From the NCBI GenBank assembly GCA_033762255.1, contig JANRLT010000034.1:1-64000 (forward strand): DNA of 64,000 nt, given 5' to 3'. The notes under the pieces are model-generated. The model was not told the DNA's origin. It did not search any database and saw only the letters and a list, made by a program, of their open reading frames with translations. The position numbers and the translations under genes were made by a program. The stretch's first letter is position 1. Each line of letters starts with the position of its first letter. Of the stretch, positions 1 through 64,000 are shown one piece after another. The stretch comes from Pirellulales bacterium (GTDB lineage: Bacteria; Planctomycetota; Planctomycetia; Pirellulales; JALHPA01).

Positions 1-990
1 GTCCGCCAGAAAGAGTGTGCCGTTGGTGATATTGGTGATTTGATAATGGGTCACTTCCGCCCCGTCAGCCGCATTGCGGGTGATGACCAACCCACCGCTC
101 GACAGCGTGTCCTCGTTGGTGGTGGCATTCGTCACCGAGGGCGTATCCGCCATCGGCAGAACAACGATCGCGGCGGTGTTGATCCCGCCTCCTGCTTGTG
201 CCAAGCTGGGACCCGTGGCCCCTTGAATTTGAAACGTCGCCGTACCAGAGAAGTTCGGATTTGGCAAAAACCGCAACCCCGCCGCACCCTGCGATAGCGT
301 GAGAAAATCTCCATTATTGACCGGGGTGAGGCCATCGGCCAAATACAACTGTCCAAAAAAGCTATTACTGATCCGAAAATGAGTCGTTTGCGGACCGTCA
401 AATGGATTGGGGGTTATAACGAGCAGGTTCGTGCTTAGTTGATCCTCATTAACGGTGGGAAAATTTGTGATCGGGGTGTCGGGAACAGGAGTAATGGATA
501 TCCCACGCGAGGCGGGGGGGCTTTGGGTCTGGCTATCGTCGGTTAGCTGAAACTCCACCGTTCGACTAAGAGGTCCGGGAGCATCGCTTAAGTTTTGATA
601 CTTAATACTGGCTAGCGCGGTTTGATAGTGGGCCACGCTGGCACTGCCCGTTAGCTTTAACTGTCCTGTGACATTATTAAAAGTGCCATTGATGCCGTTT
701 TGATTGGTAAACAGCAAGAGATCCTGACCGGGGACATAATTTGTCAGCTTGACCGTGCCGCCGCTCAGTTGCGCACTGCTGAAATCTTGAACCTGGATTC
801 CCGGATCAATCGCGATGGGCGCGCTATTCTCGACATAGGCAGCGCTTCCCGCACTGGTTAGAATCGCCGGCGCGCTTAGCAGTTCCCGCTCTTCACAGGC
901 AAACGGCATCTGTAACAAGCGGGCTTGGCGGGGTGATGCGGGAGTCTGACCGAGCAACCATTCCGCCAAATCTGTGAACATTTTTGACAT
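1..990 (-). CDS. large secreted repeat protein, N-terminal part (runs off left edge)
   Basis: The minus strand is open from an ATG at 990-988 to base 1, giving 330 residues of an incomplete protein. Residues ~30-41 read PFACEERELLSA, a variant of the planctomycete F-E-x-(L)-E-x-R-x-L-L-S/A motif found near the N-terminus of many giant exported proteins. After it comes a cadherin-like/VCBS-like beta module (GQLKLTGSASVAHYQTALAS, then IKYQNLSD) of about 120 residues. Next is a ~100-residue module (THFRISNSFFGQLYLADG ... GLRFLPNPNFSGTATFQIQG), and a second copy of it starts at the window edge with HYQITNITNGTLFLAD. There is no convincing Shine-Dalgarno sequence. An in-frame stop lies about 50 bp upstream of the ATG, so the true start is close to 990. 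The role is inferred to be surface adhesion or matrix. Total size cannot be judged from this window. Confidence 0.8.
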   Translation of the reverse strand, partial: MSKMFTDLAEWLLGQTPASPRQARLLQMPFACEERELLSAPAILTSAGSAAYVENSAPIAIDPGIQVQDFSSAQLSGGTVKLTNYVPGQDLLLFTNQNGINGTFNNVTGQLKLTGSASVAHYQTALASIKYQNLSDAPGPLSRTVEFQLTDDSQTQSPPASRGISITPVPDTPITNFPTVNEDQLSTNLLVITPNPFDGPQTTHFRISNSFFGQLYLADGLTPVNNGDFLTLSQGAAGLRFLPNPNFSGTATFQIQGATGPSLAQAGGGINTAAIVVLPMADTPSVTNATTNEDTLSSGGLVITRNAADGAEVTHYQITNITNGTLFLAD

Positions 991-1419
991 TGTTGCAAAT
1001 CCAAAGGTGGTATCGCCAGCCGTTATTATCCCCACAGAACGGAAATGCTGTCAAACAATAGGCGCCTCTTGCCAGAAACTTTTTTCCAACCGGCAATCTT
1101 TATCAAAGACTGTTTGTGGGTGTTCCGACCCAGAATCCTCCAAGCCAGGTAGCAAAAAACGCCGTCAGCCGGGGAAAACTGGGCAAACCTTGCCGATCGA
1201 GAGCTTTAGCGCGGTATTAGCGGTTGTACCCAGAAACATCAGTTTATGGAATTTTCGGTTAGACACTGTTCGATGCAAAGAGAAGAGGCCGCTTAGACCC
1301 TTCGTTCCGCTAAGCCTTGGGTCGCGTTTATGCCTGGATTTGCGACCCCACCCGGCTTTATCCCCCGGCGTAGAGCGACAACGGACCGCATGGATTAACT
1401 ACCTTAAAAGGTCAAACAG
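991..1419. other. divergent intergenic region, no gene seen
   Basis: About 430 bp separate two divergently transcribed genes and must hold promoters for both. I find no coding frame with protein-like composition, no strong inverted repeat and no consensus -35/-10 pair. Confidence 0.5.
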
Positions 1420-2325
1420 ATGTTCTTTGCCCTCATCCACTCTCCCCGCTTGCAATCATTTTGCATGTTGGCGGTGCTGCGCGGTGTGCAACTGCTCTGG
1501 GCGGCATTATTGGTCATCATAGCGCAGTTGCTAGGGGCGGGGCTATGCCATGGCGCCGACCAGCCACGTCTGTTGCCCGCCACTTCCCCAACGGCAGAGC
1601 TAAAGGTCAAATCCGTGCAGTCCGTGCCGTTGGGCAAAAGCGGTCCGCAGACCGCCAGGACCCCCGCCAACCGATCCGGAAACCCAGCTCCCGCTCTCGT
1701 CCAAAAGTCATCAACCGCGCCAGGACGTACGATAAATGTAAAAAAACCAACCGCACGTCATGGGCAACCTATCCAGCCAGCATTCGCGCGCTCCCTGGCC
1801 AGCCAGATTGCGCAGCCCGGTGAGAACGTGGCAACCCCTCCCCCCATTCCCGCAAATCCTCGGCGCCAGGTGGATTTAGGCATCAAGCCGTTGGATCGGA
1901 TTTCGTTGAATCTCACACCGTCCGCGGGGACGCTGCCGCGCGATCCCGCGTCCGCCAAATTTGCCTCCGCGGGAGAAGTTGACACCCGCTGGCAGACCGA
2001 TCGCCAGTGGCTTCCCTGGACGTATGCCTGGCAGGCTCCGGTGTTTGCCCATCAGCCCACCTATTTCGAAGAGCCAAATCTTGAGCGTTACGGTCACACG
2101 GCCGGATGCTGGCAGCCATTGCTATCGGGGGCGCATTTCTTTGGCACGATCCCGCTGCTCCCCTACAAAATGAGCCTCGATCATCCGCATGAATGCATTT
2201 ATACGCTGGGTCATGGCCGCCCCGGCAACTGCAACGCCTGGCAGCCCCCCAGTTGCTATTTTGATCCCAAGGCCCTGGTGGTCGAAGGGGGAGTCGTCAC
2301 GGGACTGATCTTTTTGTTTCCCTAA
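1420..2325 (+). CDS. secreted planctomycete-specific hypothetical protein
   Basis: 301 codons from an ATG preceded by AAAAGG. The N-terminus has a hydrophobic segment (VQLLWAALLVIIAQLLGAGL) followed by small residues, fitting a Sec signal peptide. An alternative Met at 1465 (MLAVLRGVQ) would give a shorter signal. Residues ~40-190 are Pro/Ala/Lys-rich and low in complexity. The last ~100 residues are aromatic and conserved-looking: YFEEPNLERYGHTAGCWQPL, then FFGTIPLLPYKMSLDHP and CIYTLGHGRPGNC, with several Cys. I recall similar C-termini in other planctomycete hypothetical proteins, but no function is known to me. A signal peptide plus a Cys-containing aromatic domain suggests a periplasmic or outer-membrane-associated protein. 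The downstream neighbour is convergent and the two share a terminator-like hairpin. Confidence 0.75.
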   Translation: MFFALIHSPRLQSFCMLAVLRGVQLLWAALLVIIAQLLGAGLCHGADQPRLLPATSPTAELKVKSVQSVPLGKSGPQTARTPANRSGNPAPALVQKSSTAPGRTINVKKPTARHGQPIQPAFARSLASQIAQPGENVATPPPIPANPRRQVDLGIKPLDRISLNLTPSAGTLPRDPASAKFASAGEVDTRWQTDRQWLPWTYAWQAPVFAHQPTYFEEPNLERYGHTAGCWQPLLSGAHFFGTIPLLPYKMSLDHPHECIYTLGHGRPGNCNAWQPPSCYFDPKALVVEGGVVTGLIFLFP

Positions 2326-2332
2326 ATAAAAT

Positions 2333-2387
2333 CCGCTAGCAAATGCCTCTCTGGTGGTGTACGGCCTGATCAGGCATTTGCCAGCGG
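2333..2387. terminator. bidirectional hairpin between convergent genes
   Basis: Arms at 2333-2348 (CCGCTAGCAAATGCCT) and 2372-2387 pair over 16 bp with one mismatch, around a 23-nt loop. It sits in the 78-bp gap between two convergent stops. On the minus strand the stem is followed by ATTTTATTT, so it should stop the RHH-protein transcript. On the plus strand no U-run follows. Confidence 0.6.
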
Positions 2388-2403
2388 AATCCCGGCAAGA
2401 ACG

Positions 2404-2865
2404 CTAGCCTTCCCAATGGGCGGCGACCGGTACGCTGCCCGCGATCGCCATGGCGGGCGCTTCGGCAATTTGGGGACGATCTTCCTCGGGAGCCGATGGA
2501 ACAAATTCCCCGTCAATCCATTGGATCAACTTCGATATACACAGTTGGTTGACGCTGGTTTTAAGTTCCATCGCTTCCACATTGAGGGCTTCGTGCAGGC
2601 TCTTGGGCATGCGCACGGTAATCACGCGGATTGGTTCGGCCTTGGATTTATTTTTGGTCTTTTCGCGGATCGTGGTCAAAAGTTTTTGAATTTCGGCGTA
2701 TTCCTCGGTCGCTTCAAATTCGGCCAGGGCGGCTTGGTCGGGGTACAACCTGCGGACGATGCCGTCCACGCCCAGCACTTCCCGGTAAAAGGTGACCCAA
2801 TCGATTTTTTCAGAGGAATTAAAGAGATGGTTGGCAAACCTGAGGGCTTCTTGCGACTTGTGCAT
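2404..2865 (-). CDS. ribbon-helix-helix / HicB-like protein
   Basis: The start is set by a strong Shine-Dalgarno (GTAGGAGAATCTCGC-ATG) in front of MHKSQEALRF. An upstream in-frame TTG at 2886 has no such site. The product is ~153 residues. An N-terminal region (SEKIDWVTFYREVLGVDGIV) is typical of a conserved planctomycete family I recognise only by pattern. Residues ~85-120, IRVITVRMPKSLHEALNVEA followed by TSVNQLCISKLIQW, match the Arc/MetJ/HicB ribbon-helix-helix fold: a beta strand, then two helices with the S-x-N-Q turn. That fold dimerises and binds DNA, so a transcriptional regulator or HicB-type antitoxin is likely. No HicA-like toxin gene is adjacent, which argues against a toxin-antitoxin pair. 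The C-terminal ~30 residues are Ala/Pro-rich. Confidence 0.75.
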   Translation of the reverse strand: MHKSQEALRFANHLFNSSEKIDWVTFYREVLGVDGIVRRLYPDQAALAEFEATEEYAEIQKLLTTIREKTKNKSKAEPIRVITVRMPKSLHEALNVEAMELKTSVNQLCISKLIQWIDGEFVPSAPEEDRPQIAEAPAMAIAGSVPVAAHWEG

Positions 2866-3325
2866 GCGAGATTCTCCTACTGACAAGAGTGAACAGTGAA
2901 TCCGTTCCCGGTCCGGCGACCGCGGTCACGCCCCAATCTTTAATCAAAGTCAAGCGATTTCCCGAACTGGTTATGCTGCTAGCAGTTACGACCGGCCAAA
3001 GTGATTGCACAGAAAATGTGCAACGTCCGTGAATCGCTGGGGAGCACTTGCTTGCATAAAAACTATGCAGGCAAATTTGTCCTATTTGCAAAACTGTCCA
3101 CCGCATTCAATGCTAGCGGTTGTTAAGTCAGGCAAGCTAGCGGAACGAGGTAGAGAAAATTTAGCAATTTCAGTTAGTGCTCAATCAGAGCGGAACTGAG
3201 GTTGCAAATAGGCCCGGAGCGACGACTTGTGCCAGCAAAAAGTGGGCTATTGAGATCGTGGGTTGTATATGCAAGTATTGGTTTGAGCGGGGTTTCTTTG
3301 CTTTTTCGTTGCGTTCAAATAGAAC

Positions 3326-3351
3326 GGGGGGCCGCACGCTGCGGTCCCCCC
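3326..3351. repeat. very GC-rich hairpin
   Basis: GGGGGG-CCGCA pairs with TGCGG-T-CCCCCC across a 3-nt loop, giving 11 bp with one bulged T. There is no U-tract on either side. Similar sequence lies on both sides (GTTGCG on the left at the TTTCGTTGCGTT run, and on the right at CTGTTGCGTTTT). It could be a palindromic repeat or a processing or termination structure. Confidence 0.45.
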
Positions 3352-3430
3352 TGTTGCGTTTTGAAATACACAAAGTTGCCCGTGAAAAAATAATCGGACT
3401 GCTACTCCGTCAACGCATAGTTTTTGGATT

Positions 3431-3492
3431 AGCCGCAGGGCGCTAGCCCACGGTTGGATCGGCAAAAAACCGAGGGCTAGCACCCAACGGCT
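3431..3492. repeat. imperfect 25-bp inverted repeat (interspersed palindrome type)
   Basis: The left arm 3431-3455 (AGCCGCAGGGCGCTAGCC...) and right arm 3468-3492 (...GGGCTAGCACCCAACGGCT) match at 21 of 25 positions around a 12-nt spacer rich in A. It lies 38 bp beyond the 3' end of the minus-strand TIM-barrel gene, so it may also act as a terminator. The sequence type resembles interspersed palindromes common in planctomycete genomes. That resemblance is from memory and was not searched. Confidence 0.6.
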
Positions 3493-3529
3493 GATCTGCC
3501 CAATCCGAATCTATTGCATTGAAAATACA

Positions 3530-4453
3530 CTAGGCCAATTCCCCCCGAAGTTTATCCAAGAGTTTTTTGGTGGCCAAGATACCGTCCGCCTCGCTCAGAC
3601 GACCCCCTTCGTACTCGATGCCAATGTATCCTTTGTAACCGGCATCCAGGACGATTTTGAGCATCTTGCGGTAATCGATGGTGGTTTCGTCACCAGCTTC
3701 GTTAAAGTCATAGCTTTTGGCGCTGACCCCTTTGGCAAAGGGCATCAGTTCCGCTGTTCCTTTGTAACGATCGTATTCTTCCTTGTCGCTGACGCGGAAA
3801 TTCCCAAAGTCCGGCAGCGTGCCGCACAGCGGTTTGTTGACCAGTTTCATCACTCCCGCCAGCCAAGCCCCGTTGGACGATAAGCCCCCATGGTTTTCGA
3901 CGATGACGGCGATGTTGGCCTTTTCACCATACTCCGTCAGGCGTGACAGGCCGTCCGCCGCCAGCTTTTGCTGTTCCTCATACGACAACTTGCCATCCGA
4001 CCCGGCGTTGACGCGAATGGAATGACAACCCAGGGCCTTGGCCGCGTCCACCCATTTGTGGTGGTTGGTGACCGCCTCGGTCCGCTTGGCCGAGTCGGGA
4101 TCGCCCAATTGTCCTTCGCCGTCGCACATGATCAGCAGGCTTTTGACGCCATGATCGTCGGCCCGCCGCTTCAGATCGGCCAGATACTTTTCATCATGGG
4201 CCTTGTCCTTAAAGAACTGATTGACATGCTCGACCGCAGAAATGCCAAATTGTTCCTTGGCGGCTTTGGGAAAGTCTAGATGGTCGAGTTGTTTGCCAAA
4301 GATCGTCTTGTGCAGCGACCATTCGGCCAAGGAGATTTCAAAGGGGGCTTTGTCGGCGGCCAGCAATCGGCCCGCGGGCAACGTGGCCAGTCCGGTGACG
4401 GTCAATCCGGTAAGTTGCAAAAATGTACGACGAGAGGTAGGCATGTGCGGCAT
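3530..4453 (-). CDS. Tat-exported sugar phosphate isomerase/epimerase-like TIM-barrel protein
   Basis: 307 residues. The N-terminus [16 protein letters not shown] has a twin-arginine motif (S-R-R-T-F-L) and a short hydrophobic stretch ending near GRLLAADKA, so folded export by Tat is likely. The body matches the xylose-isomerase-like TIM barrel (AP endonuclease 2 family, PF01261): [54 protein letters not shown] (Glu and His usable as metal ligands), [25 protein letters not shown] and YIGIEYEGG. Members act on sugar or inositol-type substrates using a divalent metal; the specific substrate is not predictable. Two other barrels of this superfamily occur at 19757 and 34231, but only this one carries an export signal. 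AGGGA lies about 11 nt before the ATG at 4453. The in-frame ATG at 4444 is an equally possible start. Confidence 0.85.
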
Positions 4454-4715
4454 GAAACAGGTTCCCTAAAATTAAGAATAGCAATACGCGGCGTAAAACT
4501 ATGTTAGCCGTCGCGATCGCCTCGATGTTCCCCAGTTGACCAGTATACGGGCCACCGCGGAGGGACACAATTGCGGGGGGGAGGTCAAGTAAATTATTTA
4601 AATTGAAAAATTAATAATGGGAAGCAGAGCATGGAAAAGAGTATTGCAGAAATTTGCATTTTAAATGGTGACGGCTCACTAGGCCTGCAGGTGACATGTT
4701 CGTTGGTTGCCTACG

Positions 4716-4817
4716 ACGTAGCCAGCAGCGTCCCGCTGCCGAAACGCATGGCAAAACTTTATGCGGCACCTAGAAGGTGCCTGTTACGTGGCCCGCAGCG
4801 TCCCGCTGCCGAAACGC
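4716..4817. repeat. palindrome cluster: two 32-bp direct repeats flanking a GGCACC/GGTGCC hairpin
   Basis: Direct repeats at 4716-4747 and 4786-4817 differ at only two positions. Each contains the palindrome GCAGCG-TCC-CGCTGC followed by CGAAACGC. Between them, 4765-4781 is another palindrome (GGCACC-TAGAA-GGTGCC) followed by TGTTAC. The second palindrome type recurs at 15387-15409 and, in a GGCAAC/GTTGCC version, at 11880 and 20673. Confidence 0.7.
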
Positions 4818-4877
4818 GTCCGAGCAAGCACGCCCAACAGATTGCGGGGGCTGAGGGAAGGAGTAGCATCGGTTAAT

Positions 4878-5012
4878 GCAGCCTGACGGTATCACGCAGC
4901 GACCAGAGGCAATTTGAGCGGGTAAAAACGGTTGATTTTGGTTCAAGCCGCTCTTAATTTCCACTTGTGGCTACGCCGCTCTGGTTGACATCCAATCTGG
5001 GCCATCTGCGGT
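4878..5012 (+). repeat. dispersed ~135-bp repeat, copy A (diverged)
   Basis: This aligns by eye with the copies at 36599, 38144 and 39679: a TCACGCAGCGACCAG block, then GCGGGTAAAAACG, GTTGATTTTGGTTCAAG, a TTTCCACTTGTGGCT block, CTCTGGTTGACA and CTGGGCCATCTGCG. It has the same orientation as the other three. It ends where the reading frame of the truncated kinase-TPR gene begins. Confidence 0.65.
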
Positions 5013-5033
5013 TATGCGGCGCAATGCCGTCTG

Positions 5034-7199
5034 ATCGAGGCGAAGCAGCAGGAACAAAAAGCCCTAACAGCGGCCGAAGAGGAACGGAAGGCCAAGCTGG
5101 AAGCTGAGGCCGAGAAGGCGAAAGCCCTGAAGGCCGCGGAGGCGGAGAAGCTCGCCAAATTAGACGCCGAAGCCAAGCGGCAGGAGGCCGTCCGCAACCT
5201 GGCCTTCGCCAAAAACGGGTACGAGTTGCTCGGCTCGGTGTTCGCCGGGCTGGACCCGAAGCAAATTGCCGAGAGCGGGCGGCCGCTGCAGGACGTGTTA
5301 CGGGAGAACCTGGTGACGGCGGTGAAGGAACTGGACGGTTCGGCCATCGGCGATTCCCTGGAAGTGGCCGCTATGCAGAACACTCTCGGACGGTCGCTGC
5401 TTGGGCTGGGGGAGGCGAAGCTGGCCGTTGAAGTGTTGGAGAAAGCCCGGAAAACGCGGAAGGCCAAGCTCGGCCCAGAACACCCCGACACCCTTTCTAG
5501 CATGAACAGCCTAGCGGTGTGCTACAGGACTGCTGGCCAGCTCGACAAGGCTCTGCCACTGCTTGAGGAAACTCTTAAGCTGAACAAGGCCAAATTCGGC
5601 CCCGAACACCCTGACACTCTCATCAGCATGGGCAACCTGGCGCTGGGATATAAGGACGCCGGACAGTGGGAAAAGGCCCTGCCACTCTTCGAGGAGACAC
5701 TTACGCTGATGAAGGCCAAACTCGGCCCAGAACACCCTAAAACCCTCACCAGCATGAACAGCCTAGCAGCGGGCTACTATGCCGCCGGCCAGTGGGACAA
5801 GGCCCTCCCGCTCTTCGAAGAGACGCTCAAGCTAAAGAAGGCCAAACTCGGTCCCGAACACCCCGAAACCCTCTCCGGCATGAACAACCTGGCACTGGGC
5901 TACCAGGATGCCGGCCAGCTCGACAAGGCTCTGCCACTGCTTGAGGAAACGCTAAAGCTCCAGAAGTTCAGGCTCGGCACAGAACATCCCAACACCCTCT
6001 CCAGCATGAACAACCTGGCGGGCTGCTACCAAGACGCCGGACAGTGGGACAAGGCCCTGCCGCTCTTTGAAGAGACGCTCAAGATAATGAAAGCCAAGCT
6101 CGGCCCCGAACACCCCGACACTCTCTCTAGCATGATGAACTTGGCGCTGGGATACCATGCCGCCGGTCAGTGGGACAAGGCCTTGCCGCTGTACGAGGAG
6201 ACGCTCAAGCTGATGAAGGCCAAGCTCGGCCCCGATCACCCCAACACTCTCTCTAGCATGGGCAATCTGGCGCTGTGCTACCAAGATGCCGGCCAGCTCG
6301 ACAAGGCTCTGCCACTGCTTGAGGAAACGCTTAAGCTCCAGAAGTCCAGGCTCGGCCCCGAACACCCTGACACTCTCTCTAGCATGATGAACCTGGCGTT
6401 GGGATACCATGCTGCCGGTCAGTGGGACAAGGCCCTGCCACTGTACAAGGAGGCGCTCAAGTTGATGAAGGCCAAACTCGGCCCCAAACACCCCAACACC
6501 CTCATCAGCATAAATAACCTAGCGGTGGCCTACATGGACGCCGGTCAACAGGACATGGCTTTGACGCTGTTGTCGGAGACATCCGTCGGCAATCCGAAAG
6601 ATACCTTCCTGACGCTCAAGCTGGCGACCTTGCAGGTCTGGTTTGGCAAAGACCAGCAATACACGGAGACCGTGGACCGGGCGTTGCGATTTGCCAAGGA
6701 CACTCAGGACGCCAGCGCCGCCAAGCAAATGGCAATAATCAGTTCGCTGCGCCCCAGCGATGATCGGGATTCGCTGGCGGCTGCTCTGGCGTTGGCCAAG
6801 CAGGCGGTTGATCTTGGCAAGACCAGCGGCGACCTCCTGGACTACTACCAAATGGCTCTCGGTATGGCGCAATATCGCAGCGGTTTATTCGCAGAGGCAG
6901 AAGCCACGTTCTCCCCGCTGGCCGAGAAAGTCATGCAAAACATGCACATCGCCCCTACCGTCGGCTTCTACCGTGCCATGACGCTGTTCCGACTCGGTAA
7001 AGTGGACGACGCTAAGATATTGGCAACCCAAACCACGAAGGTGATGCGACCCCTACCCAGCGACGACCGCAACCCGTTGGCCAATGGTGCGAGCCACGAC
7101 GACATCATCGTCTGGCTGGCGTATCGCGAGGCGAAGGCGTTGATCCAATTCGAGGCAGTCCCGCCGAAACAGCTACAGCCGCCGACAGGTGAGAAGTGA
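5034..7199 (+). pseudogene. 5'-truncated TPR protein, remnant of a Ser/Thr kinase-TPR fusion
   Basis: The frame is open from 4989 to the TGA at 7197-7199. It begins with a charged coiled-coil segment (EERKAKLEAEAEKAKALKAA) and continues VRNLAFAKNGYELLGSVFAG, a linker I know from planctomycete serine/threonine kinases of the form kinase-TM-coiled coil-TPR. No kinase domain or membrane segment precedes it. The sequence instead runs into dispersed repeat copy A at ~5012, and no ATG is usable before the TPR region (possible TTG at 5226). Nine 42-residue kinesin-light-chain-type TPR units follow (A-K-L-G-P-E-H-P-x-T-L hallmark), roughly 5470-6600. A helical C-terminal region of ~200 residues comes after. 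TPRs bind proteins. If expressed at all this would be a solitary scaffold, but I read it as a gene fragment. Confidence 0.75.
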
Positions 7200-8004
7200 C
7201 CCCGCCGAACCGCTGCTCATTGAGGCGGATCCGGTGCGTCTGGCCCAGGTGCTAGCCAATTTGCTGAATAACGCCGCCAAGTACACGGAAGAAGGGGGAC
7301 AAATCTGGCTTTGTAGTCGGCGGGAAGGGGACGAAGTGGTGGTATCTGTCCGGGACACCGGGACGGGCATTCCGTCCGAAATGCTCCCCCGGGTGTTTGA
7401 TTTGTTTACCCAGATTGACCGTACCCTGGGCCGCGCGCAGGGGGGGTTGGGGATAGGCCTGGCCTTGGTCAAAAAATTGGTGCACTTGCATGGAGGAGCA
7501 GTCGAGGCCAAAAGCGCCGGACCCGGCCAAGGGAGCGAATTTGTGGTCCGCCTGCCGCTTTTGCGAGCGGAGGGGGAAAATCATGTGGAGGAAACAAGAG
7601 TTCCGGACAACGCCGACGCCCTGTTTACGGGGCAACGCATTTTGGTCATTGACGATAACCACGACGCGGCCGACAGCCTGGCCATGTTGCTGCAGCAGTT
7701 AGGCGCGGAATCGCGCACGGCCTATGACGGCCCAACCGGCCTGAAAGCGATCCAAGAGTTCCACCCCGCGGCGGTATTTCTAGATTTGGGGATGCCGGGA
7801 ATGGATGGGTATGCGGTTGCCGCCGAAGTGCGCGCCGATTTACAGAATCAGGATATCATGCTGATCGCCCTCACTGGTTGGGGCCAGGAAGAAGACAAAC
7901 GCCGCACCCAAAATGCGGGGTTTAACGCGCATTTGGTCAAACCGCCGGATCCCCATGTTCTGCGAATGATTTTAAGAAAGCTGCCTAACACTTTGGAACG
8001 GTAA
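7189..8004 (+). pseudogene. 5'-truncated hybrid histidine kinase (HATPase + receiver)
   Basis: From a GTG at 7189, 271 residues. Residues ~5-124 form a HATPase_c domain: N box NLLNNAAKY (N24-N28), G1 DTGTGIP (D56), F box FDLF and G2 GGLGIGLALV (85-94). Residues ~149-265 form a receiver domain: acidic pair IDD (154-156), phosphoacceptor D199 in FLDLGMPGMDG, T229 and K251. The usual PAS and HisKA domains, with the phosphorylatable His, are missing. The sequence immediately upstream belongs to the TPR gene, whose stop it overlaps by 11 bp in another frame. Two consecutive genes each lacking their 5' half indicate past deletion or insertion rather than a designed operon. Autophosphorylation is not expected. 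Confidence 0.75.
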
Positions 8005-8086
8005 AACCAACCCGGAGTCGCGTAAAAATTTCGTTAGGTTTTCCCCCCCTTAATATTTTACCAGCAATATTTATAGCACGGCGGAG

Positions 8087-9805
8087 CTACTTTGCCATGC
8101 TAGGAGAATGCAGCAAAATCGCCGTCACGGGATGATGGTCCGATGGTGTCCGCCCGTCTGTCTCGGCGTGCAGGATTTCCGCCTGTTCTACCCGCCACGC
8201 GGGAGAAGCGCCGATCCAATCTATCCGGGAACCCCCGTTAGGGCCGGGCCGAAAGCTGTTAAACGTCCCCTCATTTTCGCCACGCTGGGGAAATGCCAGG
8301 CGATAGGTGTCCCGGATCGGCGACTCCTTGTCGGATTCAATTCCAAACAGCGCTTGATAAGGGGGGCTTTCCTCGCCGCAATTAAAGTCCCCAGTAACAA
8401 CCACCAGGCAATCCCGCCCAATTTCAGTTAGTTTACGACGGATCAGGCGGGCGGATTCTAACTGCGCCTGTTCTCCCCGATGATCAAAATGCGTGTTCAA
8501 AAACAATATTGGGGGACTGGCGGGTTGTCTTTTATCCCTTAGTTTTACCCAACTGGCCATCCGCGTTAACGATGTGTCCCAACTCTTACTTCCAGGTTGA
8601 TCGGGGCGCTCGCTTAGCCAAAAGTGTCCCCCCCACAATTTTTCCAATCGATCTGCGTTATAATAAATGGCCGTCATCTCTCCCGCTTCCCTCCCATCAT
8701 CTCGACCAACTGCCAAAACCTGGTATCCTGGCAGATTGTCCCGCAAAAAATCGCGCTGCTCGGCCAAGGTTTCCTGGGTGCCGAGTAAATCGGGCTTAAA
8801 TTTGCTTATCGTCTGTAACAACAGGGACTTGCGAAGCTTCCAGTGGTTTGGCCCGTCATCCGCGGTTCCATAACGAATATTGTAGCTCATCACTCGAAGC
8901 GGTAGAGCTGGCGACGTTTCAGCCGTGGCTGGCGGGGTCTCACCTTTGGCCGACAATGGAGCGTCGTGGGCCGGGAGAGCGTTGGAATCCCCACGCGAAG
9001 GTAATTGCTCGCGCAGCCAACCGGGGCGATCCGTAGTTAGCCCCTCTACGCCCAAATCCAGCATTTGGCGGGCAAGCTGGGGATCGTTGACCGTCCAGAC
9101 ATACAGGCCCAAACCAGCGGATTTGAGGGCTTGGGAGTATTCCGCGGTTAAGATCTCGGGCGTGGCCGATAAATCCAGACCGTCGGCATTAATTCGCCGG
9201 GCTGTTTTTAGCAATTGCTCAACGGTGGGGGCCGGTTGTTTCGTGGGTTTGAGCGATACGATCCAATAAACGGCAACTTCCGGTAGGCGACGCTTACACT
9301 CGGCCACGACTCGGGGGTCAAAGCTGATAACGGCGGTTTGCGCCGGAGCAAGCTTGGCGGTTTTTATCACGCGCTGCAGTTCGGGGAGGGTTTCGGGGCC
9401 GGATTTGACTTCAATCAACACACGCTTGCCAGCCGGCACGGTGGATAACGCTTCTTCCAGCGTGGCGATGCGTTCTCCCGTATAGCGCGGGTCTTTCCAG
9501 CGACCCACATCAAGCGTGCGTAATTCCTCCAGGCTTAACTCTTGGACGGAACGATCGACACCGGTGGTGCGCAGTAAGCTACGATCATGCATCAATACAA
9601 TGCGCTGATCGGCCGAAAGGTAAACATCAAATTCCACGGCGTCGGCACCCTGCTCCCAGGCAAGGCGAAGACTGGCCAGTGTGTTCTCGGGAGCGTCATG
9701 GGATGCGCCGCGATGGGCGATGATTTCGACTGCGTTCACAGGCGCGATACTCCCCCCACACAGCCACAACAGACAAAGATACAGAGTCCATACAGCGCGC
9801 GGCAT
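8087..9805 (-). CDS. secreted glycerophosphodiester phosphodiesterase fused to an EEP-family phosphatase/nuclease
   Basis: 572 residues with a signal peptide (LYLCLLWLCGGSIAPVNA). Residues ~27-270 are a GDPD TIM barrel: HRGASHDAPENT (catalytic His and metal Glu), EFDVYLSADQRIVLMHD (E-x-D and catalytic His), VLIEVKSG and YVWTVND. GDPD hydrolyses glycerophosphodiesters to glycerol-3-phosphate and an alcohol. After a Pro/Ala-rich linker, residues ~303-566 are an endonuclease/exonuclease/phosphatase domain: LRVMSYNIRYG, GTQE, LNTHFDHRG, VVTGDFNCG, SRIDWIGAS and SDHHPVTA, with the full set of metal and catalytic residues. EEP members cut nucleic acids, phosphoinositides or sphingomyelin. The gene lies 95 bp downstream of phoD on the same strand, so both probably serve extracytoplasmic phosphorus acquisition. 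The target of the EEP half is unknown. Confidence 0.9.
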   Translation of the reverse strand: MPRAVWTLYLCLLWLCGGSIAPVNAVEIIAHRGASHDAPENTLASLRLAWEQGADAVEFDVYLSADQRIVLMHDRSLLRTTGVDRSVQELSLEELRTLDVGRWKDPRYTGERIATLEEALSTVPAGKRVLIEVKSGPETLPELQRVIKTAKLAPAQTAVISFDPRVVAECKRRLPEVAVYWIVSLKPTKQPAPTVEQLLKTARRINADGLDLSATPEILTAEYSQALKSAGLGLYVWTVNDPQLARQMLDLGVEGLTTDRPGWLREQLPSRGDSNALPAHDAPLSAKGETPPATAETSPALPLRVMSYNIRYGTADDGPNHWKLRKSLLLQTISKFKPDLLGTQETLAEQRDFLRDNLPGYQVLAVGRDDGREAGEMTAIYYNADRLEKLWGGHFWLSERPDQPGSKSWDTSLTRMASWVKLRDKRQPASPPILFLNTHFDHRGEQAQLESARLIRRKLTEIGRDCLVVVTGDFNCGEESPPYQALFGIESDKESPIRDTYRLAFPQRGENEGTFNSFRPGPNGGSRIDWIGASPAWRVEQAEILHAETDGRTPSDHHPVTAILLHSPSMAK

Positions 9806-9900
9806 CAGGCACCCTTGGGTTAAATGGTTGAGGACTTGTTCTGATTTGTCAAAGTGGTGATATGGGGCCCTACGCGACGGGTCGTAGAAACGCCGAGTAT

Positions 9901-11487
9901 TTAAGCCTTATTTACGCCTGGCCGGCCCGATTCTATAACAAACGACTCACGTGTCAGCACGTTGCCATTTGGCTGCAACACATCTTCAACCACAACATAA
10001 TCGCTTTGCCATTTGTCGGGAGTGACAACACAACGGACGTAGCCCCGTTCGGCGTTTTGAAACTTGACGCCGGGATTGTGGGCCAAAATTTCGGCATGCG
10101 CCTTGTTCTTTTGCACGCCGTTGCCGCCGCTGCTAATACTGGTGCCAACAAATTCGGTGGCCACCACTGGTAATTCGGGTTGGTGGTCGTCTACGCGCAG
10201 TTCATTCACCCAGTTCGAGTGTATATCCCCGGTTAGCACAACTGGATTGGGAATCCGGCGGTCTTGCAGATAACGAACCAATTCCATCCGTTCATGGGCG
10301 TAGCCGGGCCATTGGTCCATTGAGTGAAATTTACCCTCGGGGCCGCGTCCGACCATACCCATCATGACCTGTTGTGCCAGGATATTCCAGATACCCTGTG
10401 AGCGGAGCAGGCCCCCTTGCAGCCATTCTCGTTGCCGAGATCCTAAAATGGAATTATGCGGATTAAGAGCCGCATCGTTCAATTCCGCTCCCCGATCACC
10501 ATTGGGTTGGTCGGTGCGGTATTGGCGGGTGTCCAAAACCTGGAATTCGGCCAACCGGCCAAACGCTCCCCGACGATACAATTGCAAATTTGGCCCTTGG
10601 GGCAAGGAACGGGGCCGTAGCGGCATGGCTTCGTAATAGGCCTGATAGGCATTCGCGCGACGCTGCAAAAAAAGCGCTGGGTCTTCTTGCATTTTTTCTG
10701 AAATGGCCCCCGCATAATTATTGTCTAGTTCATGGTCGTCCCAAGTCACATACCACGGACAGACGGCGTGCATCCCCTGTAGCAGGGGATCAGAGCGGTA
10801 TTGGGAATGACGAATCCGATAATCTGTGAGTGTTTTGATCTCCTCACCCAAATGCTTGCGAACTTTGCCGTCTTTGCCCGCTCCCTCATAGATATAATCC
10901 CCCAGGTGAAAGACTAAATCCAGTTGGTCCCGCGCCATTTGCCCATAAGCCGTGTAAAATCCTGTTTCATAATGTTGGCATGATGCAAACGCAAAACGGA
11001 GTTGTCCAGGCAGACTGTCGGGGGAGGGCATGGTCCGCGTGCGTCCTACGGGACTGGTGGCCTCGCCCGCCAGAAATCGGTAATAATACCACCGATCGGG
11101 ACGCAGTCCGGTTGGCACAACATGGACCGAATGCCCCAACTGAGGCGTGGCGACTTCTGTCCCGCTGGCCACGATTTTTTGGAAACCTTCATCGTCGGCT
11201 AACTCCCACCGCACCGCGATGGGCAACGGGTCCATGCCCCCTTGGGGTTCTAAGGGTTGCGGAGCCAAACGCGTCCACAATACCACACTGCGATGATCGG
11301 GATCTCCGGATGCCACTCCCAAGGTAAAGGGATTTGACGGAAACGTGGGAGATTTTTCAACGGCCGAAACGGTTTTGGACAACGCGGGAAGCATGGCCAA
11401 AGAAGTGCCATAAGCCAACCACAAACGGCGGGACATTCCGCCTTCAGCACGCAATGCAGCGGGGATCTGGTCGAGAGGAAGTAACAT
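9901..11487 (-). CDS. phoD: alkaline phosphatase D (phosphodiesterase/phosphomonoesterase)
   Basis: 528 residues. The N-terminus has a twin-arginine-like signal (MSRRLWLAYGTSLAMLPALS, from internal Met 18 at 11436), in line with Tat export of PhoD proteins. The PhoD N-terminal domain follows (NPFTLGVASGDPDHRSVVLW, then TRL), then the metallophosphatase domain: FASCQHYETGFY, VFHLGDYIYEG, WDDHELDNNY and VLTGDIHSNW, the family's Fe/Ca ligand motifs. The enzyme releases phosphate from mono- and diesters outside the cytoplasm. The next gene downstream on the strand encodes a GDPD-EEP fusion. A 19-bp palindrome 32 bp before the ATG could be an operator. Length and motifs are normal for the family, so the call is firm. 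Confidence 0.93.
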   Translation of the reverse strand: MLLPLDQIPAALRAEGGMSRRLWLAYGTSLAMLPALSKTVSAVEKSPTFPSNPFTLGVASGDPDHRSVVLWTRLAPQPLEPQGGMDPLPIAVRWELADDEGFQKIVASGTEVATPQLGHSVHVVPTGLRPDRWYYYRFLAGEATSPVGRTRTMPSPDSLPGQLRFAFASCQHYETGFYTAYGQMARDQLDLVFHLGDYIYEGAGKDGKVRKHLGEEIKTLTDYRIRHSQYRSDPLLQGMHAVCPWYVTWDDHELDNNYAGAISEKMQEDPALFLQRRANAYQAYYEAMPLRPRSLPQGPNLQLYRRGAFGRLAEFQVLDTRQYRTDQPNGDRGAELNDAALNPHNSILGSRQREWLQGGLLRSQGIWNILAQQVMMGMVGRGPEGKFHSMDQWPGYAHERMELVRYLQDRRIPNPVVLTGDIHSNWVNELRVDDHQPELPVVATEFVGTSISSGGNGVQKNKAHAEILAHNPGVKFQNAERGYVRCVVTPDKWQSDYVVVEDVLQPNGNVLTRESFVIESGRPGVNKA

Positions 11488-11518
11488 TTCTGATGCACAA
11501 CTTAAAGGAAGGTGTTTC

Positions 11519-11537
11519 TGTAACGTCCGATGTTACA
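11519..11537. promoter_or_regulatory. palindrome upstream of phoD, possible operator
   Basis: TGTAAC-GTCCGAT-GTTACA: perfect 6-bp arms around a 7-nt spacer, ending 32 bp before the phoD start. It is the only clean dyad in the upstream region. It does not match the enterobacterial Pho box. Which regulator would bind is unknown. Confidence 0.4.
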
Positions 11538-12053
11538 ATGTAAGTTGTTTGTATTGCAATAAAGTTAAATTTGTGTTTGAAAATATGCCAAATGACTTTT
11601 TGTATTTCCTGGGCCTGTCCGGCTAAGCCATTGTAAAATGCTAATAACATGTTGCTGGATATAGGCTTGCAATGATTCTCGAGCGTTGGCGACAATAATT
11701 CGTCACCAATTCATATTCGGGGGCAAAAAATGAAGATAGGTGACGCGGGCGTTTGTACACATGTGCCAATATGAATACCCCTATTGGACTTAGCAACTCA
11801 GATTTCTTGATCGCCGCGCGGTGTGGAAAGCTTGCAGCAAACCCCAGCAATCAAATACCAAAATAGCAAAAGTCATTTCGGCAACGGAGTTGCCTCCTCC
11901 AAATTTTTCGCGACCCACGACCCGTTGCTCCCACGCCCCACGTCCCGCGTCCTGTTTACCGCCGATGGCATCGGCGGCTTTGTGGGTGCTTCCCCCGAAC
12001 GCCATTCCTCGTCCCTCGTCTCCCGTCTCTTGCCCCGCCCACGTCTCGGTTCC
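11538..12053. other. intergenic region with a palindrome and purine-rich flank
   Basis: No supported gene. At 11880-11894 lies GGCAAC-GGA-GTTGCC followed by TCCTCC. From ~11915 to 12063 the plus strand is strongly pyrimidine-rich with many C-C-C and C-T-C runs, so it is purine-rich on the coding strand of the oxidoreductase gene whose stop it touches. The same combination, palindrome then purine-rich tract next to a stop codon, recurs at 15280-15409 and 20673-20704. Confidence 0.5.
11880..11900. repeat. interspersed palindrome (GGCAAC/GTTGCC type)
   Basis: GGCAAC-GGA-GTTGCC-TCCTCC. It is nearly identical to 20673-20693 (GGCAAC-AGA-GTTGCC-TCCTAC), including the preceding TTC. Both lie on the 3' side of minus-strand genes and are oriented alike. 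Confidence 0.6.
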
Positions 12054-13025
12054 TCACCTCACGCTCCATGCCTGATCCTTGACCGCGCACAGCACCCGCA
12101 TATTGGCCAGACCATCCTCCGCCGGGTCGGGCAAGCGACCCTGGCGGACCCCTTGGCAAAAAGCCCGCACTTGGGCCGTGTACTGGCAGTCATGTTCTAC
12201 GGTGATGCTTTCGGTTCCGGCATCGGTATGCAAAAGGAGGGGGGCATTTTCGGCGGGGAGGACTCCCCCTGGCAGTTCCAGGCTGCCACGGGAGCCGACA
12301 ATCTCTAGCCGGTTACGATACGGCGCGGCAAAGCTGCAGTCCAAAAGCGCCATGGCCCCGCTGGCAAATCGCAGCAAGAAACCGTCCGTCAGGTCAACCC
12401 CCGTCGGGCCTAACGCGCCCCGGGCGATAATTTCGGTCGGTTCCGCGCCGGTAAAGAGCCGCGCGGCATTGATACCGTAACAGCCCAGGTCAAACAGTGC
12501 TCCTCCGCCACGCGCCGGATCGAGCCGCCAATCCGCCGGGTCGATCGTAAATGAAAAATCCATTTTGATTAAACGCAAATCCCCCAACCGGCCGCTGGCC
12601 AACAGTTGCCGCGCCTGGTTGACGCGGGGATGATGCCGCCACATAAAGGCCTCCATCAGGATCACCCCCGCGCGGCGGCAAGCGGAATTCATCGTCTCAG
12701 CCTGGGAGACATCCAGGGCGAGCGGTTTTTCGCACAAGATATGTTTACCGGCGGCGGCGGCGCGCAGCACCCAGGGAAGGTGTTCTTCGTTGGCCAAGGG
12801 GATATAGACGGCGTCGATGGCGGGATTGTCAATGACAGCGTCATAATTTTCGTAAGTTTGTGGCACGCCAAATTCCGCCCCCCAGGCGGCTGCTTGGCCG
12901 GGGCGGCGACTGGCCAGGGCCAGTAACTGGGACATTCCCGAGGATTGAACCCCCCGCAACATGCCGCGGCGGCAAATCCGCGCGCAACCCAAAATGCCAA
13001 ATTGTAGTTTGTCCGTTGGTCCCAC
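12054..13025 (-). CDS. Gfo/Idh/MocA family oxidoreductase
   Basis: 323 residues from a GTG start; an in-frame TAG lies two codons upstream and no ATG is nearby. N-terminal Rossmann fold: LQFGILGCARICRRG (G-x-G-x-x-(x)-R variant), followed by AIDAVYIPLANEEHLPWVL and the family signature ILCEKPLALD around residue ~98, whose Lys is catalytic. The C-terminal half has the alpha/beta domain with MEAFMWRHHP and GGGALFDLGCYGINAARLF. Such enzymes oxidise or reduce sugars, inositols or related polyols with NAD(P). The MEAFMWR...HP and GGGALxDxGCYxxxAAR pattern is closest to the glucose-fructose-oxidoreductase/dehydrogenase subgroup. No signal peptide, so cytoplasmic. The gene stands alone, with a 290-bp gap before it and a repeat-rich gap after it. 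Confidence 0.88.
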   Translation of the reverse strand: MGPTDKLQFGILGCARICRRGMLRGVQSSGMSQLLALASRRPGQAAAWGAEFGVPQTYENYDAVIDNPAIDAVYIPLANEEHLPWVLRAAAAGKHILCEKPLALDVSQAETMNSACRRAGVILMEAFMWRHHPRVNQARQLLASGRLGDLRLIKMDFSFTIDPADWRLDPARGGGALFDLGCYGINAARLFTGAEPTEIIARGALGPTGVDLTDGFLLRFASGAMALLDCSFAAPYRNRLEIVGSRGSLELPGGVLPAENAPLLLHTDAGTESITVEHDCQYTAQVRAFCQGVRQGRLPDPAEDGLANMRVLCAVKDQAWSVR

Positions 13026-13316
13026 GATCTAGACTCCCCAAAACAGTTCGATGTTGGCCGCTGCGCATGGTTGCCGCCGGAGACCGATAAAAAGCCAGAA
13101 ATTTGCCGCCAGGGTTCCGCTGTAAGCCTCGTTAAATTCTGGATAGAGCCGGACGTTCGGGCAAGCCAGCAGTGTAACAATTCCCCCGCGGAAACTGTAG
13201 AGACACCGCGGGACGAATTTAGTTTTTAGCCGCGGTTTATTGCCGACGGCCAGAATTGCCACGCCTTCCGGGAAAAGAATTTCAATTCGAATACGCGGAG
13301 TTTAAGTACCCCCGAC

Positions 13317-14780
13317 TTAGGCCGCGCGACGTGGGCGATTTTCTCGCTGAGTTGGCCACTCCAGCCGGACTAGCTCGTGGATATTCCCCCGCACCCAATG
13401 ACTGGCAAAGTCGGTTTGTGGGCCCGCGACCAGCATCGGAATGCCGCGGCTGGGTCCGAGCATGGTGGAGATGACCTGGCCATCGATGACCGCTCCAGGA
13501 ATCACCGTCAGTCGCTGCCGCTGCCAAATCAGCGAGATCGCCAGCTTGAGTGTCATGGTCGCCATGGTCGCGCCGATGCACATCCGCGGACCGGTGGCAA
13601 ACGGCAAGTAATCATACGGCGAGGGATTGATGGACTCCCACCGCGCCGGGTCGAACTGGTACGCCTGGGGAAAGACGTCTTCCAGATGGTGCGATAAAAA
13701 CTGGCTAAAGATTAACAGCGTTCCACGCGGTATCGGCAGCGGGCCAATCTGGGCGGGGCTAGCGCTGATTCGTTGTGAATAACTACTGGCTGGCAGACAG
13801 CGCATGCTTTCCTTGATCACGCGGTCCAACAGCGGCAGGCGTTCCAATTGGGCCAGGGTGGGGGCCTCTCCCCGCAATTCGCCCCACAATTCGTCAAATA
13901 GATCATGCGCCACCCGGGGATGCTGCGCCAGCAAAAACAACGTCCAAGAAAGACTGTTGGCCGTGGTCATGTGGGCGGCGGCAAAGAGCACCGCCGCCTG
14001 GCCGATCAACTCTTCCTCGCTCAGGGGCTGTCCCGCTTCATCCCGCGCGTGCAACAGCAGATTTAGCACATCGTGGCTTTGAGGGTCATTCTGCTCGCGG
14101 CGCAGGTCGATCATCGCCCGGATGAGCGTTTCCAACTCTTCCGCCTGGGCTAGTAAGGCATCATAGGCGTCGGGGTCCCGCGCCGAACTGAGCAGCGAAC
14201 CTAAGCCATTGGCATGGTTCAGATTCACCCAGCGTTCGGTGCTGGCGCCGATATTCATGGCCAAATCACGCTGGTCAAAGCCAAACAGCATGCAACTGGT
14301 GATCCGCAGCAGCAGCTCGACCGAATCGGCGTGGATATTGCGGATTTGGCCGGGTCGCCATTGCGCCAGTTGCTGCTGGATAATCGCCGCGATGCTGTCG
14401 CGATAACCGGCGACCGACTTTTTTTGAAAAGGAGCGTGCACGATCCGGCGATGACGCTTATGGTCCTCGCCATTCATGCTCAGCAGGCCCGCCGTCAATC
14501 GCCGCTGGGCTGAATGCTTTGGCCCGCGAATGGCAAAAAACTGCGAATGAAACGTCTGCGTGTCGCTGAGGATTTGTTGGTTGAATTCTGCGCCAAAGCC
14601 AAACACAATTCGTTGACCGGCTTCTTCCAGGATGGCCAGCCGCCCATGCCGCGCATGCAGTTGACGCATGGTGCCGATGGGATCCGCGGGAAAATCCAGC
14701 AGTCGGCCTTGGGTCCGGGGAAGCGGCGTTGCGGAGTCTGACAACATAACGGCGGGTGCGTCGGTGGAAAATCTGGCCAT
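13317..14780 (-). CDS. cytochrome P450
   Basis: 487 residues from the ATG at 14780 (MARFSTDAPAV). An upstream in-frame TTG at 14807 would add nine residues. The C-helix region HKRHRRIVHAPFQ, the ExxR motif in IKESMRCLP, the WE-x-I PERF-like segment (FDPARWESI) and the heme loop FATGPRMCIG (axial Cys ~401) are all present. The I-helix motif, normally A-G-x-D/E-T-T, reads A-A-H-M-T-T, so the usual acid is Met. Residues after the heme loop include a short arginine-rich tail. There is no membrane anchor, so this is a soluble bacterial monooxygenase needing a ferredoxin or flavodoxin partner. None is encoded nearby. Substrate unknown. A 48-codon membrane-protein frame lies 42 bp upstream. Confidence 0.92.
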   Translation of the reverse strand: MARFSTDAPAVMLSDSATPLPRTQGRLLDFPADPIGTMRQLHARHGRLAILEEAGQRIVFGFGAEFNQQILSDTQTFHSQFFAIRGPKHSAQRRLTAGLLSMNGEDHKRHRRIVHAPFQKKSVAGYRDSIAAIIQQQLAQWRPGQIRNIHADSVELLLRITSCMLFGFDQRDLAMNIGASTERWVNLNHANGLGSLLSSARDPDAYDALLAQAEELETLIRAMIDLRREQNDPQSHDVLNLLLHARDEAGQPLSEEELIGQAAVLFAAAHMTTANSLSWTLFLLAQHPRVAHDLFDELWGELRGEAPTLAQLERLPLLDRVIKESMRCLPASSYSQRISASPAQIGPLPIPRGTLLIFSQFLSHHLEDVFPQAYQFDPARWESINPSPYDYLPFATGPRMCIGATMATMTLKLAISLIWQRQRLTVIPGAVIDGQVISTMLGPSRGIPMLVAGPQTDFASHWVRGNIHELVRLEWPTQRENRPRRAA

Positions 14781-14822
14781 GACTGGCACGCGGGTGGCAA
14801 AACGCAAATAGCTTCACGGGCG

Positions 14823-14969
14823 TTAGGCAACGAATAACCCGCGAAAGATAGCAAGAGAGACTGCCAGGGCCAAGAGCGCGTATGCTAGCAAAAGCTGAAG
14901 TAGCACTATTTTGCGCAGAACAGATGGCGCTGCAGCGCCGGTGATAAAAAGATCCAGATTTTGAGCCAT
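14823..14969 (-). CDS. possible small single-pass membrane protein (48 aa)
   Basis: The frame MAQNLDLFITGAAAPSVLRK is followed by a continuous hydrophobic segment (IVLLQLLLAYALLALAVSLA) and a short FRGLFVA tail, which is good transmembrane geometry. It ends 42 bp before the P450 ATG on the same strand. An upstream ATG at 15023 would extend it by 18 unconvincing residues. There is no Shine-Dalgarno sequence. It could encode a small membrane protein, or simply be a translated AT-balanced spacer. Confidence 0.35.
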   Translation of the reverse strand: MAQNLDLFITGAAAPSVLRKIVLLQLLLAYALLALAVSLAIFRGLFVA

Positions 14970-15033
14970 GCATGGGGGTGTGTCAAGATTTAGCCTGTAA
15001 CCCAAAGGACAAGCGGCCGCCATTGGTCAAAGC

Positions 15034-15120
15034 GGATAAATCGGGCCGTTGGCCCTTTCATTTTTTCCTGACCATTGACCTAGGGCGACGCTGCGCTTGC
15101 CCTAGGCTGGGATAGGTCGG
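15034..15120. repeat. dispersed palindromic repeat, second family, copy E
   Basis: The sequence TCGGGCCGTTGGCCCTTTC is followed by CATTGACCTAGGGC and its palindromic partner GCCCTAGG, then GATAGGTCGGGCCTTTGGCCC. A second, diverged copy lies at 28697-28790. The CTAGGGC/GCCCTAG arms can form a hairpin. Confidence 0.6.
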
Positions 15121-15207
15121 GCCTTTGGCCCGCAAAGGATCAAATGCCTTTGGCCCGCAAAGGATCAAATGCCTTTGGCCCACATAGGATCAAACACCTT
15201 TGGCCCA
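15121..15207. repeat. 25-bp tandem repeat, ~3.5 copies
   Basis: The unit GCCTTTGGCCCGCAAAGGAT followed by CAAAT occurs at 15121-15145 and 15146-15170 (identical) and at 15171-15195 (four differences), with a partial copy at 15196-15207. It grows directly out of the GGGCCTTTGGCCC end of the preceding dispersed repeat. Confidence 0.8.
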
Positions 15208-15269
15208 ATAATAAATTTGCAAATGGAAAATCTTCGCACAAGCGTAGAACTTTACGGTTGAAAGTACAG

Positions 15270-15409
15270 ATGAATTTGTGGCGATCGCCACTCACCCCTG
15301 ACCACTTGCCCCTCACCCCGCGAACCGCGTCTCCCGCCTCCTGCCTCCCATCTCCCACCTCCCATCTCCCACCTCCCATCCATTACGGCACCGGGACGGT
15401 GCCTGCTAC
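15270..15409. repeat. pyrimidine-rich tract plus palindrome overlapping a stop codon
   Basis: Plus-strand C/T-rich sequence (CCTCCCATCTCCCACCTCCC-type units repeat from ~15340 to 15380) is followed by the palindrome GGCACC-GGGAC-GGTGCC (15387-15403) and TGCTAC (15404-15409). The CTA at 15406-15408 is the complement of the TAG stop of the GNAT-like gene, so the repeat element overlaps the end of the coding sequence. Confidence 0.65.
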
Positions 15410-16539
15410 AATGCCTGCCGATAGACGCGGTAGGTTTTGTAGAGCCGCCCTCCCACGCTTTGGATCACGCGGTTAATGAGATCGTTATCCTCCAGCGTCC
15501 AGCTTAGCTCCGCGCCCGTGTAACCCAGTTGCTGGCGACCCGTGTCAAAAGTGCGCAGCATGAGCAGTTCGGCGATTCCCCGGCGGCGGTACGCCTGGAG
15601 CACCCCCAGCGCCATCATACGGACATTGCGAATGCGGCGCAATTCGCGGCGAAAGCGAAAATAACCTAGAGGCAGTCCCCAGGTAAAAAGGCGTCCATTC
15701 AGAGGTCGCAACGCCTCGTTCAGATCGGGCATCGTCATCGAAAAACCCACCGGTTCCCCCGCCACTTCCGCCATGAGGAACATATCCGATTCCGCCCAGG
15801 CCAGCATTTGCGTGGCCATGGCCTGAAACTCGGTATCGGTCATCGGGCTAAAGCCCCATTTGTCGCGCCAGGCTTGGTGGTAAATATCCTTGCAAATGGC
15901 GATTTCCTCGCGCCAGCGGTCGCGGCGAAAGGGGCGAAGTGTGATATTCCCCCGCGCGGCCAGTTTTTCCACTCGGTGCCGCCACTGTTCGATCTGCGCG
16001 TTCGGCTCAAACCACCAGGCGTACATGTCTTTGGCCTTGGCCAGGCCATTGGCGGTGAATAGGTCCGCGTAATACGGCGGATTATGATTCATCATCAGCC
16101 GGGGGGGCGTGTCAAAACCGTTCACCAGCAGCCCGCAAGTGTAGTTGGTGCTATAGTCAATGGGGCCCAGCAGTTCCTTCCGTCCACGGTCGCGTAGCCA
16201 TCGCCGGGCGGCGCTGAGCAAAATTTCCGCCACGCGGGGATCGTTGATTGACTCAAACATGCCGAACATGCCAGCATTTGAGCCATGAAACTGATTATAG
16301 TGCGGATCGTCCGAGACCATGATCCGGCCGACGTCCCGCCCCTGATCGGTGGCTAAAAAAAGATCCGCGTCCCCAAACTGATAAAACGGATGCCGCCGCC
16401 GGTCCACAAATGCCCGCCGCTCCCACATGAGGGGGGGGGCCCACAGCGGATCGTCCCGATAGAGGCTCCAAGGGAGCTGGACAAACCGTTCCCGTTCACT
16501 GCGCGACTTCACGGGGACCAATTGCACGGGGAACGTCAT
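15406..16539 (-). CDS. GNAT-superfamily N-acetyltransferase-like protein (YghO-type)
   Basis: 377 residues. The N-terminal half has the signature of a two-domain acyltransferase-like family: LPWSLYRDDPLWAPPL, GRIMVSDDPHYN, GMFGMFESINDP, LGPIDYSTNYTCGLLVNGF, then PPRLMMNHNPPYYADL. The C-terminal half is GNAT-like: VGFSMTMPDLNEAL, then VRMMALGVLQAYRRRGIAEL, a good motif A (R/Q-x-x-G-x-G/A acetyl-CoA loop as Y-R-R-R-G-I-A), followed by GAELSWTLEDNDLINRVIQS. These proteins are usually annotated as N-acetyltransferases with unknown substrates, and cytoplasmic location is expected. The stop codon is embedded in an interspersed palindrome. The next gene downstream on the strand is 437 bp away across repeat sequence, so this is probably a single transcription unit. 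Confidence 0.8.
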   Translation of the reverse strand: MTFPVQLVPVKSRSERERFVQLPWSLYRDDPLWAPPLMWERRAFVDRRRHPFYQFGDADLFLATDQGRDVGRIMVSDDPHYNQFHGSNAGMFGMFESINDPRVAEILLSAARRWLRDRGRKELLGPIDYSTNYTCGLLVNGFDTPPRLMMNHNPPYYADLFTANGLAKAKDMYAWWFEPNAQIEQWRHRVEKLAARGNITLRPFRRDRWREEIAICKDIYHQAWRDKWGFSPMTDTEFQAMATQMLAWAESDMFLMAEVAGEPVGFSMTMPDLNEALRPLNGRLFTWGLPLGYFRFRRELRRIRNVRMMALGVLQAYRRRGIAELLMLRTFDTGRQQLGYTGAELSWTLEDNDLINRVIQSVGGRLYKTYRVYRQAL

Positions 16540-16763
16540 CCAAAAAAATAGTGTATCCAGGCAAGTTCTGGGGCTGGCGGAAAATACTAACCGCCGGCTG
16601 TCGGGTTGGTGCCACTTTTGACAATAAATGTGACGATCCCTGGTGGCCGCTTCCCGGTCGAGAGTGCCGGTAAACTCAATTCTACTACGTCGGCCCCAAA
16701 TTCAGAATTTGCCAGCATTCTTACTAGACGGCGGATTATCCGCAAAATTGTTACCACCACCAA

Positions 16764-16798
16764 CAAAAACACCCAGGTCCAATATGGAACCTGGGTGT
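16764..16798 (-). terminator. Rho-independent terminator of the BBP7-type gene
   Basis: Read on the minus strand, ACACCCAGGT pairs with ACCTGGGTGT (10 bp plus CC/GG inside, one bulge, AT-rich loop) and is followed at once by TTTTTGTTG. It lies 69 bp beyond the stop of the minus-strand outer-membrane gene. Outside this stem, the 327-bp gap 16540-16866 holds nothing else recognisable. Confidence 0.85.
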
Positions 16799-16866
16799 GT
16801 GGTTGAGGGCTTTTTGCGGATATTTTCGCGATCCCGCAGGGAATAGCCAGCGTGGGGATCAGCGGT

Positions 16867-18198
16867 TTAGCGATTGATTTCCACACCAAAGTTAAAGCCA
16901 TTCACAAAGAGGAACTCGTTATTTTCCTGTTCCTTGATAGTGGGGGCGGGAAGGATGTAATCAATTCGGCGGGCCGATCGGGCAATATCGCTGACGGCAA
17001 TTCCCGTGTAACCGATTTGCAGGGCGATCGCCTTGGTTACTTGATAACTCACGTCCAACCGCAACTCGCCGACCGCGGATAATTCTTCGTCAGAACGGGA
17101 GGCCAAAAATGCTTGTGAGTTACCTTGAGCGATTGTATTGCCGGGGGCTTTCAAGAAAAAGCCATCCAGACGTGCCTGTTGAAAGTTTACCCCCAACACA
17201 CCCCGCAATTCAGTCCCTACTTTCCAGCGGCCTTCTTCTCGTGACCAGCGAAAGCCGAGTTGGGGGCCGACGATATGGTTATTTGTCCGCATATTAATTT
17301 CGGCGGTATTAAAAACCCGAGCTAAACTGGGATCATTAGCGGCCAATTCAAAAATGTCCGTAAAGTTGATGTACCGCACGCCCAGGAGCCACTCAAAGTC
17401 GCCCCCATTGTGAAACCGGTCTAGGCGGTTGATGTGCATTAATTCGACCGTGCTAAACCGGGAGATATTTCGCAACAGCACATTCTGGAAAAACACAGGG
17501 AAGACAACTTGATCCGCAAAGTCTGTCCCGACAAAGGTGTCTAGGATGCCATCTTGCGGCGGAATGAATGGCGGAATACCACCGGTGGGCGTTCCCTGGT
17601 CAAAGTTGAACGGCCGGGTGTCGCCAAAGATGCCGTTGCCGTTCACATCATCATCGATGCCGTCCCCATTCAAATCAACAAAGCCAAACAGAGTGTTGAA
17701 CGGATCGAAAAATGCGATATTGGCAAACGCGGAGGTCGTGAACACCTGGTGATAATTATGCACATGGGCGGCCCCGATCATCCACCCATGCTGGTCGTTG
17801 ACATAGCCCAGTTCATATCGATTTCCCCAGACCCATTCAGTTTCGGTAAAGTCAGTGCTTAAATCATTAGTGTTGGGAAAAATTTCCAACCCTTCATTCA
17901 AAATTTGTTCGCTGGCGGGATCCCCGACAGGCACCGACTTGGGTCGGTTGAATGCCCAGACCACGCGGTCATAGTCAAAGAAAAAGCCTTCCTTGCGGTC
18001 CGGCCCATTGCCATACATGCTCAGATCGGCCGTTTCAAAGGGCCGGTAATTATGGTGGGCATAAAATTCCGCCGGCTCGGTATGATTGGAGGTCGGCGGG
18101 ACCTCGGAGTGGGCACCCGTCTGGCCGGACGCCACGGGGACCATGCCCCCTAGGACCGCGCCGGCAATCAACACCATCCAAATTTTCTTGAGCAACAT
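16867..18198 (-). CDS. BBP7-family outer-membrane beta-barrel protein
   Basis: 443 residues from the ATG at 18198, chosen because AAAGGTGG lies 9-12 nt upstream; the in-frame TTG at 18225 lacks this. Signal peptide: MLLKKIWMVLIAGAVLGGMV, cut near VASGQT. The mature chain alternates polar and aromatic residues. It contains the pattern I associate with the planctomycete BBP7 family: a LGVRYINFTDIFELA strand, NNHIVGPQLGFRW and KVGTELRGVLGVNFQQA, ending in strands FLFVNGFNFGVEINR. A loop VDLNGDGIDDDVNGNGIFG is rich in Asp/Asn/Gly and could bind calcium. The likely role is a porin-like or structural barrel in the outer membrane. It has its own terminator and a long upstream gap, so it is probably monocistronic. 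Confidence 0.82.
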   Translation of the reverse strand: MLLKKIWMVLIAGAVLGGMVPVASGQTGAHSEVPPTSNHTEPAEFYAHHNYRPFETADLSMYGNGPDRKEGFFFDYDRVVWAFNRPKSVPVGDPASEQILNEGLEIFPNTNDLSTDFTETEWVWGNRYELGYVNDQHGWMIGAAHVHNYHQVFTTSAFANIAFFDPFNTLFGFVDLNGDGIDDDVNGNGIFGDTRPFNFDQGTPTGGIPPFIPPQDGILDTFVGTDFADQVVFPVFFQNVLLRNISRFSTVELMHINRLDRFHNGGDFEWLLGVRYINFTDIFELAANDPSLARVFNTAEINMRTNNHIVGPQLGFRWSREEGRWKVGTELRGVLGVNFQQARLDGFFLKAPGNTIAQGNSQAFLASRSDEELSAVGELRLDVSYQVTKAIALQIGYTGIAVSDIARSARRIDYILPAPTIKEQENNEFLFVNGFNFGVEINR

Positions 18199-18679
18199 GA
18201 TGGGCTTCCACCTTTGCCAAAACAACAGGTTTCCAGGGCAGACTCTTGACCGCGCCCGAGTCGATGCCTCTGCTTACGACGAATTTATCGGATAGTCCAG
18301 TCGTAGGAGTTGAGCAAGAGTGTTAAACTCTAACGAAAATACCGAATATGCCAGGAAGTGCCAGTAAAATGGGTTGTTTGGGTAAAACAGTCCCTCGATC
18401 ATTCCCGTAACTGCCGTAAATATGGACAAATAAGCTAAACAGGGGGATTTTTCGCGAATGATGGTTTTATTTCTATGTAGAAGGTTTGTACACCCGACGC
18501 CGGAAATTTGTTTCTTGCGCTCAAAATGGATATACTCCTACTGGTCTACTGTTCTGCCTGATGCAACCTCGATTTGATAGATTTAGGCCAATTTTCCCCC
18601 CATTCTCCCGCCATTTTGTCAGCTTGCCCTTTTGACGCGGCAGAACCGGGCCTTTACCCCAACCCCAAACTTGTCCCGT
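18199..18679. other. divergent intergenic region
   Basis: About 480 bp between the minus-strand porin gene and the plus-strand TraB/TIKI-like gene. It should contain both promoters and the two 5' untranslated regions. I see no clear consensus hexamers or dyads. A 154-codon minus-strand frame starting within it (18985-18521) is antisense to the TraB-like gene and is not supported. Confidence 0.45.
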
Positions 18680-19705
18680 ATGCGCCAGATAGCAAAATTT
18701 TGCCTTTTGTTTGGCTTGGCGATTGTCGTCGGCCTGAATATTTTGGCCCGTCTGCTGGCCCAGCAGCCCGCGACGGCTCCGGCGACCCCTGCCGCACCCG
18801 CCAATAAAAGCCCGCACCAACAAAAAGCAGCCGATAACAAGGCCGCGAAGGCCCCCAGCGGAAAATTTTTGCGCGTGCAGCGGGATAAAAAAGGGACCGC
18901 GACCTCCTTGGATACCGGAATCGCGCATTACAAGAATCCTGCTGTCACGGATGGACCAATCGTCGATTTGATAAGCGCGGTCCATGTGGGGGAGAAAAAG
19001 TATTACGAGGAATTGAACAAGCTATTTGAAAAGTACGACGCCGTCCTGTACGAGCTGGTCGCCGAGGAAGGTACCCGCGTCCCCAAGGGGGGGGGCGAGC
19101 GGCGGGGGGTGATCTCGGGGATTCAGGGGGGGCTAAAGGATATGCTGGAACTGGAGTTTCAATTGGAACAGGTGGATTATCAAAAAGAAAACCTCGTTCA
19201 TGCGGATTTATCCCCCGAGAAATTCGCCGCGGCCATGAAAGAGCGGGGCGAAACCATGCTGAGCATGATGTTTCGCATGATGGGGCAATCGATGGCGATG
19301 CAGGGGGAAATGCAAGCCAAGGGTAAAAACACCGATATGGAAATCTTGATGGCGCTCTTTTCCAAGGATCGCCCCTTAAAGCTCAAGCGGGCCATGGCGG
19401 GTCAATTTGAAAATATGGAACTCTTTACCCAGGCGATGGGGGGGCCGGACGGTTCGACCATTATCGAAGGACGCAACGCCGCGTGCTTGGAGGTGCTCAA
19501 GAAAGAATTGGACGCTGGAAAAAAGAAGATCGCGATTTTTTATGGCGCGGGGCACATGACCGATATGGAAAAGCAGCTAGCCAAGAAATTTGAGCTTCAA
19601 TTTACTGGCGAGGATTGGTTGGAAGCGTGGGACATGCGGGATAAACCAGCCGCCGCCAAGCCCGCCCCTCGCCGCGCCCCCGCTGCGGGTAACTCCCCCA
19701 AGTAA
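18680..19705 (+). CDS. TraB/GumN/TIKI-family protein with N-terminal membrane anchor
   Basis: 342 residues from the ATG at 18680 (MRQIAKFCLLFGLAIVVGLN, a signal anchor or signal peptide). A TTG at 18632 would only add a Pro-rich leader. An Ala/Pro/Lys-rich linker follows. The core carries the TraB/TIKI pattern: DLISAVHVGEKKYYEELNK (conserved His-x-Gly), YDAVLYELVAEEG, the central TIIEGRNAACLEVL (E-x-R-N) and IFYGAGHMTDMEKQL near the end. TIKI members are metal-dependent proteases, whereas bacterial GumN/TraB members are poorly characterised. A Met-rich middle segment (MLSMMFRMMGQSMAMQGEM) is unusual. The C-terminal tail is Ala/Pro/Arg-rich. The location is probably periplasmic, facing outward from the inner membrane. 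The next gene begins 51 bp downstream on the same strand and may be co-transcribed. Confidence 0.75.
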   Translation: MRQIAKFCLLFGLAIVVGLNILARLLAQQPATAPATPAAPANKSPHQQKAADNKAAKAPSGKFLRVQRDKKGTATSLDTGIAHYKNPAVTDGPIVDLISAVHVGEKKYYEELNKLFEKYDAVLYELVAEEGTRVPKGGGERRGVISGIQGGLKDMLELEFQLEQVDYQKENLVHADLSPEKFAAAMKERGETMLSMMFRMMGQSMAMQGEMQAKGKNTDMEILMALFSKDRPLKLKRAMAGQFENMELFTQAMGGPDGSTIIEGRNAACLEVLKKELDAGKKKIAIFYGAGHMTDMEKQLAKKFELQFTGEDWLEAWDMRDKPAAAKPAPRRAPAAGNSPK

Positions 19706-19756
19706 ACGCGGCGATTGCCAGGATGCCGCTATTTACAATTCTTTCGGGGTGGTTGG

Positions 19757-20572
19757 ATGTCGCGATTGTCAATTAACGAGTTGACCACCTTTCGCTGGAC
19801 ACTGGCCGAGGACCTGCGGCATTATGCCTCGGCCGGTATACCGGCCATCGGCCTGTGGCGGCGCAAAATCGCCGATCTGGGGGATGATGCCGCCCGCCAA
19901 AATATCCGCCAGTCCGGACTGGCGATCTCTAGTCTGATGTGGGCGGGAGGGTTTACCAGCCATGATGGCGTCCCTTTTAAGGATGCGCTGGCCGACGCCG
20001 GTGAAGCCTTGGATTTTGCCAGCGGAGTTGGGGCCCCCATCCTGGTGGTCCACAGCGGCGGACGGGGGGGGCACACGCTCAACCACGCCCGCAGAATTTT
20101 TCAAAACGCGCTCAAGGAGCTATTGCCGCGGGCCGAAGCCGCGGGCGTGACCCTGGCGATTGAGCCCATGCACCCCCATTATGCCGCCGAATGGACCGTC
20201 TATGCCGGTTGGCAAGAAGCGCTCGACCTAGTTGTAGGGCAAAATTCACCCCGACTACGGTTGGTGCTGGATATGTATCATTATTCGCTGTTGCCCGAAA
20301 GGTTGGATTTATTGTCCGACATCGTCCCGTGGCTGGCGTTGGTGCAACTGGCCGATGGCAAGCAAACGCCCGAACACGAACAAGACCGCTGTCGATTGGG
20401 CGATGGCCGGGTCCCCCTGGTGGAACTGTTTGACCAATTGCGGGAACTTGGGTATGCAGGGGATTTTGATGTGGAGCTTTTTGGTCCGGAAATCGAGCGC
20501 TGTCACTATGGCGAACTGCTCAGCCATTGCAAAGCGGTCTTTGCACGGTTAAGCGGGGGGGATGTCAATTAA
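19757..20572 (+). CDS. sugar phosphate isomerase/epimerase (TIM barrel)
   Basis: 271 residues from the ATG at 19757 (MSRLSINELTTFRW), preceded by GGGGTGG. The TTG 14 codons upstream has no ribosome site. Xylose-isomerase-like TIM barrel (PF01261): GIPAIGLWRRKI, AISSLMWAGGFT, GAPILVVHSGGRGG, VTLAIEPMHP (conserved Glu), LRLVLDMYHYSLLP (Asp/His), LVQLADGKQTPEHEQDR with LGDGRVPL, and FDVELFGPEI. The E-P-M-H-P, D-M-Y-H, R-x-x-L-G-D-G and V-E-L-F set is a complete metal-binding active site of this superfamily, resembling IolE/IolI- and hydroxypyruvate-isomerase-like enzymes. Cytoplasmic. The specific sugar is unknown. Confidence 0.85.
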   Translation: MSRLSINELTTFRWTLAEDLRHYASAGIPAIGLWRRKIADLGDDAARQNIRQSGLAISSLMWAGGFTSHDGVPFKDALADAGEALDFASGVGAPILVVHSGGRGGHTLNHARRIFQNALKELLPRAEAAGVTLAIEPMHPHYAAEWTVYAGWQEALDLVVGQNSPRLRLVLDMYHYSLLPERLDLLSDIVPWLALVQLADGKQTPEHEQDRCRLGDGRVPLVELFDQLRELGYAGDFDVELFGPEIERCHYGELLSHCKAVFARLSGGDVN

Positions 20573-20672
20573 TAATTACTAATTAAAAATTAAGAATTTA
20601 ATACATGCAATAGAACATATTCTGCAGATTTACAATTATTTTTTCGTCACTCATCTCCGTGGCTGTCAATTC

Positions 20673-20704
20673 GGCAACAGAGTTGCCTCCTACCTCTCGC
20701 CACC
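20673..20704. repeat. interspersed palindrome (GGCAAC/GTTGCC type) and C-rich tail at a gene 3' end
   Basis: GGCAAC-AGA-GTTGCC-TCCTAC is followed by CTCTCGCCACCTCACTCC and then directly by the stop codon of the PQQ-propeller gene. This is the same arrangement as at 11880-12053. Confidence 0.6.
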
Positions 20705-22246
20705 TCACTCCGTCACATCGGCACAAATTAGACGGTCTGCGCCGCGCACATACAGCAGGCCATGAGAAATAATCGGGGCCGCCCAGGCGGGATAACGCAG
20801 CAGCAATTGCCCCGTAGCGGCATTTTGCGGGACCCAGGTGGCGACGCAGGAAAATTTTTGCGGATTGGTGGCTAATAGCAGCACATCGCCATTTTCGGTA
20901 AGACAAACAAAATGGTCCTCCACGTACAATAACGATGCCCGGCCCAGGCCCGCCTCGCTCCATTGCACCTTGCCCGTGGTTAACTCCACGCAACGTAATT
21001 CCGCCGAAGTATGCCGGCCACTAGAACCGTACACGTAACCCTGGTGATGTATGGGCGTGTTCCAGTGGGTTTGCAGGGATTTGGGTTTGCGGGGGTGGGG
21101 GTCGTCCCGCCAGACCACATCATAGCCGCCAGGTTTAATTCGTAGGACCGCGGTACCGGGACCATAACATTCAGAAATGAGCACCAGATCGCCCACAACG
21201 ACGGGATTACTGGCGTTCACGCTAAACAGATCATCGGCCCGCCAGGGAAAATGAAAATCTTGCTTGCCGGTAGCCGGTTCAAACCCGATCAGCCCGCCGC
21301 GGGCAAACATCAGCCCCCAGCGCCGCTGGCCAAGGGTCGTGGTGACGGGACTGGCGTAACTGGCTAGTTCGTCGCTGAACTGGTACTTTACTTGACCGGT
21401 GAGTTTGTCAAAAGCGACCACCGCGGAATCAGCACCCTTGACCAGGTCCAATCGCTGGGGATCGTCGATCGCGGAACCAGGGGGACTGCCACCCACATGC
21501 ACTAGTAATAGATCTCCCTCCACTAGGGGCGTGCTCCCCACGCCAAAGAAGTTTTGCACCACGTTAAATTTTTTGGCCGTGTCGCATTCCCATAGTTTTT
21601 CTCCATTGGCCAATTTCAGGCAGGTTAGCATCCCTTCCGCCCCAAATAGATACACCCGCGAGCCGTCGATCACCGGCGCGCAGCGGGGACCATTATCATA
21701 GCCAAAATTATCGATGTACGTGGAGGGGTGGCGGTATGTCCATAGTTCGCGACCGGTTTCACTTTCCACACAGATGGCGGTGGCCTGATTGCCGATTCGG
21801 TCATAGATGACGCACCGACCCCGCGAGATCGCGGGCATGCCATAACTGTTATGCAGTTTGCGTTCCCACAAGATCTGCGGAGGACGCGTTTGCCAATTTT
21901 TTCGCAGGCCGGTCTCGCTGGATTTGCTATCGCCGGTCGGCCCCAAAAACGACGGCCAATCCGTCCCTTTCGAGCGCGTGCCCAGGATGGGAATCTCGGC
22001 CAGATCAGCGGAAGTGGACTCTGCCCCCTTTGGCCCGGGTGGCAGGGAAAGTTTTTCTGAGGGAATGCCTGTCGCCGGGGAAGTCGAAGGAGGCGCGGCG
22101 CTGGAATTTGCCTGACCGGCGGGGGCGGGATTTTGCGTGCAACCCGCGCAAAAAAAAACGCATGTTCCCAGCGCTATCCCAAGCGCCAGCCGCGCGGCAC
22201 GGTAAATTACCTTTTGTTGCGGGGTAATGATCGCGGACAAAGTCAC
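20705..22246 (-). CDS. PQQ-like beta-propeller lipoprotein
   Basis: 513 residues from a GTG start preceded by GAGAGG. The N-terminus has a hydrophobic segment ending LGTCVFFCAGC, a plausible lipobox with lipidated Cys ~36, and then a Pro/Ala/Ser-rich linker. The body is a PQQ-like beta-propeller (BamB/alcohol-dehydrogenase repeat type). Blades include WPSFLGPTGD, RCVIYDRIGNQATAICVESE, TGRELWTYRHP, DGSRVYLFGAEGMLTCLKLA, NGEKLWECDTA and GLLYVRGADRLICADVTE. In planctomycetes such proteins are very common, usually serving as periplasmic scaffolds rather than PQQ enzymes. No quinoprotein catalytic Asp/Ca set is recognisable. Location: periplasmic face, membrane-tethered. Its neighbours are unrelated. 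Confidence 0.85.
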   Translation of the reverse strand: MTLSAIITPQQKVIYRAARLALGIALGTCVFFCAGCTQNPAPAGQANSSAAPPSTSPATGIPSEKLSLPPGPKGAESTSADLAEIPILGTRSKGTDWPSFLGPTGDSKSSETGLRKNWQTRPPQILWERKLHNSYGMPAISRGRCVIYDRIGNQATAICVESETGRELWTYRHPSTYIDNFGYDNGPRCAPVIDGSRVYLFGAEGMLTCLKLANGEKLWECDTAKKFNVVQNFFGVGSTPLVEGDLLLVHVGGSPPGSAIDDPQRLDLVKGADSAVVAFDKLTGQVKYQFSDELASYASPVTTTLGQRRWGLMFARGGLIGFEPATGKQDFHFPWRADDLFSVNASNPVVVGDLVLISECYGPGTAVLRIKPGGYDVVWRDDPHPRKPKSLQTHWNTPIHHQGYVYGSSGRHTSAELRCVELTTGKVQWSEAGLGRASLLYVEDHFVCLTENGDVLLLATNPQKFSCVATWVPQNAATGQLLLRYPAWAAPIISHGLLYVRGADRLICADVTE

Positions 22247-22378
22247 AAATTAGCCTCTCGGGGGGGGCGGACGACTATTAGTAATAGCCCTGGGCGAAGC
22301 GCGCAGGCTTCAATTAAGATAGCATATAGCGAAAGTGCCTAAAAGTTTTACCCGTCCGAAAGGCTAACGTGAACGCCC

Positions 22379-22804
22379 ATGCCCCTGGTGATCAGCAGCA
22401 AAGTCGCGATACCGGACCAGGAATTGAATTTTAGTTTTGCCCGCAGTTCCGGTCCGGGGGGGCAAAATGTGAATAAGGTGAATTCCAAGGCGATCTTGCA
22501 CTGGCCCGTGGTTTCTAGCGCGGCCTTGCCGCCGGATATCCGCGCGCGGTTTTTAAAGAAGTACCACACCCGGATTAACAACCAGGGAGAACTGGTCCTG
22601 CATAGCCAACTGTATCGCGATCAGCCTCAAAACGAAGAAGATTGCCGCCAAAAACTAAAGGCGATGATTACCAGCGTGCTCTATGCCCCCAAAGTGCGCA
22701 AAGCGACCAAACCCACCAAATCCAGCCAGCACAAGCGATTGGATACCAAAAGAACGCAATCCGCCAAAAAGCAAAATCGCCGTCAACCGCGTCGCGAAGA
22801 GTGA
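22379..22804 (+). CDS. arfB: peptidyl-tRNA hydrolase ArfB (ribosome rescue)
   Basis: 141 residues. The N-terminal domain carries the release-factor signature FARSSGPGGQNVNKVNSKAI, whose GGQ hydrolyses the ester bond of peptidyl-tRNA in the ribosomal P site. The domain continues with HWPVVSSAALPP and NNQGELVLHSQLYRDQPQN. The last ~40 residues are a Lys/Arg-rich tail (SSQHKRLDTKRTQSAKKQNR), which in ArfB enters the empty mRNA channel of stalled ribosomes. There is no codon-recognition domain and the length is that of ArfB/YaeJ rather than a true release factor. Cytoplasmic and probably monocistronic; the next gene is convergent. Confidence 0.92.
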   Translation: MPLVISSKVAIPDQELNFSFARSSGPGGQNVNKVNSKAILHWPVVSSAALPPDIRARFLKKYHTRINNQGELVLHSQLYRDQPQNEEDCRQKLKAMITSVLYAPKVRKATKPTKSSQHKRLDTKRTQSAKKQNRRQPRREE

Positions 22805-22854
22805 ACCCGGCCATTTTCCGGCTAAGGAGACGCGCCAGCAAAAATTTCCCCTTG

Positions 22855-23118
22855 CTAGTAACCCAGATTTTTTTCGATTTGCTGGGCTTCGCTGCTGAGA
22901 CCGAGGCGATTCTTGCCACTGGCGGCGGGACGGACTTGTTGGCCCCAGTTTTTAAAGTCGTCGCGAAAATTATTTTCAGGTTCCGCCGGTTGAAAGAGCG
23001 CGCAACCCCCTAAAAACGCCATTCCCCACACGCCGACGATCAACGTGGGCCAAAGTCCCCGACGTCCAGGCGCAAGCGCGGTTTGGGGCCGAATTGTGGC
23101 GGGTGGCGGATCTATCAT
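22855..23118 (-). CDS. small lipoprotein
   Basis: 87 residues. A Pro/Arg-rich start is followed by a hydrophobic stretch and a clear lipobox (VWGMAFLGGCALF, lipid-bearing Cys ~39). The mature part is ~49 residues, ending GLSSEAQQIEKNLGY. That C-terminal pattern, S-x-E-A-x-x-I-E-x-N-L-G, recurs in small planctomycete proteins I have seen, which supports a real gene of unknown function. CAAGGGA directly precedes the ATG. It is convergent with arfB, 50 bp apart. Confidence 0.65.
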   Translation of the reverse strand: MIDPPPATIRPQTALAPGRRGLWPTLIVGVWGMAFLGGCALFQPAEPENNFRDDFKNWGQQVRPAASGKNRLGLSSEAQQIEKNLGY

Positions 23119-23359
23119 TCCCTTGATTCCTGGCCGAATTGACGCAAATGCCCGGCGGCAAAGCCGAATCCCCTAGGCATGCGCGGCCCAATCATGCCAA
23201 AATACCGCGGTCCTGTCGAGGCGAATTTAACGTATAAAACCGCCCAAGCTGGAATGGTCCACCCCCTGGCCTGGCCAATAGCTTCTCGACCGGGGGTAGT
23301 TGCTACTATTTTTGATGGCGGTCATGGATCGCCAAGCCTCAATTCAGCCGGAGTCGGGC

Positions 23360-24049
23360 ATGTTGGACGTTTTGATTATCGCCCCCCATCCCGATGATGC
23401 CGAGCTAGGCATGGGGGGGGCGATTTGTAATCTCAAAGCCGCCGGGCGCAGTGTGGGCGTCTTGGATTTGACCAGCGGAGAGCCGACCCCCTATGGTTCA
23501 CCGCAAATTCGGGCCGCCGAAACCGCCGCGGCCACTAAAGTCCTTAACCTGGATTGGCGGGAAAACCTGGGCCTGCCCAATCGCAGTCTAGAGCCGACAT
23601 TGGCGGCACGCGGCGCGCTGGCGGCGGTCATCCGCCGGACCAAGCCGCGCTGGCTGTTTGCCCCGTACTGGGTCGATGCCCACCCGGACCATGTGGCGGC
23701 CACGGAATTAATAGAGGCAGCGCGCTTTTGGGCCAAGCTGACCAAAACCGATTTGCCATACGATCCCCACCATCCCCAGCGGGTCTTCTACTATTACTGC
23801 GTGCATTTGCGGGTGGTGGCGCAGCCCGCGTTTGTGCTGGATATATCTGAATATTGGGAAACGAAGTTGCGGGCGATCGAATGTTACCACAGCCAGTTTG
23901 TGGCCCAGCGACCGACGACCCCGCCGACATTTTTGGATCGGCTGCGGGACCAGGCGGCGTATTGGGGGTGGACCATTGGCACGGCTTATGGCGAACCTTA
24001 TGCCTGCAAGGAAGCGATCGGCATGACAGGATTTGGGGAGTTGATTTAG
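23360..24049 (+). CDS. bshB1: PIG-L/LmbE-family deacetylase, bacillithiol biosynthesis BshB1-type
   Basis: 229 residues from the ATG at 23360 (MLDVLIIAPHPDDAELGMGG) with GGAG ~10 nt upstream; more distal in-frame Mets at 23300 and 23324 add unlikely residues. The zinc motif A-P-H-P-D-D-A-E is followed by GRSVGVLDLTSGEPTPYGSP, RAAETAAA, NLGLPNRSL, WVDAHPDHVAATELIEAARF (second zinc motif, H-P-D-H) and ECYHSQF near the C-terminus. The motif T-x-G-E-P-T-P-x-G and the length fit the BshB1 branch, which deacetylates N-acetylglucosaminyl-malate to make the thiol bacillithiol. No bshA or bshC lies in the window, so the substrate is inferred from motif similarity only; a general N-acetylsugar deacetylase remains possible. 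Cytoplasmic. Confidence 0.82.
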   Translation: MLDVLIIAPHPDDAELGMGGAICNLKAAGRSVGVLDLTSGEPTPYGSPQIRAAETAAATKVLNLDWRENLGLPNRSLEPTLAARGALAAVIRRTKPRWLFAPYWVDAHPDHVAATELIEAARFWAKLTKTDLPYDPHHPQRVFYYYCVHLRVVAQPAFVLDISEYWETKLRAIECYHSQFVAQRPTTPPTFLDRLRDQAAYWGWTIGTAYGEPYACKEAIGMTGFGELI

Positions 24050-24191
24050 GTGGCGGAATTCGCCAGAATTCCAAAGCATTTGAGTAGCGAAGCTCACCAG
24101 AATTCCGAAACATTGAACAAACAAAAGCGTGGTAGCGGATTTCTCCAGAATTCGAAACATGTGGTAGCGGAATTCGCAAAAATTCCGTAGC
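24049..24191. repeat. degenerate repeats built on a GGAATTC palindrome
   Basis: About four copies of a ~35-45-bp unit start directly at the stop of the deacetylase gene. The core is TAGCGGAATTCGCCAGAATT followed by CCGAAACAT. The first copy contains the perfect dyad GGAATTC-GCCA-GAATTCC; later copies have decayed arms. The rest of the 465-bp gap (24192-24443) shows nothing recognisable. Confidence 0.7.
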
Positions 24192-24443
24192 TTAGAGCAA
24201 ATTTCATATGCATACTTGCTCAACAGATCGCAGGTAACCTTCTGCAACGGCAACAGGAATGAAACGGTGATTACCGGATGACGCCATAACGCTATGGGAG
24301 GATTTCCTCTCTCTCCATGAGTGGAGGGGAACGCAACGCGTTCTGATCATGGGCAATACGATGGATCATCGCCCTGCAATTAAAGTGCGGCGGTAAGAGT
24401 GTAGTGTAACATTTTGGTGAGAGGGATATTCTTTTGTCTCCAC

Positions 24444-24504
24444 CATCTCAAGGGACTGAGCTGATTACACTCTAACATCTCAGGGGACTGAGATGATTAC
24501 ACTC
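24444..24504. repeat. 29-bp direct repeat forming a hairpin, at the 3' end of the permease gene
   Basis: 24444-24472 and 24476-24504 match at 27 of 29 positions (CATCTCA-x-GGGACTGAG-x-TGATTACACTC). The second copy holds the perfect stem CATCTCAG-GGGA-CTGAGATG. It ends 10 bp from the stop of the minus-strand permease gene, so it may stabilise or end that transcript. Confidence 0.6.
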
Positions 24505-24514
24505 CCAAGCTCCC

Positions 24515-26137
24515 TCACTCTCCGCTTCTCCAGCGAAACTCAAATAACATGACGAGCGCGATCCAACAGCCGGCAATCAGGGCGGAGGTAAAACTGACAT
24601 ACAGCCAAAACGAGGCATAGCTGCCTGACAGGGAGTATTTTAGGTCGGTGGCGAGATAGGGCAATTTGAATAAAGTGGAAAAGGGACTCACGATCGAAAG
24701 CGTTTCCACGGCGTCCACTAGCGGGGTATTGGCATAAAAGCTTTGGGCAAAGAATTGCAGCGCGGGGGGAAGGCAAAACAGCACCACAATCGCCAGGTAA
24801 GAGACAATGAGGCTGGTTGCGGTCTTGCGGCAGATGACCGAAGCCAAAAGCGCCACGCTGGCTGTAGTCAGGCAGGTTAAAATGATAATCGCCGGATAAG
24901 CCAGCACGAGTTGCCAATTCTGCCAAAAATACGGTCGAAAGATCACCGCCAGCAGAAACGGCCAAAACAACAGCGCGGTCAGCGCCCCCGCGATGCGAAA
25001 TCCCGCGAATAATTTGCCCCCCAGGATTTGCAGCGAACTGAGGTTGGTCGTCAGTAGTAACTCCAGCGTTTCCCTTTCCCGTTCGCTGGTGATGGCGCCG
25101 GCGTTAAACACCGGTCCCACCAGCATATTAAACAATACCACATACGCCGCGTACCAAGCCGACAACTCCGGCACAAAGAACAGCACGCCCGCCATTAATG
25201 GAAAGGCCAACAACAGGCTGATTTGGATAACCAGCCGCAGCATTAGCGTCCCCTGAGCAAAGATTTCGCTGCGCAGTTCTTTATCGTACACCGGATTGGC
25301 GTGGTCCGGGAGCAATTGCGAGCGCTTGGGGGGCGCGATCAGGCTATCCGGAAAGCGGTCGCGGCTGATGACCATCCCCACCGCTTCGCGCAGCTCGCGT
25401 TCCTCGTCGATGACTTCCTTCCCCTCGCTTCCCACATCCGGCGGATGCAGCAGCCGCTGGCTGGTCATGGCAAACAACATCGCCGTTAATCCCAGCGAAA
25501 TCAAGGGAAAGATCGTCAGGGTAAATATCAGCCGGGCTTCGCCGTTATTGCCAAATAAATTCCACACCCCCACGCCAAAAAGCGCGAGGGGCAGGATGAG
25601 CAAGTAGGATACCACCAGGGCGGAAGACGTCCGCTGAAAAAAACTACTGCAGGCAATGCTGATCATGCCAAATAGCGTGACTGACAGGATTAACCCCAAA
25701 TACACGGTCAAGACTTCGTATAGCGACACCCCGCCTAGGGGGAGGCAAAGCATGACAATCGGCAGGGAGCTAAACAATAGCACCGCCAAATGGGCCAGTG
25801 AGGCGAACAGTTTTCCCAGGACGATCGCCTGCGGTCTCAAGGGACTGGCCAACAGCGACTCATAGGTGTGCCGTTCTTTTTCGCCGGTGATGGCCCCCGC
25901 CGCAAAGCTGGGGGACATGAGCGCGACCAGCAAATACTGGCCCAGAAAAAACAGATTAACCAGATTTTTAGCCGATTCCGGGTTATTACTGAGGTTCAGG
26001 CGGGATTCCTGGGGCCAAGCCAGGATCACCACCACGCCCAATAGCGCGTTATAGCCCAGCAGCAGCGCAAAGGAGCGCAGCGTGCGTAAATTAATCAGCA
26101 ATTCGCGCTGCAATACGGGATTATCAAGTAAAAGCAT
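24515..26137 (-). CDS. ABC-2 type transporter permease, internally duplicated
   Basis: 540 residues with about 12 predicted transmembrane segments in two halves. Each half repeats the ABC-2/NatB-like pattern. Half one begins NPVLQRELLINLRTLRSF and has SFAAGAITGEKERHTYESLL; half two begins NPVYDKELRSEIF and has NAGAITSERERETLELLLTT. The conserved G-A-I-T-x-E-(K/R)-E-R-x-T/E element after the second helix of each half is the ABC-2 family coupling region. A charged cytoplasmic linker of ~50 residues (GKEVIDEERELREAVGM) joins the halves. It should work with a separate ATP-binding subunit to export a drug, polysaccharide or lipid-type substrate, but none is encoded in this window. Inner membrane. 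Confidence 0.85.
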   Translation of the reverse strand: MLLLDNPVLQRELLINLRTLRSFALLLGYNALLGVVVILAWPQESRLNLSNNPESAKNLVNLFFLGQYLLVALMSPSFAAGAITGEKERHTYESLLASPLRPQAIVLGKLFASLAHLAVLLFSSLPIVMLCLPLGGVSLYEVLTVYLGLILSVTLFGMISIACSSFFQRTSSALVVSYLLILPLALFGVGVWNLFGNNGEARLIFTLTIFPLISLGLTAMLFAMTSQRLLHPPDVGSEGKEVIDEERELREAVGMVISRDRFPDSLIAPPKRSQLLPDHANPVYDKELRSEIFAQGTLMLRLVIQISLLLAFPLMAGVLFFVPELSAWYAAYVVLFNMLVGPVFNAGAITSERERETLELLLTTNLSSLQILGGKLFAGFRIAGALTALLFWPFLLAVIFRPYFWQNWQLVLAYPAIIILTCLTTASVALLASVICRKTATSLIVSYLAIVVLFCLPPALQFFAQSFYANTPLVDAVETLSIVSPFSTLFKLPYLATDLKYSLSGSYASFWLYVSFTSALIAGCWIALVMLFEFRWRSGE

Positions 26138-26370
26138 AACCTAAAGCCATGCAGGGGGGGCGGATATCCCGTCCGGGCCAGCGGGATGCCAGGCTTTATC
26201 GATCATAACAGACGCCGGGGAATCGCTCAAACGACGGAGAGAATTGCCAGGCGGGGTGGCCGCTCGAAAGGGAAAAAAATGCCTTGCAAGTTGGCAGGCC
26301 CGGTAAGCGGGGGTAAGATAAGAGGGTGTCGCCTGTGGCAATCATCTTTTCTTTGCGGATTGGGGCGCGT

Positions 26371-28608
26371 ATGCTTGCGCGAATTGTATCCTGCATCCAC
26401 CGCCGTGGGGCAAAAGTTGGCGGCATTTTTGTTTCTCAGCGATTATTATTTTGTTGCCTTGTTCTGTTGGCTGAGGGGCCACGGGGTTTTATCCCCGCCG
26501 ACGAACCACCGGCCGAGCAGCCCGCCGCGGCGGTAAAGGATAACCCCGCATCCAAACCCGTTGAACCCCCGCCTTCCGCTTCGCCAGCCACCCGCTGGGG
26601 AGATCTGTCGCTGCAATTGGGACATCAGGGGAATATTCTCGACTTTCAAATTACCGACGACGGCCAAACCCTGGTGACTCTGGCCACGGATGCCACCTTT
26701 ATTTTTTGGAACACAAATAATTGGGGGCAGCGAAACAGCGTCCAGGCCGGCGATCTTATTAAAAACAATCGGGAAAAACTGACGGAGGATTTTACCTTTG
26801 AACAATTCGCTCTCAGTGGCGACGGACGGACCTTGGCCACCAATGGCCCGGGAAACCAAATCCTGGTTTGGCAATTGCCCGACTGGACCTTGGCCCATAC
26901 CCTGGCCGGTCATACCGAGACTCTGACGAATTTGGCTATTTCCGCCGATGGGGGCCGTCTGGCCAGCGCGGATCAAGAAGGAGGATGCCAGATTAGCGAC
27001 CTGCGCACCGGCAAGGTTTTGCACAGTCAAAAGCTAGAACGCCAGCCGGAATTTTTATGCATTTCCGCCGATGGGAAGCGCGTGTTGTACTCTGATCCCG
27101 AACAAGATGACGCGGTTATCCAAGTCTGGAACGCCGATAATGGCAATCACGAGCAATCGCTGCATTATCACACCGAAACGGTAACCTGCGCGGCCATCAA
27201 TGCGGCGGGGACGCGGGCCATCACCGGCGGCGACGACAACCACGCGGCGGTGTGGGATCTGGCCTCGGGGGAAGTGCTGTTTGAATTGACCGATCATGTC
27301 AATGATCTGACACGGGTTGCCATTTCCCCCGATGGCCTGCGGTTTGTGACCGCCTCGCGGGATGAATCGGTGATCACCTGGAATGCCGAAGGAGCCCCCC
27401 TGACCGTCTTTGAAAAACATGCCGAACAACTGCGCGAGGTCTGCCTCGATGCCAAAAATGACCGTGTCCTAAGCCTGGGGGATGATGAGCAGTTGCGAAT
27501 CTGGAAATTTGCCAACGGCGAAGAACTCCAGGCCCTACGGCGCGGTTTGGGAACTTCCTATTTTATCGCCGTTGATCCCCTCAAACGCTGGCTGGCCACC
27601 AGCCATGGCGATGGTATTGTTCAGGTTTGGGATCTGGCCAGTGGTCAAGTCCGCCACCATTTTTCCGAAAATTCCAGCGGCACCCACGCGCTGGCCTTTA
27701 GTCCCGACGGCAACTATCTGGCGGCCGGGGATGATGATGGGCGTCTGGTTATCTGGCACACGGAAAATTGGGAGATTGTCGAATCCCGTCTCGTCGACCC
27801 GGAGGCCATCAACAGTCTGGCCTTTTCCGCCAATGGCCAGCGCCTCTTGGGCGTGGGAGGGGATACCGCCCATGTATGGGATGTGAATAGCTTTGAAATT
27901 AGCAGTACGCTCACCGCCACCGATTCCACTTTGACCGGTTCGGCCCTGACACGGGATGGCAGCCTGGCAATACTGGCGTGTCGGGGGGGAGCGTTGGGTT
28001 GGTATGATGTTAACCAAAGGGAATGGCGGCATCAGGTGGAAAAAACCGATGACGGCACGTACTCGGTGGCGTTGCATTCCGACGGACAGCAATTTGTCGT
28101 GGGATCGGACAACCACAAAGCTTGCTTGTGGAGTCTGCGGGAATGCAAGCAGATGGCCGAATTTACCGGCCATACCGATAGCGTCTATGGCGTGGCCATT
28201 CATCCGGACGGAAATGTGCTAGTCACCAGCAGCGCTGATAAAACCGCCCGGCTGTGGAATTTGCGCGAGCAAAAATGCCTGCATACCATGGCCGCCAACG
28301 AAATTCTGTATGGCATCACCTTTTCCCGCGATGGCAAACATATTTTTTGCGCGGGAGCCCAGGGCACGGGATATTGCTGGCAGGTAGAGACGGGCCGGCT
28401 CGCTTGTCGCTTTTGGCAATTAAATAAAGGAGCCGATTGGCTGGTGGTGGCCCCCAGCGGGCATTTTGATGGCTCCCCCGCGGCGCGGAAGCTGGTCATG
28501 TTTCGACCCGCCAATCAGACGGAATCCTTCCCCGGCGAGGAGGTCGCTCCCGCCGCGTATGTGCCGGGACTGTTTGCCAAGATTCTCAAGGGAGAACAAC
28601 TGCCATAA
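26371..28608 (+). CDS. secreted WD40-repeat protein
   Basis: 745 residues from the ATG at 26371, with GGGG 8 nt upstream; a GTG at 26326 is the alternative. The N-terminus has basic residues and a hydrophobic core (FVSQRLLFCCLVLLAEGPRG), then a Pro/Ala linker, pointing to export. The remainder is about 14 WD40 blades, for example DWTLAHTLAGHTETLTNLAI, GTRAITGGDDNHAAVWDLAS, DGLRFVTASRDESVITW, DGNYLAAGDDDGRLVIW and DGNVLVTSSADKTARLWN. These form probably two seven-bladed propellers. The C-terminal tail has W-L-V-V-A-P-S-G-H-F-D-G-S-P, an element that closes WD40 arrays in other bacterial proteins (often with caspase-like domains, absent here). The likely role is an extracytoplasmic protein-binding scaffold. 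Confidence 0.88.
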   Translation: MLARIVSCIHRRGAKVGGIFVSQRLLFCCLVLLAEGPRGFIPADEPPAEQPAAAVKDNPASKPVEPPPSASPATRWGDLSLQLGHQGNILDFQITDDGQTLVTLATDATFIFWNTNNWGQRNSVQAGDLIKNNREKLTEDFTFEQFALSGDGRTLATNGPGNQILVWQLPDWTLAHTLAGHTETLTNLAISADGGRLASADQEGGCQISDLRTGKVLHSQKLERQPEFLCISADGKRVLYSDPEQDDAVIQVWNADNGNHEQSLHYHTETVTCAAINAAGTRAITGGDDNHAAVWDLASGEVLFELTDHVNDLTRVAISPDGLRFVTASRDESVITWNAEGAPLTVFEKHAEQLREVCLDAKNDRVLSLGDDEQLRIWKFANGEELQALRRGLGTSYFIAVDPLKRWLATSHGDGIVQVWDLASGQVRHHFSENSSGTHALAFSPDGNYLAAGDDDGRLVIWHTENWEIVESRLVDPEAINSLAFSANGQRLLGVGGDTAHVWDVNSFEISSTLTATDSTLTGSALTRDGSLAILACRGGALGWYDVNQREWRHQVEKTDDGTYSVALHSDGQQFVVGSDNHKACLWSLRECKQMAEFTGHTDSVYGVAIHPDGNVLVTSSADKTARLWNLREQKCLHTMAANEILYGITFSRDGKHIFCAGAQGTGYCWQVETGRLACRFWQLNKGADWLVVAPSGHFDGSPAARKLVMFRPANQTESFPGEEVAPAAYVPGLFAKILKGEQLP

Positions 28609-28986
28609 GATACAAGGGGTCGATAGTTTACCGCGCCTAAAAGAGCGTTGTTCGGGCTTGAGAGCGTAACATTTGGGATGCTGTCGAATATTGACTGATA
28701 TCGAGCTGAATCGGGCCGTTGGTCCTTCTAGTATGTATTTCCCATCGACCTAGGCCGCCGCCGCGCTTACCCTCGCGGCCCATATAGAACAACATTCCCT
28801 GGCATAATAGCCGTGGTTATGGTCAACCAACAACAACCAGCATGCATGTCCGCGGTTTGAATATCAACGGTATGAATATCAACAAGCTGGCGGCTGGAGC
28901 GTAACGATAAGAACAAACGCCAGCCCCGGCGGCGCGGGCCGGGAAAGGATTTCTCCGTTTTCCCGCGCCGAATGTCCGTCATGGCA
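28609..28986. other. intergenic region containing second-family dispersed repeat
   Basis: No gene. It contains repeat copy F (28697-28790). The 28791-28986 part includes an imperfect direct repeat (GTTTGAATATCAACGGTATG, then AATATCAACAAG) and GC-rich stems just beyond the stop of the Calx-beta gene. Confidence 0.5.
28697..28790. repeat. dispersed palindromic repeat, second family, copy F
   Basis: It shares with 15034-15120 the blocks AATCGGGCCGTTGG-x-CCTT and TCGACCTAGG-C-G-C-GC-GCGCTT-CCCT, in the same order and spacing. The right arm is more decayed here. Confidence 0.5.
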
Positions 28987-31962
28987 TTAAATATTCACTA
29001 ACCGCAAATTGCGGTTTTCCCGCGCGCGGAGTTTAGTGCCATTAAGCCCGCCGTCCAGCAACCCCCGCGTGTCAAACAAGTTGTAATCGATCTGCACATC
29101 GTCGCGGATGTCCCCCAGATCCGCAAAGAAGTCGCGGATGACGTTCGCCGTGATCTGGGCCACGTCCAAGCCGCCGCCGGTTTTCAGCGTCAACTGATCG
29201 ACGGTCGAACCGCCGTTCTCGTAGATCGCGGTTCCTTGCGCGTTCACGCCGGCAATATAGCGTCCGATATAGACAAAATCCCCGCCGTCACCCGTCGTGA
29301 GCGCGACGGATTGGAAGGCAATGGAACGAGAGAACAACAGATAATCGGCCTCGCCGCCGGTGTCCGCGGTCAACGCTTGGTCAAAGATATTAACGTCCAA
29401 CGCCAGCGAATCACGCCCGCCGCCGGTGAAGAAGGAGATCTCCTTGTTAAAGCGGCTGCCATAGACCGACAGCAAATCGTTGTCCCCTCCCGTCTCGAAC
29501 ATGCTCTCTTCCCGCGCGGTTAGGTAGCCCAAAAAGACCGTATCGATATCCGCTCCGCCGCTAAAATTGGTTTCGTTGCTGATGCTCCAGTACAGATCGT
29601 AACGATTTGCCCCGTTCCCCAGGTCGATTGATTTAACGCCGTTGACCAGCGTGGTCCGTTCCCACACGGTATCGTCCCCGTCCCCGCCCAGGACCTGCAC
29701 GGGACCATTAACCGTCAAGTAACCCTGCGTGCCAAAAGCCGGGTTCGACACGTCATTATTCACCGGATTATTCGGATCCGCGCCTAGGACCAAACGGTCG
29801 TTGTCGTCCCCCAGATCGATGGTGACGCCGTCAAAGGCCAGCGGCGCGGCCAGCCACAAATCATCGTTTCCACCCAGCGTGTTGCCGACGAACGACATCG
29901 CGCCGGAGAAAGTCTGTGGCGATGGTAAACCGTTGATCAGCTTGTTCGCGGTGACGATGAATCCACTAGCTCCGTCACTCGCGACCTTGATCGTGTCGTC
30001 TTCTTCCGTGCCGGTGATGATCATCACGCCACCCAAGATTTGCACTGTGATGCCCGGCAATTGGCCGATCAAAGGTTGTGTCGTAAACATCCCGACGCTC
30101 GAGTAGGATGTCCCAGCGGGGCTTGTGGCGTAAGCGGCGAACGAAAGTTGCGTTCCGGACGGGAGTGAGCCGACGTCGATGGTGAAGATACCCGTCGTGC
30201 CGGTGGTGGCGACCTTGGTGACCGCCGGGCCGCCGATCTGCGGATTATTATTGACTGACGTGATCGCATACACGATGCCGCGTTCAGTGGTGGCCGCCGT
30301 ACCTTCACTCGTGACATTCCCCCCCAGGGTGGCGGTAGTAACTTCGATGTTGGTCGACGTGGGTGAAGTGACGGTCGGCGCCTGATCGTTGTCGTTGATC
30401 GTGCCCAACCCAGAAGCATCGGCAATTGTGACATTGACCGGCTGCGTCAACTCCAGCGTCATTGTCTCGACATCTTCGTCGAGGGGGTCATCGACGGTGT
30501 TGACCAACACGCCGATCGAGGTCTGACCGGGATTGAATGTCAGTGGGATGCTGCCCCAGCCAAAGTCGTCGTCCCGGGCCGCCGTGCCGGGCTCTGTCTG
30601 GACGAATACGCTTATTACCTTTTGGCTCGCCGCCGATAGCGAGACGTTGAAAATAAATGTGCCCCCTTCCGTCACCGTCGCGTCGGAGACCGACACCGTC
30701 GGTGGGGCGTCGTTGTCGCTGATCGTGCCCTGGCCTTGGTTGTCGGCGATCGTCGCGTTCGTAGCAGCGGACAAATTCACAAAGAACGTTTCATCAAATT
30801 CGTCGAGCGGGTCGTCAGTGATATCGACCATGAACGTTTTCATCATGTCGCCGGGCGCAAATGTCAAGGTTCCGCTCGTCTTCGTGTAATCCTCGGTGCC
30901 GACGGCGGTGCCGTTGGCGATGGCGTAATTGACCGTCACCGTTTGCCCGCTCGCGGCGGAGAGGCTGACCGTAAAGGTCGCGGCGCTGGCTCCTTCGTTC
31001 ACCGTCACGTCGTTGATCGAGATCGTAGGAATTGCAGCTGTCACATCCAAGCTGATCGAACCGCTGGCGCTGCGCATTTGCGCGTCGGTCACCGTCACGG
31101 GTAGGGTCTTTGGGCCCGCCGTGGTACTGGTGGAAACCGTTGCCAGGAAAGAATATATGCCGTCGCCGGCCGTGGCGTCGCCGTTGGTTCCGTCGTCAAA
31201 GAAGGCTTGCGTGGCGGATCCCCCGATGCTCGACAGGTCCCCGGTGACCGCCAGACCAGAACTTGCTGGATTGGCACCGGGAGAGACGCCGACCTCCAGC
31301 ACAGTGGTACTCCCCGCCTGCGCGGGGGTGGGGGTCGCATCGGTAAAATCAATCGTGGGGTTGGTCTCGATCAATGGATCAGCGATTAATTCCAGGACCC
31401 AGGGCGCCGCGGGAAAGGCTACGTTGGAGCCGATAAAAATCGTCGTGGTTCCTGTGAACGGCAGCGTAGCCGGTAGGGTAAATTGCGAATTCGTGACGTC
31501 CACCACCAGCCCACCTTGATTAAACGGCACGCTGAATCCATGGGAAAAAGTCGCGCCGCCGCTGCCGTTGAGCGTAATAACTTGGTCCCGATCTTGATTC
31601 TGAAAACCACTTCGGAAGGTATCCTCGTAGCGAAAGCGGATACCGGTGATTTCTAACCCCAACGCCACGGTCACCTCAATGGCGTCCCCGGAATCGCCGG
31701 GAGTTAACAGGGTCCCCTGCCAAACATTAATGCCCCTCCTGTCGATCGTGAAAGCCGTGGGTGTCTCCCCCGACAAGTCGGAGGATTCGGTGAAATTGAC
31801 CAGGGCCAGCATCACCCGACCCTCTAACGACTCAAACAACAACCCGCGCTTGCCCGACAGCGCGCGTTTGTCGTTGCACATGCGCCTGCGCCGCGGCGCG
31901 CGGGACTTAGTGGGTTGCGAAGGACGAGACCAGAGTTGACCGAGCGAAGGAAACAGCGACAT
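28987..31962 (-). CDS. exported Calx-beta protein with LEPR-type N-terminal motif
   Basis: 991 residues. A long basic N-terminus leads to LLFESLEGRVMLA (~41-53), the planctomycete sorting motif. Residues ~54-200 are a beta-rich N-terminal domain. At ~205-305 a Ca-dependent or adhesion-like domain contains ATAGDGIYSF. Two Calx-beta domains occupy ~310-415 (ISINDVTVNEGASAATFTVS, ending ADNQGQGTISDND) and ~418-524 (VSVSDATVTEGGTFIFNVSL, ending GLGTINDND). Calx-beta modules bind Ca2+ through the terminal D-N-D and inter-domain acids. A fibronectin-III-like stretch (~530-630, ending FAAYATSPAGTSYSS) follows. The C-terminal ~340 residues are Gly/Asp/Asn-rich, hemolysin-like but degenerate (NTLGGNDDLWLAAPL, VLGGDGDDTVWE, GGADIDTVFLGY). 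Role inferred: calcium-stabilised adhesin or matrix protein. Transcribed alone. Confidence 0.85.
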   Translation of the reverse strand: MSLFPSLGQLWSRPSQPTKSRAPRRRRMCNDKRALSGKRGLLFESLEGRVMLALVNFTESSDLSGETPTAFTIDRRGINVWQGTLLTPGDSGDAIEVTVALGLEITGIRFRYEDTFRSGFQNQDRDQVITLNGSGGATFSHGFSVPFNQGGLVVDVTNSQFTLPATLPFTGTTTIFIGSNVAFPAAPWVLELIADPLIETNPTIDFTDATPTPAQAGSTTVLEVGVSPGANPASSGLAVTGDLSSIGGSATQAFFDDGTNGDATAGDGIYSFLATVSTSTTAGPKTLPVTVTDAQMRSASGSISLDVTAAIPTISINDVTVNEGASAATFTVSLSAASGQTVTVNYAIANGTAVGTEDYTKTSGTLTFAPGDMMKTFMVDITDDPLDEFDETFFVNLSAATNATIADNQGQGTISDNDAPPTVSVSDATVTEGGTFIFNVSLSAASQKVISVFVQTEPGTAARDDDFGWGSIPLTFNPGQTSIGVLVNTVDDPLDEDVETMTLELTQPVNVTIADASGLGTINDNDQAPTVTSPTSTNIEVTTATLGGNVTSEGTAATTERGIVYAITSVNNNPQIGGPAVTKVATTGTTGIFTIDVGSLPSGTQLSFAAYATSPAGTSYSSVGMFTTQPLIGQLPGITVQILGGVMIITGTEEDDTIKVASDGASGFIVTANKLINGLPSPQTFSGAMSFVGNTLGGNDDLWLAAPLAFDGVTIDLGDDNDRLVLGADPNNPVNNDVSNPAFGTQGYLTVNGPVQVLGGDGDDTVWERTTLVNGVKSIDLGNGANRYDLYWSISNETNFSGGADIDTVFLGYLTAREESMFETGGDNDLLSVYGSRFNKEISFFTGGGRDSLALDVNIFDQALTADTGGEADYLLFSRSIAFQSVALTTGDGGDFVYIGRYIAGVNAQGTAIYENGGSTVDQLTLKTGGGLDVAQITANVIRDFFADLGDIRDDVQIDYNLFDTRGLLDGGLNGTKLRARENRNLRLVNI

Positions 31963-32871
31963 CGTGGATGGCCTTCAGTTGTGGAACTTGATGCAAGATA
32001 TTAAAGGAGTGTTGGCATGAGTTTGAAATGAGCTGAGTTTCCTCTGAGGGAGGGCTAGGCTCCCGCCAAACCGCTCTTTGATGGCCCAACGCGCGAACGT
32101 GGGTGTCAAAAAGCGTGCAATCTGAAAAGTTCTAAATTGAACTTCAGAAGCCTGCGACACGAAGCAGTCCTTGGACGCGGGAGAGATATTTTCAAGAAAA
32201 AATAGTAGCGAACTCCGTTTTTTCTGACGTTTCCCGCCCCATACCTTCTCCCGGCACAAGTGGCTATCGTAGTTTCCCAGCGTCCAGGAGTCAAATTGGA
32301 CAATCCAGGGATTTTCTTAGGATTGTCGGGGATCAGCGGCTGGGGCGGGCCGACCGTGATACGTAGGGATGGCTATGGCGAGCAGGGAACAGAGGATTCG
32401 AGAAAATTACCGCGAGGAGAACAAGTTTTTGTCATTGTTCGCCAGAACGGCTGGGCAAACTGAACCGGTGGGAATCATAAAAAGAGAGAAGAGACGAAAT
32501 CAACTTTAAATTCGTCGCCACGCTCCCGGTCGGTCCGTGGCGGGCCGCCTGGGGCACGGGAGTGCCGGGTAAGATGGCCAGAGTATGGCTGTTCGCGGGG
32601 GGCAAGGGAATGACTGTCTGAAAGAGCCGGGCAAGGGTAGGTGAAATAGGGAAAAATCGTGGGTGAGATCCAGTCGTCTGTTTCCACTCCATGAATAAAC
32701 TGGCTAGTTTCTGCTATCTTAATTTCTCCCAAAAGCTGTTTATCCCACTCTGTACAATCCGCGTACACAACTGAAATTCGCACAGGTGTTTGTCTAGAAA
32801 TAGATCATTGCCCAGGGCAGCTACCGCGGTTTAGCACCCTCCCGAAAGTGTGCCTTTTGTATTTTTCCCCC
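31963..32871. other. 900-bp region without a supported gene
   Basis: Frames of 60-100 codons exist on both strands (for example 32475-32783 minus), but none has a ribosome site, domain pattern or biased composition. The GC-rich stretch 32515-32570 can form stems. It probably holds the promoter and leader of the Calx-beta gene. I see no tRNA-like or riboswitch-like structure. Confidence 0.45.
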
Positions 32872-33885
32872 CTAAAATCCAACTTTATTCACGGCCACGC
32901 CGTCCCCCCGGTTAAACAGCCGCCGATGCGTTAAAAAATTTATCTCAAAACTAACCGACCGTACCGATCCATCGCATAACGCCGCGTGAAATACCGCCGT
33001 GTGGGCGGACCCAAATCCTAAAAACACGTTCCCCACGCTGGTGTCCTGCAGTTCCACATCGGTCTTGGGGGGGAGGTTTTGGCCGTCGCGCACCGCCCAA
33101 CGGCAGAGGTCATAATCGTCCCCGCTAAACGCGCTATGGTCATCGCTAAAGTCGGTCCCGGTTGTGTAATGGATGGGCCGCAGCGACTTTTCCCCCAGCA
33201 GATAGACGTTGGTCGTGCCGTCCAGGATATTTTTGATCCTGACTTTGCTGCGTTGATAGCTGATGCCGGTGCTCTTTTGCACCGCCGGGACAAAGCCATT
33301 CCCCCGCAATCCCTCGGACAGACTGCCCGGCCCCGCCCCCCAGGGGATAAACTGCTCTCCCGCGTTTACCGCGTAATCACACTTGTTGACCTGCACCTGA
33401 TTGGGAACGCCGTCGGCATTGTGGGCCTGAAAGCCATTGGGCTGGCCCAGATTGACCAACCGGGGGGGACGCCGTGTGGGACAGTACAAGATGGAAATCA
33501 CCGCTTGGGTGGCTTTGAGCGCGCCGGCTTTTTGGCGGGGAGTAATGGTTTGGGGGTTGGCATCCTTGGCTAATTCAAACGTGTTTTTTTCCTCAATAAA
33601 GGGCAACAGCGAAAACCCCCAGCCTCCCGGCTGCTCGAGCGCGGCCAGGTCGGGATCCCCCACCCAGTGCCAGCCCCAACCGCCGCTGGGAAAGTGCTTA
33701 TTGGCATCCAGAAAGAGCAAATTGGCCTTGGCCAGTTGGGACAGGTTATTGGTGCAGGTCGTGCGGCGGGCGGCCTCGCGCGCGGCCTGGATGGCGGGGA
33801 GCAATAGCGCCACCAAAATGCCAATAATAGCAATTACGACCAATAATTCAACCAACGTAAATCCGCGCTTCACGCCATGCCGCAT
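32872..33885 (-). CDS. DUF1559 pseudopilin-like protein (type II secretion/type IV pilin N-terminus)
   Basis: 337 residues from the ATG at 33885, fixed by AAAGGGG 7 nt upstream; the frame is open another 207 bp upstream but without coding character. It begins MRHGVKRGFTLVELLVVIAI, the prepilin peptidase site (G|FTLVE, Glu+5) and hydrophobic helix of pseudopilins, then LLPAIQAAREAARRTTCTNN, the hallmark of the planctomycete DUF1559 (SBP_bac_10-like) family. The C-terminal end has the usual HTAVFHAALCDGSVRSVSF (the D-G-S-V-R element). Planctomycetes carry many paralogues. They are presumed to be processed by a PilD-type peptidase and to sit in or on the envelope, but their function is not established. 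Monocistronic; a -10-like TATAAT lies ~90 bp upstream. Confidence 0.93.
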   Translation of the reverse strand: MRHGVKRGFTLVELLVVIAIIGILVALLLPAIQAAREAARRTTCTNNLSQLAKANLLFLDANKHFPSGGWGWHWVGDPDLAALEQPGGWGFSLLPFIEEKNTFELAKDANPQTITPRQKAGALKATQAVISILYCPTRRPPRLVNLGQPNGFQAHNADGVPNQVQVNKCDYAVNAGEQFIPWGAGPGSLSEGLRGNGFVPAVQKSTGISYQRSKVRIKNILDGTTNVYLLGEKSLRPIHYTTGTDFSDDHSAFSGDDYDLCRWAVRDGQNLPPKTDVELQDTSVGNVFLGFGSAHTAVFHAALCDGSVRSVSFEINFLTHRRLFNRGDGVAVNKVGF

Positions 33886-33975
33886 GTTGTTCCCCTTTGC
33901 CGCGCAAACGGCCTCTCCACCACCATGAAAAACCCCCACAACCCCCCGCTGACTTTTGAAGTAAGCTATCCCCTT

Positions 33976-34002
33976 ATTATAGAAGAAATCCCGGTCTGTA
34001 AA
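33976..34002 (-). promoter_or_regulatory. candidate sigma-70-type promoter of the DUF1559 gene
   Basis: On the minus strand, TTTACA (34002-33997) and TATAAT (33981-33976) are separated by 15 bp, about 85 bp upstream of the ATG at 33885. The -10 is perfect, the -35 has one mismatch, and the spacing is slightly short. The remaining part of the 345-bp divergent gap (33886-34230) shows no other clear signal. Confidence 0.4.
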
Positions 34003-34230
34003 CGGAAATTTGGCATTCAACGGCAATTTGACAACCAAACGCAGGCCAAAAAGTAAGTTTCGCAAGCACTCTGGACGTTTTACAATTGACAATCGGGGGC
34101 TGGTTCAACAGCGGGGGCAGCTTGCGAAGTTTCAGGCAGGCGTTAATATCAATGAAGGCTTAGCAACCTATCATTTGCGTCTAGGAGCTAAGTTTTTTTG
34201 CCCGCCACCGCGCCCTAACCGTACCCGCCC

Positions 34231-35100
34231 ATGCAACTTGCCTTTTCCAGTAATGCGTATCTGCATTTTTCGATAGAGGACACGATCGCCAAAATTGCGG
34301 AGCTGGGTTACGCGGGGCTGGAGATTTTGGCGGATGTGCCGCATGCCTGGCCGGCGGGCTTGTTGCCAGAGCGGCGGGAGTCGATCCGCCGCGCGTTGGA
34401 ACGCCACCAATTGCAAATATCCAATGTGAACGCGTTTATGATGAACGCGGTCGCGGACCCGCGGCAACCGTATTGGCATCCTGGCTGGACCGACCCCGAT
34501 CCGCATTACCGGGCCATTCGCCGCGAACATACCAAGCGCGCCTTGCGCCTGGCGGCGGAACTGGGCGCCCCCAACCTGACCACCGAGCCGGGGGGGCATT
34601 TGCAGCCGGGCCAAACGCGGGCCGAGGCGGGGCAAATCTTTTATGATGAATTCATGCCCTGTGTGGAGGTCGCTGAAGAGGTCGGGGTAAAACTGCTGAT
34701 CGAGCCTGAGCCGGAATTGTTTATCGAAAAATTTGGCGAATACCTGGATTTTATGCAGCGGGTGGATTCCCGCATGGTGGGACTAAATTTTGACATCGGC
34801 CACGCCTACTGCGTCGGCGAAGATCCCGAAAACTGGGTCGCGGCCATGGCTCCCCACACCGTGCATTACCACTTTGAGGATATCGCCCCCACCCGCGTGC
34901 ACAAACATTTGATCCCCGGGCATGGCGCGATTGACTTTGCCACGACGATGCTGGCCATTCAAAAAACCGGTTACACCGGCTGGATCACCGTAGAGTTGTA
35001 CCCTTATATTCAAAATCCCGACGATGCCGCCCGCGCGGCCCACGCTTATTTGACGCGCGTGGCCCAGGAGGCGGGCGTTTCGTTGCAAACACGTGGTTAA
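34231..35100 (+). CDS. sugar phosphate isomerase/epimerase (TIM barrel)
   Basis: 289 residues. Xylose-isomerase-like TIM barrel: MQLAFSSNAYLHFSIEDTIA, ELGYAGLEILADVPHAW, LQISNVNAFMM, AAELGAPNLTTEPGGH, VKLLIEPEPELFIEKF (metal Glu), VGLNFDIGHAYCVGED (Asp/His), VHYHFEDIAPTRVHKHLIP (His, Asp) and WITVELYPYI (Glu). All four expected metal ligands are visible, so an active isomerase or epimerase is likely. The HxG-G/A-I-D-F segment (PGHGAIDF) is typical. No signal peptide. It is followed 47 bp later by the guanine deaminase gene on the same strand; the two may be co-transcribed, though no shared pathway is obvious. Confidence 0.87.
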   Translation: MQLAFSSNAYLHFSIEDTIAKIAELGYAGLEILADVPHAWPAGLLPERRESIRRALERHQLQISNVNAFMMNAVADPRQPYWHPGWTDPDPHYRAIRREHTKRALRLAAELGAPNLTTEPGGHLQPGQTRAEAGQIFYDEFMPCVEVAEEVGVKLLIEPEPELFIEKFGEYLDFMQRVDSRMVGLNFDIGHAYCVGEDPENWVAAMAPHTVHYHFEDIAPTRVHKHLIPGHGAIDFATTMLAIQKTGYTGWITVELYPYIQNPDDAARAAHAYLTRVAQEAGVSLQTRG

Positions 35101-35147
35101 GCCAAAACCCCTTTGGCCATCAATTGCCGTCTTAATTCTACCTTTAG

Positions 35148-36482
35148 ATGATTATCGCCGGGCAGCTTTTATTGCCGTCTGTCGGCGACACCTGCCAGCT
35201 TTTGCCAGGTTGGCTGCGCGTGGAAAAGGGGATGATCACCCAGGTGCAAACGGGCCACATTCCCCCATCCGCCGACTTGGGGGGAGAAGCTTATTTGATC
35301 ACGCCCGGTTTTGTGGATGCGCATGTGCATCTGCCGCAATTTCCGGTCATGGGGCATGACGGGGGGACCCTGCTGGATTGGCTAGAGCAAAGTGTCTTTC
35401 CCGAGGAAGCCCGCTGGCGGGATCCCGGCTATGCCGCGGAGCGTTCGCAAACAGTGCTCCGGCAAATGCTCTCGTATGGCACGACCAGTTGTTGCGCTTA
35501 TGCCACGGTGCACGCCGCGGGGGCGGCCGCCGCGCTGGAATGCTTTGCCGCGGCTGGGGTGCGGGCGGGAATCGGACAGGTGCTCATGGACCGGCTGGCT
35601 CCGCCAGAGTTGCTTTGCCCCGTTGATCAACAGTTGGCCGAAACCCGCGCTCTGTGCCAACGCTATCCCCGGCGGCAATTGGCTAATCCGACGGTCATTC
35701 ACCGCGTGGAAGCGGTCGTGACGCCACGCTTTGCGCTTTCTTGCACCGATGGACTACTCCACGGAGCGGGAGAAATTGCCCGGCAGACCGGGGCGCTCGC
35801 ACAAACCCATTTGGCCGAAAATCTGGCCGAATGCCAGGCCGTGGCCCGGCTCTTTCCAGGTATGACTTATACCGAGGTGTACGCCCGCGCGGGACTCCTG
35901 GGTCCGCGGACGTTGCTCGCCCACGGTATCCATTTAAGCCAAACCGAGCGCGGCCTGCTCCGTCGGCACGGGGGGACGATTGTGCATTGTCCGACGGCAA
36001 ATAACTTTTTAATGTCGGGAATCATGCCCCGGGATCAATGGCTGGCGGAAAGCCTCCCCCTGGCCCTGGGTAGCGATATCGGCGCGGGAACAGAACGGAG
36101 CCTGGTGCGGGTGGCGCGGGCCAAAATAGAAACCGCCAAGAACCATAGTTTACGCGGACAAAATCCTGGAAAAAGCGGTGAAGTGTATTGTTCGCCACAA
36201 ACCACGCCGATTGTTCAGCCTGGGCCAGCCCCCGTTGCCTCGGAGCATCATCCCACCCCCGCCCATGCCTGGTGGCAGATCACCGCGGGAAATGCGGCGC
36301 GTCTGGGTTGGGAGGATGTAGGCAGGCTATGCGCGGGAAGCGCGGGAGATGTGCTGGTCATCCGGCCGGATGCGGACTGGCTATCCGCGCCGCAGCCTTT
36401 GGGCTACGCGCTTTTTGCCTGGGACGACCGCTGGCTGCGACAGACGGTAGTGGCGGGCCGGGTGGCATGGAGCGCGGCTTAA
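35148..36482 (+). CDS. guaD: guanine deaminase-like amidohydrolase
   Basis: 444 residues. The metal-dependent amidohydrolase barrel has all signature ligands: PGFVDAHVHLPQ (His-x-His), LAQTHLAENLAE (His), LLAHGIHLS (His) and ALGSDIGAGTERSLVR (Asp). Two segments point to guanine deaminase within the superfamily: the early HLPQF-x(9)-LLDWLEQSVFPEEARW, equivalent to the L-x-W-L-x-x-x-x-F-P-x-E segment, and HCPTANNFLMSG (compare H-C-P-T-S-N-x-x-L-x-S-G). The expected reaction is guanine to xanthine plus ammonia in purine salvage or catabolism. A Pro-rich loop of ~35 residues around 335-370 (GEVYCSPQTTPIVQPGPAPV) looks like an insertion relative to typical GuaD. Other S-triazine-hydrolase-type deaminases are the main alternative. 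Confidence 0.82.
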   Translation: MIIAGQLLLPSVGDTCQLLPGWLRVEKGMITQVQTGHIPPSADLGGEAYLITPGFVDAHVHLPQFPVMGHDGGTLLDWLEQSVFPEEARWRDPGYAAERSQTVLRQMLSYGTTSCCAYATVHAAGAAAALECFAAAGVRAGIGQVLMDRLAPPELLCPVDQQLAETRALCQRYPRRQLANPTVIHRVEAVVTPRFALSCTDGLLHGAGEIARQTGALAQTHLAENLAECQAVARLFPGMTYTEVYARAGLLGPRTLLAHGIHLSQTERGLLRRHGGTIVHCPTANNFLMSGIMPRDQWLAESLPLALGSDIGAGTERSLVRVARAKIETAKNHSLRGQNPGKSGEVYCSPQTTPIVQPGPAPVASEHHPTPAHAWWQITAGNAARLGWEDVGRLCAGSAGDVLVIRPDADWLSAPQPLGYALFAWDDRWLRQTVVAGRVAWSAA

Positions 36483-36503
36483 TTTCGCCGCGTCCGCCAG
36501 AGC

Positions 36504-36563
36504 AGGGTCGAGGGGGCAGGGGATAGGGGGTGAGGGACGAGGAAAGAGGGATGAGGGGGCAGG
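36504..36563 (+). repeat. purine-rich tract at the 3' end of the guaD-like gene
   Basis: About 60 bp of almost pure G/A (GGGGGTGAGGGACGAGG-type units) begins 22 bp past the stop codon. On the coding strand it resembles the tracts downstream of the minus-strand genes ending at 12054 and 15406. Confidence 0.45.
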
Positions 36564-36598
36564 ATTTTAGCCCGCCGGGTCAGCCAGGGAACTTAGCG

Positions 36599-36741
36599 GT
36601 TATCACGGTTTGGCACAGCCTACCAGTGTCGCTGGCGACCAGAGGGACTTAAACGGGTAATGAACATTGATGAAGGTTCATCCTGCGATCTATTTCCCCT
36701 TGCGGCTGCGTCGCTCCGATTAACAAACAGGGCAATCCGCG
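36599..36741 (+). repeat. dispersed ~145-bp repeat, copy B
   Basis: It shares long identical blocks with copies C and D: TTGGCACAGCCTACCAGTGT, CGCTGGCGACCAG, GGGACTTAAACGGGTAATGA, AC-x-TTGATGAAGGTTCA, CTGCGATCTATTTCCC and CTTGCGGCTGCG, ending in GGGCAATCCGCG. CCAGTGTCGCTGG can form a small stem. It lies between the guaD-like gene and the sialidase-like gene. Confidence 0.8.
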
Positions 36742-36936
36742 TATCAACCTCCTAATAAAGTCCTTGTTGTTTGGTTCATTTGGTTGAATAATAAGAGAGT
36801 TCCAATAAATGCCGAATCTGGCTTCGTGCCAGGGCGCGAAACATGAGTTGATTCCGGTTTAATGGCTCGCCGAACCTTCCCCTGTTCTCCCGGTGTGGCG
36901 GAGCTTATGCCGGATCAAGATACCTTAAGGAGCTTT

Positions 36937-38130
36937 ATGATGCTCGCGTGTCGGATCCCCTTAATTTTGCTTTTTGTCATTCCCTTCGCAGCAGTGTTGG
37001 GCCAGCCAGGGTCGCCCACCTCATTGGTCTTGCCCTTGATCGACCTCGACAGCCATACACATCGTCAAGTTGTCGTGGACCGCGAGCCGGGAACATACCT
37101 TGGCCACCCGTCCACACTACTGCTCGAAGATGGCAAGACGATCTTGTGCGTTTACCCCAAGGGTCATGGGCGGGGGGCGATTATCTATAAACGGAGCGTC
37201 GACGGCGGAATGACATGGTCGGATCGGCTGCCAACACCCCAGAGTTGGGATACCTCGCTGGAGACACCGACGCTTCATCGCGTGGTCGACGCCACGGGGA
37301 GGAAACGCGTCATCTTGTTCAGCGGGCTGTATCCCGTGCGATTGGCGGTCAGCGAGGATGACGGGCAGAGCTGGTCGGAGTTAAAGCCGGTTGGAGATTG
37401 GGGGGGCATCGTCACGATGGCGTCCGTGATCGGCCTCAAAACGGGTCGCGGCCATTACCTCGCCCTGTTTCACGATGATGGGCGTTATTTTAAGAACGAG
37501 GGTAAGTCGACCGGCGTGTTCACGCTGTACCAGTCGCTCTCCCGGGATGGTGGCATAACCTGGGAGACACCGCGGGCAATCCACCAATCCGACCAGGTCC
37601 ACCTGTGCGAGCCGGGCGCATTGCGATCGCCGGACAATAAGCAAATAGCCGTGTTGCTTCGCGAGAACCGCCGTGGAAAAAATTCACACGTTATGTTCTC
37701 CGACGACGAGGGTCGGACATGGACACAACCCCGCGAAGTGCCAGGTTCCCTTACGGGGGATCGCCATGTCGCCAAATACGGTCCCGACGGTCGTCTGTTC
37801 ATTTCATTCCGTGATGCCCCCCCCAAGCACCTGACAAGCCAGACGGCCGGTGACTGGGTCGGCTGGGTGGGGACCTACGAGGACATCGCGACCAGCCGCG
37901 AAGGGGAGTACCGGGTCCGCCTAAAGGATAACCAGCATGGCTGGGACTGCGCCTACCCCGGCGTTGAGTTACTGTCGGACGGAATGTTTGTCGTAACAAC
38001 CTACGGGCATTGGACAGCGAAAGAGCCGCCGTACATCTTGAGCATGCGGTTTACCATGAGCGAGCTTGACGAACTGGCAAAGCTCAGTCTTCCAGCGCCA
38101 AAGTCTGGCCTACCCAACGAGACACGTTAG
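36937..38130 (+). CDS. exported sialidase-like (BNR/Asp-box) protein
   Basis: About 398 residues from ATG 36937 (or the adjacent ATG 36940), chosen because TTAAGGAGC lies 4-7 nt upstream; in-frame ATGs at 36862 and 36907 lack a ribosome site. Signal peptide MMLACRIPLILLFVIPFAAV, cut near LGQPG. A six-bladed sialidase-type propeller follows with Asp boxes S-x-D-x-G-x-T/S-W at KRSVDGGMTW, SEDDGQSW, SRDGGITW and SDDEGRTW. Conserved EPGALRSPD and FISFRDAPPK segments provide Glu and Arg candidates of the sialidase active site. Cleavage of sialic-acid-like or other exo-glycosidic bonds outside the cytoplasm is plausible, but the full Arg triad cannot be assigned by eye. The gene is bracketed by direct repeats B and C. 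Confidence 0.82.
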   Translation: MMLACRIPLILLFVIPFAAVLGQPGSPTSLVLPLIDLDSHTHRQVVVDREPGTYLGHPSTLLLEDGKTILCVYPKGHGRGAIIYKRSVDGGMTWSDRLPTPQSWDTSLETPTLHRVVDATGRKRVILFSGLYPVRLAVSEDDGQSWSELKPVGDWGGIVTMASVIGLKTGRGHYLALFHDDGRYFKNEGKSTGVFTLYQSLSRDGGITWETPRAIHQSDQVHLCEPGALRSPDNKQIAVLLRENRRGKNSHVMFSDDEGRTWTQPREVPGSLTGDRHVAKYGPDGRLFISFRDAPPKHLTSQTAGDWVGWVGTYEDIATSREGEYRVRLKDNQHGWDCAYPGVELLSDGMFVVTTYGHWTAKEPPYILSMRFTMSELDELAKLSLPAPKSGLPNETR

Positions 38131-38143
38131 GAAGTAGGTCAAA

Positions 38144-38312
38144 GGTTATCACCGTTTGGCACAGCCTACCAGTGTCGCTGGCGACCAGTGGGACTTAAAC
38201 GGGTAATGAACGTTGATGAAGGTTCAACCTGCGATCTATTTCCCGCTTGCGGCTGCCTGTGTTCCTGTTGCGGCAGCGCCGCCCGGGTTGATTAGCAAAC
38301 TGGGCCACCCGC
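38144..38312 (+). repeat. dispersed ~145-bp repeat, copy C
   Basis: Nearly identical to copy B for its first ~110 bp. It carries a short insertion (CTGTGTTCCTGTTGCGGCAG region) before the closing CGGGTTGATTAGCAAACTGG and CCACCCGCG blocks. It ends 6 bp from the stop of the minus-strand PEP-CTERM gene and starts 14 bp after the sialidase stop. Confidence 0.8.
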
Positions 38313-38317
38313 GACGC

Positions 38318-39505
38318 TCAGGCGTTCGACTTTCGCAGGCGAGTGACGGCCAGCGGGATCATTGGTAATAATGCCAGCAATAAAGATGAAGGTTCTGGCA
38401 CGCTAATGGGGGTCATCACGACTTCCGTTATCCCCGCCTCCATAAACGTCACACCGGTGACAAACGCTGTCGGATTAGTCGGATCGAGCATCTCACTGGG
38501 GTCGATGCCGCGAATGCTAAATTCAGAAATCCCATCGGGAACGAATGAGGTGAAGTCGAATTCAACACCGGCGGTCAAGGTAAACGCCAATGTTCCGAAT
38601 AGCAACTCAAACGTGTCGTCACCGCCCGGTAAGGCGCCGGGGATTAATACCGATCGAAAAGGGATGCTTGCGGATTCATAATCGTACCCGATAGCTATCA
38701 CCGGATCGATGTAGACGACGTCTTCTACTGTCCCTTCCGTGATGACATCAATCACAAAACCGCCATCCTCGGTCATCCCTGAGGGAAGGAGAGGAACGTC
38801 TGGCGAGGAGCCAGGAAGTGCGCCGTGTCCCCAAATAAAGCGAGCTGCGACCGAAGCAAAACCGTCCACTGCTCCGGCCGATCGACCGACCCCGGGAACA
38901 GCGATTGTAAGGGCGTGTTTTTGAGTAAAGTAAGGAGGTTCAAATGGATTGGTTAATGGTGTCTGGCCCGGGAAATTGAACTGTACGTCAATGACGCCAC
39001 CGTTGATTCCTTCGATAAATCGCAATCCTGACAATTCATCGTAAAAAACCACAGCTCCAGCGGAGTTCAATTGACTATTGCTGGCGAAGTAACGTACAAA
39101 CAAGCTGCCAGGCTCGGTGGTATTAAAAGAATAGACGAGGAAATTGCCGTTACCCCCATCCGATCCAATACTGTGACTGGTGCTCGCATTTGTAACACTA
39201 AAACCTGCACTCCATTCTCCCCACCAAAAAGGAGGTCCAAAATTGACGTAACTTCGAGCACTCGTCTCGAATCGTCCTTCTGACCGATCGATGAGACTCG
39301 ACGTTAGTCCAGCGCTGTCCCCGCCAAGACGGATCTGATTGGAAAAAGAATCTCCGTCGCTAATACCTGGATAAGCACCCACGTTTGGCAGCCAAATACT
39401 TGAACTATGGTTGATCTCCACCAGTTGATTCAGGAGTTCCGCTCGAAGTTCCAAAGGCGCAACCACAGTTGCAATTAAAATGATATATCCTGCAAAGGCC
39501 TTCAT
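38318..39505 (-). CDS. PEP-CTERM sorting-domain protein
   Basis: 395 residues from the ATG at 39505, fixed by AAGGAGCAAGCTA before MKAFAGYIILIATVVAPLEL, a signal peptide cut near LRAE; the frame is open upstream but without start context. The mature chain is beta-rich with no recognised catalytic motif. The C-terminus is a textbook PEP-CTERM tail: S-V-P-E-P-S-S, then a hydrophobic helix LLLALLPMIPLAV and basic TRLRKSNA. Such proteins are exported by Sec, anchored by the tail and processed by an exosortase, typically into an extracellular polysaccharide matrix. No exosortase is in the window. Repeats C and D lie immediately on both sides of the gene. Confidence 0.9.
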   Translation of the reverse strand: MKAFAGYIILIATVVAPLELRAELLNQLVEINHSSSIWLPNVGAYPGISDGDSFSNQIRLGGDSAGLTSSLIDRSEGRFETSARSYVNFGPPFWWGEWSAGFSVTNASTSHSIGSDGGNGNFLVYSFNTTEPGSLFVRYFASNSQLNSAGAVVFYDELSGLRFIEGINGGVIDVQFNFPGQTPLTNPFEPPYFTQKHALTIAVPGVGRSAGAVDGFASVAARFIWGHGALPGSSPDVPLLPSGMTEDGGFVIDVITEGTVEDVVYIDPVIAIGYDYESASIPFRSVLIPGALPGGDDTFELLFGTLAFTLTAGVEFDFTSFVPDGISEFSIRGIDPSEMLDPTNPTAFVTGVTFMEAGITEVVMTPISVPEPSSLLLALLPMIPLAVTRLRKSNA

Positions 39506-39678
39506 TAGCTTGCTCCTTGGGGGTAATCTCAACGTTAAACGTTCATGGATTTCGCCGCTCCCGCGCCTTTTGCGACAGAATTCTCTCGAAAATCCCATGA
39601 GATTGCTAAAGTAACACGACCCAATATACAGTTCAAGTATTTCAGCTTTGAAGTAAAGATTTTTAGCGGGTAGCCTCA

Positions 39679-39818
39679 GTTGGCACAGTCTACTGGTGTC
39701 ACGCAGTGACCAGTGGGACTTAAACGGGTAATGAACGTTGATGAAGGTTCAATCTGCGATCTATTTCCTCTTGCGGCTTTACTGCCCAGGTTGACAAACA
39801 AACTGGGGCACCCGCAGT
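39679..39818 (+). repeat. dispersed ~145-bp repeat, copy D
   Basis: The same block order as B and C: TTGGCACAGTCTACTGGTGT, CACGCAGTGACCAGTGGGAC, TTAAACGGGTAATGAACGTT, GATGAAGGTTCAA, CTGCGATCTATTTCC, CTTGCGGC, then CCCAGGTTGACAAACAAACT and GGGGCACCCGCAG. CTGGTGTCAC/GTGACCAG form a stem, and CCCAG/CTGGG forms a second one. Confidence 0.8.
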
Positions 39819-40176
39819 GTAACGGGGTAATATGAGGATATCGTGAGCGTGTGAAAACCTAAATGCAGGTATTCCATCTTGTATAATCCAAAATCAAAAA
39901 AACTCAAGAATTTATCATAAAAAGATTCGCGATCCCGGGCATCACGCTTTAGAATGCACAAGCCATGTGCCAGTTCAATGCTGTCATTTGGCCCGGGGGT
40001 TGAGATTTTCTTTTGCTATTTTCAGAATTTTCATGCGCGATATGCCTGCTTTTCGCGCCATAGGATACCGAGCGTTGTCCTCGTGGTAAAGCTCGCCACG
40101 GGCCCGCGAATCGCAGGGGGCCATTGCTGTTGACATCTATTCGAACGTGCAGTCCTTTTCCTAATAGTGTGCTAAA
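39819..40176. other. leader region of the giant gene, no other gene seen
   Basis: About 360 bp between repeat D and the start of the giant frame. A TTGACA at 40130 is not followed by a -10 at normal spacing. There is no Shine-Dalgarno in front of the ATG at 40177. A 60-codon minus-strand frame at 39779-39961 has no support. Confidence 0.4.
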
Positions 40177-43100
40177 ATGACGCGATTATCCACCCGACCA
40201 CGCTCGCGGCAGTTTCGCAAACATCGCGCGATCAGCGGGGTAATTCGTGATCATCTGCGGTTTGAACCGCTCGAAGAGCGCTGCCTGTTGGCGATTTCCG
40301 ACTTTTTATGGCGCGAGCAAGGCCCCGGTCCGATTACCGGCGGCCAGGTCGATGGCATCGCCGATTCACCGGTCGTCGGCGCTATTCACGATGTGCTGGC
40401 CGATCCAAATAATGCCAACACGCTCTATATCGCCTCGGTCAATGGCGGTATCTGGAAAACCACCAACGCCCTCTCCGGCAACCCCGTCTGGACGCCCCAG
40501 ACCGATTTTCTGCCGTCGCTGTCGGTGGGCGCGCTGGCCTTTGACACGGCGAACGCCCCGCGGCAAATCATTTTTGGCGGTGTCGCTCATCGCAGTTCCT
40601 TTGGCGAAACGGGGGGAACGCTCAACGGATTGTTGCGCACGTTCGATGGCGGCGCAAATTGGTCCGTCGCTCCCTTTCAAAACCCCTTCGGCGACAAACT
40701 GCTCACGGACAAACAGGTTGCCGGAATCGCCGCCCACGGTGGCCGAGTCGTGGTCGCCGTCAGCACCAGCAACACTTCTTCCAATATCAATGCCGGCGCG
40801 GGAATTTATCGTTCCACCGATTCCGGCGCGACCGGCCAAAAGCTCAGCGGAGAAATCAATCCCCTGACCGGCCAGGTGTTCCTTCCCAAGGGGCGGGCCA
40901 TGGACCTGGCGGTCGACCCCAACGACCCCAATGTGATTTACACCGTGCTCATCGACAACGACGCCGCGGGAACCAACAACGGTGTCTGGCGCTCGCTCAA
41001 CGGCGGCGTCGATTGGACGCGGATCAGTCCGAATTTTGTCAACACCGCCATCCATCCCGAAAATCAACCGGCAAAGACCGTCAATGTCGAATTCTCGGTC
41101 AGCCGCGCGGGAGGTCGCGAGACCATCTTTGTGGGCGTGATCAACGAAGGGCAGTTGACAAACCTATTCCAAGCCATCGCCCCCGCGGGGGCCGGCCAGC
41201 GAATCGACGTAGGAGACTGGGGCCTGCTCACACCGCCCGCCACCAACGAAGGAGGGGGCGGCTTTGGCCTGCAACCCCGCGTAAAATCTGGCGGTCAGGG
41301 GAAAGATCATTTTTCGATCCTGGCGGATCCGGATTTTGGCAATCTGGTGTATCTGGGAGGGGATCGGCAGCCGGGGAGCGTTGGCCAGCCAGGCAGCGGC
41401 GAGTCATTTCCCACGCCCAATTCCATCGGCGCAACGAACTTTACCGGCCGTTTATTTCGCGTGGATGCCAGTCAGCCCCCTGGTCCGGGGCAAGCGACCG
41501 CGCTCACGCATATTCCGGCGCGTGATCCGGCGCAGCCGCAGTTGCCCCTTTCGGCGCCGCATGCCGACAGCCGCGAATTGATCATCGTCACCGATCCCGG
41601 CACGGGCCAGAAGGTGCTCATCGAGGTGGATGACGGCGGTATTTATTTGCGCCGCAATCCCCGGGGTTTTGGCCAATGGGAATCGCTCAATGGCAACTTG
41701 CGCGTAAGCGAACTTCACTCGGTCGCTTGGGACGAGCATCAAAATGTGATCATCGCCGGTTTGCAGGACAACGGGACGGCCCGGCAACCTGGCCAGGGGA
41801 ACCCGGTCTGGCAAACACTCAACCAGGGGGACGGGGGCCGGGTGGTGGTCGATGCCAGCAACTCGGCGTTTTCCCGGCAGTTCACGTCCTCGCAGAATTT
41901 TGGCACGTATACCGAACGGCGGGTGGACAATCCCAACGTGCCGGGCGCGATCCCGGACGCGAATATTGTCCGGCCGCTGTCTGTGTTGAATGCCGGTGGC
42001 GCTCGGTTAAATACCAACTTTGACTCGACGTTGCAGTCTTATAGCATAGTCGCGCTCAACAGGGTCGATCCCAAACGGATGGCCTTTGGCACGGGTTTCT
42101 TGTACGAATCGTCAAACAATGGGGCCACGATCCGCTCCGTCGGCGGCCTGGTCAATTTCAATTCCGATGGGACCGACAACGATAATGACAAGTTGGTCGA
42201 CGAAGGGGACGAGTTCAAGCCGCAGAATCGGCTGGGGCTGGTCATCAACGGACTAGTCGCCGGCGGCGTCAAAAACGGCGTCGCCAACGCCGACGTCCTG
42301 TGGGCGGCCACGGGCATTGGCAACGTCTTTTTGCGGCAGTCCGGCACGGGTCTGCCCACCCAGGTCAGCGCCATCAATTTTGAAGGTCGGAGCAGCCGAA
42401 TTGTCGATTTGGTCGTCGACCCGACCGATTTTCACACGGCCGTGGTGGCCACCGACACCGATGTGTTCCTAACGCGCGACCGTGGGCAAAATTGGTTAAA
42501 CCTGACGCCGCAGGTCCAACCCACCTTTTTTGGCATCAAGTCGCTTGAGTTTATTAAGGGAACCGACTTTGACGTGATCGTAATGGGGGGCTTACAGGGG
42601 GTCCAGTTTACCACGACGGAAAACGAAGCCCAAAAGACATTTGCCTGGACCAAACTTGGCGGAGGCTTGCCCAATGCGGTGGTCCACGACCTGAATTATA
42701 ACGCCGCCGACGACACCCTGGTCGCCGGAACACTTGGTCGCGGCGCGTGGACGTTTCCCGACGCGCGGCTGCTGATCACGCATTCACCCAACGAGGTGTT
42801 CACGGGCGACATCCTACGGTTCCAGCCGGACGTGGCGGGCACGCAATTTGCGCTATTGAGTATCGAAGTATTGGGGACGGGCGGAGCGGCCAATCAGCGG
42901 TTAACGCTCAACGGTAACAACCCCCGCGGTGACCGCGAATTATCGTTGGGGGAAGGCGCCAATCGCAAGGTGTTCGGCCATGTCATATTTCCCGAACGAG
43001 TCGAAGGGGGCGCGAATACCTATTCCAACACGGGCCGATTCTTCTTGTCGCCGGGGACGCGCTCGGATCTATTTGGCGATACCGACCCCGCCAAACCCGG

Positions 43101-46100
43101 CTTTCAAGGACGTATCAAAGTCACTTACCTGGCCGACAAAGTCGAGCACTTTCAGGTGATTCGCTTTGTGGAGGGAGCGTCGGGCGAGGGGGAAAACGCG
43201 ATTGGCCCGGGTGATAGCGTGTTGGAGTCGATGAAGTTGCAGCAGCGGCTGAACTTTTTGGGCGTGACCGACCTAAATAACCAACCGCTGGTGGTTGATG
43301 GCATTATTGGCCCCCTGACGGAGTCGGCCGTCAAAAAGTTCAAATCCCCGGGCAACCCCAACTCTCAGACGCCGGACCGCGACCCGTTTACCGTGCGGCG
43401 GCTCAACCGTATTCCGACGGTGCCGTTGTTCCTGAGTTCCATCGATCAAACAACCTTGGCGAATGGACTGGCGGCCGCCGGCCAGGCGCTGGGAGGGCTG
43501 GAAACAATCGGGGCCTTTGGCCAATTGCTGCCGCTGGTAGGTTCGACCGATCCGGCCGCGATAGTCAACACCCCGTCCGCTGGCGTTACGCCAGCGCAAG
43601 CGGGTGATTTAAAGAATGTGCTGGCGAACAACTTTTTGGCCCCGCTGGCGGACTATTTGACAATCGACCCAACCCCGACCACGGCCGAACTGACATCGTG
43701 GTTTGAGGGAACACCCGTGGCGGGCTTGAGCAACTTGGTCGTCAATTTGACGGACTCGGTTTATCGCATATCCGCCGATTTTACCCACAGCAAGGTCACG
43801 CAACGGGCGCTCGATTTGGGCGAAGCCGCGTTCAACGCCGGATTGGGGCTATCGCCGGGCACACTGATAGACCTGACAACGACCGTCTCGGCCAGTCTGA
43901 CTTTTGGGTTGGACCTGCTGACGGCCGCCGCGGCCGACCCATTCTTTATCGAAGTGGGAAACCTGGGGGTGAGCTTGGCCGCCAGCGCCAACGGCAAGGC
44001 CGTGGCCCTGCAAGGGGGATTTGTCGATCTAAACGCGACGAATGCCAGCTTTGGGATATCAGGATCGATCCAGGTAGCGCCGCTCGATCCCGCTGGCAAT
44101 GGCGGGCGGTGGACGCTCAATGAACTGCGCAATTTTCCCCTGGCACAACTACTAAGCGTGAACGCCACCGGTTCGGCAACTGGGAATATACCGGTAACCG
44201 CCACGCTGTTTGGGGCGCAGCAAACCGGTGCGATCGCGGTCGGCGGCGCGAATAACCTGTTTAGCGGCCCGTTGACGATCAACACCGCGGGACTGGGGGG
44301 GCTGCAAAATCTGGTCAACCTTAGCCCGACGGAATTAGGCGCGACGTTCAACCAGTTGGGAACGTATTTGCAAAATTTCCGCTATACGGACATCCTCAAG
44401 ACCAAGTTGCAATTCACGCTGGACGCAACCTTAGGGGATGCGCTCGACTTGCAGAAAGTTTGGCAGGACCGCGTAACCAGCCTGTTCCAAGAGACCGAGG
44501 CGCGGCCCGCCGTCGGGTCGCTGCAACAGCTTGTCAGTGGACTGGGGAGCTCGCTGACCGGCGGGGCTTACAATCCCACCACCAAGGTCTTGACGCTTAA
44601 TCTGCAGTTGGCCAGCACGTTGGCGAACAAAAAGGCGACACTGGCGTTTCCCGACGGCCTGGGGGACCTTAGTGAAATCAAGACCTCCAGCGTCGCTAAT
44701 TTGGACGGTTCGGGGAGCGTGCAATTTCAGATCGCGATCGATTTGAGCCAGCCGGTCGGCAACGGTTTTACGCTGACGCCCGGGACGTCCCTGTCCGCGT
44801 TGAACGCCGGCCGCGGCGTCAAGGGCATCCGCGATCCCAACCCCCGGCCCGCCGACGGCCTGAACGATTTGCGGATTACGCTTAGCAACGGAACGGCATT
44901 CGAAGTAAATCTGGATGGCGCGCAAACGGTTGCCAACGTCGTGTCGTTGATCTCCGCGGCCATTCCGGCCAGCGTGGGACCGGCGGGGTTTGCCGTCGAA
45001 TTGGCCGGCGATCATTTGCGCCTGATCGACCGCACGCGCGGCGCGGTAAATGAATTTTCGGTCAAGGCCGCCAACAGCTCGCTGGCCGGGCTGGCCGGCG
45101 TTGGCTTGGGGATTTTGGGAATTGTCGGCGAACCCAATGAGGCCGGCGACTACGTGCTCGAAGGAAGCGCCCTGCACGGCGACATGCTGTCAAACCATGC
45201 TTACATCGTCACCAACGGTCCCCTAGCTCCCAAGTTAATGGGGGCCATTGACCTGACAGCCGCCGACATCGACGCCGCCGCGCTGCTCAACCTGGTCCCC
45301 GTGGCCTTGGGGAACGGGACGACGGCGACCAGCCCCGGCTCCGGCAGCACGCGCACGACGTTCGAAGTGACGCTCAAAGATCCCAACAATGATGGTCGTC
45401 TGACCTGGTCCGAGTTCTCGGCCGGAATGAAGAACACCAGCACGATCGCCAACCCGCCGCTGATCGGCGGCAACGCCAATTTTGCCCTCCCGGCCAGTGG
45501 CCAGTTGCCGTGGGGCGCTCCCTCGGCCAACCCGGGAGTCACGGTCAGTTGGACAGATCTGGCCAATCCCGGCACCTTGTCGGTGGACTATGGCCCGCAA
45601 CTGGCCGAATTGGCCGACTACGGCGCGGTCCAAAAAGACGACGTGCTGACGCTGCTACAACAAACCCTGGCGTATGTGACCTCGCTAGAAGGGCAGGCGT
45701 TTTTGCGAGAAAAGCTTCCAGTGCTCAACGAGAGTCTGGCGGATCTGCTGCGGCTCAAGGATACGTTTCAGCGGGTCGTCGACGATTTTAGCGACGATCC
45801 GGTGCAAACCTTGGTCGGAATGGAAGAATCCCTGGAAACAGCGGTCGAAAAAGCGCTCGGGCTCCCCCTGACCGTTAATACCGACGGCCCGGCGGTCGAA
45901 CTGCTCCCCGACAACACCGCCGGACGGCGGGCGTTGCGGATCGAACTGAACTTTAACGCCGGCTACAGCGCGCAGCGAAACCTAAATCTGGACCTGAGCG
46001 ACTTGGGTCTGGCCAGCGCGGGCAGCTTGGTCGACGCCCGCGGCACGGCCGCCTTTAGCGTCGCGGCGACCGCCAATCTTAATTTAGACCTGGGTCTGGA

Positions 46101-49100
46101 CCTGACCAACCGGGCCAATCCCCGCCCCTTTTTGTACAACACCACCTCCGCGTCGATGGGGGCCAAACTCAACGGTTCGGCAATCAACTTTAACGCCACT
46201 GTCGGGCCGCTGGGCGTGGCCATTGGCAACGGCGGCGGCAACCCCGGTTGGTTGGTGATCGACGGCGACGGACTGTTGGACACACCAGCCAATCCAAATG
46301 ACCGGGCCAGCATTACCTTTAACCTGACAAACGCCGATCCGTCAGGGCGGCTGCTATTTGACGCGCTCACGCCCGATGACATCACCGCTGGACCGTTGAC
46401 CGGCCAGATGCGGGTGCACCTACCTGTGCTCAAACGAGACCGCAGCGGCCCGCTGGACCCGGCGCATCCGAATTTGACGTGGCAATTCCCGTTGTCCAGC
46501 CTGGCGAATCCGCCAGCACCGCAGTCCGTGCCCGACTTTGCCGCGGTTTTCAACGCGCTCAATTTGGGCGGGGCGCTGGATGGCTTTGGCGAGGGGTGGG
46601 ATGCGTTGTTTGGCGTGCTTGATTTGGCCCTCGATAACAGCGCACTCATTGGGAAACTGCCGCTGATTGGCGACCAGTTGCAGGACGCGCTCGGATTTAT
46701 CAAGGACCTGCGCGATCGGGTTCGCGATAACCTGGACCAGACGCAGCCAGGGCAAATGATCGTTGACACGTTGCGGCAAAAAATTTATGAGGCCGTAGGT
46801 CCCGGCGGGCTCAACTGGCTGCAAGACCGGAACGGCAACGGCGTGCAGGTGGATGACGTGGTGATTAACCCTTCTTCGCCGGGCATCGGCACCGAGGAAG
46901 TACGGTTTGACATGACGTTGGGACGGTCGCTGACGCTGGTCGATTTGCCGATCGACTTTGACATCGGCTTGCCGTTTTTGGGTTTGGATGTGGATGGCGA
47001 TGTGCAACTCCGCACCGGCTTTACCTGGAATTTCGGGTTTGGGATCAGTAAATCGGCGGGGTTCTTTGTATCCTCGAGCGCCGCCAACGAGTTAACGTTC
47101 AATGTCGATGCGACGATTCCGGGCTTTAACGCCACCGGCACGCTGGGCTTCTTGCAGGTCCAGGCGCGCGATGACGCCAACTCGCCCACGCGCCTGGGAG
47201 GCGCGATTGTCGTGGATCTGCGGGATCCCAACAACGACGGCAAACTCTCGCTCAACGAGCTTTCGACCATTACCGGCTTTGGCCAGATCATTGACGCCCG
47301 CTTCACGGGACAGGCCGACGTCAATCTGCTGCTGACGGCCAGTTTCGGCGGCAACGCGGCCTTTCCCATGATCAAGGCTGACTTGAACCTGGATTGGACC
47401 TTCAATAACAGCTCGACCATGGCCAACGGCTCTGCCTTTGGCAGCGCGCCGACGCTATCGCTCAACAATGTCCGGCTGGACGCGGGCGAGGTCATCAGCA
47501 ACCTGCTGGGTCCATCCCTGCGCGAGATTAACAACATTCTGGGGGGAATCAAGCCGGTCCTGGACGTGCTTCAGGCGCGGCTGCCCGTCGTTTCGGACCT
47601 GCTGGGTCGAGATTTTACACTGTTGGATCTGGCCGAATTGCGGGGCACCATCAGTCCCGAGACCCGCAAATTTATCGACGCGGTATCACTCTTGCTGACG
47701 TTGGCCGACGCCGCCGGGCGGGTCGACGGCGTCGAGATTCCACTGGGCAATTTCGACATCGTTGGGCCCGGATTGCCGGCATTTGACTTGCGCAGCACCC
47801 CTTTAAGCGCGCTCAACCCGCAGACCATCCCGGGAATCAATCTGTCGCTGCCGCTGGTCGGCGACGTGCTCGACTTTATTAACTCGACAGGCGCGCTCAA
47901 CACCTTAGGCGAAGGGAGCGGCGGCGCCAGTAGCGCCGGCAAATTCGTCACGCCCATTTTGGATAGTCCGCTGTCGGCACTCCAGGTCTTGCTGGGGGGG
48001 GATCCCGAAAACATCGTGTTTTTTGCCTACCAGATGCCCACGCTGGAACTGGAGGCCGGATTCGAACTGGTCTTTGGCATCTTTCCGCCGTTCCTCAGCG
48101 CGTTTTTGTCAGGCCAAATCAGTGGTTATGCCAACTTCGCTTTCGGCTACGACGCGTCCGGATTGGCCAAGTTCGTCAAGAGCGGCGACTTTCTCGACGT
48201 CTTTGACGGCTTTTATATTTCTGACCGCAAAAATCCGGACGGCACCGGCGCGGATGTCGACGAAGTCTTTGTGGAAGGAGCCCTCGAACTGGGCGCGTTT
48301 GCCGGCATCAAGGCGGGACCGGTCGATATCTCGGCCGGCGTCAAAGGGGGTGTCTACGCCAATCTGGGCGTGAATCTTAACGATCCCAACGACAGCGGCC
48401 GTATCCATGCATCGGAAATTTATCAGGTCGTCGCGGACCAGGGCCTGGAATGCCTGCTGGACCTGCACGGCGAAATCAAGGCCGGTGCGTCGTTTTTTGT
48501 CACGGTGGAGCTTGGTCCGATCACCATCGTCGACATCGATGAAGAGATCGCCTCGGCCACGCTAGCCAGTTTTGATCACCATTGCGAGGAACCGTCGCCC
48601 GACCCCATGCTGGGGACCAAGGATGCCGCTGGCAAGCTCACGCTGCTGCTTGATCAAAACGGGGACGACGCCTTTCGCGTTCGCGGAGCCGCAAATGGCG
48701 AGGTGATTGTCCTGGCCCGCGGCAAACAGCAAATCTTTAGCGGAGTCACCAGCCTGTTTGGCGACGCGGGCAAAGGAAACGACAGCATCACGATCGACAA
48801 GTCCTTATCGTTGCCCGTCGAATTCTTTGGCGGCGATGGGGACGACATTATCACGTTGGGATTGGGTGGAGGGGTGGTGCATGGCGGGGCGGGAAACGAT
48901 GTGGTAAATGCCGGCGGCACGACCGCGGCGCTCACGCTTTTTGGCAACGACGGCAATGACGTGCTCACCGCCGGGTTGGGGGCAGATATGCTCTTTGGCG
49001 GTCCGGGACGCGACTCGCTGCGCGCGGGCCTGGGGAATGACAAGCTGTTTGGTGACGAGGACGATGACGAGTTGTTTGGCGGCTTGGGGAACGATGAACT

Positions 49101-52100
49101 GACGGGGGGAGCGGGGCACGACAAACTGTTTGGCGAAGCGGGCAACGACAAGGCCTGGGGGGGCACTGGCGATGATCGGCTGGAAGGGGCCGAGGGAGAC
49201 GACGAACTGCGCGGCGAGGAGGGACACGACACGCTCGTCGGTGGCGACGGCCGCGATCTATTGTATGGCGGAGCGGGGGACGACCGACTGGATGGCGGCT
49301 TGGCCAACGACGTTCTGGAAGGCAACGACGGCAACGACTGGCTCGAGGGAGGACGCCACAACGATGTGCTCTTGGGCGGGGGGGGCCAGGACACCATGTT
49401 TGGCGGCCAAGGGAGCGATGACCTGGATGCCGGTGACGGCGATGATCGCGTTTTTGCAGGCCTGTCGGAGGCCGGGGGGGATCCGAATTCCATTCACACC
49501 ATCAACGCCGGCGCGGGCCGCGATATCATTTATGGCGACATCGGTCCCGACACGATCTGGGCCGCCGACGGCGACGATTACATCGACGCCCTGGCGGGCA
49601 ACGACATCATTGACGCGGGAACAGGCAACGATACCGTCATCGCGGGCTTGGGTAGCGACCGCGTCATCGGCGGGTGGGGCCGCGACACCATCTTTGCCGG
49701 GTTGGGCTATAGCGGCAGCGGTGCGGGGAGCGCGACAGAAACCAATGTGATTTTCGGTGACGCCGAGTCCGGCAGTCTGCCCGCTGGCCAGACAATCGCC
49801 AATCAGGCCGATACGATCATCGGCGACGATGGCGCCGATACGATTGATGCCGGCTGGGGCAATGACTTGATTTACGGCCTGGCGGGCAGCGATACGATCC
49901 AAGGAGGCCCGCAGGCCGACATCATCTACGCCGGCGTGAACGAATTGGGAGGCGGCAACGCGGCCGACGTCAATACGATCTGGGGCGACACGCCGATCGA
50001 AAGCACAACCGATTTGACCGAAGAGCAGCGGGACCGCATCTATGGCGACGTTGGCGAAGATGTCGTTCGCGCCGGTCCCGGCAGTGACTATATCGTCACG
50101 CTGGCGGGCAACGATCAGATCTATGGCGAATTGGGCCACGATACGATTCTTACCGCCAGCGGCAATGACCTGGTCTATTGCGGCGCGGGCAACGATGTCA
50201 TTTGGACCGGCGATGGGAATGACCTGGTTTACGCCCAAGAGGGAGATGACGAAATTCAAGGGGAGGCGGACGACGACTTTATCTCTGGCGGAACGGGCAA
50301 CGACCGGATCGGGGGTGGTTTCGGTTCCGACGTTTTGTGGGGAGGACAAGAGGTGATCGCGGCCGACGCCTTTGGACGAACCGAATCCGCCCTGGTGTTC
50401 CCCACTAATTTTCCAGGCGCAAATTGGTCCGTCACGGCGGGCATGCCGCGGATTGTGCCCACGGCGCTCGTGGGACTTTCCGTTGAAGGCCAAATCGAAG
50501 ACGGCCGCGACCTGATCACCGGTGGCGACGGCCGCGATTGGCTGTTTGGCGGCGGGGCCGACGACGATCTCGACGGCGGCAACGACAGCGATTATGTCGA
50601 TGGGGGGGCGGGCAACGACCTGGTCCGCGGCGGCGCCGGGGACGACGTCATTCGCGGCGGCGCCAACCAGGACGTGCTTCGCGGCGACGCCGGCATCGAT
50701 CAACTGTTCGGCGACGCCGGAGTCGATCATCTGTTTGGCGATAGCGGCACGGGGGCTGGCGCGACCCAAATCCTGGCTGGCCAGCGGCTCTTTGGCGGCG
50801 ACGACATTGACTACCTTTACGGCTTCTCGTTTAGCACCCTGACCAGCGACGTAGCCACCGAAAAGAACTTGACAGGCGACGAGTTGCACGGCGGGACGGG
50901 AGGGGATTGGCTGTACGGCGGCATTCGCGCGGACACGCTGTATGGGGACAGCGGCGCCGACACGATCCAGGGGGACGGCGTCATCGGACCCAACTATGCC
51001 GACAACGCCCTCAAAGCGCTCATCGGCGGCGCGGACACATTGTACGGCGGCAGCGGCGAGGACCGTCTCTATGGCGGCGGCGGCAATGACGCGATCTGGG
51101 GGGGCTTTGATTCGGACTGGCTCGAGGGCCAGATCGGCTCCGACGCCCTCTACGGCGGCTCCGACATCGACATGCTGCTTTTGGACACCAACACCGAGTA
51201 CGTTAATCCGGCCTATCTGGCGTTTGCTTCCCCGCTGCCCGAAGTGTTCGACGGCCACCTGGGCAATATCGCGGCTGGCGATACGCCTGACGACAACGCC
51301 ACCGACATTCTGTTGATTGAAGGGACCGACGCCGCCGATGCGATTCGCTTGGGGCAGGTGGGCTATTCTTTCAATGATCCCGTCAACGGACTGCCGCGGA
51401 CCGGAACGCGCCTGGCGATCGATTTCAACAACCGCTGGATGACCGCCGATTGGCGTAATTTTGCCGACTCAACCGACGCGAACGGCCGGCCGCTGGTCGA
51501 ACAAATTCGCATTTCTGGACTGGGGGGGGCGGACACCATCGAGTTCGTGTTTGCGGATACCGCCACTCTGAGCGGCAACACCTTGACGCGGCTCGACGTG
51601 AGCGATCTGGTCGATCGCAGCGACGACTGGGTGGGGGTCATCGATGGCGGTCCGGGGAATGACCTGCTTGCCGGCACTAATGCGCGCGACCGGATCGACG
51701 GCGGTTTTGGCAGCGACCTGATCTTTGGTTATGGCGGCGACGATCAACTGTGGGGGGATGGCGGCATCGGCCAGGGGTTGGCGGGGGACCTGGACACGAT
51801 TTACGGCGGCCAGGGTAATGACGACCTGCTGGGAGGCCAGGGGCAGAATCGGCTCTTCGCGTGGTCGCGCGCCCCCTTGGCCGGACCGGGCGACCAGTTT
51901 GGGGTGTTTATCGACTTGGCGGGCAACCTGTATGACAACGACGGCGGCGGAATCTATCAACTGGAAGACACCGGACTCAATCGGGTCCTGGGGGGCACGC
52001 AATCCGATGAGCTGTTCGGCGGCACGGGGTTGGACTTTTTGTACGGAAACGGCGCGCCGACCAACGCCCCCGATCGCCTATATGACCGGCACGGCAATCT

Positions 52101-55100
52101 GTTTGAAGCGCGCGACGGCACGCTCGCCGGGGACGAATGGAAGGACTATGCGCAAAGCACCGACAAGGTTTGGTATTACGGCGGCACAAACCTCAACGAT
52201 GTGATCACCGTCGACTTTGTGACCGAACCGGGCGTGCTGCAGGGGCATCATCTAATCACCCGCTTGACCGAAAACAACGGCAACTTCACATTCGACGCCC
52301 AGGTGCAACTTGATTTTGAGGCCACCGACGCCAGCGGCAATCGCATCTGGAATCCGACTGACAACTTTTACGGCCGCGCGATCACGGGCGCGATTGCCGC
52401 TCCCGCAAACGGTCGGCTGACGGGCGATGTTGTTTTTACCCTCTTGCTCGACGGCGTCATCCATGAAATTCGGTTGCTTGCCTCCCAGACTGCCACGAAC
52501 ACCAGCTTGGCGGACCTGATTGCCGATCTGAACGCTGCCATCGGCGACGCGGACGTGGCCGGGCTGATCGCGGCACGTCCCAACGGCGACCGCGTGAGCC
52601 TGGTCCAGTTGAACCAGCGGCAAACCGAAACCACCGCCTTGCAAGTGATCGCCACGAACGCCGCCGCAACGGCGGAACTGGGCCTGGGTGACGGACAGAC
52701 CGCCGCCATTGGCTTTGTCGGTTCGTTTGGTCTGTCCAGTTTGCTCCCCCCGGAGGGGGATTTTCTGGCCATTATCGTGGACGCACTCGCCGGGAACGAT
52801 GTGGTCACTGTTGGCCCGACAGTCGTCAAAAGCGTGTGGACCGACGCGGGCGCGGGAGATGATCGGATCGAGTATGTTTCCGGCAAGCCGATCCTCATCG
52901 ACCAGACCGACAATCGCGCGGACGGTTTTGGGAACGGCGATCGCGCCCATGCATATGACCTGGGACGCGCGTTCCAGCCCGGCGACCCGGCCAGCTATCG
53001 AATCAGCGGCAATATCGTCCTGGGCGGTCTGACAATCGATAGCCCGACCGATGAGGATTGGTATTCATTCAAGCTTCAATCCCCTCCCTCCGCCGGTGAG
53101 CAATTGCTGTTCCGCGGTTTGGCTGCCTCCGACCAGCTTACGGCGCGGCTGATCGTGGTGGGCGCTGGCGGCGTCGAAACGGTCCTGGCTACGTCCAGCA
53201 ACGGACAACTGAACTTAAGCGGATTGGGATTACAGGCTAACACCCCATATTACCTGCATCTCCAGACCCCTCTTATACCCACGGTTTACGAACTGGAATT
53301 TATCACGGGCGCGGCGGCCAATACGACGCAAGCGGCCGCAACCGAGATTGATGATCCCGAATCCCCCGAACCGCTCGACTCGCTTGCTGAATTCGCGTCG
53401 ATTCTAGGCCGCCCGTTGCGCGTCGGCGTAGATGAGGCCTGGTACAAATTTCGCCTGGATCGAGCCGCCGCGACGGGCGATCAAGTGTTGTTGAATCTGT
53501 TCGAAGCCGCCGGACCGGTGACCGTGACTCTGGTCGAGTCGCCCCCCACCGCGCCCCTCAAGATTCGGACGGCCGTGACCGCGCTCGCGGGGAACGCGCC
53601 GGCGGCCCTCTCTTTGCAAGGTCTGACCGCCGGCGTCGACTATTGGCTGCGCGTCAGCGGCATTGGCCCCGCACGCTATGAGTTAGCTCCGCAATTAAAC
53701 GGTTCCCGGCAGCTGGATCTTTCCAACCGGCTGGTGAAGGACCTAGGGGATCCAATCATCGTGACCCGCAAAGACGTGATTCTGGGGGGACCCGGCAACG
53801 ACGTGCTCCAGGGGGGGCCGGGCGAAGATTGGATCTTTGGCGGTCCGGGAAACGATGTGCTGGCCGGCGGTTTTGATCGACAAGCGGGCGACCTCTTGTG
53901 GGGGGGGGAGGGCGACGACCTGTACCAGATTTTTCCCGACGGGCAAGCGCTGACCAAAGCCGGGCAGCGCTCGATCACACAAACCGGACAAGCAACGTTT
54001 ATTCCCACCTACAGCGATCGTTTTGATGGCGGCGGCGGCAACGATCAAGTCGTATTTCTGGGGGGAGATCTGGACGCCCAGGGGGAAGCCGTTGATGACC
54101 ACGCCGCTATCCGCTGGAATGCGCTGTTGCACCGGTATGAAGTGACCGCGCGGGCATGGGACGCCGTGAAAAATGACTTTGTCGCGCAGAACTTTCCCAC
54201 GGCCGCCGTATATACCGCCGGTCCGCGCACGGGGGGAGGATCCCTCGAGCAGGGCCGTCTGGCTAGCGACGCAATCTTTACACTTTCCATCAATGGCGGG
54301 TTGCCGGTGGTGATTACCGTGCCAGCCGCGGCCACCAGCTTGAATGGCCAGTTTAGCCATCTAATCACGCAGATCAACGAGGCGATCAACGTCGCCGGAC
54401 TGGCGGGCGATGTCGCGGCCGATGTGCGCGGCGGCCGAATTGTTTTGACGACGGTGCGCCTGGGCGGCTCGGCGACGCTCGCGCTCTCCGCGCCCAACGC
54501 TAGCGCGCTGGCGTTGGGGCTTGCGGCCACCGCCGCGCCCCTAACAGGCGGCAATAATGAGCGCGGATATGCGCAGAATTACGCGTATTACACGATCACC
54601 CAAACCGAAGGAACCACGATCGACCTGCGGGCGGGAGATGACGAATTCCACGCCGATCCCGAGTACCTGATCCGGGGGGGCGAATGGGGATTTGACCCCG
54701 CCGATCGACCGCAACGGGCCAATCCCAACCTGACGATCCTCGGCGGAGCGGGGAACGATAGGTTGTTCGGGGGCGCTGGCGATGACGAAATTGATGGCGG
54801 AGCGGGGGCCGATGTGATCCGCGGCGGCGGGGGGCACGACCGGATTGCCGGCGGCACGGAGGACGATTGGCTGGCCGGCGGCGCTAGCCAGCTCCCCCCG
54901 GATCGTTACGAATACGCCCGAGGCGCGGCTAACGATAAAGTCGAATTCGCGGCGCTCTTTAAAGAGGACCTGACGCCGCTTCAGACCAGCGCGCCCTCCG
55001 ACGTGGTGATTGCGGATCTGTCGTTTAATTATGGCGACCGCGGTGATTGGTACGCTCTGAGAACGCCAGAGGCTCTCCGGTCGTACAATTCGGCCGAGGC

Positions 55101-58100
55101 GGCCCAACTTTTACGCGGCATGCTCGAACTGCGATTCAACAATCCCGAAGCGGGCCAGGCCGGATCGCCGTTCAACGGAGTATTAGCCCAATACGGTTAC
55201 AACTCCAGCACTGGCGCGGGGGGGCGGCTGTTGCACCTGTTTGCGGCGCGCGACGACGACCCGGGCGCGGGTCTGGCGCTGGTCCCCGCCGAAAACTTTG
55301 CCGGCGTGCCCGATTATTACCTACTGCATGTGGTCAATCCGTACTCCCTGGCGGTGGTAAATGCCCAGGCGCTAACAAGCGGCGACTACGAAAACGTCAG
55401 TCCCGCCGTTCCCACGGCCAGCGACAACTTTCGTCTGGCGCTGGATGGCGTGGAGTACACCGTTTCGCTGACCGCGGCCGCCACGCCGACGCTGCCAGCG
55501 GTAATCTCGTACCTGCAGGGGCGAATCAACAGCGTCGCTGGACTCGCGGGGAAGGTTTATGTCCAGCAAATCAGTCAGCAAGACCAGCGAATCGGTTTTT
55601 GGCTGACCGATCCGAACGCGCGGAGCCTGGCGGTCACATCTTACGGTGGAGCGGCCGCGCGCTATCTGCGCCTGCAAACGGGTTCATTCAATCGCGTGGA
55701 TGGGTCAAGCACCCAGGCCGCCTGGGAACTGGGCGCATATTCGCTGACACTCAAGAGCACGGCTGGTTTGGGCGCCACGGTTCATGTCGGCGCGGAGAGC
55801 GCCGCGGCCAGCCTGACCCCGCCCGATCCCAACCAGCGCCCCGTGGCGATCGGCATTGGCGATCTCAACGGCGACGGTTATGCGGACTTTATCGGTGCGG
55901 TGCGGCTCTTTGTTTCCAGTCAAACTGGAGATTCCACCACCATTGCCAGCGTCTACTTTGGCGGACCCGATCTTACCACCCCGGAGTTGCGTCAACCTGA
56001 CCTGACTTTGCATCTGCCGATTGATCTGACGGGCGAGAATCTGTTCGCTTACGGCAATTTGGTCACCGCCGGAGATTACAACGCGGATGGTTACGGCGAT
56101 CTCGCGGTTGTCGGGGTGTCGAATAATCCCAACCCGCTGGGTAGCGTGAATATCTTGCTGGGGCGTCCTAGCTTGCCCGCAACCATTGATCTGACCACTC
56201 AGGCGGATATCGTCGTGACGGGGATCACTCCATTTGGCGAAGCTCGCCTGGCGAACGCGGGTGACTTGAACCTTGACGGCGCAGACGATCTATTGATCGG
56301 CGACTACTTTTACAATGGCGATCAAGGGGCTGTGTTTCTGATGTACGGTGTGCCGGTCACTGCACCGCGGGGTTGGCAACCCTGGTCGCTAACCGCCGAC
56401 CTGTTCTCTGCCGATTTCTCGGACAATGGCAGCGGCAGTTTCGACAGTTTCTCGTTCGTCGACGCGGCCGCCAGCGTTATCGGCGGGCTGGCCACGCCGG
56501 TCGCCGGAACTCCGCAACAGAACCTGTGGCACGTCTCAACACGCCGGGCCGCCGACACCAACCACACGCCCGAACATTCGCTCTATTTTGGCATCGACGG
56601 GACGGGTACGTTCGCCTATCCCAATCCGGATGCGCCCATTCGCGTGCTGGGCCGGGCCGAAACGACCCTCGACTTGAACGGCCTGCCGGCGGGAGCGCAA
56701 TTGCGCTTATCGCTCAAGTACTTTCTACAAACGGAAGGAAGCACCAGCGTCTTTGACATCGCGCGAATCAAAGTCACCACCACGGACTTTTCCGATCCGG
56801 CCAGCCACATTCTACTGGGCGCAAACAGTACCAACGAGGTCAATTCCAACAGCGGCCAGTTGCCCGTTCCTCCCGTCTTCTTGAATCAAACCAGCGGCAC
56901 ATGGCAGGAACTGGTACTTGATCTAAGCGGTTTTGCTGGACAAACGATTAAGCTGGCGTTTGAATTCGATAGCGGCGACGAACTTTACAACGAGTACGAA
57001 GGTTTCTTTATCGATGACATACAAGTGCGAATCCAAAACGTCCAATTGGATGCCCTCACAGATCTGGCGGGCATTATTGGCGCGAACTTCGGAGACCGAT
57101 TCGGCGGGAGCGTGGCCCGGATCGGTGATCTCAACGGCGATTCCCTGCCTGAATTTGCGGTCTTGGTGCGCCGATCGTTTGGCTTCGGTAGTTCCATCCA
57201 AATCTTCAACGGGGCCAGTTTGACCCCGGGGACGCAGTATTCGGCGAACGCGCTGGGGCACCGGATGTTGAACCATCCGACTAACTTGGGTTACGCCGAA
57301 CTGTTCACGGCGGGCAACCTCATCGACGCCGACGCAAACACGTTTCCAGATCTGTTGATAGCGGGCGCCGACTGGTGGAACAACGACAGCTACGTCATCT
57401 GGGGCGGATCGGCGACGAGCGGGGGAAAGACCGGCACCGGCTTGACAGACGGCAGCACCTTGGCCAATGCCGGGACCGTGATCGATAGCGCGCGGGGACG
57501 CGGTTTCCCCGTCCCACTCGGCAATATCGATGGCCAAGCCGGAGATGACTTGGGCCTAGTCCAGCGGGTCTTCAGCGACAGCTTGCAGGAAAACGGCTCG
57601 CAAAATTCGCACCTAGTTGGTCAGGTCTTTGCCAGCTCGGTCAACGGCGGCATGATCACCAACGATTTTCTGCGCCCCTCCGCCCCGGTTTTGCAGCCCT
57701 ATTTGATCTTCGAGCCCGCCGCGCCATTTTACGCCGCCGCTGGTGGTAATCCACCGCAACAAGCCTGGTTTTTTGCGGGCTTAGGGGATATTAACGCCGA
57801 CGGCTATGCGGACCTGGGTTTGGCCGACACGCTGGCCGGCCGCAGTTTGTCAGTCCACGCCGGAAACGTGTTTGTCGACAATCCGCCGCCCCCCCTGACC
57901 CCCTCCTTGGCGACAGATTGGTACCGGTATCAATTGGCCAATCCGCTGCCAATCACGCCAGCCGATCCCCCGCTAGGCCTGAATCTTAGCGATCCCCAAT
58001 CCACCAGTCATGCGATCGGCCTGGCCGCGAATATTACCGGGGCAAAAACCAACGACCGGCTGGGCCTACCGCGGCAAATCGGCGACATCAACGGCGATTT

Positions 58101-61100
58101 TATCCCCGACTTTGCCGTGCAGTCCAGCGACCAATGGTCGCTGTTTTATGGGCCGCTCGATTTCACGCGCGTGGAAAACGCCAATGAGCGGGCCGACGCG
58201 TACTTGCCGTTGGATATCGGCGCCGACTTGTTTAACTATCAGCTCGCGCGAAGCCTGGGGAATATCGACGGCGATGATCTGGACGGCAACATCTTTGACG
58301 ACGTGCGGGGAACCACCGACTTGCTTTGGTATCAACGCGTCGGTTCGAACTTGTACATGACCATGCTGTTTGGCAACGAGCTGCTGCCGCGAAATCTGGA
58401 AACCGCATTTGACGTGACGTCAAATCCCGACCAGGTCAAGTACGCGTTTCGGGACCTCGCGCTCGCGCGCAATACGCCAGCCGAAGTCTTTACTCTTAAG
58501 TTCAATAACGACCCTTATGCCGATATCGCCGTGCTGGAAGACGGCGCCAACGGCTCTTTCGCGCCCGTTCTGAGCATCTATTTTGGCGGACCGTTCAATC
58601 CCACGGGGACACTCTCACTGGCGGCCCGCTTCACGGGATCCAACCAGCAGTTCCGCAGCGGCTTTTCGGCGCGTAACGTCGGCGATTTTAATGGCGATGG
58701 CCTGGATGATATTCTGGTCACCGATGCCGGAGTCCAAGAAGCGCGGCTGTTTACCGGCCGGGACGGCGGCGGCACGTTCTTTAACTGGAATAACTTCGCC
58801 TTGACGTTTACGGTTCCCACGGGCGCGACGCCAGCCGTGGCGCTGAACGACATTGGACGGCCGGACACCGTTTTAGGCAACCAGGTGGACGGTTACCACG
58901 ATTTCGCGGTCGCGTCCCCCGGCTCGGTTGCGCTATACCTGGGGACGGTCGCCACCTTTGGCAGTCCGATCTCGCCGTACCGCACGATCGCGCGGACCGG
59001 GCCCACGACCGGCCTCAACGTTTTGCTAGTGCCGACGGTGGGAGATTATAACGGCGATGGCAAAGCCGACCTGGCCGTGCTCGAAACGATTACGGTCGCG
59101 GGGACCGCCGCTCCTTCATCAGGCACGATCTATCTGTTTTGGGATATCGCCTCCAGTGCCCTGCCCGCGAGTATGAACTTGACGATCGATGCCGACGCGG
59201 TGATTACCTCGGACAGCGGCACGGGCTTTTTGGATGGACTGGCCACGGACGCGTTTTTGGATTTGAACCGCGATCGAATCAGCGATCTGTGGGCCAGTGC
59301 GCGCACGGCCGACGTGGTCGCGGGCACGCTCAAGTCCGACGCGGGGCGCGTCTACACCGTCTATGGTTCACCGCTGCAAGGAACACTGCCAGCGGTGTTC
59401 GACGTGCTGACTAACCGCACGGTAACTGGCAGCGGCGAGTTTGTAGTGGATCGGGCGACGGGCCAACCCGCCGGGTTTAATCGCACGTTGCCGGCGGACG
59501 ACCCCGACACCGCCGTCAACGAAAGCGAGCAATGGTACCGCTTTACCACGCTGGGCGATGGATTACCGGGCAATTATCTGAGCGTGACCCCCTGGTCCGC
59601 GCGGCCTTATCAGATTCACGCCCACGAAGGAGGCACCGCCACGACCCTAGCAGGGGGCGGTTTTGTCTCGCCCGAGTCCTCGGGAGGATCGCTCGACTAT
59701 ATCACCGCCCATACGGACAGCCAGGGGAACATCCGCCAAGGATTGCTGGAATTTGACCTGGCGTCGGTCTTGCGGCTGCGGGAGGACCCGACCGCGTTGG
59801 TTCAAAACGCCACGCTGCGCCTGGATTACGCGGCTTCCAACTATGAAACACCCAACTTTGGAGTCATCGATGCGACCAGGCGCGTGGCCTGGGGAGATGA
59901 ATTGTTCGTTGCCGATATCGGCGCTTTGTGGCGCAGCAACGGCACGCTTTCCGGCACCTCGCGAATCACCACCGGCAGCGACGCCGGCGCGCCGGTCATT
60001 TTGACCAATCCGGTTTTCCTGCAGTTGATCAACAATCAGTTGTACTTTTGCTCGGTCGGCGGGCTGTGGCGGATGGACACGCCCGACAGCGTGCCCGTCC
60101 GCATCGCCACGGTCAACACAGTGGGAGTGCAGCTGATCCAGGTCGGGTCGACGATTTATATGACCGACAATGGCCGGTTGTTTGAGCTGGACGCCGGGGT
60201 GCCCGGCGGTAGGCGGAGCGTGCTGCGGAATGGCGTTGCGCCGGTCTTCAATGCGGGCACCCTCCAGTCGTTCGCGGTGGGCGGCGGGACGCCGGTCGAA
60301 AACCTGCTATTTGTGGCCGACAGCGGCGTCGGCGACCGCGCGCTCTTTCGACACCAGCCGGGGCAGACTTCGGCCGTGTCGGTGCTGACAAACTTGGTGA
60401 GCGCGAGCGAATTGATCACCATCGGCGGGCCGAGCGGGTCGGCGGCATTCCTGACAGCGCACGTCTCGGGCGGTTTCCAACAGCAGTTGTTCCGGATTCT
60501 CCGTTCGGGAGGCACCTTGACGACGCAGCCCGTCACCTATAACGACATTCCGGGACAGAATGTATACTTCGCCAAAAATCTCACCGAGTTTCAAGGCTGG
60601 CTGTACTTTGTGGTCGGCGACCAGTTGCGCGCGGTTGCGCCAGGGACGACGGAGGCGATGTTGGTCAAGGATTTTGATCCCGCCAACGTGGCCGGCTTCA
60701 ATTCGGAACTGGGAAATTTACGCGCGGTCACGTTCGCGGCCGGCGCGCGGTTGGTCATGACGGTTAACGACCGTCAGGTAAGCCCAGCCAACCCGCACGG
60801 CGTCGAACTCTGGATCAGCGATGGTTCGACCCCCGGCACCACGCTGTTAGCGGATCTCAATGCCGAGGTCGTCAGCGGCCGTGAAACTTATGGCAGCCAT
60901 CCGGCGTCGCTTACCGTGGTGGGGCAGACGTTGTACTTTACCGCCTACCAGGGAAATTCCTCCCTCAACCGAGAGTTATATCGCACCGACGGCACGACCG
61001 CCGGCACGGGGCTGGTTAAGGAACTGTTTGACGGTCTCATTGGCGGATTTTACAACTCGAGCACGTTTTTACTGGCCGGGGCGACCCAAGCCATCATGGT

Positions 61101-64000
61101 GGCGGACACGTTCGAGGATGGCCTGTCGATCGTCTATAGCGCGGGCACCAGCGCCACAACGGTCAATTTTCGCGACTTGCTGGGTGCCAGCGTGGAAGTG
61201 GAAACGCTGTTCGCCGAAGGGGATTCGCAACTTAGCTACGGCGACGCCACCGCCGCCGCGCGGTTCAATTACAGTTCGTTCCTGATCGACGCGACCGGCA
61301 CCACCGAAATCGACGTCACCGCCGCTGTGCGCGAGGCTCTTCGCACAGGCAAAACGCGGCTGCAATTTCGCGTCAATTCCTCCTCGGCTAATATCGTTCT
61401 GGACATCGCCAAGTCCCTAGCCGGCCAGCTCGACGGCAATTTCATCACTCAGTACGGACCGGGACAAACCGCGCTGACCGTCACGCCCAACGCGGGCGCT
61501 TTGGTCGACGTCTATGATGAACGGGGAGGGCAATTGGCAGCCGGCAAGGCGCTGGTGGATTTGCGTCATTTTGCCGCTGGCACCTACTACGCCCGCGTCT
61601 ACGCGCCGAGCGGTTTAGCCAACCCGTTGGACGTGACGGTGGAAATCGCCGCCCCCCCCGCCGGACAAACCCGCGCGACATATGAATTGCGCGATCGAGA
61701 TCACATCCAGGGTGGGGATGGCGACGACACCTTGCTGGGGAACGAGGATCTGGACGCGCTTTTTGGAGGGGGCGGCCGCGATCTGTTTGTCTCGGATGTG
61801 CTCGCCCTGAGCGCGAACGACGGTGGTTTGATCTACACGCTCCTCCTAAATGGGCCCGAGGTTCGAGACCATGCCGCCGGGGACTTTTTGCTGGCGAATG
61901 TCCCGGCGGCGGAATCGGCGGGCCAATTTGTCCGCGCGCAGCTTGATCCCGAAATCACCATCAGCGATCCAAATCTGCGCAAAAGCCTGGCCGATGTCCT
62001 CAACATTCCAGAAACCGTTAACTATTTTGGTTTGCCGCGGTTCGCCCGCAACGTGCTAGCTAGCGATTTGGCGGGCTTGATTGAATTAGATCTGAGCTAC
62101 CGCAACCTGTTCGACGCCCCGGAACTGGAGCAAGCAATCAACTTGCGCGCACTCAGCCTGACTGGCAACGAGTTGCACGATCTGTCCATGATAGAAAAGC
62201 GGACCAGCACCGCGCCGATCAACGTCGGGTCTCCGTTGGGGGCTAGCCGGCTAGAGTACCTGGCCGCCGACAAGAATGAGTTCTTCTCCGCCGCAGGATT
62301 GGAACTACTGCAAAACCTGCGCGGCGTCACCTTGGATTTGAACTTCATAGCCGCGCTCGATCCGTTGGCGAATCTGACCAAGCTCAATTTTCTGAGCGTA
62401 GACGGCAAACCGAACGGCGCGGACGGCGGCTTTAACGTGACCAGCCTGGCCCCGTTGGCGGGTCTGTCGCAGTTACGTTCGCTCAGCTTGATCAGCCAGC
62501 AGATCGTGGATCTGGCGCCGCTCGAAAGACTGCCCAATTTGCGGCATGTGTCCTTGGACAAGAACCGCATCGAGCGGATCGAGGCGTTGGCCGCCACCCG
62601 CTTGGCCGACGATCGCCCGGCCAGCCTGCACGCTGGCGAAATTCCTGGCGCCTCGTACGCGGAAGTCGGCGCGTCCCCGTGGCAAGGAAATTTGTATCCG
62701 GTCGACGGCGTCTTTCACGGCGACTACCGCTTTCATCCCAACGAGGCGGGGGCCAATGCGGCCGCTTCCTGGACTTTAAACAACCTGGTGCCTGGTACAT
62801 ACGCCGTGTTGGCCACCTGGCCCCAACACCAGGATGGCGCCGCGCAGGCCACGTTCGCCGCCAGTTATCAAACCTATAACACGCTTACCTCGAGTCTCGA
62901 AACCCGCAGCCAAAACCTGGCCACCGTCAACCAACGGTTTGCCCCGCTCGGTTCGTTGATCGACGGAATGCCGTGGCAAACGCTGGGCCAGATCACGTTG
63001 GCCAGTGCTCCGGCGGCGATCCCCGACTTGCGTTCGCTAACGATCAGCCTGGCGGGAAGCGGCGGCGTCTTAACCGCCGACGCGATCCGGCTGGTGCGGA
63101 TCGCTGCGCCCGTTCCGCCCTATGAGCTAGTCTCTTTGACCGGCAATCCGCTGGGGAACGACGCGCACGCGCTGGCCAGCGGCATTTTAGACCCGGCCAT
63201 CGAAAACAGCGCCACCATCTGGGAAGAATTCTCGTTCGATGCCAATCAGCAGCCTGTGCTGGCCTCCATCGATCCGCAGTCCGCGGCCGCCAGGGCGCAA
63301 ACCAGTTCGCTGGCGTTGCCACTGTATGGCTCGGATCCCGAATCCTCAGTCGTTACCTACACGGTCGAAAACGACTCCCCGCCTCAAAACGTCAACCTTG
63401 CCGGTCGCAAGTTCGACGGCACTAGCGGGAACGTCATTATCATTCCCAATAGCGTCTTATCACCACTGGCCAGTGGCGTAAAGCTCGAATTCTGGTACAA
63501 GACCAGCTATACCGGCTTCCAAACACTGGTGTCGGGGCTGACGACCTCGGCCACGCAGCTCATTCACGTCAGCCTGACGGACGAAACATTCACGCTGGGC
63601 ATCGGCCCGACCAACATAGGCGTGTTCGCGGCCAATGCCAGCGATGGCAACTGGCACCATGTTTCGATTTCCTTGGCGACGTTTGGTTCTAGCTCCTACA
63701 CCATCGGTTTGACGATGGACGGTATCGACCGCGGAGGTGGATTTGGTACCCCAGTTTCCATCCCGGGACCCAGCCTGGGAAGCCTGGTCCTAGGCCAGGG
63801 ACAATCGTCGAACCAAGGGGGCTACCTGAATTACTTCCGCGGCTCCATTGACGAATTGAGAATTTGGGGAATTTCAAATCCCACGGTCATCGACCGCGCC
63901 TACCGGCTGTATGGCAGCGAGACGAATCTGCGGGCGTACTACACCTTTGACGAACCGGCTGGCAGCGTGGTCGCGCGAGACTCCTCGCCTAATGCGTTCC
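40177..64000 (+). CDS. giant modular exported protein, at least 7,941 residues (runs off right edge)
   Basis: One frame stays open from the ATG at 40177 to the window end. Residues 27-39 are LRFEPLEERCLLA, the planctomycete sorting motif. Next: BNR/VPS10-like propeller (~40-870; GGIWKTTNALSG, TFDGGANWS, LNGGVDWTRIS); peptidoglycan-binding-like domain (~1013-1058); hook-IN-like modules at ~1558, 4084, 4699 and 5084; EF-hand-like DPNNDG loops at ~1735, 2350 and 2736; main RTX block (~2885-3968), with smaller blocks at ~4535, 4855 and 7178; PPC-like domain (~4289-4378, EDWYSFKLQ); FG-GAP/integrin-type repeats (~5222-6385, GDLNGDGYADF, GDFNGDGLDDI); ELWxSDG-x-x-GT repeats (~6875); leucine-rich repeats (~7262-7475); golvesin-like domain (~7492-7643); LamG (~7743 onward). 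Export and calcium-dependent surface adhesion are inferred; there is no enzyme signature I trust. It stands alone; no type I secretion gene is nearby. Confidence 0.9.
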   Translation, partial: MTRLSTRPRSRQFRKHRAISGVIRDHLRFEPLEERCLLAISDFLWREQGPGPITGGQVDGIADSPVVGAIHDVLADPNNANTLYIASVNGGIWKTTNALSGNPVWTPQTDFLPSLSVGALAFDTANAPRQIIFGGVAHRSSFGETGGTLNGLLRTFDGGANWSVAPFQNPFGDKLLTDKQVAGIAAHGGRVVVAVSTSNTSSNINAGAGIYRSTDSGATGQKLSGEINPLTGQVFLPKGRAMDLAVDPNDPNVIYTVLIDNDAAGTNNGVWRSLNGGVDWTRISPNFVNTAIHPENQPAKTVNVEFSVSRAGGRETIFVGVINEGQLTNLFQAIAPAGAGQRIDVGDWGLLTPPATNEGGGGFGLQPRVKSGGQGKDHFSILADPDFGNLVYLGGDRQPGSVGQPGSGESFPTPNSIGATNFTGRLFRVDASQPPGPGQATALTHIPARDPAQPQLPLSAPHADSRELIIVTDPGTGQKVLIEVDDGGIYLRRNPRGFGQWESLNGNLRVSELHSVAWDEHQNVIIAGLQDNGTARQPGQGNPVWQTLNQGDGGRVVVDASNSAFSRQFTSSQNFGTYTERRVDNPNVPGAIPDANIVRPLSVLNAGGARLNTNFDSTLQSYSIVALNRVDPKRMAFGTGFLYESSNNGATIRSVGGLVNFNSDGTDNDNDKLVDEGDEFKPQNRLGLVINGLVAGGVKNGVANADVLWAATGIGNVFLRQSGTGLPTQVSAINFEGRSSRIVDLVVDPTDFHTAVVATDTDVFLTRDRGQNWLNLTPQVQPTFFGIKSLEFIKGTDFDVIVMGGLQGVQFTTTENEAQKTFAWTKLGGGLPNAVVHDLNYNAADDTLVAGTLGRGAWTFPDARLLITHSPNEVFTGDILRFQPDVAGTQFALLSIEVLGTGGAANQRLTLNGNNPRGDRELSLGEGANRKVFGHVIFPERVEGGANTYSNTGRFFLSPGTRSDLFGDTDPAKPGFQGRIKVTYLADKVEHFQVIRFVEGASGEGENAIGPGDSVLESMKLQQRLNFLGVTDLNNQPLVVDGIIGPLTESAVKKFKSPGNPNSQTPDRDPFTVRRLNRIPTVPLFLSSIDQTTLANGLAAAGQALGGLETIGAFGQLLPLVGSTDPAAIVNTPSAGVTPAQAGDLKNVLANNFLAPLADYLTIDPTPTTAELTSWFEGTPVAGLSNLVVNLTDSVYRISADFTHSKVTQRALDLGEAAFNAGLGLSPGTLIDLTTTVSASLTFGLDLLTAAAADPFFIEVGNLGVSLAASANGKAVALQGGFVDLNATNASFGISGSIQVAPLDPAGNGGRWTLNELRNFPLAQLLSVNATGSATGNIPVTATLFGAQQTGAIAVGGANNLFSGPLTINTAGLGGLQNLVNLSPTELGATFNQLGTYLQNFRYTDILKTKLQFTLDATLGDALDLQKVWQDRVTSLFQETEARPAVGSLQQLVSGLGSSLTGGAYNPTTKVLTLNLQLASTLANKKATLAFPDGLGDLSEIKTSSVANLDGSGSVQFQIAIDLSQPVGNGFTLTPGTSLSALNAGRGVKGIRDPNPRPADGLNDLRITLSNGTAFEVNLDGAQTVANVVSLISAAIPASVGPAGFAVELAGDHLRLIDRTRGAVNEFSVKAANSSLAGLAGVGLGILGIVGEPNEAGDYVLEGSALHGDMLSNHAYIVTNGPLAPKLMGAIDLTAADIDAAALLNLVPVALGNGTTATSPGSGSTRTTFEVTLKDPNNDGRLTWSEFSAGMKNTSTIANPPLIGGNANFALPASGQLPWGAPSANPGVTVSWTDLANPGTLSVDYGPQLAELADYGAVQKDDVLTLLQQTLAYVTSLEGQAFLREKLPVLNESLADLLRLKDTFQRVVDDFSDDPVQTLVGMEESLETAVEKALGLPLTVNTDGPAVELLPDNTAGRRALRIELNFNAGYSAQRNLNLDLSDLGLASAGSLVDARGTAAFSVAATANLNLDLGLDLTNRANPRPFLYNTTSASMGAKLNGSAINFNATVGPLGVAIGNGGGNPGWLVIDGDGLLDTPANPNDRASITFNLTNADPSGRLLFDALTPDDITAGPLTGQMRVHLPVLKRDRSGPLDPAHPNLTWQFPLSSLANPPAPQSVPDFAAVFNALNLGGALDGFGEGWDALFGVLDLALDNSALIGKLPLIGDQLQDALGFIKDLRDRVRDNLDQTQPGQMIVDTLRQKIYEAVGPGGLNWLQDRNGNGVQVDDVVINPSSPGIGTEEVRFDMTLGRSLTLVDLPIDFDIGLPFLGLDVDGDVQLRTGFTWNFGFGISKSAGFFVSSSAANELTFNVDATIPGFNATGTLGFLQVQARDDANSPTRLGGAIVVDLRDPNNDGKLSLNELSTITGFGQIIDARFTGQADVNLLLTASFGGNAAFPMIKADLNLDWTFNNSSTMANGSAFGSAPTLSLNNVRLDAGEVISNLLGPSLREINNILGGIKPVLDVLQARLPVVSDLLGRDFTLLDLAELRGTISPETRKFIDAVSLLLTLADAAGRVDGVEIPLGNFDIVGPGLPAFDLRSTPLSALNPQTIPGINLSLPLVGDVLDFINSTGALNTLGEGSGGASSAGKFVTPILDSPLSALQVLLGGDPENIVFFAYQMPTLELEAGFELVFGIFPPFLSAFLSGQISGYANFAFGYDASGLAKFVKSGDFLDVFDGFYISDRKNPDGTGADVDEVFVEGALELGAFAGIKAGPVDISAGVKGGVYANLGVNLNDPNDSGRIHASEIYQVVADQGLECLLDLHGEIKAGASFFVTVELGPITIVDIDEEIASATLASFDHHCEEPSPDPMLGTKDAAGKLTLLLDQNGDDAFRVRGAANGEVIVLARGKQQIFSGVTSLFGDAGKGNDSITIDKSLSLPVEFFGGDGDDIITLGLGGGVVHGGAGNDVVNAGGTTAALTLFGNDGNDVLTAGLGADMLFGGPGRDSLRAGLGNDKLFGDEDDDELFGGLGNDELTGGAGHDKLFGEAGNDKAWGGTGDDRLEGAEGDDELRGEEGHDTLVGGDGRDLLYGGAGDDRLDGGLANDVLEGNDGNDWLEGGRHNDVLLGGGGQDTMFGGQGSDDLDAGDGDDRVFAGLSEAGGDPNSIHTINAGAGRDIIYGDIGPDTIWAADGDDYIDALAGNDIIDAGTGNDTVIAGLGSDRVIGGWGRDTIFAGLGYSGSGAGSATETNVIFGDAESGSLPAGQTIANQADTIIGDDGADTIDAGWGNDLIYGLAGSDTIQGGPQADIIYAGVNELGGGNAADVNTIWGDTPIESTTDLTEEQRDRIYGDVGEDVVRAGPGSDYIVTLAGNDQIYGELGHDTILTASGNDLVYCGAGNDVIWTGDGNDLVYAQEGDDEIQGEADDDFISGGTGNDRIGGGFGSDVLWGGQEVIAADAFGRTESALVFPTNFPGANWSVTAGMPRIVPTALVGLSVEGQIEDGRDLITGGDGRDWLFGGGADDDLDGGNDSDYVDGGAGNDLVRGGAGDDVIRGGANQDVLRGDAGIDQLFGDAGVDHLFGDSGTGAGATQILAGQRLFGGDDIDYLYGFSFSTLTSDVATEKNLTGDELHGGTGGDWLYGGIRADTLYGDSGADTIQGDGVIGPNYADNALKALIGGADTLYGGSGEDRLYGGGGNDAIWGGFDSDWLEGQIGSDALYGGSDIDMLLLDTNTEYVNPAYLAFASPLPEVFDGHLGNIAAGDTPDDNATDILLIEGTDAADAIRLGQVGYSFNDPVNGLPRTGTRLAIDFNNRWMTADWRNFADSTDANGRPLVEQIRISGLGGADTIEFVFADTATLSGNTLTRLDVSDLVDRSDDWVGVIDGGPGNDLLAGTNARDRIDGGFGSDLIFGYGGDDQLWGDGGIGQGLAGDLDTIYGGQGNDDLLGGQGQNRLFAWSRAPLAGPGDQFGVFIDLAGNLYDNDGGGIYQLEDTGLNRVLGGTQSDELFGGTGLDFLYGNGAPTNAPDRLYDRHGNLFEARDGTLAGDEWKDYAQSTDKVWYYGGTNLNDVITVDFVTEPGVLQGHHLITRLTENNGNFTFDAQVQLDFEATDASGNRIWNPTDNFYGRAITGAIAAPANGRLTGDVVFTLLLDGVIHEIRLLASQTATNTSLADLIADLNAAIGDADVAGLIAARPNGDRVSLVQLNQRQTETTALQVIATNAAATAELGLGDGQTAAIGFVGSFGLSSLLPPEGDFLAIIVDALAGNDVVTVGPTVVKSVWTDAGAGDDRIEYVSGKPILIDQTDNRADGFGNGDRAHAYDLGRAFQPGDPASYRISGNIVLGGLTIDSPTDEDWYSFKLQSPPSAGEQLLFRGLAASDQLTARLIVVGAGGVETVLATSSNGQLNLSGLGLQANTPYYLHLQTPLIPTVYELEFITGAAANTTQAAATEIDDPESPEPLDSLAEFASILGRPLRVGVDEAWYKFRLDRAAATGDQVLLNLFEAAGPVTVTLVESPPTAPLKIRTAVTALAGNAPAALSLQGLTAGVDYWLRVSGIGPARYELAPQLNGSRQLDLSNRLVKDLGDPIIVTRKDVILGGPGNDVLQGGPGEDWIFGGPGNDVLAGGFDRQAGDLLWGGEGDDLYQIFPDGQALTKAGQRSITQTGQATFIPTYSDRFDGGGGNDQVVFLGGDLDAQGEAVDDHAAIRWNALLHRYEVTARAWDAVKNDFVAQNFPTAAVYTAGPRTGGGSLEQGRLASDAIFTLSINGGLPVVITVPAAATSLNGQFSHLITQINEAINVAGLAGDVAADVRGGRIVLTTVRLGGSATLALSAPNASALALGLAATAAPLTGGNNERGYAQNYAYYTITQTEGTTIDLRAGDDEFHADPEYLIRGGEWGFDPADRPQRANPNLTILGGAGNDRLFGGAGDDEIDGGAGADVIRGGGGHDRIAGGTEDDWLAGGASQLPPDRYEYARGAANDKVEFAALFKEDLTPLQTSAPSDVVIADLSFNYGDRGDWYALRTPEALRSYNSAEAAQLLRGMLELRFNNPEAGQAGSPFNGVLAQYGYNSSTGAGGRLLHLFAARDDDPGAGLALVPAENFAGVPDYYLLHVVNPYSLAVVNAQALTSGDYENVSPAVPTASDNFRLALDGVEYTVSLTAAATPTLPAVISYLQGRINSVAGLAGKVYVQQISQQDQRIGFWLTDPNARSLAVTSYGGAAARYLRLQTGSFNRVDGSSTQAAWELGAYSLTLKSTAGLGATVHVGAESAAASLTPPDPNQRPVAIGIGDLNGDGYADFIGAVRLFVSSQTGDSTTIASVYFGGPDLTTPELRQPDLTLHLPIDLTGENLFAYGNLVTAGDYNADGYGDLAVVGVSNNPNPLGSVNILLGRPSLPATIDLTTQADIVVTGITPFGEARLANAGDLNLDGADDLLIGDYFYNGDQGAVFLMYGVPVTAPRGWQPWSLTADLFSADFSDNGSGSFDSFSFVDAAASVIGGLATPVAGTPQQNLWHVSTRRAADTNHTPEHSLYFGIDGTGTFAYPNPDAPIRVLGRAETTLDLNGLPAGAQLRLSLKYFLQTEGSTSVFDIARIKVTTTDFSDPASHILLGANSTNEVNSNSGQLPVPPVFLNQTSGTWQELVLDLSGFAGQTIKLAFEFDSGDELYNEYEGFFIDDIQVRIQNVQLDALTDLAGIIGANFGDRFGGSVARIGDLNGDSLPEFAVLVRRSFGFGSSIQIFNGASLTPGTQYSANALGHRMLNHPTNLGYAELFTAGNLIDADANTFPDLLIAGADWWNNDSYVIWGGSATSGGKTGTGLTDGSTLANAGTVIDSARGRGFPVPLGNIDGQAGDDLGLVQRVFSDSLQENGSQNSHLVGQVFASSVNGGMITNDFLRPSAPVLQPYLIFEPAAPFYAAAGGNPPQQAWFFAGLGDINADGYADLGLADTLAGRSLSVHAGNVFVDNPPPPLTPSLATDWYRYQLANPLPITPADPPLGLNLSDPQSTSHAIGLAANITGAKTNDRLGLPRQIGDINGDFIPDFAVQSSDQWSLFYGPLDFTRVENANERADAYLPLDIGADLFNYQLARSLGNIDGDDLDGNIFDDVRGTTDLLWYQRVGSNLYMTMLFGNELLPRNLETAFDVTSNPDQVKYAFRDLALARNTPAEVFTLKFNNDPYADIAVLEDGANGSFAPVLSIYFGGPFNPTGTLSLAARFTGSNQQFRSGFSARNVGDFNGDGLDDILVTDAGVQEARLFTGRDGGGTFFNWNNFALTFTVPTGATPAVALNDIGRPDTVLGNQVDGYHDFAVASPGSVALYLGTVATFGSPISPYRTIARTGPTTGLNVLLVPTVGDYNGDGKADLAVLETITVAGTAAPSSGTIYLFWDIASSALPASMNLTIDADAVITSDSGTGFLDGLATDAFLDLNRDRISDLWASARTADVVAGTLKSDAGRVYTVYGSPLQGTLPAVFDVLTNRTVTGSGEFVVDRATGQPAGFNRTLPADDPDTAVNESEQWYRFTTLGDGLPGNYLSVTPWSARPYQIHAHEGGTATTLAGGGFVSPESSGGSLDYITAHTDSQGNIRQGLLEFDLASVLRLREDPTALVQNATLRLDYAASNYETPNFGVIDATRRVAWGDELFVADIGALWRSNGTLSGTSRITTGSDAGAPVILTNPVFLQLINNQLYFCSVGGLWRMDTPDSVPVRIATVNTVGVQLIQVGSTIYMTDNGRLFELDAGVPGGRRSVLRNGVAPVFNAGTLQSFAVGGGTPVENLLFVADSGVGDRALFRHQPGQTSAVSVLTNLVSASELITIGGPSGSAAFLTAHVSGGFQQQLFRILRSGGTLTTQPVTYNDIPGQNVYFAKNLTEFQGWLYFVVGDQLRAVAPGTTEAMLVKDFDPANVAGFNSELGNLRAVTFAAGARLVMTVNDRQVSPANPHGVELWISDGSTPGTTLLADLNAEVVSGRETYGSHPASLTVVGQTLYFTAYQGNSSLNRELYRTDGTTAGTGLVKELFDGLIGGFYNSSTFLLAGATQAIMVADTFEDGLSIVYSAGTSATTVNFRDLLGASVEVETLFAEGDSQLSYGDATAAARFNYSSFLIDATGTTEIDVTAAVREALRTGKTRLQFRVNSSSANIVLDIAKSLAGQLDGNFITQYGPGQTALTVTPNAGALVDVYDERGGQLAAGKALVDLRHFAAGTYYARVYAPSGLANPLDVTVEIAAPPAGQTRATYELRDRDHIQGGDGDDTLLGNEDLDALFGGGGRDLFVSDVLALSANDGGLIYTLLLNGPEVRDHAAGDFLLANVPAAESAGQFVRAQLDPEITISDPNLRKSLADVLNIPETVNYFGLPRFARNVLASDLAGLIELDLSYRNLFDAPELEQAINLRALSLTGNELHDLSMIEKRTSTAPINVGSPLGASRLEYLAADKNEFFSAAGLELLQNLRGVTLDLNFIAALDPLANLTKLNFLSVDGKPNGADGGFNVTSLAPLAGLSQLRSLSLISQQIVDLAPLERLPNLRHVSLDKNRIERIEALAATRLADDRPASLHAGEIPGASYAEVGASPWQGNLYPVDGVFHGDYRFHPNEAGANAAASWTLNNLVPGTYAVLATWPQHQDGAAQATFAASYQTYNTLTSSLETRSQNLATVNQRFAPLGSLIDGMPWQTLGQITLASAPAAIPDLRSLTISLAGSGGVLTADAIRLVRIAAPVPPYELVSLTGNPLGNDAHALASGILDPAIENSATIWEEFSFDANQQPVLASIDPQSAAARAQTSSLALPLYGSDPESSVVTYTVENDSPPQNVNLAGRKFDGTSGNVIIIPNSVLSPLASGVKLEFWYKTSYTGFQTLVSGLTTSATQLIHVSLTDETFTLGIGPTNIGVFAANASDGNWHHVSISLATFGSSSYTIGLTMDGIDRGGGFGTPVSIPGPSLGSLVLGQGQSSNQGGYLNYFRGSIDELRIWGISNPTVIDRAYRLYGSETNLRAYYTFDEPAGSVVARDSSPNAF

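Follow-up and report, generated by a model that had tools for sequence, protein, structure and literature searches.

What kind of element is the repeat of about 145 bp that recurs around a sialidase gene and a PEP-CTERM gene in this planctomycete genome, and do the genes between its copies belong to it? The first-pass annotation of the window (the whole 64,000-nucleotide stretch of DNA that was analyzed) had entertained a non-autonomous mobile element, a recombination hotspot that captured single genes, and a structured RNA. Our analyses make it very probable that the repeat is a REPIN-like non-autonomous element mobilized in trans by a RAYT (REP-associated tyrosine transposase) of the L014 clade, whose copies are old and have spread locally. 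REPs, REPINs and RAYTs have been described before (PMC2817692, PMC3116915), and the repeat described here departs from the known forms in several respects.

A mechanical repeat search and BLASTN both recovered copies B, C and D as genuine same-orientation repeats about 1.5 kb apart, the mechanical search placing their starts 1546 and 1525 nt apart. All three are full doublets on the forward strand with bounds determined by alignment: copy B (36597..36741, 145 nt) has a degenerate head, GGTTATC, copy C (38143..38313, 171 nt) has a 22-nt insertion inside its right end, and copy D (39667..39816, 150 nt) has both heads intact (CGGGTAGC ... GCACCCGC). Copies B and C are 96% identical over 101 nt. 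The decayed fourth copy that had been reported, A, is also real, being a diverged full doublet in the same orientation as the other three (4860..5010, +; 151 nt, by BLASTN and alignment) that matched D within the window at 69% over 150 nt (E 1e-18). Adjoining copy A is a 40-bp direct repeat (88%; 4708-4747 and 4778-4817) with a GC-rich hairpin, which looks like another REP type.

A genome-wide search for the ends and copy number of the repeat had been proposed, and a profile built from 11 copies identified 13 or more strong copies, all with E values of about 1e-22 or below, together with weaker fragments, in the 5.47-Mb genome; the repeat is therefore dispersed and not confined to this locus. 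The copies are mostly 60-90% alike and their ends are decayed, with heads or right ends affected in B, C and the C13 and C20 copies. The GTAG/GTGG head 5' to the palindrome is kept in most copies and in relatives, and is decayed in B and C. A subfamily comprising copy C and the C60, C40, C13:1646 and C43 copies has a right end longer by about 22 nt (TTGCGGCTGCCTGYGTTCYT), which seem to have come from hairpin 2' being duplicated in part. Copies B, C and D are intergenic, as are the clear cases among the other copies (gene calls elsewhere in the genome are rough), and further copies were found near the ends of frames; REPs near gene 3' ends have already been reported (PMC3733652).

The anatomy of the repeat is that of two inverted ends, each composed of GGGTRGC, hairpin 1, hairpin 2 and AGAGG, around a spacer of ~45 nt containing a small stem, TGAACnTT...AAgGTTCA. 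In the consensus, the left part reads CGGGTAGC, hairpin 1 (CACCGGTtGGCgcaGCCtACCGGTG), hairpin 2 (GTCGC-gca-GCGAC) and CAGAGGGA, and the mirror part reads CCTCTTG, hairpin 2', hairpin 1' and GCCACCCGCG. The left end of copy D (39667..39718, +) has the GTRG head, hairpin 1, hairpin 2 (GTCAC-gca-GTGAC) and CAGTGGGA, and its inverted right end (39768..39816, -) has a GGGTGCC head, hairpin 1 (CCCAGtTTG...CAAcCTGGG), a decayed hairpin 2 and CAAGAGGAAA. The likeness between the left half and the inverted right half was not reached by any of 500 dinucleotide shuffles in the C14 and C63 copies, which are the best preserved, and was weaker in decayed copies (29 of 500 shuffles for D, 75 of 500 for B). 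In keeping with this symmetry, the profile also matches the opposite strand of the genome's own copies.

The small stems that had been noted are borne out by covariation, the analysis of aligned copies that had been advised. The alignment was built without any structure model from 46 matches, 42 of them distinct, with some rows representing the opposite strand of one element. Across the four hairpins, 88.4% of cells were paired, against 75.0% with partners shuffled; 125 cells were changed on both sides, against 40.9, and none of 500 shuffles reached the covariation score. Sliding the partners out of register reduced pairing to below 47%. Forward, less redundant rows alone gave 88.5% pairing against 77.9% when shuffled (maximum 81.0% of 1000). 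Hairpin pairing has thus been maintained by compensatory changes, as illustrated by the co-varying arms of hairpin 2 (TCGC/GCGA, TGAC/GTCA, TTGC/GCAA and CGGC/GCCG). Taken singly, copies B and D folded as DNA no better than shuffled sequences at the 1% level, B being uninformative and D weak.

The repeat is a REPIN-like doublet. It shares with the REPIN of Pseudomonas fluorescens two inverted REPs around a spacer, apparent dispersal between genes, linkage to a RAYT, and fold-back symmetry with compensatory changes, and it differs in having two tandem hairpins plus AGAGG per end and an overall length of about 145-170 nt (PMC3116915). It is also present in 13 or so copies, whereas REPINs number in the hundreds (often over 100, which is usual and not strictly defining).

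A REPIN is further characterized by a cognate RAYT flanked by the same REPs, and such a partner was found by resemblance in the genome itself (G000) and with full elements in a relative. The genome has 11 Y1 (IS200/RAYT-like) genes, L010-L020, ten of which have inverted flanking repeats of their own type; L017 is broken by four stops. The genome as a whole is rich in REPs. L014 (contig C35, 173 aa) scored 106.8 bits against NCBIfam REP_Tyr_transpos (NF047646; cut-off 80), and its protein has the HUH motif MPDHVH and the Tyr motif YMHQNP. The 52-nt inverted repeats flanking it are 98% complementary and have the layout ACCGGGTACC, hairpin, GCGGC-gca-GCCGC, AAGAAG, which is the layout of the window-repeat ends. 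The right ends of five copies, that of D among them, match these flanks at a level reached in none of 500 shuffles. Among the 11 Y1 loci, judged against reversed controls, only the L014 flanks match both repeat ends, with medians of 35 versus 21 in the control for right ends and 30 versus 22 for left ends, all other loci being at control level. L014 flanks read GTACC and AAGAAG where the copies read GTAGC and AGAGG, and for that reason the exact mobilizer of the window repeat may be a sister of L014 and not L014 itself. The L014-type REP occurs at about 41 places in the genome (at least 41). The 1-kb flanks of these REPs had a GC content of 0.519, and those of the 13 repeat copies 0.527, in comparison to 0.558 in 200 sampled 1-kb stretches (p 1.5e-6 and 0.007, respectively). 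A different repeat in the window (GGGCCAAAGGCCC ... CCCAGCCTAGGGCAAGCGCAGCGTCGCCCTAGG, at about 15040-15131, -) also flanks a Y1 gene, L011.

Outside this genome the element is recognizable by its layout. When copy B was searched by plain BLAST against 39 genomes, only its own genome gave a match, and the exact left-end pattern had no match among 84,980 species, a set that may exclude the genome itself. By contrast, of 296 genomes from the order, the profile matched 29, its own included; the one genome of the same family that was examined matched by neither plain BLAST nor profile, and no empty insertion site came to light in a close relative. The order and phylum (Pirellulales, Planctomycetota) were assigned from the style of the proteins (DUF1559/PEP-CTERM genes). 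In the elements of relatives the layout is conserved although the sequences differ from those of the window copies, and the inverted ends are clean. The six RAYTs closest to L014 form a clade (support 95/98), and double-hairpin flanks were found at all six clade members as opposed to one of the 35 other Y1 genes among 41 Y1 loci in six genomes (p 1.6e-6). The single positive among the 35 has its element more than 1 kb away, and one clade flank, at L092, reads AAGAAA in place of AGAGG and was detected by a relaxed test that included the hairpins. Five of these genomes are relatives chosen for carrying the element, and the count therefore tells which RAYT accompanies the element and not how frequent it is. 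The RAYT L093 of G035 has full elements of ~143 nt, arranged in tandem, on either side.

The occurrence of such flanks in one RAYT clade, and of full elements adjoining a RAYT in one relative, leads us to infer that the repeat is mobilized by L014 or by a sister RAYT since lost, and of the three original suggestions it is the non-autonomous mobile element that gains support. Under this mechanism, the inverted REP-type ends, in which a GTRG head is followed by two tandem hairpins, would fold on either side of the ~45-nt spacer while the strand is single, for example during replication; a RAYT of the L014 clade (HUH/Y1 type) would recognize, cut and join the folded ends and would spread copies in trans into intergenic gaps. 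The present copies would be old and partly decayed, with near copies descending from one another. Such local spread is suggested by sequence relationships, as B, C and D are one another's nearest kin, as are the two C63 copies, and three gaps of less than 1.6 kb were seen among 13 copies where 0.05 were expected (about 1.5e-5, uniform model). The route may have been short-range transposition, gene conversion, or insertion after a tandem doubling like that in G035.

As for the genes between the copies, the interval from B to C holds a sialidase/BNR protein gene (36862..38130, +), whose start is probably at 36937 or 36940, and that from C to D the open reading frame of a PEP-CTERM-type protein (38318..39598, -). 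The earlier remark that one gene fits exactly between each pair describes a pattern that would follow from insertion of the element into gaps between genes; copy C sits between convergent genes, with their stop codons 12 and 4 bp away. Of 146 genomes sampled, 46 have a homolog of the sialidase, and the repeat was absent at 11 of the 12 sialidase loci checked. In the remaining region, in G029, an element 113 nt long lies nearby, and we rejected it as a hint of cargo in view of an apparent tRNA gene, read by eye, that separates it from the sialidase. The sialidase gene has normal GC, and the PEP-CTERM gene has distant relatives only. The idea of a hotspot that captured single genes thus fares poorly, and the status of the two genes as candidate cargo is not supported: they appear to be ordinary neighbors. 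Elsewhere, an AT-rich orphan frame of 250 aa with no Pfam match (L029:695-1447, -) stands alone between two mutually nearest copies. An open frame (40177-63999, +) begins 361 bp downstream of copy D and runs off the window after no fewer than 7941 aa; it possibly encodes a giant surface or adhesin-like protein.

Three other explanations deserve consideration. That the repeat is a structured RNA or transcript-end element (a 3'-UTR stabilizer or attenuator) kept for a host function and spread by duplication would suit stems conserved with covariation and the several copies that lie shortly after gene ends. We nevertheless regard it as improbable, and not needed: the repeat matched no curated Rfam family, a terminator-like site looked for in the copies was not found, symmetric inverted ends and RAYT flanks would be unexpected, and the copies have diverged (mostly 60-90% alike) and their ends have decayed. 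Later host use of some copies may have occurred. Equally improbable, or slightly more so, is a composite unit in which pairs of same-orientation copies form the ends of a larger element that captures or moves single genes, namely the sialidase, PEP-CTERM and C63 orphan genes. The three gene-sized gaps, against the 0.05 expected, would fit such a unit, as would the single gene flanked by mutually nearest copies in two places and the low GC (0.41-0.42; background 0.558) of the DNA that the C63 copies enclose. Against it stand the normal GC and wide occurrence of the sialidase gene, the 11 of 12 loci without the repeat, and the result that no second place with an identical gene between copies was found; to our knowledge, RAYT elements are not known to carry genes as a composite unit.

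Least probable of all, and very unlikely, is an ordinary MITE, its inverted repeats the work of an unrelated transposase and its likeness to RAYT flanks a product of common GC-rich hairpins. REP hairpins of many kinds are indeed common in the genome, but of the 11 Y1 loci a single one gives the match, at scores above those of reversed controls, the anatomy tracks one RAYT clade across genomes, and full elements adjoin the RAYT in G035.

Among known systems, GTAG REPs are on record from Planctomycetes, as are RAYT-like genes between double palindromes from other bacteria (PMC3733652). In TIRtrons, such as that of P. putida ORF 607, a RAYT-like gene likewise has two adjoining stem-loops on each side, and there are dispersed copies; compared by description only, these repeats are decayed GTAG units joined to unrelated stem-loops (PMC3733652), whereas the window repeat has both hairpins conserved throughout a planctomycete order and is linked to a single RAYT clade. 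BIMEs or "double foot" REPs of TnpA-REP subclass 2.4 have GT[AG]G and C[TC]AC at their two ends, as the window repeat does (PMC6006769), but the latter is longer, with four hairpins and a spacer. Our search of papers available without subscription found no description of a four-hairpin planctomycete family, and we accordingly take it to be a previously undescribed variant of REPINs. A position between repeats of this type does not by itself make a gene mobile cargo. Work on the RAYT/REPIN partnership has centered on Proteobacteria; the present family adds a planctomycete order, in which each end has a distinctive pair of hairpins. A RAYT cuts single-stranded REPs in vitro with the GTAG head as guide (PMC8266576), and with a clear RAYT clade and natural head variants (GTAG, GTGG and GTAC) another group can now be used to test this guide-sequence model.
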